Shown: one piece after another, positions 1 to 46,233 of the stretch
Layout: the number at the start of each line of letters is the position of its first letter
How positions within the stretch are numbered: position 1 is the first letter of the stretch
NCBI GenBank assembly: GCA_023267045.1
Contig: JAHFOB010000008.1
Location: 1-46,233 of the forward strand
Source of the DNA: Candidatus Zambryskiibacteriota bacterium
GTDB lineage: Bacteria > Patescibacteriota > Minisyncoccia > Phycocordibacterales > DATDWN01
Direction: 5' to 3'
DNA: 46,233 nt
Notes under the pieces: generated by a model
Told to the model about the DNA's origin: nothing
The model's input: only the letters and a program-made list of their open reading frames with translations
The model's database searches: none
Position numbers and translations under genes: made by a program

Positions 1-115
1 AGTTTCTGATTCTCATGTTTAAAGCCTATCATGTTTGCTAACAAGATAGGCTTTGCACATTCATCCCCGCCCTCACCAGGGAAGACGGGAGTCGGGCGGG
101 GTTCTCTGTGAATAG

Positions 116-146
116 AAGAGCCCGTGCGTTTCCGCTACGGGCTCTT
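116..146 (-). terminator. Rho-independent-type hairpin after the Cys-rich ORF
   Basis: AAGAGCCCGT-N11-ACGGGCTCTT, just downstream (minus strand) of the 172-501 ORF. Confidence 0.6.
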
Positions 147-171
147 AAAGAACTGCTTGCATGACCTTACC

Positions 172-501
172 TCAATGAACGAGACCGTTGAACTGGAAAA
201 CTTCATCTTCCTCGTTCAGCGCATCCAGAGTTTCACTTAACGATATTGCCCCAGGTTTGCCACAACCAGCACAGGACACAGTGATGACGATATCATCATC
301 ACAAGTCGGGTAACGTGGCAAAAGCAACTGACCACAACAATGAAGGACGACACTTTCACTGGTCAGATCATCAATGGAAATGTCGTGTGTTTTGTCGCAA
401 ACCATACACCTGACAGCAACCATTATGTGTTCTGACTGACGAGAGAACAAGACGAGTACAGCGTCGCACAGTTCGCATTTGCTACCAGCAATTTCACTCA
501 T
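172..501 (-). CDS. Cys-rich hypothetical protein (possible zinc ribbons)
   Basis: ORF; start moved to MSEIAGSKCELC because AGGGAGGT SD lies just upstream; repeated CxxC motifs. Confidence 0.6.
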   Translation of the reverse strand: MSEIAGSKCELCDAVLVLFSRQSEHIMVAVRCMVCDKTHDISIDDLTSESVVLHCCGQLLLPRYPTCDDDIVITVSCAGCGKPGAISLSETLDALNEEDEVFQFNGLVH

Positions 502-562
502 TTTGACCTCCCTTCTTCCAATATTTATTCTAGCACAGAATAATAAGAAAACCTCATAAGTT

Positions 563-2836
563 TTATTTGGCAACTGCCAGAGCCTCTTCAAAAGCAACTG
601 AAAGTAGTTTTGATCCCCCGCCGAGGCCCATTGTCACACCATAGAGAATTCCTGCGCGAGACATTGTTTCGCGATTGTGAGTTATAACGATCAGTTGTGA
701 TTTTCCAGAAAGATTTTCTACCATATCGGCATATTTTTTGGAATTGGCTTCATCAAGAGCCGCATCAGTTTCATCTAGAATAATAAACGGCGGAGGATTT
801 ACCTGTGAAATAGCAAAAAGGAGTGCGATAGAAGTCAACGCTCTCTCACCGCCAGAAAGCATCATCAGCCCTTTTACTTTTTTCTTTGGCAAATTTACTT
901 CAATATCTATTCCCTCCTCTCCTTCGACTTCGCTCAGGGCAAGTCCTTCTTCCATATCTTCATCTCCTAAATCCAAATCTGTGTCTTTTTTCTTGCGCTT
1001 AATCGGAACAGTCACAGAAAGTTTGGCTTCACCACCACCAAACATGAGTGAAAAATATTCTTTGAACTGCGTGTTTATTTTTTCCACTCCCGTTTTAAAC
1101 TCCGTTGAAAGCCGCATATCCAAATTAGCGATTAATTCTGTCAGAGATGTGGCAGATTTTTCCAAGTCCAAGAGCTCTTTTCCTAAAAAGGTATCTCTCT
1201 CGCTGGCTTCCGTGTATTCTTTCATGACATCCGCCTCACCAATACCACCACTATCCTCTAGTCTGATTTTTATTTTCTCTATTTTTCTTCGTCTCTCTTC
1301 TTGCTTTGCCCTCGATTCGTCTTCCTTCAAATTCCCCAAGGGTGACCCTTGGGGAGACTGAAACTGCAAAACATGAGTTCCGACCAAATGTCCGAGTTCT
1401 ATTAATTCCCTCTTGAAATCCTCTTTTAAGAGTCTCAAATTTTCCGACTCCAGTGACAAATCGTGAATTTTAGAACGAATTTCGCCGGATTCTGCCATAA
1501 TCCTGAAAACAGCTTTTTCGGCATCGCGATTTTTGTCTTTTTCTTTTTCAATTATATTTTTGAGTTTTGAATATTCGTCCGTTAGTTTATTTTCTCTCTC
1601 TTTTATTTCTTCCAGAGATTTTTCGATTTGTTTCTTCGATTTTTTTAAATTTTCTATATCCTTTTGGGCATCAGAGAGAAGTGACATGTCCACTTTGTCT
1701 TTGTTATGATCAATAAAGTCAGAAAGTCTGTGAGAGATTTCCTCGAGTGCTTCAAGCATGGCCTCCAAATTACCTTTTGACTTTGCTTCTTTGATTCTTG
1801 TTTCGATTGCAATAGACAAACTTTCAACAGAAACGAGTGTGACTGTTTTGTGCTCGTACGACTGTGCCACTTCTTCCTGTTTTTTGACAAGTTTTACAAG
1901 AGAGGAAATCTCTCCATCTAGTCTTCCAAAATCCCTGAACAAATTATCTTTTTCATCGCGGATTTTGTGGAGCGACTCTTCCAGTGAAATGAGTTTGTCA
2001 CTTTTTTCATCTTTGTTTTTGGCATTCTCCAGAATTGACTTGGTCGTATTTAATTCTTTTTCTAATTCTTTCTCTTTTTCCAGTAATGGCGATTTTAGAC
2101 TTTTAACTTTTGACTCACCCCTGTTTATATATTCGTCCTCCCGTCGCAAATACTCCAACGCTTCTTTCAGTAGCTCATCCTTCATCTCTACAGTTTTCTC
2201 CACTTTTTCTACCTGCTTTTTCAAAAACTTTATATGAGGCATTATTTCTCGTCGCAGAGACTCTACTTGTTTTATATTTTCTCGAGTTTTTTCCAACTTC
2301 CTTTCGCTTTCTTGTTTTTTATATTGATACATTTTGAGACCGAGAGCGTCCTCAATCATTGCTTTGCGTTCTTTTATGCTTGAGTTCAAAATTCTGTCTG
2401 CTTCACCTTGTGAAATAATATGATGTCCTGATGAGCCGATGTGCGCCGAAGCCAAAAGCTCCACAACGTCTCGAAGTCTGACCTGCGAACCATTTATCAA
2501 ATATTCGTTGACCGAGTCACGATGAACAACACGTTCTATGGTAACAATTTCGTAGTCCAGTGGCAAAAATTTACTACTGTTATCGAAAATAACTTTAACC
2601 GAAGCCCTGTTTGCCCTTGGCAAATCCCCCGCGCCGTTGAAAATAAGATCCTCGCCCTTTTTTCCTCGCAAACTTTTGATCGACTGCTCGCCTAAAACAA
2701 ACCGAAAGGCCTCTGCAATGTTCGACTTTCCCGAACCATTTGGTCCAACAATAGCCGAAACTTTCGATGTAAACTTAAGTTCGCTTTTCTTAGCGAACGA
2801 TTTAAAACCAGAGAGTTCAATGGATTTAAGATACAT
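563..2836 (-). CDS. smc: SMC-family ATPase, short form
   Basis: Walker A GPNGSGKSN, signature LSGGERALTSIALLFA, Walker B FIILDETDAALDE; 757 aa. Confidence 0.9.
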   Translation of the reverse strand: MYLKSIELSGFKSFAKKSELKFTSKVSAIVGPNGSGKSNIAEAFRFVLGEQSIKSLRGKKGEDLIFNGAGDLPRANRASVKVIFDNSSKFLPLDYEIVTIERVVHRDSVNEYLINGSQVRLRDVVELLASAHIGSSGHHIISQGEADRILNSSIKERKAMIEDALGLKMYQYKKQESERKLEKTRENIKQVESLRREIMPHIKFLKKQVEKVEKTVEMKDELLKEALEYLRREDEYINRGESKVKSLKSPLLEKEKELEKELNTTKSILENAKNKDEKSDKLISLEESLHKIRDEKDNLFRDFGRLDGEISSLVKLVKKQEEVAQSYEHKTVTLVSVESLSIAIETRIKEAKSKGNLEAMLEALEEISHRLSDFIDHNKDKVDMSLLSDAQKDIENLKKSKKQIEKSLEEIKERENKLTDEYSKLKNIIEKEKDKNRDAEKAVFRIMAESGEIRSKIHDLSLESENLRLLKEDFKRELIELGHLVGTHVLQFQSPQGSPLGNLKEDESRAKQEERRRKIEKIKIRLEDSGGIGEADVMKEYTEASERDTFLGKELLDLEKSATSLTELIANLDMRLSTEFKTGVEKINTQFKEYFSLMFGGGEAKLSVTVPIKRKKKDTDLDLGDEDMEEGLALSEVEGEEGIDIEVNLPKKKVKGLMMLSGGERALTSIALLFAISQVNPPPFIILDETDAALDEANSKKYADMVENLSGKSQLIVITHNRETMSRAGILYGVTMGLGGGSKLLSVAFEEALAVAK

Positions 2837-2966
2837 CCCGTAGTGAAAAATGACATCGCCCTACGAGCAGAATGTTATTTTTATTATAGTGTAAATAATG
2901 TCGACCATATTATATTATCATCTTAAGGGGTTTACCCCAATGTCATTTTCTACTACGGGATACATA

Positions 2967-3992
2967 TTAGACAATTAAATTTGTTACAAGCGCAACCATT
3001 GTTTCTTTTTCTTTTGGATCACTTTCGGCAATGAGAAGTGCCAAAGCCACCAACGTATTATCGTTGATTTTTTTCTCACCACCCTTACGATACAAAATTT
3101 TATTCAAATCTAAAAATAGGACGAACAGAAAAGAACCGATGCGTTTATTGCCATCAGAAAATGGATGATCCTTTATTATAAAATACAGCAGATGGGCAGC
3201 TTTTTCTTCCAAACTTCCATACACTTCTTTTCCGCCAAACGATTGATATATTCCAAGTAAAATTCCTTTGAAATTTCCGTCGCGTTCATTACCAAACAAA
3301 TCGCCAGCTTCACCCTTTGAAATAAGTTTTTTAGTTAGTTCATCAATTGCACTCCTAACAAAACCGTACTCGAGATGTTTTTTCTCTTTGATATTACTTT
3401 TTTGCAACAACAAACCGCCCTCATCGTATTTTTGAAGGAATGTCCAGGAATTTGCATAGTCTCGAATAACTGAAAGCAAACTATCGACTTCACCTTGATC
3501 CAGTTGTCGTTTACGAATAGTATCTTGAATAAAAGAGATTTTTTTGTTCAAGTCTGCCATGTGGTCATCCGAAAGTTTCTTAATTCTTTCTGTATTTAGA
3601 GCAACACCATGGATTATATAGTCATGCAAAGTTTCTGTAGCCCAGATTCGAAACTGAGTAGCTTGTTTTGAATTGACCCGATAGCCAACAGATAAAATCA
3701 CATCTAAATTATAGAATTCTATTTCACGAAAAACTTCTCTATTTCCTTCTTTTTGAACTGTTGCATTTTTTGCAACAGTTGAATTTTTATCAAGTTCGCC
3801 TGAACTAAAAATATCCTTGATGTGACGAGAAATAACAGATTTATCTCGTCCAAATAACTCTGCTATTTGATTAAGATTGGCCCAAATCGTGTCTTTGTTC
3901 ACATCTGCGCGCAAAGTGACATTACCTCGTGAACCACGATAAATGACAATCTCTTGTTGTTTTTTGGCAATGTTATTCAAACTTTTTTTCAT
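2967..3992 (-). CDS. RhuM-like protein with C-terminal Fic/Doc domain
   Basis: RhuM-like N-term (FYNLDVILSVGYRVNSKQATQFRIWATETL) and Fic motif HPFSDGNKR. Confidence 0.85.
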   Translation of the reverse strand: MKKSLNNIAKKQQEIVIYRGSRGNVTLRADVNKDTIWANLNQIAELFGRDKSVISRHIKDIFSSGELDKNSTVAKNATVQKEGNREVFREIEFYNLDVILSVGYRVNSKQATQFRIWATETLHDYIIHGVALNTERIKKLSDDHMADLNKKISFIQDTIRKRQLDQGEVDSLLSVIRDYANSWTFLQKYDEGGLLLQKSNIKEKKHLEYGFVRSAIDELTKKLISKGEAGDLFGNERDGNFKGILLGIYQSFGGKEVYGSLEEKAAHLLYFIIKDHPFSDGNKRIGSFLFVLFLDLNKILYRKGGEKKINDNTLVALALLIAESDPKEKETMVALVTNLIV

Positions 3993-4033
3993 TTGCCTAT
4001 TATATCAAAATTTTTTAGAAAAAATATAAGATT

Positions 4034-4063
4034 AAAGGCCGTCATGCAAATGCATGACGGCCT
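4034..4063 (-). terminator. Terminator of the ParB-like operon
   Basis: AAGGCCGTCATGC-AAAT-GCATGACGGCCTT perfect hairpin downstream of 4095-4934. Confidence 0.7.
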
Positions 4064-4094
4064 TGTATTTCACGAAAGAACTTCTTGTTTGTTG

Positions 4095-4934
4095 CTAGGC
4101 GGTCTTGGACAACTTGTCCAGCTTGGAGAGTTTTTCGTTCTCCTTGCCGTTCGTTGCCGAAGCGAGGAAACGGGTCTCCCACTCGGTGACAGTCTTGGAG
4201 GACTTGTTGAGAAGAGACTTGATGTGCCTGATGATCTCCTCAACCTGCTTTTTGGAGACGTCGCCGTCCTCGAACTTCTGCGTCATCTTGCGCAGAACAG
4301 CCACGTTTCTTTGAGCAAGGCCTCTGTAGATCACCGTGAGTTGACGTTGAACTTCAACGACGCCGGACTTGTGCTTCCTCTTGTGACCGGAGAGAACCTC
4401 TTTCAGCTTGTCCGCGTCAACGTTGTGCTGTTCCGCCGCCTTGGAAACGGTCAGACCGCCTTCAGTCACAGCTTCAGCCGCCCGCTGAAGCTTGGCTCGG
4501 TTCATCCGAGATTTCACTTCACCAGCGTACTTGCGAGCCATGCTTGCCGGAAGCACCAACATCTCACCGATACGCTTCATGGACTCCCCGCGATCGAGGA
4601 GAAGCATGATGGTGTGTTCGGTATCAGCAACGGTTGGCGGTTTCGAACCACCAGTGTTGGCCTTGTAAGCTTCGGCGATGAGTTCCGTCTCATCATCGAT
4701 CTTGTACACATCAACCTTGATTTCGGTGACTTTGGCCAGTTCGAACGCCTCCTTACGGTGACGTCCGTCAATCAAGGTCATGTCTTCTGTGACCTTGATC
4801 TTGCTGTTCATCTCCACCCCCCCCTCAACGAGTTCGGCGAGATAGAGAACGTGATCTTGATCGAGTTCTTTGCGGACGAAAAGGTTGGCCTTGAGATCGA
4901 CCACTTGCGCGACGACGGATTTCAAGAATTTCAT
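4095..4934 (-). CDS. ParB/Srx-like N-terminal domain protein
   Basis: TLIDGRHRKEAFELAKV ParB-like motif; AGGAG SD; no ParA nearby. Confidence 0.7.
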   Translation of the reverse strand: MKFLKSVVAQVVDLKANLFVRKELDQDHVLYLAELVEGGVEMNSKIKVTEDMTLIDGRHRKEAFELAKVTEIKVDVYKIDDETELIAEAYKANTGGSKPPTVADTEHTIMLLLDRGESMKRIGEMLVLPASMARKYAGEVKSRMNRAKLQRAAEAVTEGGLTVSKAAEQHNVDADKLKEVLSGHKRKHKSGVVEVQRQLTVIYRGLAQRNVAVLRKMTQKFEDGDVSKKQVEEIIRHIKSLLNKSSKTVTEWETRFLASATNGKENEKLSKLDKLSKTA

Positions 4935-4948
4935 CTCGTGTCTCCTGT

Positions 4949-5206
4949 CTACTGCAACTGCTGTGCTTGCTGATCAGACGGTTTGAAAAACCGTCCACTC
5001 TCTGCACGCCACCCGGCGTGCTTCAGTCTTACATCCGAAAGAATGACCACGTCACCCTCTTCCGGACTGCGATCCTCTTTCCACACTTTTCCGTTAAGAG
5101 AAAAAGTGATCGTTCCAAGTTCCTCTGACGAGGCCTTGGCATATGGGCCATGTTTACCGAGAGCAAATGTCTTTTGGACAATTGCCTTGTATGTAGCATC
5201 ACCCAT
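4949..5206 (-). CDS. hypothetical protein (85 aa)
   Basis: ORF with AAGGAG SD within the three-gene operon. Confidence 0.55.
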   Translation of the reverse strand: MGDATYKAIVQKTFALGKHGPYAKASSEELGTITFSLNGKVWKEDRSPEEGDVVILSDVRLKHAGWRAESGRFFKPSDQQAQQLQ

Positions 5207-5211
5207 AACAA

Positions 5212-5979
5212 TTACTCCTTATGATCACAAACAAGTCTCAAACTCAAGGCACTGAAATGTGCCGAAAGCTTGGCGATGCAGAGAACATCAGAGTGCCCGA
5301 GACTATCAACTTCATCTTGAGAAAGACCTTCGAAAAGACCTTCATCAAGTAGTGACCTCAAGCCCCTCATAATATCCAATGTCGCGAGACGTCGAACCCC
5401 GATTGAGTCATTCGTTTCGGACAAAGTCCGAACTTTACGTTCAACCAGTTCGAGTTTGGTTCTTTCCAAATCTGACGACCTGGTCAGATCAATCCGATAG
5501 CGCTTGAGAGCGTCTTTCTTTTTGCTCTCCAGTTCTTCTCGTTTTGACTTCCACAAATCGTAGATTTTTGCTTCTTTTTCCTTACTCAAACTGAAACCAC
5601 CACGCAGTAGTGTGTAAATCTGTGAAGTCTGCTGGTATGAAATCAGTTTGGTAACTTCACCTGGAGACAGAACTGCGAAACCGATAAGTTCAGCAAGACT
5701 TCGTAAAACCTTGCCAAGCCTTTCGAATTCGATGATTCTGTAACCCTGAAGATCGAGAAAGCAGGTCAATTTGATCAAACCCTCCCCAACGGGAATTTGA
5801 TTGTGATCAATTACTCGCTGAAGTGTCTTTGGAGCAAGACCACAGAAATCCGCGATGGGTTTCATGGATTCTTGTCTGTTCTTCTTTCCTTGTGGAAACT
5901 TGGAAACAAACCTCTTTGAAAAATGCTCAAGGCATTCCCCAAAGTGTTCTCTGAAAATTTCGACTCTTTCTTCAGTCAC
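5212..5979 (-). CDS. hypothetical protein, probable N-terminal HTH
   Basis: GTG start with AAGGAG SD; FCGLAPKTLQRVI HTH-like segment. Confidence 0.6.
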   Translation of the reverse strand: MTEERVEIFREHFGECLEHFSKRFVSKFPQGKKNRQESMKPIADFCGLAPKTLQRVIDHNQIPVGEGLIKLTCFLDLQGYRIIEFERLGKVLRSLAELIGFAVLSPGEVTKLISYQQTSQIYTLLRGGFSLSKEKEAKIYDLWKSKREELESKKKDALKRYRIDLTRSSDLERTKLELVERKVRTLSETNDSIGVRRLATLDIMRGLRSLLDEGLFEGLSQDEVDSLGHSDVLCIAKLSAHFSALSLRLVCDHKE

Positions 5980-6020
5980 ATGCGACTCTCCTTCCTTTCA
6001 AACAACGACTTCCGAGTTGC

Positions 6021-6049
6021 ACCCTATCATGTACAATGAATTCTGTCAA
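6021..6049 (-). promoter_or_regulatory. sigma70-type promoter for the ParB-like operon
   Basis: minus strand TTGACA-17 bp-TAGGGT, TG-extended -10. Confidence 0.6.
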
Positions 6050-6050
6050 G

Positions 6051-6743
6051 CTAGTTCCACCCCCTCTTTTCCAAAGCTAGTTTTGCTGCCATTTGTTCAG
6101 CATCCTGTTTCGACTCCCCTTCACCCGTTGCGATCAGTTCCTTACCAACATAAACACCGATTGTAAATTTCTTTTTGTGATCCAACCCAGACTCTTTGAC
6201 TGTTTTGTACGATGGAGTGATGCCATCAAACTCCTGGGCTTTTTCTTGAAACAAACTTTTTGCGTCAATAAAACTTCTTCCAGAAATAATATCGTCAATG
6301 AGTGGCGTGAAATGTTTTTCAATAAAACTAGTTGCTGTTTCCAAACCTTGATCTAAATAAATCGCGCCGATAAGGGCCTCGAGCGCATTTGCCAAAATAT
6401 ATTGTCTCGCGCGACCAGTGTCTTTGCTCTCACCTTTTGACAAAAGTAAAAAACCGCCCATTTCAAGACTTGTTGCAATTCCCGCGCATGTATCAGCGTT
6501 AACCAGAGCCGACCGATAAGCCGTCAAATCACCTTCTGTTTTATTTGTATATTTTTTGAAAAGAAAATCTGTAATAACCAGTTCGAGCACAGCATCGCCC
6601 AGAAACTCCAGTCTCTCATTGTGAGAAAGTCCTGAAGTTTTGTTTTCGTTTATATATGAACGATGAACAAAAGCCTGTTGTAACAAACTCTTGTCGGTGA
6701 AGTGTAACTCTGCTTTTTTTTCGAATTCTGTGAAATCTGGCAT
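6051..6743 (-). CDS. rnc: ribonuclease III
   Basis: NERLEFLGDAVLELVITDFLF, C-terminal dsRBD. Confidence 0.93.
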   Translation of the reverse strand: MPDFTEFEKKAELHFTDKSLLQQAFVHRSYINENKTSGLSHNERLEFLGDAVLELVITDFLFKKYTNKTEGDLTAYRSALVNADTCAGIATSLEMGGFLLLSKGESKDTGRARQYILANALEALIGAIYLDQGLETATSFIEKHFTPLIDDIISGRSFIDAKSLFQEKAQEFDGITPSYKTVKESGLDHKKKFTIGVYVGKELIATGEGESKQDAEQMAAKLALEKRGWN

Positions 6744-6836
6744 GATGTGTTAGTTTGTAAAGTTATAAAGTTTTTAAAGTTTGTAAAGTAAAAGAATTTG
6801 CATCCACTTTATGAACTTTATAACTTTATGAACTTT

Positions 6837-7733
6837 TTACTTTTTTAGTAATATATTTATGGCTTTGGTCACTAGTGGCAGAATATCATTATAAAAGTTT
6901 AGGTCAAGTATGTCGGCTAGCTTGAACCATTTGGCATCGTCCAAACCGCCCTTTTCTTCACGTTTAATATCTTTGAATTTTGACTCGGCTAGATAATAAA
7001 CAACGTGTTTTTTGGTCTTACCTTTCTCTGGATGATAGGCAATGTATTCGTTCTCACCAAGTTTATCTTTTATTTTTACATCCAAACCAAGTTCGTCTTT
7101 TATTCCTTCTTTTACACCTTTCTCCAACTCTACACCAGCTTCTATTTTACCTTTCGACAGCGTCCATCTTCCAAAAACATCATGAACCAAAGCTAGATAA
7201 ATATCCTCTCCGTCTTTAGCATAGACAACTGCGCCTCCAAGATTTTCTATAGGAACGGAAGTGTTTGGATTAAATTTATTTTTATTGTCTTTTGATGTTT
7301 CGTTTTTCCCCGGTTCGCCGAGCTCTTTGTAAACAGCGCCCAATACCCCGTTTACGAACTTACTTGATGTTTCTCCGCCAAAAGTTTTGGAAAGTTCTAT
7401 AGCTTCGTTAATAGCCACTTTAGGAGGAACTTGTGTTCGGTCGGCAAAAAGTAACTCGTACAAACCGATACGCAAAATATTTCTATCAATGACACTTATT
7501 TTATCTATTGGCCAGTCTGGTGCCGCTTTTTCAATTATCAAATCGATGTCTTTTTGTTTTTCCAAAACGCCTTTTATCAGATTTTCCATAAAAGAAAAAT
7601 CTCCGTGACCCGGAGCAAACTCGTCTACATTGCGCGCAAAAATACTTTTAGCTTCGGTGGAATTTTTAGAACCAAAATCCCACTCAAAGAGCGACTGTAA
7701 AACTATTGATCTGGAAAGGTGCCTGTTTGCCAT
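6837..7733 (-). CDS. nusB: NusB fused to a Nudix-fold domain
   Basis: N-term NusB (DRNILRIGLYELLF..PPKVAINEAIELSKTFGGETSSKFVNGVLG) and C-term Nudix-like box in one uninterrupted ORF. Confidence 0.85.
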   Translation of the reverse strand: MANRHLSRSIVLQSLFEWDFGSKNSTEAKSIFARNVDEFAPGHGDFSFMENLIKGVLEKQKDIDLIIEKAAPDWPIDKISVIDRNILRIGLYELLFADRTQVPPKVAINEAIELSKTFGGETSSKFVNGVLGAVYKELGEPGKNETSKDNKNKFNPNTSVPIENLGGAVVYAKDGEDIYLALVHDVFGRWTLSKGKIEAGVELEKGVKEGIKDELGLDVKIKDKLGENEYIAYHPEKGKTKKHVVYYLAESKFKDIKREEKGGLDDAKWFKLADILDLNFYNDILPLVTKAINILLKK

Positions 7734-7788
7734 ATAAAGAATGACTACCTACATTATTCTAGCAAACTATATTTCTATTATCAAATTT

Positions 7789-8016
7789 TTATCTACCTTC
7801 TTTTGATGCTTGTTTATCTCGTTTTGCTCTTTTTGCAATCTTTGCTTGAACATCGATAACCATTCGTCCTTTATATTGACCTGTGACGAGAGAGGCTCTG
7901 TGTCGCAAATGTGGAACACTGGTGTTTTTGTCCATTGTTACTGCAGGAGCAGATAGTCGGTGGTGAGACCGAGTTCTGTTACGCTGGCTTTTTGTATGAC
8001 GCATTCGTACTACCAT
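7789..8016 (-). CDS. rpmF: 50S ribosomal protein bL32
   Basis: RHTKSQRNRTRSHHRLSAPAV..HLRHRA..GQYKGR; Cys-free form. Confidence 0.8.
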   Translation of the reverse strand: MVVRMRHTKSQRNRTRSHHRLSAPAVTMDKNTSVPHLRHRASLVTGQYKGRMVIDVQAKIAKRAKRDKQASKEGR

Positions 8017-8180
8017 AATCTGGAACACTATCATGTTTAGTCTTAATAATCAACTTCTATTTTATAGTCGAAAATATTCTAGTTTTTACATTCCTTAATT
8101 TTCAATTTTTAATTTTTAAATAAAAAACCGCTGACGTTTGTCAGGGTTTGGGCTGTGGCCTCGTGGAGTGAAAAATAAAA

Positions 8181-8666
8181 TCAAACCACGAGACCACTAT
8201 ACTTCTTCGATAGTTCGTTCATGGCCGCCTTAAAAATCGGCCTATGAGTTCTATATAGCAATCTCAATAGGAACTGGTCGGCTTTTTCCCAACGTGGCGC
8301 CCAGATGGTGGTGAACTTACCATACATGATTTCGGTTCTCATCTTGCCAACCAGAGAATCTCCGTCGACAAGATACGCAACTTTACGATGCAACCCAGTG
8401 ATCACGTCATAAATCTTCTTCCCCTCGCCGCGCTCAAATGTCAGACCAGTTTCCTCTTCGAACTCACGAATAGCGGTATCCTCGAGATCTATGTCCTCGA
8501 GATGGTCACGGTTTTTACCACCAGGGTGTTTTGTTTGTACTTCCTGGTCCGGATATCTCGGGTTTGTCCCAAGACTGTCCTGAACCAGAACATATAATTC
8601 TCCAAGTTCATATTTGTAAGCAACCACGAAAGCCGCCCCATCAAAACGTATGTTATCAATGTCCAT
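8181..8666 (-). CDS. Nudix hydrolase
   Basis: canonical box GGKNRDHLEDIDLEDTAIREFEEETGL; GGAGGT SD before MDIDN. Confidence 0.8.
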   Translation of the reverse strand: MDIDNIRFDGAAFVVAYKYELGELYVLVQDSLGTNPRYPDQEVQTKHPGGKNRDHLEDIDLEDTAIREFEEETGLTFERGEGKKIYDVITGLHRKVAYLVDGDSLVGKMRTEIMYGKFTTIWAPRWEKADQFLLRLLYRTHRPIFKAAMNELSKKYSGLVV

Positions 8667-8702
8667 TTTTACCTCCTTTCCGAGGTCATTAATTCCTACA
8701 AA

Positions 8703-8731
8703 ACAATAGCACGTCTGTTTGGTAAAGTCAA
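8703..8731 (-). promoter_or_regulatory. promoter of the Nudix cassette
   Basis: TTGACT-17-TATTGT on minus strand. Confidence 0.55.
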
Positions 8732-8736
8732 TCAAG

Positions 8737-9339
8737 TTATATATTACGGCAAAATGTCCCTCTGTGAAGAGCTGAAAGACCGTTTTTGGAGATTGCTTTT
8801 CGATGGCTCAATGTGCCGTAGCCTTTGTGTATTTCAAAGCCATATTTTGGAAACTTCTTACCAGCTTTTTTCATAATATTGTCTCTGGAGACTTTAGCAA
8901 CAATTGAGGCCAGTGAAATAACTTTCTTTTTATCATCTCCGCGAATTATGGTTTTTTGATAAATGAATTCTTTTGGAGCTTTGAGACCACCGTCAAGAAA
9001 AACTTGTGTTTCTTTTGGATTAACTTTTAATTTGTTCAAACATTTCAGAACACACGATCGTATGGCAAAATTAATTCCCTTTTTATCTATAACTTTAGAA
9101 CTTTCATAACATACGATATATCGTATGTTATCAGTTTTTCTAGCTATTTTGATTTTTTTAAAGATTTTTTCCCTTTTTTCTGGAGAAAGTTTTTTTGAAT
9201 CTCGAGCTTCTACAAAAAGTTTACTGATTTTATTTTGATCACTGGTTTTTATTAAAACAACACCAACAGCAACAGGCCCAGCTAGTGGTCCACGTCCAAC
9301 TTCATCAATTCCTACTATTGTTTTAATATTCTTTCTCAT
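8737..9339 (-). CDS. rnhB: ribonuclease HII
   Basis: VGIDEVGRGPLAGPVAVGVV, DSKKLSPEKRE, SLASIVAKVSRD. Confidence 0.95.
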   Translation of the reverse strand: MRKNIKTIVGIDEVGRGPLAGPVAVGVVLIKTSDQNKISKLFVEARDSKKLSPEKREKIFKKIKIARKTDNIRYIVCYESSKVIDKKGINFAIRSCVLKCLNKLKVNPKETQVFLDGGLKAPKEFIYQKTIIRGDDKKKVISLASIVAKVSRDNIMKKAGKKFPKYGFEIHKGYGTLSHRKAISKNGLSALHRGTFCRNI

Positions 9340-9435
9340 AACAATAAATATTAAGAAATCTTTGGTTTCTTATTTCTAACGGGATTCATCTGTCAATTTT
9401 AACATATAAGAGAAAGGACCCTTCCGCCAATGCGT

Positions 9436-9609
9436 TTAGGGTCCCTGCTGTTTGCTACATTCGATTCCAGTCTTTACTGGAACAGCAAATGTGAAGAAAA
9501 GCACCGTCAATCCGAAAATCGAGTGACCGCTAAAAAACAAAAACATAGCGGTCACAAAGAGCATGGCAGAGCCAACAGATGCTAGGGTGATTTTGTCTTT
9601 GACAGTCAT
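9436..9609 (-). CDS. small membrane protein (57 aa)
   Basis: AGGAGGT SD then MTVKDKITLASVGSAML; two hydrophobic segments. Confidence 0.55.
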   Translation of the reverse strand: MTVKDKITLASVGSAMLFVTAMFLFFSGHSIFGLTVLFFTFAVPVKTGIECSKQQGP

Positions 9610-9712
9610 AGCACCTCCTAGCGAGAGATTATCACACAAAACCGGAAATTTATCCAGCATTTTATTTTTGATATAATCGTCGATTTTACCGTGCTATAAT
9701 ACGAAAATAAAT

Positions 9713-12700
9713 ATGCAAGAAAAAACTACAGCTAAATTTATCCACTTACATACTCATAGTCACTACAGCTTGCTCAACGCCTTGCCGAAAATAAACGCAT
9801 TGGTTGATGAAGCAAAGAAAAATGAGATGTCAGCACTGGCTCTGACGGACAATGGAAATCTGTACGGAGCTATTGAGTTTTATCAAACCTGTAAGAAGAA
9901 AGGTATAAAACCGATTGTTGGTATTGACGCCTATGTTGCCTACAGAAGTCGCCGTGACAAACAGGCTGGAGTAGACAAAGAAAGATATCGGTTGGTTTTG
10001 CTGGCAAAAAATAATGCTGGATATAAAAACTTGATAGAACTTGTGACACTTTCTCACCTCGAAGGCTTTTATTACAAACCAAGAATGGACAGAGAGTTGT
10101 TAGAAAAATATCACGAAGGACTTATCGCCATTGCCCCTTCTTTTTCTAGCGACATTTTAGGATCCCTAAAAGTTTCAAACGACGATCAAGCACTCGAGAG
10201 GTTGGATTGGTATAAAAAGACATTTGGTAGTGATGGAGGCGAGCCAAACTTTTTCCTAGAAATAACTCATCATCCAGAAATAAAAGGTCACGAGGAAAAC
10301 ATGAAAAAAGTTGTGGAGTTTGCTCAAAAAACAAACACTCCCCTGGTTGCTGGACATGATATCTACTATATTGCACCGGAAGATCGTATCGCTCGGCAAA
10401 CACTACTTTCAATCCAAGCTCAAACTGATGAGAAAATAGAAGAAGGTGATGAAGATTTTTCTTTTATTTCACAAAAACAAGCAGAAAAATATTTCAAAGA
10501 TTTACCAGAGGCACTTCTAAATACAACAAAAATAGCTGACAGATGTAACTTAGAAATATCGATTGGAAAATGGTCACTGCCAAACTACATAGTAGAGAGT
10601 GGACTTTCGTATGACGAAGAATTCAGAAAAATTGTGGAGAGTGGTCTCGCGAAAAAAAACTTGGAAAAAACTCCGGAACTTTTAGAGAGAATGGAGTACG
10701 AACTGAAAGTTATAAAAGACAAAGGTTATGCACCGTACTTTCTAGTGGTGGCTGATTTACTTCGACATGCTCACGAACACGGAATTCTAACTACGATCAG
10801 AGGTTCAGTCGCTGGATCACTCTGTACTTTTCTTGCTGGAATTACAAACGTAAACCCGCTTGAATACAAATTGCCGTTCGAAAGATTCCTAAACCCTTCT
10901 CGTCCATCAGCGCCCGACATTGATATGGATTTTGCCGACAATAGACGCGACGAGATGATTGAATACACAAAACAAAAATATGGCGTGGATAAGGTCGCCC
11001 AAATAGGAACGTTCGGTACAATGGCCGCTCGAGGGTCTGTCCGAGATGTCACTCGGGCACTTGGATTTCCGTACAGTTTGGGAGACTCAATTGCAAAGAT
11101 GATTCCGATGGGAGCACAGGGATTTCCTATGACACTCGATAGAGCACTGAAAGAAAATCCAGAATTGAAAACACGATACGACGCCGAACCGGACGTCAAA
11201 AAAATAATAGACATGTCCAAAAAAATAGAAGGTTGTGCGCGACACATTTCTGTGCACGCGGCCGGTGTGGTTATTTCTCCTACACCTCTGACCGACTATG
11301 TCCCACTACAATACGATACAAAAGGCCAAGATAATGGACAGCATAAAATAATCACACAATATGACATGAATGATGTTGGTGAAGACGGTGTGGGACTTTT
11401 GAAATTTGATTTTCTTGGAATTAGAAATCTTTCAATACTTGCAGATGCAGTCAAAATCACAGAGAAAATAGAGGGTGTAAAAATTGATATTGAAAATATT
11501 CCGATAAATGATAAAAAAACTTTTGAAATGCTTGCTCGCGGAGAAACCATAGGACTTTTCCAGCTGAACGGTGATGGTATGACTCGCGCACTGAAAGATT
11601 TGAAACCAACTGTTATCCACGATATAAACGTCATGGTGGCACTCTATCGTCCCGGACCGATGGATAACATACAGGAATACATCGCCCGTAAACACGGCAA
11701 AAAACCGATTGTCTATCTCCACCCAAAAATGAAAAGTTTTCTTGATAGAACGTTTGGTGTGCTTGTTTACCAAGACGATTTACTGATGACTGCTATTGAA
11801 GTCGCCGGATATAACTGGGAAGAAGTGGACAAATTCCGCAAAGCAGTTGGCAAGAAAATTCGTGAGGAAATGGCAAAGCAACACGTAAAGTTCGTAGAGG
11901 GTTGCCAAAAACACGGTGGGATGTCAGAAAAAAAAGCAGAGGAACTGTGGGATTTATTTGAACCATTTCAAGGATATGGTTTCAACAAAGCCCACGCCGC
12001 AAGTTATGGAAAAGTGGCCTACCAAACTGCCTACATGAAAGCAAACTTCCCTGCTATCTATATGTCGGCAGTACTTACTGCAGAATCCGGTGACGTGGAG
12101 AAAATCGCTGAAATAATCGGTGAGTGTAAAAGAATGGGTATTCCTGTTTTGCCACCAGATATAAACCAGTCATTTGAAGGCTTCTCCGTAGTCAAAGCAA
12201 AAGCTGTGACGGCCGAGAGTGCGAAAATCGCCGAAACAGGAAAAGTCGATGTTGACTCCATTCGATTTGGATTAAACACAATAAAAAACTTTGGTGAAGG
12301 TATTAGCTCGTCAATAATAAAAGAACGCAAAGCAAACGGGCCTTTTATTTCCCTATCGGATTTCCTCCGACGAATCAAAGATAAAAATTTGAATAAAAAA
12401 TCTCTTGAGTCGTTAATAAAAGCCGGAGCAATGGATTCGTTCGGTGATAGAGCGTTATTTTTACACAACTTAGACAAATTACTTACATTTAATAAAGAGG
12501 AAAAAAGTAAAGAATCTCTCCAAGATTCACTTTTTGGTAGTTCAACACAAGTTTCGGAAATACATTTGGAACCGACAGCAAAAACAAACCCTGCCGACAA
12601 ACTGATGTGGGAAAAAGAACTTTTGGGACTGTACATTTCTGGACATCCACTCGACAGTTTCAAACACAAACTGGAAAACAAAGAAAATGATATTAAAAAA

Positions 12701-12970
12701 CTGAAAGAAACGGCTAAAGAGCGAGAACCAGTTGTCATCGGCGGAATAATTAATGAAGTTCGCAGTGTTATGACAAAAAATGGCGAGAAGATGGTATTTT
12801 TAAAAATTGAAGATTTGACTTCATCTATAGAAGCCGTGGCTTTCCCAAAAATATTCGAACAATTTCAAGCGATTTTAGTTCCAGAAAGTTGTGTGGTTAT
12901 AAAAGGAACTTTTTCTTTGAGAAACGGAGAGGTGTCGGTGCTGATTGATAAAGTGAAAGTGATGGAGTAG
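9713..12970 (+). CDS. dnaE: DNA polymerase III subunit alpha
   Basis: PHP N-term (FIHLHTHSHYSLLNA), PDIDMDFADNRRDEMIEY, VALYRPGPMDNIQEY; 1085 aa. Confidence 0.96.
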   Translation: MQEKTTAKFIHLHTHSHYSLLNALPKINALVDEAKKNEMSALALTDNGNLYGAIEFYQTCKKKGIKPIVGIDAYVAYRSRRDKQAGVDKERYRLVLLAKNNAGYKNLIELVTLSHLEGFYYKPRMDRELLEKYHEGLIAIAPSFSSDILGSLKVSNDDQALERLDWYKKTFGSDGGEPNFFLEITHHPEIKGHEENMKKVVEFAQKTNTPLVAGHDIYYIAPEDRIARQTLLSIQAQTDEKIEEGDEDFSFISQKQAEKYFKDLPEALLNTTKIADRCNLEISIGKWSLPNYIVESGLSYDEEFRKIVESGLAKKNLEKTPELLERMEYELKVIKDKGYAPYFLVVADLLRHAHEHGILTTIRGSVAGSLCTFLAGITNVNPLEYKLPFERFLNPSRPSAPDIDMDFADNRRDEMIEYTKQKYGVDKVAQIGTFGTMAARGSVRDVTRALGFPYSLGDSIAKMIPMGAQGFPMTLDRALKENPELKTRYDAEPDVKKIIDMSKKIEGCARHISVHAAGVVISPTPLTDYVPLQYDTKGQDNGQHKIITQYDMNDVGEDGVGLLKFDFLGIRNLSILADAVKITEKIEGVKIDIENIPINDKKTFEMLARGETIGLFQLNGDGMTRALKDLKPTVIHDINVMVALYRPGPMDNIQEYIARKHGKKPIVYLHPKMKSFLDRTFGVLVYQDDLLMTAIEVAGYNWEEVDKFRKAVGKKIREEMAKQHVKFVEGCQKHGGMSEKKAEELWDLFEPFQGYGFNKAHAASYGKVAYQTAYMKANFPAIYMSAVLTAESGDVEKIAEIIGECKRMGIPVLPPDINQSFEGFSVVKAKAVTAESAKIAETGKVDVDSIRFGLNTIKNFGEGISSSIIKERKANGPFISLSDFLRRIKDKNLNKKSLESLIKAGAMDSFGDRALFLHNLDKLLTFNKEEKSKESLQDSLFGSSTQVSEIHLEPTAKTNPADKLMWEKELLGLYISGHPLDSFKHKLENKENDIKKLKETAKEREPVVIGGIINEVRSVMTKNGEKMVFLKIEDLTSSIEAVAFPKIFEQFQAILVPESCVVIKGTFSLRNGEVSVLIDKVKVME

Positions 12971-12971
12971 A

Positions 12972-13184
12972 AAATTACTGAATATTTAAATTTCAGAGAC
13001 TGCGGAAGCAATTAGAAAACAACAATAATATGAATAGCCCGAAGCGTTGTTTGAGCACTGGTAATCCAGGCGAGTTCGCGAAAGGGCACAGTTCATATTA
13101 TTGATTGTTTTCTTGATTGCTGAGCGAGAGCAAAATCGCAGTAGCGATTTATGCGTGCTCTGAAATTTAAATATTTAGTAATTT
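12972..13184. repeat. Long imperfect palindrome A (family 2)
   Basis: 27-bp outer arms AAATTACTGAATATTTAAATTTCAGAG / CTCTGAAATTTAAATATTTAGTAATTT (26/27 complementary), inner AT-rich arms and AAATCGC-AGTA-GCGATTT hairpin. Confidence 0.85.
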
Positions 13185-13245
13185 GGCGGTAATTTTGTAA
13201 AAAATAGCTTTTGCCCTGTTTTGTAAAAACTGCTATGCTAATCCT

Positions 13246-14478
13246 ATGGAAAATGACAAGAAAGAAATGGATAAAAATGACCACAGGGTTATTGGCAAAG
13301 AGTTAGACCTATTTACATTCTCGGATTTGGTTGGACCAGGGCTTCCGCTTTGGACACCAAAAGGAAATATTCTTCGCGAAGAGCTCGACAAGTTTGTTTG
13401 GCAACTTCGATCAAAGCACGATTATAGTCGCGTCACTATTCCTCATATTACAAAAAAGGAACTCTATGAAAAGTCTGGACATTGGGACAAATTTTCTGAA
13501 GAACTTTTCAGAATAACTTCTCGCGAGGGCAAAGAGTTTGCCCTGAAACCGATGAACTGCCCGCACCACACACAGATTTTTGCTCGAAAGCCACATTCAT
13601 ACAGAGAAATGCCACAGCGATACGCAGAAACAACAATGGTATACCGAGACGAACAGTCTGGTGAGCTCGGAGGTTTGACGCGCGTCCTTTCTATTACCCA
13701 GGATGACTCGCATGTTTTCTGTCGAACAAACCAAATCAAAGATGAATTTTTGAAAATTTGGGACATCGTTGACTCGTTCTACAAAGCTTTTGGCTTTACT
13801 TTACGAGTACGACTTTCTTTCCGCGATCCAAAAGATTCGAGTAAATATCTCGGTACAAAAGAGATCTGGGACATGGCCGAAGGAGAATTGCGACAAATAG
13901 CAACAGACCGAGGCGCAGACTTTTTTGACGGACCTGGCGAAGCGGCGTTGTACGGACCGAAACTGGACTTTATGGCAAAAAATTCGGCTGGGCGAGAATG
14001 GCAAGTTGCCACAATCCAGCTCGACATGAACCTGCCTGAACGCTTTGATCTATCCTGTGTGAACGAAAAAGGAGAAAAGGAACGTATTGTTATGATTCAC
14101 TCTGCTATCACAGGTTCAATAGAGCGATGTGCCGCAGTTTTGATTGAACATTATGAAGGCAACTTTCCTCTCTGGCTGTCACCTATTCAAGTCAAAGTAA
14201 TTCCTGTTCGAACCCAGCACAATGAAGTGTCAAAGAGACACTTTGACATACTAAAAGAAAATGGAATTCGTGTAGAGTTTGATGACGCAGATGAAAACCT
14301 CGGTACAAAAGTCCGTGAGGCAAAGACAAATAAAATACCGTACTGGATTGTAATCGGTGATAAAGAAGTCGAGGCAAACAAAGTCACTTTAGAATCTCGC
14401 GACGCAGGTCAACTTGGACAGATGAGTGCTGAAGAACTCCTAAGTAAACTCCTCTCAGAAATTAAAAATAAAAATTAA
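13246..14478 (+). CDS. thrS: threonyl-tRNA synthetase, minimal form lacking TGS/editing domains
   Basis: class II core ELYEKSGHWDKFSEELF, MNCPHHTQIF, anticodon-binding C-term; starts at catalytic core. Confidence 0.9.
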   Translation: MENDKKEMDKNDHRVIGKELDLFTFSDLVGPGLPLWTPKGNILREELDKFVWQLRSKHDYSRVTIPHITKKELYEKSGHWDKFSEELFRITSREGKEFALKPMNCPHHTQIFARKPHSYREMPQRYAETTMVYRDEQSGELGGLTRVLSITQDDSHVFCRTNQIKDEFLKIWDIVDSFYKAFGFTLRVRLSFRDPKDSSKYLGTKEIWDMAEGELRQIATDRGADFFDGPGEAALYGPKLDFMAKNSAGREWQVATIQLDMNLPERFDLSCVNEKGEKERIVMIHSAITGSIERCAAVLIEHYEGNFPLWLSPIQVKVIPVRTQHNEVSKRHFDILKENGIRVEFDDADENLGTKVREAKTNKIPYWIVIGDKEVEANKVTLESRDAGQLGQMSAEELLSKLLSEIKNKN

Positions 14479-14647
14479 AAATGTATTCTCGTATTCTTGA
14501 GAATATTAGAATGTTATTTGAAACTAAATAGAGTTTAAATACTTTTTAATCTGTCTCATCGAATCAAAAGTAACTATTTTTGACCCAAACGGTTTTAATA
14601 TAACATCTAGAGATTCAGAATAGTTACCGTAATCCTTTTTATATTTT

Positions 14648-16762
14648 TTATATGTCGAGGTTTGCCTTTGTTGCATTAGATTGAATAAAACTCTTTCGAG
14701 CTGGTACATCTGTACCCATGAGGATATCAAAGACTTTATCTGCTGCAACTATGTCCTCAACAGCTACTTGTTTTAGAATACGTCGAGCCGGATCCATTGT
14801 TGTCTCCCAGAGTTCTTCTGCGTTCATTTCTCCAAGACCTTTGTATCTCTGGATTGAGATTTTAGACTTCGCGCCTTTGGACGCGCCCCGTACCGAGCTT
14901 TGCTCTGGTACTGGGGTTTCATCTTCAACCTCTTCTTCAGCAGTTTCAATAGCCTCTATTTCCTCGACGACTTCTTTACCAACAATTTTGGCTTTTTCTT
15001 CATCTGTATATGCATAGAAAATCTCTTTACCTTTTTTTATTTTATAAAGTGGTGGTTGCGCGATATAAATAAATCCCCCGTCAATAAGTGGTTTGAAAAA
15101 TCTGTACAAGAGCGTCAAAATAAGTGTTCGAATGTGTGCACCGTCCACGTCAGCATCTGTTGCGATTATAACTTTGTGATATCGAAGCTTTGAGATATCA
15201 AAGGTGTCACCAATCGCAGTTCCGAGTGCAATCACAAGATTTTTAATTTGTTCAGACTCGAGCATTCGGTCCAGTCTCGCTCGCTCGATATTTAAAATCT
15301 TTCCTCGAAGTGGAAGAATAGCCTGCGTTCGTCTGTCACGACCAGTTTTTGCAGTACCTCCAGCCGAATCTCCCTCCACAATAAAGAGTTCTGAATCTTC
15401 AGCGGACTTTGACTGACAGTCTGCCAGCTTTCCAGGAAGTGTCATGCCTTCGAGAGCGCCTTTGCGCAAAACAGAATCCTTTGCCGCTTTCGCCGCCTTT
15501 CGCGCCTTCAAAGCCAAAATTACTTTGTTTATGATCGCTTTGGCGTCATCTGGATTTTCTTCGAGGAAATAGGTGAAAGCTTCGGAAAAAACAGTGTTGA
15601 CTGAACCTTGGGCCTCGACTGTTCCAAGTTTTGCTTTTGTCTGACCTTCAAACTGAACTTCGCGAAGTTTTATGGAAATAACTGCAGTCAGCCCCTCCAA
15701 AACATCCTCGCCAGTAAAGTTATCTTCGGACTCTTTTATTAAATTATTTTTTCGGCCGTAGGCGTTTAGTGTTCGAGTTAGTGCTGTTTTGAAACCAGTG
15801 ACATGGGTACCACCTTCTGGGTTATAAATGTTGTTGGCAAACGCAGACAGTCGACAGGTTATGTCATCGACATACTGCAAAGAGATCTCGACAGACTCAT
15901 ATTCGTTTGTTTTCTTTTCAACATAGAAAATATTTTTATGAACAGGCTTTTGGGTACTGTTCATAAACTTTACAAGCGAGAGAAGTCCTCCTTCAAAATA
16001 AAAAGATGTGCTGGGAATTTCCAAACCAAGTTCAGAGATCTTGAAAACTTCATCTTCTTTGATTCCCTGCCCTGTACCAAGCTTTGCTTTGGTATCGGGG
16101 TTGCCAGTGTATTTCGTAGCGTCGTTTACAATAATACGCAAACCTTTTACCAGATATGCCTGCTGTCGCAAATGATCGACTACCTTTTGGAAATTGAATT
16201 CGATTATTGGAAAAATAGCTGGATCTGGTTCAAAAACAACAATCGTTCCTTTGTCTTTTGTCGTTCCAACTTTTTTGACAGCTGCTTTTTTCTTGCCTTG
16301 AGAATATTCTTGGACATAAATCCCACCGTCTTTGTAAACAGTTACTTTACAATAAATAGATAACGCGTTTACTACGGACGCACCTACTCCATGCAAGCCT
16401 CCAGAGACTTTATACCCTCCTTCCTCGCCACCAAACTTTCCACCGGCGTGAAGTGTGGTCATGATAGTCTCTAAAGCAGAAACTTTTGTTTGTTTGTGAA
16501 TATCAACTGGAATTCCTCGTCCGTTGTCAGTTACTCGAACTCGATTGCCGGGAAGCATCGTTACTTCAATCTCGTTAGCAAAACCGCCCATAGCTTCATC
16601 ACGAGAGTTGTCGAAAATTTCCCATATGAGATGGTGAAGACCGTCAGAACCGGTTGTGCCAATGTACATTCCAGGTCGCTTTCTAACCGGCTCTAGGCCT
16701 TCTAGAATCTGTATCGCATCAGCACCGTAACTATCTTTCTTTTTGACTGTTTTCTCGGCCAT
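14648..16762 (-). CDS. gyrB: DNA gyrase subunit B
   Basis: RKRPGMYIGTTGSDGLHHLIWEI, EGDSAGGTAKTGRDRRTQAILPLRGKILN, QRYKGLGEMN. Confidence 0.95.
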   Translation of the reverse strand: MAEKTVKKKDSYGADAIQILEGLEPVRKRPGMYIGTTGSDGLHHLIWEIFDNSRDEAMGGFANEIEVTMLPGNRVRVTDNGRGIPVDIHKQTKVSALETIMTTLHAGGKFGGEEGGYKVSGGLHGVGASVVNALSIYCKVTVYKDGGIYVQEYSQGKKKAAVKKVGTTKDKGTIVVFEPDPAIFPIIEFNFQKVVDHLRQQAYLVKGLRIIVNDATKYTGNPDTKAKLGTGQGIKEDEVFKISELGLEIPSTSFYFEGGLLSLVKFMNSTQKPVHKNIFYVEKKTNEYESVEISLQYVDDITCRLSAFANNIYNPEGGTHVTGFKTALTRTLNAYGRKNNLIKESEDNFTGEDVLEGLTAVISIKLREVQFEGQTKAKLGTVEAQGSVNTVFSEAFTYFLEENPDDAKAIINKVILALKARKAAKAAKDSVLRKGALEGMTLPGKLADCQSKSAEDSELFIVEGDSAGGTAKTGRDRRTQAILPLRGKILNIERARLDRMLESEQIKNLVIALGTAIGDTFDISKLRYHKVIIATDADVDGAHIRTLILTLLYRFFKPLIDGGFIYIAQPPLYKIKKGKEIFYAYTDEEKAKIVGKEVVEEIEAIETAEEEVEDETPVPEQSSVRGASKGAKSKISIQRYKGLGEMNAEELWETTMDPARRILKQVAVEDIVAADKVFDILMGTDVPARKSFIQSNATKANLDI
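14886..14916. repeat. 31-bp bulged palindrome, copy 1 (in gyrB)
   Basis: CCCCGTACCGAGCTTTGCTCTGGTACTGGGG. Confidence 0.85.
16070..16100. repeat. 31-bp bulged palindrome, copy 2 (in gyrB)
   Basis: CCCTGTACCAAGCTTTGCTTTGGTATCGGGG. Confidence 0.85.
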
Positions 16763-16858
16763 TTGTATGAGTTTTTGAGTTAATTTAACTTAGTAATTAT
16801 AGCAAATTTAAGACTCAATAACAAGTGATTTTCCTCTGTTTTTAGGATTAAAATATAC

Positions 16859-16888
16859 TTGACAAGGTATATATGATTATGTTAAAGT
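16859..16888 (+). promoter_or_regulatory. promoter of the 108-aa cassette gene
   Basis: TTGACA-18-TAAAGT. Confidence 0.45.
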
Positions 16889-16935
16889 GTCTGGGCAAGA
16901 TAGTTCCTTTCATTTCACTTCAGTAGAAGAAAACG

Positions 16936-17262
16936 ATGAGACGGGAATCTGAAGAAACGAGTTTCGAGAACCGACTCACTAACGGCATGTGGAAGTTCAG
17001 CGACAGAGTGGGTATGCAAACTCTGATTGGGTTTGCCGAGTTTATGCGTGACAACACCATTGATGGTTTTCGGTATCAGGACATTGCCATCAGGCAGTGT
17101 TCGCGAAATCAGATCGCCATCTGGTTCACGTATATCCGCGAAATCGAGACTCGAGAGAGCCACGACTCATACTTCAAGCAGATGACGGACCGTTTCAAGA
17201 AACGTTTCGGAAATGACTTTGTCGGCTGGGATATCTCCTCATCAATGACCGTGGTGAAGTAG
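16936..17262 (+). CDS. hypothetical protein (108 aa)
   Basis: ORF flanked by a TTGACA-type promoter and a hairpin terminator. Confidence 0.55.
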   Translation: MRRESEETSFENRLTNGMWKFSDRVGMQTLIGFAEFMRDNTIDGFRYQDIAIRQCSRNQIAIWFTYIREIETRESHDSYFKQMTDRFKKRFGNDFVGWDISSSMTVVK

Positions 17263-17272
17263 ATCCCCGAAC

Positions 17273-17314
17273 AGAATCCCGTACAGAAATGTACAAACTC
17301 TGTACGGGGTTTTT
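17273..17314 (+). terminator. Rho-independent terminator
   Basis: CCCGTACAGA-loop-TCTGTACGGGGTTTTTG. Confidence 0.75.
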
Positions 17315-17340
17315 GTTTTACTTAAATTTCATCTCCATTA

Positions 17341-17369
17341 TTTACCCCTACATCGGAAGTCGGGGTAAA
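17341..17369. repeat. REP-like palindrome, RAYT 3' copy
   Basis: TTTACCCCTACATCGGAAGTCGGGGTAAA within the last codons of the RAYT gene. Confidence 0.85.
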
Positions 17370-17743
17370 TGTGAGCCATTCAAAAATCTCATCATCAAAA
17401 ACTTTTTGATCTAGAAAATAATCTGGGAAATCTTCTCGAGAAATTATTTTGTTTTCTAATCTTTTTTTGCCTCTAAAGTCGGGGTAGCTACTCCATTTAT
17501 ATTTATTGAGAAATTCTAAAGCTTTTTTGTTGTCCTTCAATCCATTCTCTTTCCATTTGGGAAAAATCATTTTCACTGGATTTAAATGAATATAAGAAAA
17601 AATGTATTTTAGATAGATATCACTACTCACATGAGTAGCTTTAAAATTTGATTCAAACAAACCGCCAACTCTCTCATATTTTTTATTAAAATACTTAGAA
17701 TACGCTAGACATAACTTTCTCATAAATACACTAATTGAATCTT

Positions 17744-17764
17744 CCCCGACTTCCGATGTAGGGG
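17744..17764. repeat. REP-like palindrome, internal RAYT copy
   Basis: CCCCGACTTCCGATGTAGGGG, encodes SPTSEVGE. Confidence 0.85.
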
Positions 17765-18046
17765 AGATGTTTAAAAGAAGATGAAAATGATTTGGCATTA
17801 GTACCCATGCTCCAATGGAAACAATGTCTTTGTTTTTTTTGAAATCCAAAGCATCGATATTTTTTTCCACAATATCATCACGAAAGTTAAAACTTTTATT
17901 AGAATTACACAAATAAAGAAGTTTGATGAACCTGTCCTTATCATTATCATCGAGAAAAATAATTTGCTTACTATTTCCCCTGTTATACAGATGATAAAAT
18001 TCACCCTCAACAAATTCTGTTTTTCTTTCAGCCATAATATACCTAT

Positions 18047-18075
18047 ACTACCCCGACTTCCGATGTAGGGGTAGT
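18047..18075. repeat. REP-like palindrome upstream of the RAYT start
   Basis: ACTACCCCGACTTCCGATGTAGGGGTAGT. Confidence 0.85.
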
Positions 18076-18094
18076 TGTTGGGGTTTTGTTTTTA

Positions 18095-18607
18095 TTACCT
18101 AATTTCGAAGTTTTCTTGTGCCTTGAGAGTTTCGTAAATCGGATTCATCACAGCATTTATCTCTTCATCTGTCAGAGTTTTTTCGGACGATTGGAAAATC
18201 AGTCGAAATGCATAGGAAGTTTTGTTGTCTTTGCTAAACGTGTCGAACAAACTAAAACGCACAACATTTGAATTGAAGTGCTGTTTTATAATTTCCTCCA
18301 CTTTTTCAACAGGAGTTTCATTTGGAACAAAGACGGCAACATCCCTGACGGCAAATGGATATGGCGAGATTGGTTTGTATACAACTTGGACATCGGATGT
18401 CCAAGTGAATAAATCATCTGGATACTTTTCCGGAATGGTCACCTCTTTCATAAATCTATGTAAATCTATCTCTGCCATACCACCGACAATAGAAACATTG
18501 CCAACAGAAACTTTCAGTTCACTCTCGATTGTCTGGATTGCCTTGGCGATTTCTTCATCAGAAGACATAGCTTTTTTGCTTTTGGGATGTCTCTCACCGA
18601 TCGACAA
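18095..18607 (-). CDS. pheT: phenylalanyl-tRNA synthetase beta, C-terminal part (FDX-ACB domain), in frame after a TAG
   Basis: same frame as 18617-20005, separated only by TAG AGT CTG CAT; FDX-ACB-like YPFAVRDVAVFVP. Confidence 0.75.
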   Translation of the reverse strand: MSIGERHPKSKKAMSSDEEIAKAIQTIESELKVSVGNVSIVGGMAEIDLHRFMKEVTIPEKYPDDLFTWTSDVQVVYKPISPYPFAVRDVAVFVPNETPVEKVEEIIKQHFNSNVVRFSLFDTFSKDNKTSYAFRLIFQSSEKTLTDEEINAVMNPIYETLKAQENFEIR

Positions 18608-18616
18608 ATGCAGACT

Positions 18617-20005
18617 CTACCCTTTTTCACTAAAGACTTTACCTATTTCAAAAAGTTTAACTTGGGATAGTCCTAAAAGATCTAGAAATTTGAAATTGTT
18701 ATCGAGAGATAATTCCATGAAAGACAAAAGATTTTGTCGTAAAAACTTTTTGTCAGAAGCAAGAGGATTTTCAAGTTCGACTTGACCAGAGTTAGCAAAA
18801 GCGTAGGTATATATTTCTGAAAATCCTATTTTTACCAAAACTTTTCGAATAAGATGTGAAAGATAAACCTCCGCATTTACATTAATTTTTTCTGCCTCCG
18901 CCAAATCTGTAACCGGAATTTTATTATAGCCATATAAACGGCCAACTTCTTCTGTAAGATTTTCCGGAATTTCTAGATCAAGTCTTTCATCTGGCACAGT
19001 AACTTTTATTTCACCATCCTTTACTGTACATGAAATTTTTTGTTTCTGAAGAAGAGAAACTATGGTGCTCTCGTCGAGACTGACACCAAGAGAGCGAGAT
19101 ATTTTTTCGACTGTTGTAGAGAAAACTCTTTGTTTTTTGGGCTTTGGATATGTCTCTGTGCCACCCACAACAATTCCACCGGTGATTTCAGAAATAAGTT
19201 TCAAAGCGTACGGCAGTGCTCGATCAACAAGCACAGGTGAAATATCATTTTCAAACCTTTGGGAAGCGTCTGTACGAAGTCCTATCGTTTTTGACGTTTT
19301 GCGAACAGAAACTGCATCAAAACTCGAAAGTGACAAAATGATCTCTTTGGTTTCAAACGTCACAGAACTTTCACGACTTCCCATAATACCAGCGACATCA
19401 AGTGCTTTTGAACTATCGCCTATGACAGCCATTCCAGAATCTAGAGTGTATTCAACATCATTTAATAGTTTTATTTTTTCACCTTTTTTTGCTTCTCGAA
19501 CACTCATGTCATAGTTACCAAGCCAGTTTTTGGAAATTTTGGTCGTGTCAAAAGCATGCATCGGCTGTCCATAGCAGTACATGAGGTAGTTTGTAATATC
19601 AACGACAGAGTTTATTGATTTGTGACCGAGAGATTTTAGTTTATATTTGAGCCAGGCTGGACTTTCTTCTATTTTTAGATCTTTTATATAAATCATCACA
19701 GCTCTAGCACAAAGTTTCGAATCAAGAGAAATTTTCAGTTTATTGAATTTGGGAAATTCTGTGCCGTGCGTGGCTTCTTTCCTTTTGAGATCCATGACGG
19801 AGGCAATTTCCATGGCAAGTCCATAATGCGACAGACAATCGTGAGTCCTGTTTGGTAAAATTTTTACATCAAGAATTTTATCGTCCTGAATATTTTCTAC
19901 CCCTTCAACTTCAAAAGAGTGCATGGTCAGAGAATTCACCACTTGATCCAATTGTGGCAGTTCTCCGTCTATATATTCACTTAACCATTTATAGGAGAAT
20001 TTCAT
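18617..20005 (-). CDS. pheT: phenylalanyl-tRNA synthetase beta, N-terminal part
   Basis: MKFSYKWLSEYIDGELP, PNRTHDCLSHYGLAMEIAS, QPMHAFDTTKI. Confidence 0.9.
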   Translation of the reverse strand: MKFSYKWLSEYIDGELPQLDQVVNSLTMHSFEVEGVENIQDDKILDVKILPNRTHDCLSHYGLAMEIASVMDLKRKEATHGTEFPKFNKLKISLDSKLCARAVMIYIKDLKIEESPAWLKYKLKSLGHKSINSVVDITNYLMYCYGQPMHAFDTTKISKNWLGNYDMSVREAKKGEKIKLLNDVEYTLDSGMAVIGDSSKALDVAGIMGSRESSVTFETKEIILSLSSFDAVSVRKTSKTIGLRTDASQRFENDISPVLVDRALPYALKLISEITGGIVVGGTETYPKPKKQRVFSTTVEKISRSLGVSLDESTIVSLLQKQKISCTVKDGEIKVTVPDERLDLEIPENLTEEVGRLYGYNKIPVTDLAEAEKINVNAEVYLSHLIRKVLVKIGFSEIYTYAFANSGQVELENPLASDKKFLRQNLLSFMELSLDNNFKFLDLLGLSQVKLFEIGKVFSEKG

Positions 20006-20041
20006 AATTTTAGTAAAAAGTTGAAAGTATAAAGTATAAAG

Positions 20042-20797
20042 TTAGAACTGTGATACCAAACGCAAATCACCTTGGTAAAAAAGTCGAACGTCGTCGATGC
20101 CATATTTCAGCATAGCAATACGGTCAACTCCACAACCAAAAGCAAACCCGGAGAATTTTTTAGAATCAATACCTGAACTTTCCAAAACTTTTGGATGAAC
20201 AAGGCCTGCTCCGAGAATTTCGACAAAGCCAGTGCCTTTGCAAACTGAACACTGTAATATTTCTTCGGGATTTTTTCCATCACATTTGAAACAGGACATG
20301 TCTACCTCAACACCTGGTTCGACGAACGGGAAATAACTCGGTCGCAAACGTAAATTTGTTTTTTTGCCGAACAATTTTTCAAGAAAAGTTTCTATAGTCC
20401 ATTTCAAATTGGCCATGGAAATGTTCTCGCCAACAACAAGCCCTTCAAGCTGATAGAACTGGGCTTCGTGCGTTGCGTCAGTCGCTTCATGGCGGAAAAC
20501 TTTGCCTGGAGCGATAATGCGAAGTGGAGGCTTGTGCGCTTCCATATAGCGAACCTGCACGGGTGAGGTGTGTGTTCGGAGCAACTTGCGAGCGTTTAGC
20601 GGTTTTAACCAAAAAGTATCCCACATATCGCGCGCTGGGTGATGTTCAGGCATGTTTAGGGAATCAAAGTTGTAGAATTCCGTCTCTATTTCTGGACCAT
20701 CTGCTATCGTAAAACCCATTTCAGTGAAAATTCTGTTTATATCTGTCAAAACCAACGTCAGTGGATGAAGATGACCTGTAATTTCTTTCATTTCCAT
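20042..20797 (-). CDS. pheS: phenylalanyl-tRNA synthetase alpha, short N-terminus
   Basis: [61 protein letters not shown]. Confidence 0.93.
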
Positions 20798-20878
20798 ATT
20801 GTACTAAATTATAGCTTAAACATTGAAAAAACTAAAGAAAAAGGTTAGTATTCTTTGGAACGTTATCGCTTCTAAATC

Positions 20879-22126
20879 ATGTCAGAGACCACGAACATAA
20901 TTACTTATATTTTCCTCTTTTTATCCCTCAATTTCGAGGTATTTCTCCTTATCACCTACTTTGAAAATAGGTTGGAGATAAAAAAGGAGAATTTTGGTTT
21001 AGTACCTGAAATAAAAAAATATCTTTCAGTTACAATAATCGTGCCTTGCTGGAATGAAGAAGCAACGGTATCAAAAACTGTCTATTCCCTACTTAATCTA
21101 GATTATCCAAAAGATAAACTAAAAATAATGGTCGTCAACGACGGTTCAACAGACAGTACATGGCAAGTTGTCCAGAAATTTAAAAATCACCCACAAATAG
21201 TTCTGCACAGCAAAGAAAACGGCGGAAAATATACAGCTCTGAATTACGGACTTTCAAATCTGACTACAGATCTTGTCGGTTGTTTGGATGCTGACTCCTA
21301 CGTACATAAAGACGCACTGAAACATATCATGATTCATTTCCAGAATAAAGAGATAATGGCAGTTGCTCCATCTATCAAACTTTGGCAACCAAAATCAATC
21401 TTGCAATTGTTACAAAAAGTAGAATATGGCTTTGGAATTTTCACCAGAAAAATGTTCCATTATATGCAAGCTATTTATATTACACCCGGACCGTTTTCTA
21501 TTTTCAAACGAGAAGTTTTTGAAAAACTTGGTGGTTACAAACACGCTCACAATACTGAAGATATCGAGATCGCTCTACGCATGCAGAAAAATGGCTATAA
21601 AATAGCCCATGCTCACAATGCTATTGTGTACACTATCCCGCCACGGACTGTAAAAAAACTTTTGAAACAACGTGTTCGCTGGTCACATGGATTTATAAAA
21701 AATGCTTCTGACTATCGTGATATGTTTTTCAATAAAAAGTACGGCAATGTTGGGATGCTCATACTGCCTATGGCTGCTATTTCTGTTGTCTCTGTAATTT
21801 TCGTCTCAACAGTTTCTGTAATAACAATTCTACAAAAACTCTGGAGTGGATATGTACGATTTCAAGCTATTGGTTGGAATATCCATTGGAGTGGTTGGAA
21901 TTTTGATTGGTTTTACATAAACACACAGTTTATCGCCATAGTCGGAATTGTTGTGGCTTTGGGAACGATAAGTATGATACTGATGTCAAAAAAAATGTCC
22001 GAAGGTAAACTAGATGTAGGTATGGATTTGATTTATTACCTAGCTTTGTATATGTTTATAGCTCCACTGTGGATGGGCAAAGCCGTTTATAATGCTCTGT
22101 TCAAGGTTAAAACCAGTTGGAGATAA
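20879..22126 (+). CDS. family 2 glycosyltransferase, membrane
   Basis: VTIIVPCWNEEATVSKTVYSLLNLDYP, VNDGSTDSTW, QRVRWSHG; C-terminal TM segments. Confidence 0.85.
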   Translation: MSETTNIITYIFLFLSLNFEVFLLITYFENRLEIKKENFGLVPEIKKYLSVTIIVPCWNEEATVSKTVYSLLNLDYPKDKLKIMVVNDGSTDSTWQVVQKFKNHPQIVLHSKENGGKYTALNYGLSNLTTDLVGCLDADSYVHKDALKHIMIHFQNKEIMAVAPSIKLWQPKSILQLLQKVEYGFGIFTRKMFHYMQAIYITPGPFSIFKREVFEKLGGYKHAHNTEDIEIALRMQKNGYKIAHAHNAIVYTIPPRTVKKLLKQRVRWSHGFIKNASDYRDMFFNKKYGNVGMLILPMAAISVVSVIFVSTVSVITILQKLWSGYVRFQAIGWNIHWSGWNFDWFYINTQFIAIVGIVVALGTISMILMSKKMSEGKLDVGMDLIYYLALYMFIAPLWMGKAVYNALFKVKTSWR

Positions 22127-22128
22127 TC

Positions 22129-22812
22129 ATGGAAAATAAAACTAATTGGAAAAAATACATATTCTCTTTTGTTATTACAGCAATTATTTTTGCTACAGCT
22201 ATTATTCTGTCTAACTATTTTGCCAATAAGAAACTGGATGAGATAAGGAATATTCAAGATAAAATCGCTATAGATATTCTCTCTTCTGAAACACAATTTT
22301 CACTTCTCGAAGAATCGTCTTGTAAAGATGTTGGGGTTGGAACACTTTCAACAGAACTAGGGGGTTTAGAAGACAAACTTTCTTATACAGAAAGTCAGCG
22401 TGGACATAATGACCCAGAAGTACTGACGCTAAAAAGATACTATTCTCTGCTTGAAATAAAAGACTACTTGCTAATGAATAAAATCAGCGACAAATGCAAA
22501 AAAACTCCTTTGTCTATAATTTATTTCTACTCAACCGACGACACATGCAATGACTGTGAAAAAGAAGGCTACGTTCTGACAAACTTACGAGAAACGTATC
22601 CAGAACTGCGAGTATATTCTTTTGACTACAACATCGATCTTTCTGCGGTAAAAACTCTGATTTCTATAAACAAGGTGAAAGACACGTTGCCAGCAATAGT
22701 TATAAAAGATAAAACTTATTATGGATTCCAGAGTATAGAAGATCTAGAAAAAGCCATGCCAGAGTTGGCAAAAATAAAAGCCGCCGAAGCAACTACAACA
22801 ATTCAAAAGTAA
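22129..22812 (+). CDS. membrane-anchored hypothetical protein with possible thioredoxin-like CNDC motif
   Basis: N-terminal TM; YFYSTDDTCNDCEKEGYVL. Confidence 0.5.
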   Translation: MENKTNWKKYIFSFVITAIIFATAIILSNYFANKKLDEIRNIQDKIAIDILSSETQFSLLEESSCKDVGVGTLSTELGGLEDKLSYTESQRGHNDPEVLTLKRYYSLLEIKDYLLMNKISDKCKKTPLSIIYFYSTDDTCNDCEKEGYVLTNLRETYPELRVYSFDYNIDLSAVKTLISINKVKDTLPAIVIKDKTYYGFQSIEDLEKAMPELAKIKAAEATTTIQK

Positions 22813-22832
22813 TGTTTGACTAAATAATTTAC

Positions 22833-22997
22833 TTACTCACCGATTTTCCAACCAAGATAGATACCCAAAAAACCTCCAATAGCCGAGCCAAAAACCCCAC
22901 CAATACCAAAAGCGCTACCACCAAAAAGTGATGGTATAAAGCCACCTAGAGTTGAACCGACAAAGAGCCCGAGCCAAACAAGTTTTGAACGATCCAT
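22833..22997 (-). CDS. small glycine-rich membrane protein (54 aa), below the ORF-track cutoff
   Basis: MDRSKLVWLGLFVGSTLGGFIPSLFGGSAFGIGGVFGSAIGGFLGIYLGWKIGE*. Confidence 0.55.
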   Translation of the reverse strand: MDRSKLVWLGLFVGSTLGGFIPSLFGGSAFGIGGVFGSAIGGFLGIYLGWKIGE

Positions 22998-23165
22998 GAG
23001 AGAATTATACTATGTTGGAAGTTGAATTCAAACTTGTTCGCAATCTTACAGATTCTGTACACCTGTTCTGTTTTTATTTCGCAAACTCATAAAAACTATC
23101 ACAGGTCTTAAAAGTCGCCCCGCGACTTTTAACCTCTCAGGTTACACCTGACAGTGTGGCACAGA

Positions 23166-23190
23166 AAATCCCGCTAACGCGGGATTTTTG
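23166..23190 (-). terminator. hairpin after tRNA-Thr
   Basis: AAAATCCCGC-TAAC-GCGGGATTTTT. Confidence 0.65.
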
Positions 23191-23264
23191 GAGCCACCTG
23201 TCAGGTTTGAACTGACGACCTGCCGTTTACAAAACGGCTGCTCTACCAACTGAGCTAAGGTGGC
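23189..23264 (-). tRNA. tRNA-Thr(TGT)
   Basis: GCCACCT..AGGTGGC acceptor, loop TTTGTAA, TTCAAAC T-loop, encoded CCA. Confidence 0.95.
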
Positions 23265-23304
23265 AATAAAACAAGAATAATTTAACACAAAAAACTCTAA
23301 TTTA

Positions 23305-23685
23305 CTAGATTTTGTGGCTTTTAGTGCCTGTCTTGTCTTCAGCCAATCTCTCCAAGAAAAATGAAACTGAGCCGTTGGATCGCAATACTCTACGTCCACG
23401 GAAACCGTCTCCGGCGCTATAGTATTTCTTTGAGACGTGATCTTTTGTTCGAACAAGCATTTCGTAGATGTATGAAGGTAAAAACTCAAAAATAAATATG
23501 TTGGTTATTTTTTTGTATCTGTTGTATTTGAAAACTAATACCTCAACACCGTCCTGTATTTTCTCATCACCTTTTGCAAAGGTGTTTGAAAGAAAATTGA
23601 TCTTTCTAACCTTTATTTCAAATATTTTTGATGCAAGAAGACCTAGTATTGCAAAGAGTGAAATAAAAAATATTATTGTAGTCAT
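23305..23685 (-). CDS. hypothetical protein with N-terminal TM (126 aa)
   Basis: ORF; MTTIIFFISLFAILGLLASKIFEI hydrophobic start. Confidence 0.45.
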   Translation of the reverse strand: MTTIIFFISLFAILGLLASKIFEIKVRKINFLSNTFAKGDEKIQDGVEVLVFKYNRYKKITNIFIFEFLPSYIYEMLVRTKDHVSKKYYSAGDGFRGRRVLRSNGSVSFFLERLAEDKTGTKSHKI

Positions 23686-23691
23686 AAATAC

Positions 23692-24183
23692 TTATTTAGA
23701 AATAGAGTATCGAACAAAACGAGAAACTTCTATTTTTTCGCCAAATTTCTGAACAGCGGTTTGTATGAGATTTGTTATTGTCACTTCTGGATTTTTTATA
23801 AACGGTTGAATTAGGAGTACCTCGCTTTGACTATCTGCCCCTGCCTCCTCCGGCTTTAGAAACTGAGGATTTGTAGCGGTAGCGTGCATAGCAATGTCTC
23901 TTGCGAGCTTTTTAAACTCTTCGTTTTGAGCTACAAAGTCGGTCTCGCATAGAAGTTCAACCAACGTTCCGACAGTGCCGGTTGCGTGAATATAAGACGA
24001 AACAACCCCAGCTCCGAGTGTTCTGTCGGATTTTTTAGAAGCAATTTCAGCACTTCTCTCAGCCAAAACAGCCACGGCTTTAGCTATGTCACCACCAGCT
24101 TCTTCTAAAGCTTTTTTACATTGCATAACAGAAACACCGGTTTTATCACGCAACTCTTTTATAAGTTCTGTTGTAATTTCCAT
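23692..24183 (-). CDS. tsf: elongation factor Ts, short form
   Basis: MEITTELIKELRDKTGVSVMQCKKALEEAGGDIAKA, ELLCETDFVAQNEEF. Confidence 0.93.
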   Translation of the reverse strand: MEITTELIKELRDKTGVSVMQCKKALEEAGGDIAKAVAVLAERSAEIASKKSDRTLGAGVVSSYIHATGTVGTLVELLCETDFVAQNEEFKKLARDIAMHATATNPQFLKPEEAGADSQSEVLLIQPFIKNPEVTITNLIQTAVQKFGEKIEVSRFVRYSISK

Positions 24184-24336
24184 CCCGGTAGTAGAAAATG
24201 ACATAGCTCTACGAGCCAATATCACTTTCATTTTTGTTAGTTGGTAATTTCATGTCATTTTCACTACGGGATAGCCCTGTAGTGAAGTTGGCATTATTTC
24301 TTGCGCTTTAGCGCTATGCCAACTTCTACTACGGGG
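24182..24336. repeat. start-codon-associated repeat (tsf copy) plus inverted copy and adjacent hairpin
   Basis: ATCCCGGTAGTAGAAAATGACAT (24182) / ATGTCATTTTCACTACGGGATA (24252-24273), then GCCCTGTAGTGAAGTTGGCAT..ATGCCAACTTCTACTACGGGGC. Confidence 0.8.
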
Positions 24337-24356
24337 CATATTGCCCAACCCATTAA

Positions 24357-25088
24357 TTATACCGCAACCTCTGGTTTTTTCAATTGTCCAGCTTTGTAAC
24401 TTTCAGCTATTTTGCCAAGGAAAAACTCTATACTAGTTCTGCTTGAATCATTGCCTGGAATAGGAAATTCCACCTCGTTTAAGTTGTTATCTGTCCCAGA
24501 AAGACTGACAACTGGAATACCCATAACTTTGGCTTCTTTTACAGCTATTGACTCTTTTTTGCTATCAACTACAAACAGTGCTGCGGGCAGATTTTTCATA
24601 ACAGAGATACCGAAAAAGAAACTTCGGAGTTTATCGATCTCTCGATCTATCAAAAGTCTCTCTTTTTTCGTATATTTGACCAATTCACCTTTCTCTTTTT
24701 GCGAAACCCATGATTCAAGTTTCATCACTCGTTTTCTGATTTCAGGAAAGTTTGTCAGAGTTCCGCCAATAAAACGTCCAGCGACGTAAGGCATGTTAAT
24801 GCTCTCTGCAACAGATGTTATAGCTTGTCGCGCCTCATTTTTACCACTTACAAATAGTATCTGTGCTCCTCGTGAACCTAGAGTCTCGACAAACTGAAGT
24901 GCACTATCTAGAGAGTCTTTTGTCTTCTCGAGATCAAAAATCTCGATGTTGTTTTTAACACCAAATATAAAAGGTTTTGCACTCGGATGTCGGCGAGATT
25001 TTATAAAGCCAAAGTGAGCACCAGCAGAAAAAAGAGCGTCTACTACGCTATTATCCACAACTGCCCCGTTTTTTGATTTATCTGCCAT
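24357..25088 (-). CDS. rpsB: 30S ribosomal protein uS2
   Basis: LFSAGAHFGFIKSRRHPSAKPFIFGVKNNIEIFDLEKT, FIGGTLTNF. Confidence 0.95.
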   Translation of the reverse strand: MADKSKNGAVVDNSVVDALFSAGAHFGFIKSRRHPSAKPFIFGVKNNIEIFDLEKTKDSLDSALQFVETLGSRGAQILFVSGKNEARQAITSVAESINMPYVAGRFIGGTLTNFPEIRKRVMKLESWVSQKEKGELVKYTKKERLLIDREIDKLRSFFFGISVMKNLPAALFVVDSKKESIAVKEAKVMGIPVVSLSGTDNNLNEVEFPIPGNDSSRTSIEFFLGKIAESYKAGQLKKPEVAV

Positions 25089-25138
25089 GTGGGAAATAGT
25101 CTAACAGAAACGGGTACCTAGTGCAACTACATTTATAA

Positions 25139-25311
25139 AACCAAAATCTCTTACTCTCCAAAACCTTTTCAGAGACACAAACTTTTCCAGCCAAAAGTTT
25201 CGTTCTGTCCTCGGGCTTGATTTGTCAATTTCCGCTATCGCTCAATTGACAAAACCATGCTCAAGCCCTGCGGGTGCTCTGAAAAGGTTTTGGTTCGACG
25301 AGATTTTGGTT
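25139..25311 (-). repeat. Long structured palindrome B (family 1, minus orientation)
   Basis: AACCAAAATCTC..GAGATTTTGGTT outer arms; CCAAAACCTTTTCAGAG/CTCTGAAAAGGTTTTGG inner arms. Confidence 0.88.
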
Positions 25312-25381
25312 AGTGGTAAATTTTTACGAGAAAAGCCACACACGTGTGAAAGCTGTGAAAGCTTTTCTCGTGTGTAGCTAA

Positions 25382-25729
25382 TTACTTGCGAACCAAGACG
25401 ATTTGAAAACATGAATCATCTCGCTCAAGTGCCTCAACATCGTGTGCGAACGGGTGATTTTCCGGATTCAGGTCGTACAAAGGGTAATCATCGAATGTAG
25501 AAACCCCGTAAATCACATCACGACCCCATTCAGCCCTTCGAATCGGATCATCGTCCAATTTAACCCGAATTGGCTTATGGGTTCCGATGTTGCCATACCT
25601 GTCCGTGTTGATATAGAACAACTCGGCTCCCGGATTGATGTCGTTACGCTCTGCAAGACGGTATCCTGACAGAACATGTTGGGATTCTTCAAGAAATCTT
25701 TTCTTACTGAAGTGTCGCTGCCATTCCAT
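25382..25729 (-). CDS. hypothetical protein (115 aa) in a cassette bracketed by elements B and C
   Basis: ORF from MEWQRHFSKK with TGGAGA SD; TTGACA-16-TATTGT promoter at 25747-25774; hairpin at 25326-25372. Confidence 0.55.
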   Translation of the reverse strand: MEWQRHFSKKRFLEESQHVLSGYRLAERNDINPGAELFYINTDRYGNIGTHKPIRVKLDDDPIRRAEWGRDVIYGVSTFDDYPLYDLNPENHPFAHDVEALERDDSCFQIVLVRK

Positions 25730-25780
25730 TGATGTCTCCAATGATTACAATACTAAATTTTGGCGATATGTCAAGTCTAG

Positions 25781-25950
25781 CAAAATCTCGTTGAAATAAT
25801 CTTTTCGGAAGACCCCGCAGACCGCAAGCATGGTCTTGTCAAACGACGAGCGAAGCGAGTGAGATTGACAAGTTGCGGTTGAGGACAAAGTGAGCTTTTC
25901 GCTGGAAAAGCGAGCGGTCTGGAGAAAAGATTATTGAGAAAGAGATTTTG
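25781..25950 (+). repeat. Long structured palindrome C (family 1, plus orientation)
   Basis: CAAAATCTC..GAGATTTTG; ATAATCTTTTC/GAAAAGATTAT; conserved CCCGCAG, GCATGGT, GAGGAC. Confidence 0.85.
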
Positions 25951-25955
25951 TAAAA

Positions 25956-26930
25956 TTATTCCTCATCCACACCTCCCACTGATTGACCATTAAAACTCTC
26001 CATAGCCTCTAGGATCGGCTCGATGCCACCTGCCAGGATTTTTTCGATATTGTGCCATGACTGTTTGATACGATGATCAGTGATGCGATCCTGCAAAATG
26101 TTATAGGTACGGATTTTCTCTGATCTGTCTGCGGTTCCTATCTGGTCTTTACGATCAGCAGAGTATTTTTTGGATTCTTCTTCGTCTTTTAGCATTTGCA
26201 GTTTTGCCACCAGAATAGACATCGCTCTCTCACGGTTTTTGAGCTGGCTTCTCTCCGCTGTTGAACGAACATCAATGCCTGTTGCTTTGTGAATTATACG
26301 CACTGCAGTTTCTACTTTATTCACATTTTGGCCTCCAGCTCCTCCAGAGCGACTAGTTTCAATCTCAATATCAGCAGGCTTTATTTCAATTGTAGTTTTC
26401 TTACGAAGAGGAAGAACGGCAACAGTTGCTGTGGAAGTGTGTACACGACCCATTTTCTCTGTCGACGGAACTCTTTGAACACGATGCACGCCAGTTTCAT
26501 AACGCAAAGTTTTGTAAACACCTTTTCCACGAATTTCAAACGAAGCTTCTTTGTATCCACCAACAGAGCTCAAAGACTCATCTATTTTTGAGACAACCCA
26601 ACCTTGGTTTTCAGCGTATCTGGTATACATGTGAGCCAGCTCCTCTGCAAACAGAGAGGCTTCTTCACCGCCAGCACCAGCTCGAACTTCGAGAATAATT
26701 TCATTAGGAAATTCTTCCCCCTTTTCATCCTCTGCTAAAATTTCCTGCATTTGTTTCAAAATAGCATCTTTTTGGGCTCTTAAATTTTCCAATTCCGAGT
26801 GCGCCAAATCCCGAAGCGTTGGATCGCTCTCTATCATTTTCTTTGTTTCCATTTCTTCACGTTCAAGCTTTTTATAACTTTCGGCCAGATAGGAAGTCTT
26901 ATTATTTTGTGAGAATTTTTCTAGGTCCAT
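25956..26930 (-). CDS. prfA: peptide chain release factor 1
   Basis: [42 protein letters not shown]-type motif. Confidence 0.95.
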
Positions 26931-27000
26931 CAGAACAATTTTCAATTTTTAATTTACAATTTTTAATGAATTTTCAATGTCTCAATTTATAAAGTATAGC

Positions 27001-27140
27001 AAAATAACGAAGCTTCGTTGACTCATAACTTTTACGGCATATCTCGGAGCGAGTGTATCGCGAGAGCAAGGAAATTTTTCAGTAGAAAAATATTCCGGTG
27101 CCGGAAAAATTATGAGGAGAAAGAAACTTCGTTATTTTTT
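27001..27140. repeat. Long imperfect palindrome D (family 2), overlaps rpmE stop codon
   Basis: AAATAACGAAG..CTTCGTTATTT; CGAGAGCAAG-stem-AGTA-stem shared with element A. Confidence 0.75.
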
Positions 27141-27395
27141 ACCAGCCTTTGCTTTTGCAACTCGTGCTTTAAACTTTTCAGCTCTACCCGCTGTATCTAG
27201 TGACTTCTCATTTCCAGTATAAAAAGGGTGTGAAGCTGAAGAAACTTCTAGTCTGTATAGTGGATATTCCTTGCCATTTTTTGCCTTGGCTTTTTCGGTT
27301 GTGTGAACAGTAGATGCGATAATAAACTCGGCGCCATTGCTGTTGTCGATAAATAGTACTTCCTTATAATCCTTTGGATGTATGTCTTTTTTCAT
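27132..27395 (-). CDS. rpmE: 50S ribosomal protein bL31
   Basis: [43 protein letters not shown]. Confidence 0.88.
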
Positions 27396-27555
27396 AATTA
27401 CGAATTATGCGAATGTAATCGAATTTACAAATAAATCGAAAAATTCAGTCGCCAACCATCCTACCAAAAAAGCCTCCATTTGGCAAGATTTTGAAAAATA
27501 GAATAAGTGTGCTAGAAATATCGAAGAAACAAATAACAGACACGGAGGTGTCATA

Positions 27556-27960
27556 ATGAGGCTCTTAAAGAGAATTCTCGGTTTTATGGGTCTACCAGTT
27601 TTTAAAGCAACCAAGTGCGGACACTTCACAAAAAATAAAGGTTTTGTCTCTGCGTTTGGAGAAACAATCACCACCAAGATGCCAGTCCAGTCTGATGGCT
27701 CTTATGAATGGTGCCTTAGTTGCATCGAGAAAATGGCTATTAAGTGCGCTTGGTGCAACAAGGGAATAATGATCGGCGATATTGTCACAGTCTCTGCCAT
27801 TGATTCCCATCCACACCTTCACAAGAATTTGGTATTTGTGAAAGAAGAAACTGAGGCACTTTTGGGTTGTCTCAGAGAAAGTTGTGGTCTAGCAAGCGAG
27901 GCAGGAGGTCGTTGGATACCGGGCGAAGATGGCCATGGTAAAGTTGGTAGTTTGTTGTAA
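27556..27960 (+). CDS. Cys/His-rich hypothetical protein
   Basis: GGAGGT SD; CLSC and CAWC motifs; followed by terminator AGCGGCTGACAG-ATA-CTGTCAGCCGCTTTT. Confidence 0.55.
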   Translation: MRLLKRILGFMGLPVFKATKCGHFTKNKGFVSAFGETITTKMPVQSDGSYEWCLSCIEKMAIKCAWCNKGIMIGDIVTVSAIDSHPHLHKNLVFVKEETEALLGCLRESCGLASEAGGRWIPGEDGHGKVGSLL

Positions 27961-28049
27961 TTTCCTAAGAAATTCTCTACGCCAAGATAGCGGCTGACAG
28001 ATACTGTCAGCCGCTTTTGCTGTTTAGAAAATAAATAAAAACTACTTAT

Positions 28050-28168
28050 AACTTTTAAAACTAGATGCAGTTCTAGGCGGAAAGGTAAATGGACGAGGAG
28101 CCTTACATGTCGTAAGGTGACGAGAACATTTACCTTTCCAACAACGAAATGCGCTAGTTTTAAAAGTT
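28050..28168. repeat. Long palindrome E (family 3), overlaps stop codon of 28160-29542
   Basis: AACTTTTAAAACTAG/CTAGTTTTAAAAGTT; GGAAAGGTAAATG/CATTTACCTTTCC; CCTTAC-N-GTAAGG. Confidence 0.88.
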
Positions 28169-29542
28169 AAGGGGGTCGATCATGGTTGTTTGAATATTCT
28201 CGGCAATGGACATAACACTATTTCCATACGACAGATTCGGTGGTCTCCGTGTTGATGAACATGACGAGCCAGAGTAATATTTACAAGCCGCGTTACGCTC
28301 TGCTGTGTACGAGCCAGAAACTGCACCGAGTTCCGACATGTACACAGCCGTTGCCATGAAAGCATCTCTAGGATTCCACGGGTTAGCGGAATCTCCAGAA
28401 ATTCCAAGCATATTTCCAACCTTATCTTTGAACAATTCCCATGTCGAAGGAATAAACTGTGATGGTCCCATCCCCCCACCATACCCTCTACTTGATGTAT
28501 AGTTCGTGCCAAGTGGACAAGAAACTGGAGTAGTTTTCCAATCTCCACCAATTCGATTCATAATATTTTGAAATGGCACAGTATCTCTCGGAGCTTTCAT
28601 AACTTTTTCAAAAAATGTCCCTGTATTTTTACCAACACCATCTCCAGTATCCAAACTACTAACAATACAGGCGCCAACATTTTGTCCCAAGTTTGATTCT
28701 TGAGTGATAATAGCCAGAAGAAATGCTGGTCTGACACCTGTTTTTGCTCCAGCATCTTGAGCATATTTTAACGCATCTCCAAAAGGAATAGCTGCTGAGT
28801 CGCGAAGTTTGAAAAGAGCCGCTCGTATTTGAGCTGCATGTTGCTGGCGTTCGGAAAGGACCTGCTGGTATGTTTTTTCTTGAGTTTTATTTACACTAAT
28901 CAAATATTCTTTCTCTTTTTCATTTGCTTCGACTTGTTTTTGCTGAACTTGAGCGGCAACTTTTGTATCAGTTTCTTTGTTTTTCTGGAGATCGAGTGCC
29001 TCTTTTTCTTTTTCGGTCAAATCTTTTGTAGCACGAACTTGGACAAAAAGATCTTTGAGAGAATTGCCGACTTGCTGAAAGCTATCAATATCACTAAAAA
29101 AATCAGAAATATTTTGATTGCCAAGCATTATCTCTGGCAAACTGTATTGATCAATCTCGTTTGTCTGACGAAGCAGTTGCCCCAACGACTCATGACCTTT
29201 GCTTATTTGATCTTCGAGACTTGCTATGTGAGCGTTTTTCTTTGCAATATCTTGATCGAGTTGAGCGATTGCGATATTTTTCTTTTTTATAAGAGCTTTG
29301 GCTTGCTGAATTTTGGCATTGAGCAATGCCGCCTCTTGTTGGAGAGACTTCGTGTTAGCTTTTGTAGAATCCAATATAGACTGCCATTTAGCGATATCTG
29401 CCTCTGTTTGCGCTAGTTCATCTCGCCACTGCTGTTCCTGTTCTGCGTCAGTTAGAGCAAAAACCGCTCTGTATTGCAGAAAAAAGCCTGAAAATATAGT
29501 CAGAAAGACAAAAAAAGCAATTACAAACAACCGTTTTTGCAT
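28160..29542 (-). CDS. secreted coiled-coil protein with lytic transglycosylase-like C-terminal domain
   Basis: signal-like MQKRLFVIAFFVFLTIFSGFFLQ; coiled coil; FLLAIITQESNLGQNVG..GGGMGPSQFIPSTWE. Confidence 0.8.
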   Translation of the reverse strand: MQKRLFVIAFFVFLTIFSGFFLQYRAVFALTDAEQEQQWRDELAQTEADIAKWQSILDSTKANTKSLQQEAALLNAKIQQAKALIKKKNIAIAQLDQDIAKKNAHIASLEDQISKGHESLGQLLRQTNEIDQYSLPEIMLGNQNISDFFSDIDSFQQVGNSLKDLFVQVRATKDLTEKEKEALDLQKNKETDTKVAAQVQQKQVEANEKEKEYLISVNKTQEKTYQQVLSERQQHAAQIRAALFKLRDSAAIPFGDALKYAQDAGAKTGVRPAFLLAIITQESNLGQNVGACIVSSLDTGDGVGKNTGTFFEKVMKAPRDTVPFQNIMNRIGGDWKTTPVSCPLGTNYTSSRGYGGGMGPSQFIPSTWELFKDKVGNMLGISGDSANPWNPRDAFMATAVYMSELGAVSGSYTAERNAACKYYSGSSCSSTRRPPNLSYGNSVMSIAENIQTTMIDPLNF

Positions 29543-29605
29543 CACATAATTATACACCAAAATACAGACGTTTTGGAAGTAAAATTGTTACTAAAACAAT
29601 AGAGA

Positions 29606-30352
29606 TTATTTTGCTTGCTCTTTCTTTGGAGATTCTTTTGGAGTATCACCTGTGGCTTCAGCGCCTTCCTCATCCTTTTTACCTTTCTTTTCTACTTCAA
29701 TAGCTGACAAATCAACTGGAGCCTCTTCCACTTCCTCTTCTTTTGGAGCTGCTGCTGATGCAACTACTTGGTCAGCTGATTCGGCCAATGTTACACCTGT
29801 TGGAAGTACGATACTAGATGCAACAATAGTACTACCGAAATCAATTAAGCTAGAAATATCAACCTGCAATCCTCGTGGCAAGTTTTGCGGTTCTGCAGAA
29901 ATTTTAAGTTCATGGAGAACTTTAATCAAACTTCCTCCTAAATCTTTCACCGCTGGAGCACTACCCACGAATTCAAGTGGCACAGAAATTTCCAGTTTCT
30001 TTCCTTTTTCGAATACATAAAAATCTGCGTGACGAGGAATATCAGTTACAGGATCATAGTCCACAGAGTGGATGAGCGTATCAAAAGAGCCTTCTGGACT
30101 TTTTAACGTAACAACTGAAGACTCACCTGCTGTGTGCCAGGCTTTAACAAACTCTTTATGAATAAGGGTTATTGGGGTTGATTCTGTTTTCTTACTTTGC
30201 CCTGTAGCGTGCTGTTTACCACGTACTGAGCTTTGCTCTAGTACTGTGGCACTGCTACCGGGGCCATAAAAAACAGCTGGCATCTTGCCCTCTTTTCGGA
30301 GTTGCGAGACGTCTTCTGTATTTTCGCGCTTTGTTGCAGTTAAAGTTAACAT
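29606..30352 (-). CDS. rplY: 50S ribosomal protein bL25 (CTC-type)
   Basis: MLTLTATKRENTEDVSQLRKEGKMPAVFYGPG..LIHSVDYDPVTDIPRHADFYVF. Confidence 0.88.
   Translation of the reverse strand: MLTLTATKRENTEDVSQLRKEGKMPAVFYGPGSSATVLEQSSVRGKQHATGQSKKTESTPITLIHKEFVKAWHTAGESSVVTLKSPEGSFDTLIHSVDYDPVTDIPRHADFYVFEKGKKLEISVPLEFVGSAPAVKDLGGSLIKVLHELKISAEPQNLPRGLQVDISSLIDFGSTIVASSIVLPTGVTLAESADQVVASAAAPKEEEVEEAPVDLSAIEVEKKGKKDEEGAEATGDTPKESPKKEQAK
30220..30250. repeat. 31-bp bulged palindrome, copy 3 (in rplY)
   Basis: CCACGTACTGAGCTTTGCTCTAGTACTGTGG. Confidence 0.85.
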
Positions 30353-30404
30353 GGTGGCCAGTATACATAAATTGTTTGGAACAATCAAGAGCGTTTCTGT
30401 TGTA

Positions 30405-30590
30405 CTAACAAAATCTCTTACTCACCAAAACCTTTTCAGAGACACAAACTTTTCCAGCCAAAAGTTTGTTCTAGTCCTCAGGCTTGATTTGTCAATTTCA
30501 CCCCTCGCTTTGCTCGGGATCAATTGACAAAACCATGCTCAAGCCCTGCGGGTGCTCTGAAAAGGTTTTGGTTCAACGAGATTTTGTTAG
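30405..30590 (-). repeat. Long structured palindrome F (family 1), close copy of B
   Basis: CTAACAAAATCTC/GAGATTTTGTTAG perfect 13-bp termini, interior nearly identical to B. Confidence 0.9.
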
Positions 30591-30664
30591 CTGTAAAGTT
30601 ACTTTGGTTTACTACTAAGCATCAACATGTCAACCTGGCAGGTTGACATGTTGATTTTTGTAAA

Positions 30665-31113
30665 AGAAGTGACCCGGGAAACTCGCGTTTCCCGGGCCGG
30701 TATTGAAGATTCAACTCTCCTTGCAAACAAGTTTGCAAGATTCTAGGACAATCTTCCTGCCTGAGTGCTTCCAACGTCGATTATGTCCTTTCCTAAGGGA
30801 CCAACGCCAGAACCCAGAAACCACTACACCTGTTTGTAGCAAAGCGATATTGAGTCGCTCTGTAAAAAGTTACAGGAACATCAGGATCTCTATGGAAAGC
30901 TTTTGAGCAAAACTCTCCTCCTGAGCTGGCAGCTATGATGAATGCTTTTACATCCGTGGATCTACTCTTGCCGGATCATAGCTCATATCCTTCGAGTAGG
31001 TACTCGAAGGGTGCTCTTATGAGAGAATCGTTGAAAATTATTGATGTGGTTCTGAGGAGCTAGAGAGAACTAGCGCCTCTTGCCTATGCGAAACCCGCTC
31101 ACGGAACCTCCCG
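30665..31113 (-). ncRNA. Putative structured ncRNA (about 450 nt), unknown family
   Basis: consensus TTGACA-16-TATAAT promoter (31120-31147), many local hairpins, terminal CCCGGGAAAC-GCGA-GTTTCCCGGG hairpin, no SD-led long ORF. Confidence 0.6.
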
Positions 31114-31183
31114 TCCGCTATTATACATTACTGATTAATATTGTCAAATATGAAAAATACCCCTATAAACTAGGCTTTTTCAG

Positions 31184-31370
31184 CTAACAAAATCTCGTCG
31201 AATCTTACACAGTTCTGGAGACCCCGCAGTGCCAGAAGCATGGTTCCGTCAACGACCACGAGCAAAGCGAGGGGCTCATTGACGGATTCTGGCCGAGGAC
31301 AGGGCTTAAAAATTTCGCAGGAAATTTTTAAGCTAGCTCCAGAACTGTGTAAGTTCGTAAGAGATTTTGT
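31184..31370 (+). repeat. Long structured palindrome G (family 1, plus orientation)
   Basis: CAAAATCTCGTCGAA..TTCGTAAGAGATTTTG; CTTACACAGTTCTGGAG/CTCCAGAACTGTGTAAG. Confidence 0.88.
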
Positions 31371-31383
31371 GAATACTAAGAGA

Positions 31384-32253
31384 TTACAAATTATTAAACT
31401 CTTTGAGTTTCTTTACAACCAAATCCTGTACTGCTTGTTCAGCTGGTTTTAGGATTTTATACGGAGCGACTTCGTCTGGGTTATCGGCAAGAGATTTTTC
31501 GAGACCCTCTTTGAAAGCAACACGAATCTCTGTGTTTATATGAATAATACACATACCATTTGCGATAGCACCTTTAAAATCATCTTCAGAATTTCCTGAA
31601 CCGCCGTGTAGAACAAGTGGAACGCCCGTGCTATCCGAAATTTCTTTTATTCTTTCAATATTTAATTTCGGATCAACACCACCGCGAAGCATACCGTGAA
31701 AGTTCCCCACCGCTGGAGCGAGCATGTCTACACCGGTTTCTAGAACAAACTTTTTGGCCATCTGTGGATCGGTAAGTGATTTTTCGGAAAGATCTACGCC
31801 TTCTGGTATTGCGTCCAACACTTTTGACGACTGACCTATGTAGCCCAGCTCACCTTCGATAAGAACTTCTCGCCCGCAATTTCGAGCATATTCGACACAC
31901 TGTTTTGCTATTGCGACATTTTCCCCAAACGACAATTTTGCTCCGTCGAAAATAACGCTGTCATAACCAGCATCAATCGCCTCTTTTACTCGCTCAAAAG
32001 AGTAGGTGTGATCAGCGTTTAAATATATTGGATAGTTGTTATCCTCTCGAATAGTCTTGACCAATGCGGCAACTTCTTTCACACCAATAAAATCCCGTTC
32101 GCCCTCTGACACACCAATAATGACGGGAACATTTAAAGATTTTGCCGCATTGAAAATCGCCCAGAGAGCTTCAATATTTGAGATGTTAAAATGTCCAACT
32201 GCAACCTTTTTTTCTCTCGCTTCTTGTATAACTTCTTTTAATTTCTTGATCAT
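31384..32253 (-). CDS. fba: class II fructose-bisphosphate aldolase
   Basis: IYLNADHTYSFERVKEAIDAGYDSVIFDGA, PLVLHGGSGNSEDDFKGAI. Confidence 0.9.
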   Translation of the reverse strand: MIKKLKEVIQEAREKKVAVGHFNISNIEALWAIFNAAKSLNVPVIIGVSEGERDFIGVKEVAALVKTIREDNNYPIYLNADHTYSFERVKEAIDAGYDSVIFDGAKLSFGENVAIAKQCVEYARNCGREVLIEGELGYIGQSSKVLDAIPEGVDLSEKSLTDPQMAKKFVLETGVDMLAPAVGNFHGMLRGGVDPKLNIERIKEISDSTGVPLVLHGGSGNSEDDFKGAIANGMCIIHINTEIRVAFKEGLEKSLADNPDEVAPYKILKPAEQAVQDLVVKKLKEFNNL

Positions 32254-32293
32254 GCAATTTAATTATTACGCTAGTTAATTATATCACACGACA

Positions 32294-32339
32294 TTTTCAA
32301 ACAATAATATACGATATATCGTATATTATTGTTTGAAAA
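32294..32339. repeat. 46-bp perfect palindrome overlapping the end of the TrpR-like gene
   Basis: TTTTCAAACAATAATATACGATA|TATCGTATATTATTGTTTGAAAA. Confidence 0.9.
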
Positions 32340-32760
32340 CTTTGGTACTATACTGCTCCTCCAGTTTATCCATCCAAGCAAGCCTGCGCTTTCCGACATA
32401 CGAAAGTGTACTGTTGGTAATTAAATTTTCTATGACCTCCCATAATGTTCTATTATTCCTCTTAAAAATTCTTATAAAATTCTTATATTTCCCATTTTCA
32501 AAATTAAAAAATGCCCTATCAACTGTAGACGGACTGACAAGAAGTGTATCTGAAATATAAGGTCTGGATATGCCCTCATATAACATGAATACAATCGCCA
32601 ATCTTTTTGCAAACATAATCTTTTCAGTATCTGTGAAAAACTCATGAAATAAAACCTCACTCCTCCTATCTTCACCAAGAGTATTTATCATCTTTATTAA
32701 TTGTAAAACCAAATTATCCAAATCGGTTTGATTCAGTTTCTTATTTGATATATGTGGCAT
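32326..32760 (-). CDS. TrpR/YerC-like transcriptional regulator
   Basis: FFTDTEKIMFAKRLAIVFMLYEGISRPYISDTLLVSPSTVDRAFFNFENG. Confidence 0.7.
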   Translation of the reverse strand: MPHISNKKLNQTDLDNLVLQLIKMINTLGEDRRSEVLFHEFFTDTEKIMFAKRLAIVFMLYEGISRPYISDTLLVSPSTVDRAFFNFENGKYKNFIRIFKRNNRTLWEVIENLITNSTLSYVGKRRLAWMDKLEEQYSTKVFKQ

Positions 32761-32768
32761 AGAATCAA

Positions 32769-32792
32769 TAATATACGATATATCGTATATTA
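32769..32792. promoter_or_regulatory. candidate operator, 24-bp perfect palindrome
   Basis: TAATATACGATATATCGTATATTA, 8 bp upstream of the regulator start and in the divergent interval to pfkB. Confidence 0.6.
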
Positions 32793-32831
32793 ACAATTGG
32801 TAGATTAATATAGTCGTGTTAAAATAAGTAC

Positions 32832-33824
32832 ATGCAAAAACAAATGGACATTTTGGTTATTGGAGATATAGTCGTTGACGCTTTTATTAAACTAGAAGAT
32901 GCCGAGGTTAACTGTAGATTGAACAATCAAGACTGCGAGCTTTGTGTACGCTATGGCGACAAAGTTCCTTATGAATCTGTTGAAATCTGTAATGCGGTGG
33001 GAAATGCTTCAAACGCTTCTGTTTCTGCGGCTAGATTGGGACTTTCTTCGGCACTACTAACCTATGTTGGAAATGATCAATACGGCAAGGATTGTTTAGA
33101 GACTCTGAAAAAAAATGCTGTGGACACAACGTATGTCCGAGTTGAAGATGGTAAAAAAACAAACTACCACTATGTGTTATGGTACGAAGTTGATCGGACG
33201 ATATTGGTAAAGCATGAAGTCTTTGACTATCAGCTTGGCGACGTTGGAAAACCAAAATGGATGTACGTCAGCTCGATGGGAGAAAAGTCTTTCCAAATGT
33301 ATGAACAAATTTCTGATTATCTTTCAAAAAACCCAGAAATTAAACTAGCCTTTCAGCCTGGTGTTTTCGATATGAAACTCGGAAAAGATAAACTGAATTT
33401 TATCTACAAACGAGCAGATGCCATAAGTATAAATGTTGAAGAAGCGCAGAGAATTTTGGGTGAAACTAGTCGTGATATAAAAACACTTCTAAGGGGAATT
33501 GCCTCTATTGGACCGAAAAATGTTTTCATTACGGACGGATTTGCTGGGGCATACGCCTATGAGAAAGAATCTGATAAATCTTTGTTCATGCCTGTCTACC
33601 CACACACACCGTTTGAACGCACTGGAGCTGGTGACGCCTTTTTTTCAACAGTAATATCGGCGTTGGCCGTAGGTAAAACAATTGAAGAGGCTTTAACTTG
33701 GGGACCTATAAACGCAATGTCTGTTACCCAACAAGTCGGTGCCCAAAAAGGATTACTAACACTAGAAAAACTGGAAGAATTCCTAAAAAAAGCTCCAGAG
33801 AATTATAAATTAAGTAAAATATAA
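32832..33824 (+). CDS. PfkB-family carbohydrate kinase
   Basis: MDILVIGDIVVDAF, C-term FERTGAGDAFFSTVISALAVG. Confidence 0.9.
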   Translation: MQKQMDILVIGDIVVDAFIKLEDAEVNCRLNNQDCELCVRYGDKVPYESVEICNAVGNASNASVSAARLGLSSALLTYVGNDQYGKDCLETLKKNAVDTTYVRVEDGKKTNYHYVLWYEVDRTILVKHEVFDYQLGDVGKPKWMYVSSMGEKSFQMYEQISDYLSKNPEIKLAFQPGVFDMKLGKDKLNFIYKRADAISINVEEAQRILGETSRDIKTLLRGIASIGPKNVFITDGFAGAYAYEKESDKSLFMPVYPHTPFERTGAGDAFFSTVISALAVGKTIEEALTWGPINAMSVTQQVGAQKGLLTLEKLEEFLKKAPENYKLSKI

Positions 33825-33833
33825 TAAAAAGAA

Positions 33834-34097
33834 AACGCCACGATCGATTGTGGCGTTGATACGGATGGAGCTCGTACTGGTTTAGCCTTGCCTGTGTACA
33901 TCAGGCGACTTTCCTTGGAACCTATCGATTCCAAAGTAATTAAGAACTGAGTCTGGGAGCCAGCACTTTTCTATAACTGGTTTGTAACTCCTGGGTAAAG
34001 AACACCCGTGACCCAGCCTTACTACACCTCTCCGAAGAAAGGTTTGGGCTCATCCCGAACGTGGGAATCACTGTTGTTTTCTTCCAGCACTTCTCCA
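33834..34097 (-). ncRNA. Putative structured ncRNA (about 265 nt), unknown family
   Basis: TTGACA-17-TATAAA promoter (34104-34132); internal hairpins; AACGCCAC-GATCGATT-GTGGCGTT terminator with T-run. Confidence 0.55.
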
Positions 34098-34134
34098 ACA
34101 TTATTTATACTCCCCTAAAAAAGTTCTGTCAAGT

Positions 34135-35133
34135 CTAAACTTTCCTAGTAATAACTTTTTTGCAAGCATTCAGTATTTCAGTTTCTGACATCCCGTAATG
34201 TTCTAAAAGCTCATCTTGAGTTCCCGACTGGCCAAACTTGTCGTGCACGCCGATAAATTCAATTGGTACTGGAAAATTTTGAGAAAGTGCTTCGGCTACA
34301 GCTGAACCCATTCCCCCAGCGATCTGATGTTCCTCGACGGTGACAATCGCTCCGCACGTTTTTGCAATTTCTGTCACACCAGAAACATCAAGTGGTTTTA
34401 TAGTTGCAATATTTAAAACTTTTGCAGAAATATTTTCTTTTTTCAAAGTTTCAGCAACCTGTAGTGCACGATACACCAGAGCGCCAGTTGCAATAATTCC
34501 GACATCTGCTTTTTTCATTTCCTCTCCGTAAAAAAGTTGAGCCCCCCCTACTTCAAAAGGTGTTTCATCTGTTGTCATAACAGGAGTTTTCTCGCGAGCT
34601 AAACGAATATAAACTGGCTTGCCAAGAGTAGCGGAAGCAATCGTTACTTTACGCGCTTCTATGTGATCACACGGAGAAAAAACTATCATGTTTGGTATAA
34701 CACGAGTGATAGCAATGTCTTCTATTGCCTGGTGTGTTCCGCCGTCAGGGCCGACAGATACCCCAGCGTGAGAACCTGCGATCACCACAGGCCTATCGTT
34801 GTAACAAATAGTCGTACGAATCTGTTCCCAATTTCTGCCTGGAGAAAACATAGCGTAGCTTGAGATAAAAGGAATTTTGCCCATAGCGGACATACCACTG
34901 GCCACTCCGGCCAAGTTCTGCTCTGCCACACCGATCTCCACAAAACGTTTTGGAAATTTGTCGGCAAATAAATTCATTTTTGTCGACTCTGTCAGGTCGG
35001 CGCAAAGTCCAACAACTTGTGGATTTTTCTCTCCGGCAATAACCAATCCATCACCAAAACCACTTCGAATTGGCACTTGCTCAACTTTCTTATCAAAAAG
35101 TTTCGTATTTAATTTTTGTGAATTATTTATCAT
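34135..35133 (-). CDS. transketolase, C-terminal subunit
   Basis: FPKRFVEIGVAEQNLAGVASGMSAMGKIPF, HAGVSVGPDGGTHQAIEDIA. Confidence 0.9.
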   Translation of the reverse strand: MINNSQKLNTKLFDKKVEQVPIRSGFGDGLVIAGEKNPQVVGLCADLTESTKMNLFADKFPKRFVEIGVAEQNLAGVASGMSAMGKIPFISSYAMFSPGRNWEQIRTTICYNDRPVVIAGSHAGVSVGPDGGTHQAIEDIAITRVIPNMIVFSPCDHIEARKVTIASATLGKPVYIRLAREKTPVMTTDETPFEVGGAQLFYGEEMKKADVGIIATGALVYRALQVAETLKKENISAKVLNIATIKPLDVSGVTEIAKTCGAIVTVEEHQIAGGMGSAVAEALSQNFPVPIEFIGVHDKFGQSGTQDELLEHYGMSETEILNACKKVITRKV

Positions 35134-35165
35134 ACGAATTATACAAATGTAATCGAATTTACGAA

Positions 35166-36065
35166 TTATTCATGTTCAGATTTTATCTGTCCGCCAAGTG
35201 TGCGTAGCTCATGCAATGCGATTTTTGCCTGTTCATCTTTTGGCGGTTCACCTTTCATTTCAGTGCCCGGAGGAGAACCATGCCATTTGTAGTCTCGCTC
35301 CATAAACGAAACTCCTTTACCTGGAATAGTTCTAGCAATAATAACGCTTGGTCCATCAAAAACCGCTTGGGCTCGGCCGATCGCTCCGATAATTTCAGAG
35401 AAATTATGGCCGTCTATTTCCTCAACATGAAAACCAAAACTTTCAAACTTGTGAGAAAGTGGCTCGAGTGGCATAATATTTTCAGTATACCCATCTATCT
35501 GAATATTATTTCTGTCTACGATGACGATAAGATTGCCCAGTTTTTCTTTGCCTGCAAGTAAAACTGCTTCCCATGATTGTCCTTCGTCTAGCTCACCGTC
35601 ACTCATGAGGCAATAGAAAAATCTGTCTGATGTTTTTCCAAAATCCATTCTGTCAGCGATTGCCATACCAACTGCTTGGGAGAGGCCAGAACCAAGTGGC
35701 CCAGAACTTGTCTCAAGCATAGGCAAAAATTCTCTGTGCGGATGGCCTTGCAGTCGAGATTTAAATTTCCGCAGTGTCAGTAACTCTTTCACAGGAAAAT
35801 ATCCTGCATGAGCCATCGTTGCGTACAACACTGGATTTATATGACCGTTTGAGAGAATAAGTCTGTCTCTCTCTTTCCACGATGGATTTTTTGGATCATG
35901 ACGAAGAATAAAAAAATAGAGTGTGGCAAAAATATCTGCCATTCCCAAAGGCCCAGCAGAGTGTCCAGAACCGGCAGCTACAAGCATTTCTATAATAGAA
36001 ATCCTTATGTCCTTTGCTTTTTCCTCTAAGAACTTTATTTTCTCGTCTGTGACATTACTTATCAT
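35166..36065 (-). CDS. transketolase, N-terminal (TPP-binding) subunit
   Basis: GHSAGPLGMADIFATLYF, SDGELDEGQSWEAVLLAGKEKLGNLIVIVDRNNIQIDG. Confidence 0.92.
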   Translation of the reverse strand: MISNVTDEKIKFLEEKAKDIRISIIEMLVAAGSGHSAGPLGMADIFATLYFFILRHDPKNPSWKERDRLILSNGHINPVLYATMAHAGYFPVKELLTLRKFKSRLQGHPHREFLPMLETSSGPLGSGLSQAVGMAIADRMDFGKTSDRFFYCLMSDGELDEGQSWEAVLLAGKEKLGNLIVIVDRNNIQIDGYTENIMPLEPLSHKFESFGFHVEEIDGHNFSEIIGAIGRAQAVFDGPSVIIARTIPGKGVSFMERDYKWHGSPPGTEMKGEPPKDEQAKIALHELRTLGGQIKSEHE

Positions 36066-36114
36066 AAAAAGTTATAAAGTATAAAATTATCAAGTATAAA
36101 GTGAATACAAATTC

Positions 36115-36789
36115 TCACTTTAAACCTGATAATGCTCTGAACACTTCTTCGGGATTATCACTGTTTAAAATTTCACTTCCAGAAATAAGTTTGTTTGCGC
36201 CAGCTTTTACAAGAGTTTCTGCCGTTTCTTCCGTTACTCCAATATCAATTGCAATTATACGCTCTGGATAGAGCTTTCGCAATTTTTCTATTTGCTCTAT
36301 TGCCTTTTCATCAAGCGACACTCCATGTTTTCCAATATCATCAGAGCCCATAACTTGAATAAAATCTATTTGGGAAATAAAAGGCTCAAGCCTAGATATA
36401 TCTGTGCTTGGTTTTATTGCTAGACCAACCGAAACACTAGCTTCTCGACAAATATCAATGATTTTTTGAAAATCATTCGTTGCTTCTACATGGGCGACAA
36501 TAGCCGAGACAGCTGTATTTATCCAATCCCCCACAACAGTTTCTGGATTTTTGACCATCAGGTGAACTTCTATTTCAACATCTTCCCATTTTGGCCAGCC
36601 AATTTCCTGTGTTTTTAATTGCTGAAAAAATTCTGTATCTTGGCCATTATACGGCCATGTTCTCGTGGGTGTAAAAATACCATCAGAAATATCTACTTGA
36701 ATAAGCTTTGCAAATCTGGCAACTTTTTTTATTTCTTCTTCTAGTTGCTCTTTGTTTTGTGGAATTATAGCTGGAACTACTTTAATCAT
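36115..36789 (-). CDS. ribulose-phosphate 3-epimerase family protein
   Basis: QVDISDGIFTPTRTWP, VEVHLMVKNPE-like, IDIGVTEETAETLVKAGANKLISGSEI. Confidence 0.8.
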   Translation of the reverse strand: MIKVVPAIIPQNKEQLEEEIKKVARFAKLIQVDISDGIFTPTRTWPYNGQDTEFFQQLKTQEIGWPKWEDVEIEVHLMVKNPETVVGDWINTAVSAIVAHVEATNDFQKIIDICREASVSVGLAIKPSTDISRLEPFISQIDFIQVMGSDDIGKHGVSLDEKAIEQIEKLRKLYPERIIAIDIGVTEETAETLVKAGANKLISGSEILNSDNPEEVFRALSGLK

Positions 36790-37228
36790 ATTGTTCTATT
36801 TTTTTAATTCTCCGTATGTGCCGTTCGTCTCCTGAAAACTTCGTATGAAGGAAAAGATCGAGAGCACGGTGAGCTTCCTCGGTAGCAAGAAACGATGCGC
36901 CGAAAGAAATCATGTTCGCATTATCATGTTCTCGAGCAAGGGTGATCATGTGTTTTGGTCCACCGTAGAAAACAGCACAACGTACGCGAGCGAACCTATT
37001 TGCAACCATCGCCTCCCCTTGTCCGTTTTTACCGATAATAACTCCAACGACACCGGAATCTTCTGAAACTTGTTTTGCAACAATGGAAACGTAGTCGGGA
37101 TAGTCATCGTCGTGGACATACTCTTTTGGTCCACAATCATACACTTCATGCCCCTCACCTACGAGATATGAAATTAAATCTCTTTTCATTTCAAATCCAG
37201 CATGATCTGAACCAATATATATTTTCAT
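36782..37228 (-). CDS. rpiB: ribose 5-phosphate isomerase B (RpiB/LacAB family)
   Basis: MKIYIGSDHAGFEMKRDLISYL, YDCGP, NANMISFGA. Confidence 0.92.
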   Translation of the reverse strand: MKIYIGSDHAGFEMKRDLISYLVGEGHEVYDCGPKEYVHDDDYPDYVSIVAKQVSEDSGVVGVIIGKNGQGEAMVANRFARVRCAVFYGGPKHMITLAREHDNANMISFGASFLATEEAHRALDLFLHTKFSGDERHIRRIKKIEQYD

Positions 37229-37292
37229 CCGTTATATTATAGCATCAGTCTACTGGACACTGAAACTCCTTTTCAATAAATTTTTATACCCG

Positions 37293-37315
37293 TAGTGGAC
37301 ACTCGATGTCCACTA
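37293..37315. repeat. REP-like palindrome with ACATCG core, intergenic
   Basis: TAGTGGACACTCGATGTCCACTA. Confidence 0.65.
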
Positions 37316-37342
37316 TTCCATGTTCTGATAATATTAGAAATA

Positions 37343-37978
37343 CTACTTAGTGAATTTAAAAGAATTAGCAATGGTTACTAATGTAGGATTATTAGCAATA
37401 GAAGACCCACATGAATAAATACCCTCTAATTCATATAAATAGCCTTTATTTACAGCCCACAAACCAAAAGGACAATTGGAAGAGCTATTATAAATTCCCA
37501 CGGCAGATATATTGTTCGGAAGACCAACAGTCTTAACTACTGTGTCGCTAGAACCTGGATCTTGTGCTACTTGATTTTTTTTAGCCATATAGAATTCTTG
37601 AGTAGTTTTGAAGGTAGTTGGAGAAACTAGAACCGTTACTGAGCCAATGACTTCATTGCTGAAACCATTTTTAGTTATATCAATAAATTCAAAACCAACT
37701 TGATCTTTTCCATTTACACCACTTCTTGGTTCCATACTAAAAGTATCCGGAAGTAATACCGAAAAACCGTACTGGTCGTTTATATAATCATTCCAGCTGT
37801 TGATTGGCCTAGGAGTTGCTAGTGTCAATTCCAAAGATTGTCTCTTAGATTCTCTATTGCTCTGCTCCCGATAAGAAAGAGTGGCAAATAACCCAGAAGT
37901 GAGGGCGAATACAACTATAATCACGCCGACTACGAAGGCTATACTTGGTGGCTGGGTTTGTTGTAAAGAATTTTCCAT
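37343..37978 (-). CDS. membrane-anchored hypothetical protein
   Basis: ORF; N-terminal TM (SIAFVVGVIIVVFALTSGLFATL). Confidence 0.55.
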   Translation of the reverse strand: MENSLQQTQPPSIAFVVGVIIVVFALTSGLFATLSYREQSNRESKRQSLELTLATPRPINSWNDYINDQYGFSVLLPDTFSMEPRSGVNGKDQVGFEFIDITKNGFSNEVIGSVTVLVSPTTFKTTQEFYMAKKNQVAQDPGSSDTVVKTVGLPNNISAVGIYNSSSNCPFGLWAVNKGYLYELEGIYSCGSSIANNPTLVTIANSFKFTK

Positions 37979-37981
37979 ATA

Positions 37982-38347
37982 TTAAAAACAAATTAAACCC
38001 GGCGTGCAGCCTGACATTATAAGCGAAGTAACTAAAACCGCCAAAGGTATAGTATTTAGAATTAGAGCACAAAAAGACCAATAGATATTTTCTCTACCTT
38101 GTGTAATATTTTTAACATTCAATATGATGAAGAATATGAAAATAATAATTGGGAAGAAACTCATGACAGAAACAATGAAACCCGGTGCCCATAAAAACAA
38201 AGCGAGTGTATTATTACTATGTATGAAATCATTTAAATTGGGAAATATAAAGTACAAAAAGTCAAGTATTCCAAATATTAGAGTGAAGTATCCTCCCCAA
38301 ATAGTCGATATGATTGATAAAATCGTATTGAAATGATTTCTGTTCAT
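37982..38347 (-). CDS. multi-TM hypothetical protein
   Basis: ORF, three hydrophobic segments, adjacent to gap. Confidence 0.5.
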   Translation of the reverse strand: MNRNHFNTILSIISTIWGGYFTLIFGILDFLYFIFPNLNDFIHSNNTLALFLWAPGFIVSVMSFFPIIIFIFFIILNVKNITQGRENIYWSFCALILNTIPLAVLVTSLIMSGCTPGLICF

Positions 38348-38348
38348 C

Positions 38349-39377
38349 TTATTTTATAGTATTTCCTGTCTTAATTACATGATCTATCAAAGTGTAGGTA
38401 TACCCAGCTTCATTGTCATACCACGCCATCACTTTGACCAAATTTCCCCCAACCACACGAGTCATTTTAAGATCAGCAATAGAACCAAAGTGGCTTCCTA
38501 AAATATCTGAAGAAACGAGTTCCTCATCAGTTGCAGAGAAAATATTTTGCCATCGTGCATCTTTTGCTGCTTTTCGTAAAATCTCGTTTACTTCTTCTGC
38601 CGAAGTATTTTTCTTTGAAATAAAACTAACATCAACGATTGACCCTGCTGGGACTGGCACGCGAATAGAAATTCCGTCAAACAATCCTTCCAGTTTTGGA
38701 AATGCTTTTGTTACTGCAATAGCCGCACCGGTTGAACTTGGCACGATATTTTGTGCTGCGGCACGTCCCTCTCGCAAATCTTTCTTGCTAGGACCGTCAA
38801 CAAGCGCTTGGGAAGAAGTATATCCATGCACAGTGTTCAGTATTGCTTTTTCAATTCCCAAATTTTCATCCAAAATAGCGATGAGGGGCGATGCAGCGTT
38901 TGTGGTACATGATGCGTTCGAGGTAACATCACACGTACCAAACTTTTCTTCGTTTACGCCCATGAGAATTGTCTCACCAATTCCCTCTCCTTTTGCAGGA
39001 GCTGTTATGACCACTTTTTTGGCCCCAGATTGTATGTGCACACTTGCTTTATCAAATGCAGTAAAAAGTCCTGTAGCCTCAACCACAACGTCAATATCTA
39101 GGTCTTTCCACGGAAGCTTTGTAGCATCTTTTTCAGAAATAAATCTAACTTTTCTGTCATCAATAACTAGATCACTTCCAGAAACAGAAATATCATGCTT
39201 CCAAGTTTTGTAAACAGTGTCGTACTTGAGCAAATACGCCATGTTTTCGATATTTCCCAAGTCATTGACAGCAACGACCTCTAGCTCTGGTCTATCCCAA
39301 GACTCTTTCAAAAAGGCACGACCAATTCTACCGAAACCGTTTATAGCAACTTTAATCCCGTTAGAGTTTTTACTCAT
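38349..39377 (-). CDS. gap: glyceraldehyde-3-phosphate dehydrogenase
   Basis: VAINGFGRIGRAFL, SNASCTTNAASPLI, WYDNEAGYTYTLIDHV. Confidence 0.96.
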   Translation of the reverse strand: MSKNSNGIKVAINGFGRIGRAFLKESWDRPELEVVAVNDLGNIENMAYLLKYDTVYKTWKHDISVSGSDLVIDDRKVRFISEKDATKLPWKDLDIDVVVEATGLFTAFDKASVHIQSGAKKVVITAPAKGEGIGETILMGVNEEKFGTCDVTSNASCTTNAASPLIAILDENLGIEKAILNTVHGYTSSQALVDGPSKKDLREGRAAAQNIVPSSTGAAIAVTKAFPKLEGLFDGISIRVPVPAGSIVDVSFISKKNTSAEEVNEILRKAAKDARWQNIFSATDEELVSSDILGSHFGSIADLKMTRVVGGNLVKVMAWYDNEAGYTYTLIDHVIKTGNTIK

Positions 39378-39547
39378 ATATTTTAAAAAGAAAATTTATT
39401 ATTAAATAATATTATCTATAGTCACCCCTTTAACATTAAGTAAAACTCTAACGGGATTAATTTTTTTCATATTTGAATTATACCAAACAGATAATAAAAA
39501 CGAAAACGACCCGAGTGGCTTGGTAGCCAACTCGAGCCGTTGAGACT

Positions 39548-39709
39548 TTATTGCACCCCCCAGAAAATCACGATAAGGACCACTGCGGTCATCACGATCG
39601 ACGGAGTCCGCAGCTGCTTCTTGCCCAAGCCAGGCGCATTTGGCCAAAGAGCCTCGAACATCAAAAAAAGAACAAGGAACGACTGAAGTGCTGTCAGAAG
39701 TGTTGTCAT
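39548..39709 (-). CDS. small membrane protein (53 aa), below the ORF-track cutoff
   Basis: AAAGGAG SD; MTTLLTALQSFLVLFLMFEALWPNAPGLGKKQLRTPSIVMTAVVLIVIFWGVQ*. Confidence 0.6.
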   Translation of the reverse strand: MTTLLTALQSFLVLFLMFEALWPNAPGLGKKQLRTPSIVMTAVVLIVIFWGVQ

Positions 39710-39755
39710 CTGAAACTCCTTTGGTCAGCCTAATGCCGACCCCATATCCGTACCT

Positions 39756-39784
39756 ATTATACACCTTGTTATATGATTTGTCAA
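39756..39784 (-). promoter_or_regulatory. perfect-consensus sigma70-type promoter
   Basis: TTGACA-17-TATAAT upstream of 39548-39709. Confidence 0.75.
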
Positions 39785-39840
39785 TAGTAGTAAAAATACC
39801 TTAAAATAAGGAGTTTTTAGACAAGATAAAACACCATCTC

Positions 39841-39962
39841 GAACTTCCAGATTTGAGACAAGGTCGCGTATAAAATTTAAAAATAATTCGAGCCTTAGTT
39901 AGCGCTAAGGTGAGAAGTATTTTTAAATTTTAGACGATGAGATTGGCCAAATCTGGGGGTTC
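39841..39962. repeat. Long palindrome H (family 3), abuts nrdB stop codon
   Basis: GAACTTCCAGATTTG/CAAATCTGGGGGTTC; TAAAATTTAAAAATA/TATTTTTAAATTTTA; CCTTAG-TTAGCG-CTAAGG. Confidence 0.85.
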
Positions 39963-40987
39963 TATTCAGCAAAAGGAGGTATCGTATCGTCTTTTTTCTT
40001 AGTATTCTCACTAGCATGACTATCCACCTCGTAGCTGGTATTCTGCTGTTCAAAAAAGTTCACCAGTTCAAAGACGTCTGTGGCTGTGGACATCCACTTT
40101 GCTGGATTTGTAACGTTGTAATATTTTGGCATTCCTAGTTCAGCAAGTCGTCTATCAGCAACGTATTGTACGTATTGGTTCACATAATCAGCGTTAAGTC
40201 CCAAAATTCCATTTGGAAACAAGTCTTTGTTGTAGTTAACTTCCAAATCAACACCCTCAATAATAATATTTCTGATTTCTGTGGCAAATTCTTCTGTAAG
40301 TAGTTCTGCGTTTTCTTCCAAAATGTTGTGAATAAGATTTATACCAAACTTTAGGTGGAGAGATTCGTCGCGAAGTACCCAGTTAATCATTGAGCCAAAA
40401 TTTCGAAGCTGATTTCTCTGACGGAAAGAAAGGGCAACCATAAAACCAGAGTAAAACCATATTCCCTCCATCACTAGGTTTGTGGCAACCATATTTCGGA
40501 TAAAATCTTTTTTACCGTCGATACTAGAAATATCTAGTTTATCTTCGGTCATACGAGTCAAATATTTGTTTATGTAAGCTTCCTTGGCAATCATCGAAGG
40601 AACTTCTAGGTGAGTACTGAAAACTGTCTCGCGATCAAAAGGAAAAGTTTCTAGAACATATTCAAAAGCCACGCAGTGGTTTGCCTCTTCCCACATAACT
40701 TTTGCCAAATATAGATGACATTCTGGCGATTTCAAATACGGATACATACCTAGAGCAATCGAGCGATTTACAATAAGCTCTGCTGGGTTGAAAAAAGCCA
40801 TCAGAAACTTCACTGCATGCCTTTCATCTTCTGTCATTTTTTCAAAGTCTTCGAGATCTTCTTTCAAAGCAATCTCGTGAGGAAACCACGTATTTCTGAC
40901 GGCTTGGTTGTATAGGTCATATGCCCACTTATAATTAAGGGGATGGAGATTCATGTCCGTAGGTGACGGTTTTCCAATGAGGGTCAT
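39962..40987 (-). CDS. nrdB: class I ribonucleotide reductase R2, class Ic-like
   Basis: WEEANHCVAFEYVLE, MEGIWFYSGF, RDESLHLKFGINLI. Confidence 0.92.
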   Translation of the reverse strand: MTLIGKPSPTDMNLHPLNYKWAYDLYNQAVRNTWFPHEIALKEDLEDFEKMTEDERHAVKFLMAFFNPAELIVNRSIALGMYPYLKSPECHLYLAKVMWEEANHCVAFEYVLETFPFDRETVFSTHLEVPSMIAKEAYINKYLTRMTEDKLDISSIDGKKDFIRNMVATNLVMEGIWFYSGFMVALSFRQRNQLRNFGSMINWVLRDESLHLKFGINLIHNILEENAELLTEEFATEIRNIIIEGVDLEVNYNKDLFPNGILGLNADYVNQYVQYVADRRLAELGMPKYYNVTNPAKWMSTATDVFELVNFFEQQNTSYEVDSHASENTKKKDDTIPPFAE

Positions 40988-41111
40988 GATTTTGTTATTA
41001 AAATAATTTTTAATTTTTGAATTTTTAATTTTATAAATAAATACAAATTTCTAATGTTTAAAAATTAAAGCATTAGAAATTATTTAAAAATTATAAAATT
41101 ACAAAATTCTG

Positions 41112-43853
41112 CTACTGGCACGAAATGCACACATTATTTTCATCATCCGCCGGATTCTCTGGGCCCATACCAGCGCTGACATTTAAACTGTTTAGTGAAG
41201 TATACTCGTTTCTTTCTTCTTTTGCTACAAGAGCTTCTTCTTTTTTGACTGGTTCTGGAACTGTAATCATAACTGGAGCTGGACTTTGGACTCTAATGGT
41301 TGATTCAACTGGTTTTGGTGTAGGAACTTCTTCCATTATTTCCTGTATAACCGGCGCAGAAGCTATAACTGGAACTGGCTTGGAAATAATGGGAGCAACA
41401 GGAATAGCCACTGGTGTCATGTCCAGAGATTTCTGAAGTGGCGCAGAGAAAGCTGGAGATTTGCTGAAATTCAAAACACCGAAACCAACTTTTCCTATCT
41501 TTTGAGCTTTGTTTACGTTTGTTGTCGACTGTTCTGCTGTATGGCGAGGCTTCATATGTAAATAGTATGTCGTCTTTACACCTTTTTCCCACGCAGTATT
41601 GTAAATCTTCATTGTCTCATCAACATCGCGAGTTTCTAGATACATATTTCGTGACAGAGCTTGATCAATCCATTTTTGTGCGCGAGCGGCGACCTCAATC
41701 ACTGCATAAGGTGATGTACTGAAAGATGTTTTGTAAATATCTTTTATGTGCTGTGGAATGCCAGCAATTTCTGAAATATCACCCTGGTATTCTATTATGA
41801 GATCCTTAACATTTTCCCAGATACCCATATTTTTCAAATCTTTGACCAAGTTATGATTAACATCCAAATATTTTCCAGAAATTTTATTGCGAGAAAATAC
41901 TTGAGCAAATCGCGCATCAATTCCCGGAGTAGTTGCCGCCAAAAGTCCAATGTTTGCGTTTGGTGCAACAGCCATCAGTGTGGCATTGCGAATTCCCTTT
42001 GCAACTTTCGCTCGCAAAATATCCCAATTTAGACCTTTGTGTTTACTTACTTTTGAAACAGTTAGTTCCCTACCACGATCTGCTTCAAGAGTTTTTATTG
42101 AGTCTATTGGTACTTTACCTTTTGACCACTCTGAACCGATAAAGTTTTTGTAACTTCCACGCTCTGCAGCGAGATTGGCGCTTTCATCTATTGCCATGTA
42201 AGAAATAAATTCAAATATTCTGTCGGCAAAATCCCAAGCGTGTTCGGAGTCGTAGGACATGCCGAGCTGTTCTATAGTGTCAGCAAAACCCATGACGCCA
42301 AGACCGATTGCTCTGTTTTCTCTGTCAGATTTTGCCGCCTCAGCAATAGGCAGGACATTTATGTCGATCAAATTGTCGAGCTGTCTGACAGCAAGTCGAA
42401 CAGACTCCTCTAGCCTCGCCCAACTGACTTCTTTGTTACGAATATGTGCAGAAAGATTGAGTGAAGCTAAATTACAAACAGCAACGTTCTCTCTGTTTTG
42501 TGGCAAACAAATCTCCGTACACAAGTTGCTCATGTGAATAGTACCTGTGTTGTTGTTTAGAGCACGGAGATTTATTGTGTCTTTCCATGTTAGCCACGGA
42601 TGTGATGTTGTTTGAAGAGAAACAAGAATTTGTCTGAACTGTTCTTTGGCTGGAACTTTTTTAAAGACACGCATTTTGCCTTCGTCTGCCATTTTTGCAT
42701 ATTCGGCATATCGATTTCCAAAAGCTTTTCCGTATAATTCATTTAAGTCTGGAACATCAATCGGATCAAACATGTACCAGTCCATGCCAGCATTTACACG
42801 ATTCATAAACTCATCTGATATAAAAACGGCTGTGTTTGCTGTACGCATGCGCATATAGTCATCACCAGCGTTCTGCTTCCACTCTAGAAATTCTGGGAAA
42901 TCCAAATGCCAATTTTCCATGTAGAAACAGAGTGCGCCCTTTTTCTTGCCACCTCTCTGTATGGCCCGAATAGCCGTGTCTATTATTTTGGCGAAAGGTG
43001 TCGGTCCTGTAGATGTTCCTCCACTAGATGAACGAAGTGGTGAGCCAGAGGCGCGAAGTTTGGTGAGTGACGCGCCAATACCACCAGAACCTTTTGAAAG
43101 AAGCATGACATCAGAGACGGATTTAGCAATATGTCCCATGTCATCGTGAATTTCTAGCAAGTAACAGTTTGAAAGTGCTGGATTTATTTTACCAGCAGAG
43201 AGATTTGTTGACCCACCAGCAATGTATTCATGTCGAGACATTCTTGCATAAAATTTTTGAGCCATTTCTGTAGGATTTTTCTCATTGTAGGAAAGTCCCA
43301 TGGCAATACGCATAAAAAAATACTGTGGAGTCTCCACTGGTCGCTGATCATTACTCTTCATCAAGTATCTGTTTATCAGTCCATCCAATCCTGCATACTG
43401 AAAAAGCTCATCACGTTCGATAGAAAGTGTATCAGCCAAAACTTGGAGATTAAACTTTTCTTTCATGTGTGGATGAAGTTTACCCGTTGCAACATTATCC
43501 AAAATAAAAGAAATAAAACTTGCCTTGTGTTTCAGAATAAAAACATTTATATCATCATCTGGTTCAAAATCACGAACGACATTACGATAAACCGTTTTCA
43601 AGAGCAATCTTTTTGCAACAATGTCATATTCTGTATCTTCTTTTATGTTCTGAACCGAAGCGTTGATCGTCGCCTGATCCATTTCGTCTGTAGTGATACC
43701 ATCGTAGAGAGTCAGAACTGTTTCTGTAGCGATTTGTGTTACTTTTGCTACTGGATCAAACAGTCCTCGCGTCGCTCTTTCAATAGAACGATTAATTTTG
43801 TCCGCATTGAACGGAACTTTTGTACCATCGTGTCTTGTTACATTGATAGGCAT
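41112..43853 (-). CDS. nrdA: class I ribonucleotide reductase R1
   Basis: N-term ATP-cone; GGIGASLTKLRASGSPLRSSSGG; C-terminal CISCQ. Confidence 0.95.
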   Translation of the reverse strand: MPINVTRHDGTKVPFNADKINRSIERATRGLFDPVAKVTQIATETVLTLYDGITTDEMDQATINASVQNIKEDTEYDIVAKRLLLKTVYRNVVRDFEPDDDINVFILKHKASFISFILDNVATGKLHPHMKEKFNLQVLADTLSIERDELFQYAGLDGLINRYLMKSNDQRPVETPQYFFMRIAMGLSYNEKNPTEMAQKFYARMSRHEYIAGGSTNLSAGKINPALSNCYLLEIHDDMGHIAKSVSDVMLLSKGSGGIGASLTKLRASGSPLRSSSGGTSTGPTPFAKIIDTAIRAIQRGGKKKGALCFYMENWHLDFPEFLEWKQNAGDDYMRMRTANTAVFISDEFMNRVNAGMDWYMFDPIDVPDLNELYGKAFGNRYAEYAKMADEGKMRVFKKVPAKEQFRQILVSLQTTSHPWLTWKDTINLRALNNNTGTIHMSNLCTEICLPQNRENVAVCNLASLNLSAHIRNKEVSWARLEESVRLAVRQLDNLIDINVLPIAEAAKSDRENRAIGLGVMGFADTIEQLGMSYDSEHAWDFADRIFEFISYMAIDESANLAAERGSYKNFIGSEWSKGKVPIDSIKTLEADRGRELTVSKVSKHKGLNWDILRAKVAKGIRNATLMAVAPNANIGLLAATTPGIDARFAQVFSRNKISGKYLDVNHNLVKDLKNMGIWENVKDLIIEYQGDISEIAGIPQHIKDIYKTSFSTSPYAVIEVAARAQKWIDQALSRNMYLETRDVDETMKIYNTAWEKGVKTTYYLHMKPRHTAEQSTTNVNKAQKIGKVGFGVLNFSKSPAFSAPLQKSLDMTPVAIPVAPIISKPVPVIASAPVIQEIMEEVPTPKPVESTIRVQSPAPVMITVPEPVKKEEALVAKEERNEYTSLNSLNVSAGMGPENPADDENNVCISCQ

Positions 43854-44101
43854 TTTCTTTTAGAACAAAATACTGAATTATTCTTCAATTTTATATAATT
43901 TATTCAATTTCGCCGAAAACTATGGAGAAATTGCTGAAAAATTATCAAAAATACTAAAAACTCGTCCTTTTATTGTACATCAAGTAGGCCATAAAACAAT
44001 GTGGATAAACATCATTCCAACACCAAGAAACAGTATCGTTTTTATGTAAAGAGTTGACGGCAAAAGCCTTTGGGTGTACACCCCTCCATGGAGATTTTCA
44101 G

Positions 44102-44557
44102 TTAATTTTTGACAAACTTTACTAGATCTCCAACATTCACATTTAGTTTCTGTGCTTTTCCAGCTGAAACCTCTAAAACATACAAGGAATTACTGCTCGG
44201 ATAAAATATTTTCGGATAAGTACTAGGTTGTAGACTGTTTTCAATATGAGTAATTCTAAAATTTGACCCGACCCAAATAATATCAATCGGAAATGTCATA
44301 TCTTTCATCCAAAAACCATATTTGTCTGGATTTTTAAAAATAAAAACCATTCCTTCATTACTACCCAGCGGTGTGTGACCAGAAAGACCTTTCTGTAAGA
44401 GATATTGCGTGTCGGCAACTTCCATAGAAAAAGTCTGACCCCCTAAAACAACTTTAGTCTTGTATGTTTTGTGCGAAAGAAAAAATATAATCACACCAAA
44501 AACAACTAAACAAAGTAAAATGTAACCAAATCTTTTAACAAGTCTGTGATGATGCAT
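44102..44557 (-). CDS. DUF192-family protein, membrane-anchored
   Basis: LLQKGLSGHTPLGSNEGMVFIFKNPDKYGFWMKDMTFPIDIIWV. Confidence 0.85.
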   Translation of the reverse strand: MHHHRLVKRFGYILLCLVVFGVIIFFLSHKTYKTKVVLGGQTFSMEVADTQYLLQKGLSGHTPLGSNEGMVFIFKNPDKYGFWMKDMTFPIDIIWVGSNFRITHIENSLQPSTYPKIFYPSSNSLYVLEVSAGKAQKLNVNVGDLVKFVKN

Positions 44558-44636
44558 ACTTTGATTATAACATGAGATTTTTGTGTAACAAAAAACACCC
44601 TTTCGGATGTTTTTTGTCAGTTAGACTGAACTTGTA

Positions 44637-44954
44637 TTACCAAGTTCGGCCACCGCGGTCGCTATTGCCGAAACCACCTCGTCCACCTTCTCGTGGAGCT
44701 CTAGGTTCCATTGGGCGAGCTTCATTTACTGTAAGCTTTCGTCCATCTAGTTCCTGACCATTCCACTTTGCGATTGCTTTTTCAGCATCTGCATCATTAG
44801 CCATTTCAACGAAACCGAATCCTTTTGATCGGCCTGTCATCTTGTCCATGATAATAGTAGCTGAAGTAACTTCACCTACTTGTGCGAAAGCATCTTTAAG
44901 TCCACCATCATTGGTAGAGTAAGAAATACCTCCAACATACAATTTCTTTGCCAT
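44637..44954 (-). CDS. RRM-family RNA-binding protein
   Basis: KLYVGGISYSTNDGGLKDAFAQVG..GRSKGFGFVEMAN; Gly/Arg-rich tail. Confidence 0.92.
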   Translation of the reverse strand: MAKKLYVGGISYSTNDGGLKDAFAQVGEVTSATIIMDKMTGRSKGFGFVEMANDADAEKAIAKWNGQELDGRKLTVNEARPMEPRAPREGGRGGFGNSDRGGRTW

Positions 44955-45051
44955 TCTATTTTTCTAGTCTTTATTTTAAACTGTAAGGCGACTAACTCTC
45001 TCCTTTTTCCAGCTTGCGCCTGAAAACCTACGAGATACTTACATTGCGACC

Positions 45052-45080
45052 ATTATACTCTACCTACCGAAACAAGTCAA
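45052..45080 (-). promoter_or_regulatory. promoter of the RRM gene (about 90-nt 5' UTR)
   Basis: TTGACT-17-TATAAT. Confidence 0.6.
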
Positions 45081-45085
45081 ATGTA

Positions 45086-45757
45086 TTATTGAACCGTCAC
45101 TTTTTGCATGGTGACCGGAGAAAGTGGCTTATCATTTGGCCCAGTTGGGACATTGGCTATTTTATCTACAACATCTTGTCCTGATACAACTTTTCCAAAA
45201 ATAGTGTAGAGATTTGGCAATGGATAATCAGCTGTCATTATGAAAAACTGACTGCCGTTTGTATTTGGACCAGAGTTTGCCATGGCCACTACACCTTTTT
45301 TGTAGCCAGCTTTATACGATGCGGTGTTTGGATCAAGTTCATCAGCAAATTTATACCCTGGACCACCGATTCCTATTCCCTGCGGATCACCACCTTGAAT
45401 CATAAAACCTTTTATTACCCGATGAAATATTAGTCCATTATAAAAACCCTTCTGTGTTAATGTTATAAAATTTTTAACCGTATTTGGTGCATCAGTGTCG
45501 TATGTTTCAAAAACTATTTTACCGTAATTTGTTTCTATTGTGATCATGTGTGTTATTTTTACTTGCCCTGAGTTTGTGGAAGGGTTGCCATTTGTAATAT
45601 TGTTTGCTGTTTCAGTTGTCGTCGCTAAATTTTCTTCTGTTCCGTATGAGTCTGTCGTAACAGAGTTACTTACCTCACTTTTATTGTCACGAAACAAATA
45701 ATAACCGAGAACCCCAATCACCACAACTACTAGTAAACTTAAAAGTATATTTCTCAT
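45086..45757 (-). CDS. cyclophilin-type peptidyl-prolyl isomerase, membrane-anchored
   Basis: NFITLTQKGFYNGLIFHRVIKGFMIQGGDPQGIGIGGPGYKFADE, NGSQFFIMTAD. Confidence 0.93.
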   Translation of the reverse strand: MRNILLSLLVVVVIGVLGYYLFRDNKSEVSNSVTTDSYGTEENLATTTETANNITNGNPSTNSGQVKITHMITIETNYGKIVFETYDTDAPNTVKNFITLTQKGFYNGLIFHRVIKGFMIQGGDPQGIGIGGPGYKFADELDPNTASYKAGYKKGVVAMANSGPNTNGSQFFIMTADYPLPNLYTIFGKVVSGQDVVDKIANVPTGPNDKPLSPVTMQKVTVQ

Positions 45758-45829
45758 CAGTTCATTATTTACTAAAAATTAAAAGGTGTCTAGTAAAATA
45801 TATTTGTTGTATTATAGTCTATATTATTT

Positions 45830-45922
45830 GGAAGAGTACCGAAGTGGTCATAACGGCGCCGATTCGAAATCGGATGGTCGGGTAAAACCGGCACGTGAGT
45901 TCAAATCTCATCTCTTCCGCCA
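45830..45922 (+). tRNA. tRNA-Ser(CGA)
   Basis: GGAAGAG..CTCTTCC acceptor, CGA in TTCGAAA loop, long variable arm, encoded CCA. Confidence 0.93.
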
Positions 45923-45923
45923 T

Positions 45924-45994
45924 GCGGGTATGGTTCAGTGGCAGAATGCGGCCTTCCCAAGGCTGAGACGCGGTTTCGATTACCGCTACCCGCA
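45924..45994 (+). tRNA. tRNA-Gly(CCC)
   Basis: GCGGGTA..TACCCGC acceptor, loop TTCCCAA, GCGGT-TTCGATT-ACCGC T-arm. Confidence 0.93.
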
Positions 45995-46233
45995 CAAAAG
46001 CAAAGCTTTTGTGTAATCGAAACGGTCGGAGCGATTTAATCTTCAGCAGAAGATTAACGCGAGACGGGGTCGGCAGAAATTTGTGAGAGACGGCGAACAA
46101 ATTATCTGTGACTTCGATTACCGCTACCCGCACAAAAGCAAAGCTTTTGTGTAATCGAAACGGTCGGAGCGATTTAATCTTCAGCAGAAGATTAACGCGA
46201 GACGGGGTCGGCAGAAATTTGTGAGAGACGGCG
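45975..46233 (+). repeat. 138-bp tandem repeat starting inside tRNA-Gly (1 full + 121 nt of a second unit, truncated by window end)
   Basis: 45975-46095 identical to 46113-46233; unit starts with TTCGATTACCGCTACCCGC, the last 19 nt before the discriminator base. Confidence 0.95.

Follow-up and report, generated by a model that had tools for sequence, protein, structure and literature searches.

REP sequences and BIMEs, tagged by GTAG or CGTC and mobilised by TnpA-REP/RAYT proteins, are multi-copy extragenic palindromes, the individual REP being a simple hairpin of 20-40 nt with its tag at the foot. Head-to-head dimers predominate among them and lie less than 20 bp from the 3' ends of ORFs (PMC3733652), REPs can themselves supply the stop codon (PMC3733652, PMC8266576), and their cleavage requires the single-stranded fold of one strand (PMC8266576). 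A second group, comprising ERIC (127 bp), YPAL/RU-2 (168 bp), RUP, Correia/NEMIS and the Rickettsia palindromic elements, consists of non-autonomous intergenic palindromes of 100-200 bp, and the targets of YPAL span or adjoin dyad symmetry (PMC2229807). Most repeats of this kind end in TA, have terminal repeats of fixed sequence and are flanked by target duplications, and their transcripts would form long stem-loops. Integron attC sites follow stop codons, and the strand that folds is the antisense one. In these sites the fold of one strand matters more than the sequence (PMC2727003).

Here we describe a family of dispersed palindromic repeats that came to light in a stretch of 46,233 nt (the window) from a Candidatus Zambryskiibacteriota bacterium (GCA_023267045.1, contig JAHFOB010000008.1). 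The first-pass annotation had reported four long elements, B, C, F and G, whose positions and orientations were confirmed on the sequence; the covariance model bounds them at 25140-25310(-), 25779-25952(+), 30407-30588(-) and 31186-31371(+), respectively. The window contains the following elements:

25139-25311, minus strand: element B, long (Family 1) copy; start codon of rpsB about 50 bp beyond its 3' end
25781-25950, plus strand: element C, long (Family 1) copy; adjoined at its 3' end by the stop codon of prfA, which lies on the opposite strand
30405-30590, minus strand: element F, long (Family 1) copy; ORF of rplY (L25/TL5) starting 17 bp beyond its 3' end
31184-31370, plus strand: element G, long (Family 1) copy; stop codon of fba, on the opposite strand, at a distance of 12-14 bp from its 3' end
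27001-27138, plus strand: short (about 130 bp, Family 2) copy, overlapping the rpmE (L31) stop
12972-13184, minus strand: possible divergent relative, with 27-nt arms beginning 2 nt past a stop codon

Elements B and F are 89% identical. The short copy has the CGTTGA/GAGAAAG loop of the long family, with P1 replaced by complementary AAAATAACGAAG/CTTCGTTATTTT, and the candidate relative has the inner arm TTTCAGAG and a core resembling TGCGGAAGC.

We consider these elements to be palindromic repeats, dispersed and non-autonomous, that function in the manner of REP sequences, only oversized and branched, a reading to which we give a probability of roughly 0.55; most likely they spread as short REP hairpins do in other bacteria, though they are far larger, measuring 123-190 nt and enclosing a three-way junction. 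Repeats of the ERIC/YPAL type match them in size only, as non-autonomous intergenic palindromes whose transcripts would form long stem-loops, whereas in the present elements the P1 ends vary with compensation, the three-way junction is conserved, and inspection of near-identical copies in different flanks revealed no target duplication. The attC sites are alike in having arms that vary yet stay complementary, in their placement at stop codons and in the folding of the antisense strand, but the elements are scattered singly, form no cassette array and, by inspection, have no consistent RYYYAAC/GTTRRRY boxes.

A branched fold carried by one strand

The best supported architecture starts from a base helix P1, typically AAAATCTC/GAGATTTT, and continues through an asymmetric internal loop (CGTYGA/GAGWAAG) and a long helix P2 to a three-way junction, one branch of which is made of P3, a 7-nt bulge (GCATGGT) and P4 (GTCAA...TTGAC) and the other of P5 with a CGCTGG or CGCAGG loop, while CCGCAG and GAGGAC form short conserved unpaired linkers. 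All the helices and unpaired motifs listed at first pass were found in the elements. The element ends read, by inspection, CAAAATCTC / GAGATTTTG and are variable, and three copies in the same genome retain the core with entirely different self-complementary arms. Folded as single DNA strands, B, C and G reach -50.4, -37.9 and -56.0 kcal/mol (z of -9.9, -6.8 and -11.8; none of the 200 shuffles made for each element folded as well); element F was folded as RNA only.

The proposal that the helices diverge in sequence and stay complementary also holds on 96 independent copies from other genomes, none of them used in training. In their alignment to the covariance model 92.8% of cells are paired and 61 of the 65 pairs show two-sided change, with none of 500 shuffles coming near, and pairing falls to 39-49% when the partners are slid by 1-3 columns. 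Together with the single-strand folds, this covariation supports the original view of a selected RNA or single-stranded DNA fold rather than a decayed repeat. Because a model alignment leans towards structure, departures from pairing were counted separately without the model, which gave 30 G.T against 2 A.C in P2 (p=2.5e-7); a second set, gathered separately but partly overlapping with the first, gave ratios of 30:4 in long and 15:2 in short elements, and P1 is without wobble bias (5:11). The excess of G.T in P2 is not expected of a double-stranded cruciform or of a fold of the opposite strand, so that one strand folds, and this is the strand originally designated plus. By itself, the wobble asymmetry cannot separate RNA from single-stranded DNA.

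A strand-specific fold with unpaired motifs is a likeness to REPs. The REP tag stands at the foot of the hairpin, however, while the CGTY of the elements separates P1 from P2 within the stem and is lacking from several copies. If the elements do work like REPs, one DNA strand would fold into P1, the internal loop, P2 and the P3/P4-P5 junction, and a trans-acting enzyme would recognise this single-stranded DNA fold through its conserved unpaired motifs; copies would then be inserted or retained at the 3' ends of genes, the 3' end of the fold facing the stop codon. Since the arms need only complementarity, they may drift or be exchanged by recombination.

Distribution and placement at gene ends

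BLAST searches with F and G found many dispersed copies in the same genome (750 kb, 31 contigs), and the covariance-model scan proposed with the first description yielded further copies in the genome, the genus, the family and the class. Built from 16 copies of the own genome, where copies were read stretch by stretch around the matches, the model gave 35 matches there, 22 long and 13 weaker, the latter mostly short elements of about 130 bp, a sister family that has the termini/P1 and the internal loop in common with the long one and differs in its interior; in total, 750 kb hold about 22 full long and 12-13 short copies. Matches were also obtained in all 11 other genomes of the genus, in four of five further genomes of the family, in some ten genomes belonging to the order's other families and, in a sample of the class, in 41 of 384 genomes at E<=1e-6. 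A strict sequence pattern returned 48 stretches across 84,980 species, nearly all of them from Parcubacteria (Zambryskibacteria, Nomurabacteria, Lloydbacteria, Paceibacterota, Patescibacteria group) and the remaining ones from uncultured bacteria. Carriage by phages was rejected, with no exact pattern match among 2.9 million viral contigs. Near-complete genomes carry from none or few up to 24 copies, and the scanned genomes together hold well over a hundred, enough to work out the recognising factor.

No described RNA family, which the Rfam check suggested at first pass could have uncovered, was identified: no Rfam model matched the elements at the gathering score, and the best sub-threshold matches are chance-like. 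The literature searched on Patescibacteria repeats or structured RNAs contained nothing on this family, nor a paper describing structured repeats in CPR genomes. CPR genomes are small and mostly uncultured. In them the family is an example, open to testing, of a repeat in which the fold is conserved and not the sequence, and it may define gene ends in a phylum whose transcription termination is largely unstudied. It is possible, if rather doubtful, that the elements represent a class-wide Paceibacteria superfamily of mobile DNA with a branched single-stranded fold of 125-190 nt, its shape recognised via the conserved unpaired motifs, its arms freely rewritten and its movement due to an enzyme other than Y1.

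The copies are placed with a strong preference. Among the 89 that have genes on both sides, the genes being script-called, unannotated long open frames, 56 have the stop codon of an opposing gene within -12..+16 nt of the folding strand's 3' end, which often overlaps it, against 8 whose 5' end is near a facing stop (Fisher p=2e-14). B and F are exceptional, their 3' ends facing the start regions of rpsB and rplY, respectively. Neighbouring copies within 1 kb form 19 pairs, 15 of them head-to-head, none tail-to-tail and 4 tandem, and head-to-head dimers near ORF 3' ends are again a likeness to REPs; most of these pairs are 0-40 bp apart with no gene between. The layout is largely due to each 3' end facing a neighbouring gene end, as a convergent gene pair with an element at each stop codon yields the head-to-head arrangement. 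Upstream of P1, a flank reading (A)CCACTAA or (A)CAGCTAA recurs in some copies, and CCACT, which may mark an element end or a preferred target, stands at position -6 in 9 of 97 five-prime flanks.

The surroundings of the copies also bear on whether the fold acts in RNA, the sense strand being transcribed either into an antisense RNA or within the 3'-terminal part of an opposing transcript and serving, for instance, as a processing site, a protein-binding site or a barrier to antisense transcription. Convergent layouts would allow read-through transcription of the sense strand, and covariation, wobble asymmetry and purine-rich internal loops are as in a structured RNA. Promoter-like sites in the 5' flank are, however, not enriched in the sense direction (6 sense and 9 antisense among 97), the 0-40 bp between head-to-head partners are too few to accommodate a promoter, and of 56 copies flanked by co-directional genes, 38 have a sense strand antisense to both neighbours, against 18. 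With a copy number that ranges among near-complete genomes as widely as given above, unlike that of a host RNA gene, we regard a structured RNA as unlikely.

Both pairs of long elements in the window enclose an insert:

25312-25780, minus strand: B-C insert, with a promoter-like site, a 119-aa ORF (25382-25741) and a hairpin
30591-31183, minus strand: F-G insert, with a TTGACA-17-TATAAT promoter on the minus strand and a GC-rich hairpin near its end

The first-pass annotation had read these as cassettes carried by the elements, B/C bracketing a 115-aa gene and F/G a putative 450-nt ncRNA. An ORF of 115-119 aa is indeed bracketed by B and C; it has no Pfam match, and bracketing does not establish membership of the element. 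The stretch between F and G, about 590 bp, has the strong minus-strand promoter and no ORF longer than 67 aa, and yielded no Rfam match. The inner ends that F and G have in common are real and fit the conserved 5' flank before P1, not a cassette junction. At the orthologous prfA-rpsB and fba-rplY sites relatives carry unrelated small-gene inserts, with or without elements. Different small ORFs occupy these sites in different species (window, L107, L111, L113, L114, L127, L133), several with strong TTGACA-17-TATAAT promoters. Transport of cassettes was therefore rejected, given similar inserts without elements and mostly closely spaced element pairs without inserts, and elements and inserts seem simply to occupy the same permissive gaps. 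The description as a non-autonomous mobile structured element stands, resting on the fold, the covariation, the further copies and their dispersal.

Turnover and mosaic structure

In one relative, copies 99.4% and 98.3% identical lie in unrelated flanks, the similarity stopping at the element ends. Downstream of fba, a long element is found in genomes G000 and G009, a short one in G004 and G005, a different palindrome family in G007, a bare 8-bp hairpin (AAAATCTC-TTTTTAAC-GAGATTT) in G010 and nothing recognisable in some species, so that turnover is seen at one orthologous site compared between species. In G003, copies at L140:5732-5906 and L185:1527-1709 are 99.3% identical over 146 bp and have a common 5' break point and 5' arms that are unrelated, suggestive of the copying of a 5'-truncated form.

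The repeats are mosaics, their helices reshuffled by recombination or their cores entering new hairpins. Where the cores of two copies are at least 85% identical, the mean identity of the outer arms is only 0.57, hardly higher than the 0.48 of pairs whose cores are 50-65% identical, and there is only a weak correlation among the identities of the helices P3/P4, P5, P2 and P1 (r 0.06-0.21). The second of these routes can be cast as a parasitic core of about 130 nt, containing the three-way junction, that enters the loops of stop-codon hairpins and takes the arms of its target. It would account for copies with more than 90% identical cores and unrelated, perfectly self-complementary arms (L171/L189, core 94%; L164/L178, 92%), long hairpins that begin at stop codons abound in these genomes even where the core is lacking, and the bare hairpin at the fba site of G010 would be such a target. 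Yet near-identical copies sometimes have the same arms too (L175/L182, L160/L133), the wobbles in the arms are biased towards the strand antisense to the gene, the reverse of what a terminator for that gene would require, and several copies keep a conserved CCACTAAGC before and GYG after the variable arms, which speaks against core entry as the whole story. Reassortment, moreover, is no less free among the core helices than among the arms (P3P4 with P5, r=0.10), so that general recombination explains the mosaicism equally well, and we hold core parasitism to be quite improbable. Bidirectional intrinsic terminators, copied round the genome and kept by selection for termination, would suit the stop-codon position, the A-tract/T-tract at the hairpin base and the short space left for any other terminator ahead of the next gene, but are very improbable, as there is no T excess after the 3' end (2.9 T against 3.1 A before the 5' end, of 8; p=0.25) and the conserved branched core with its 7-nt bulge is not needed for termination.

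Candidate mobilisers and further palindromes

The REP-like reading presupposes a single-stranded DNA intermediate, an enzyme and an insertion step, all of which we infer. The genome encodes one IS200-type and three REP-associated (RAYT-type) Y1 transposases, and all three RAYT-type genes have short REPs of their own on their flanks, a different one for each gene and unrelated to the elements. One such REP, ATGTCAACCTGCCAGGTTGACAT, belongs to the RAYT-type gene of contig C24 and recurs at window 30621-30655, inside the F-G insert beside element F. In the window, a 237-aa RAYT-type ORF (17322-18035) has the REP palindrome CCCCGACTTCCGATGTAGGGG flanking and within it (near 17340-17365, 17750-17772 and 18050-18075), and the other two genes (C13, C24) have different REPs. 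The terminal hairpin at window 15-60, as found beside the IS200-type transposase gene on contig C15, suggests an IS200 end at the contig edge.

Across 99 genomes, Y1 genes are present in 19 of 26 with elements and in 44 of 73 without (Fisher p=0.34). The seven element-bearing genomes that have none include the near-complete G005, G011 and G002, and one 97% complete genome holds 19 copies and no Y1 gene. A RAYT or IS200 transposase as the sole mobiliser was rejected on the RAYT genes' own REPs and this absence of co-occurrence, and no mobilising enzyme was found. IS200/IS605 elements have a lagging-strand-template habit; if co-directional neighbours follow the replication fork, the bias of 38 versus 18 opposes it. 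That the elements work like a REP is well supported; membership among the REPs is not, because size, branching, tag position and the link to RAYTs fail or are ambiguous.

Two further palindrome families occur in the window. The third family, about 125 bp long and situated at stop codons, is found at window 28049-28169 and in L066, L115, L126, L175 and L181, and has the core CTCGTCACCTTAC...GTAAGG, an internal loop GGCGCATTTCGTTG/GAACTGCATCC and variable complementary arms. The fourth (CCCGTAGTAGAAAATGACAT ... ATGTCATTTTTCACTACGGG) overlaps a stop codon at window 2827-2969 and has a relative in L125, beside rplY in G004.
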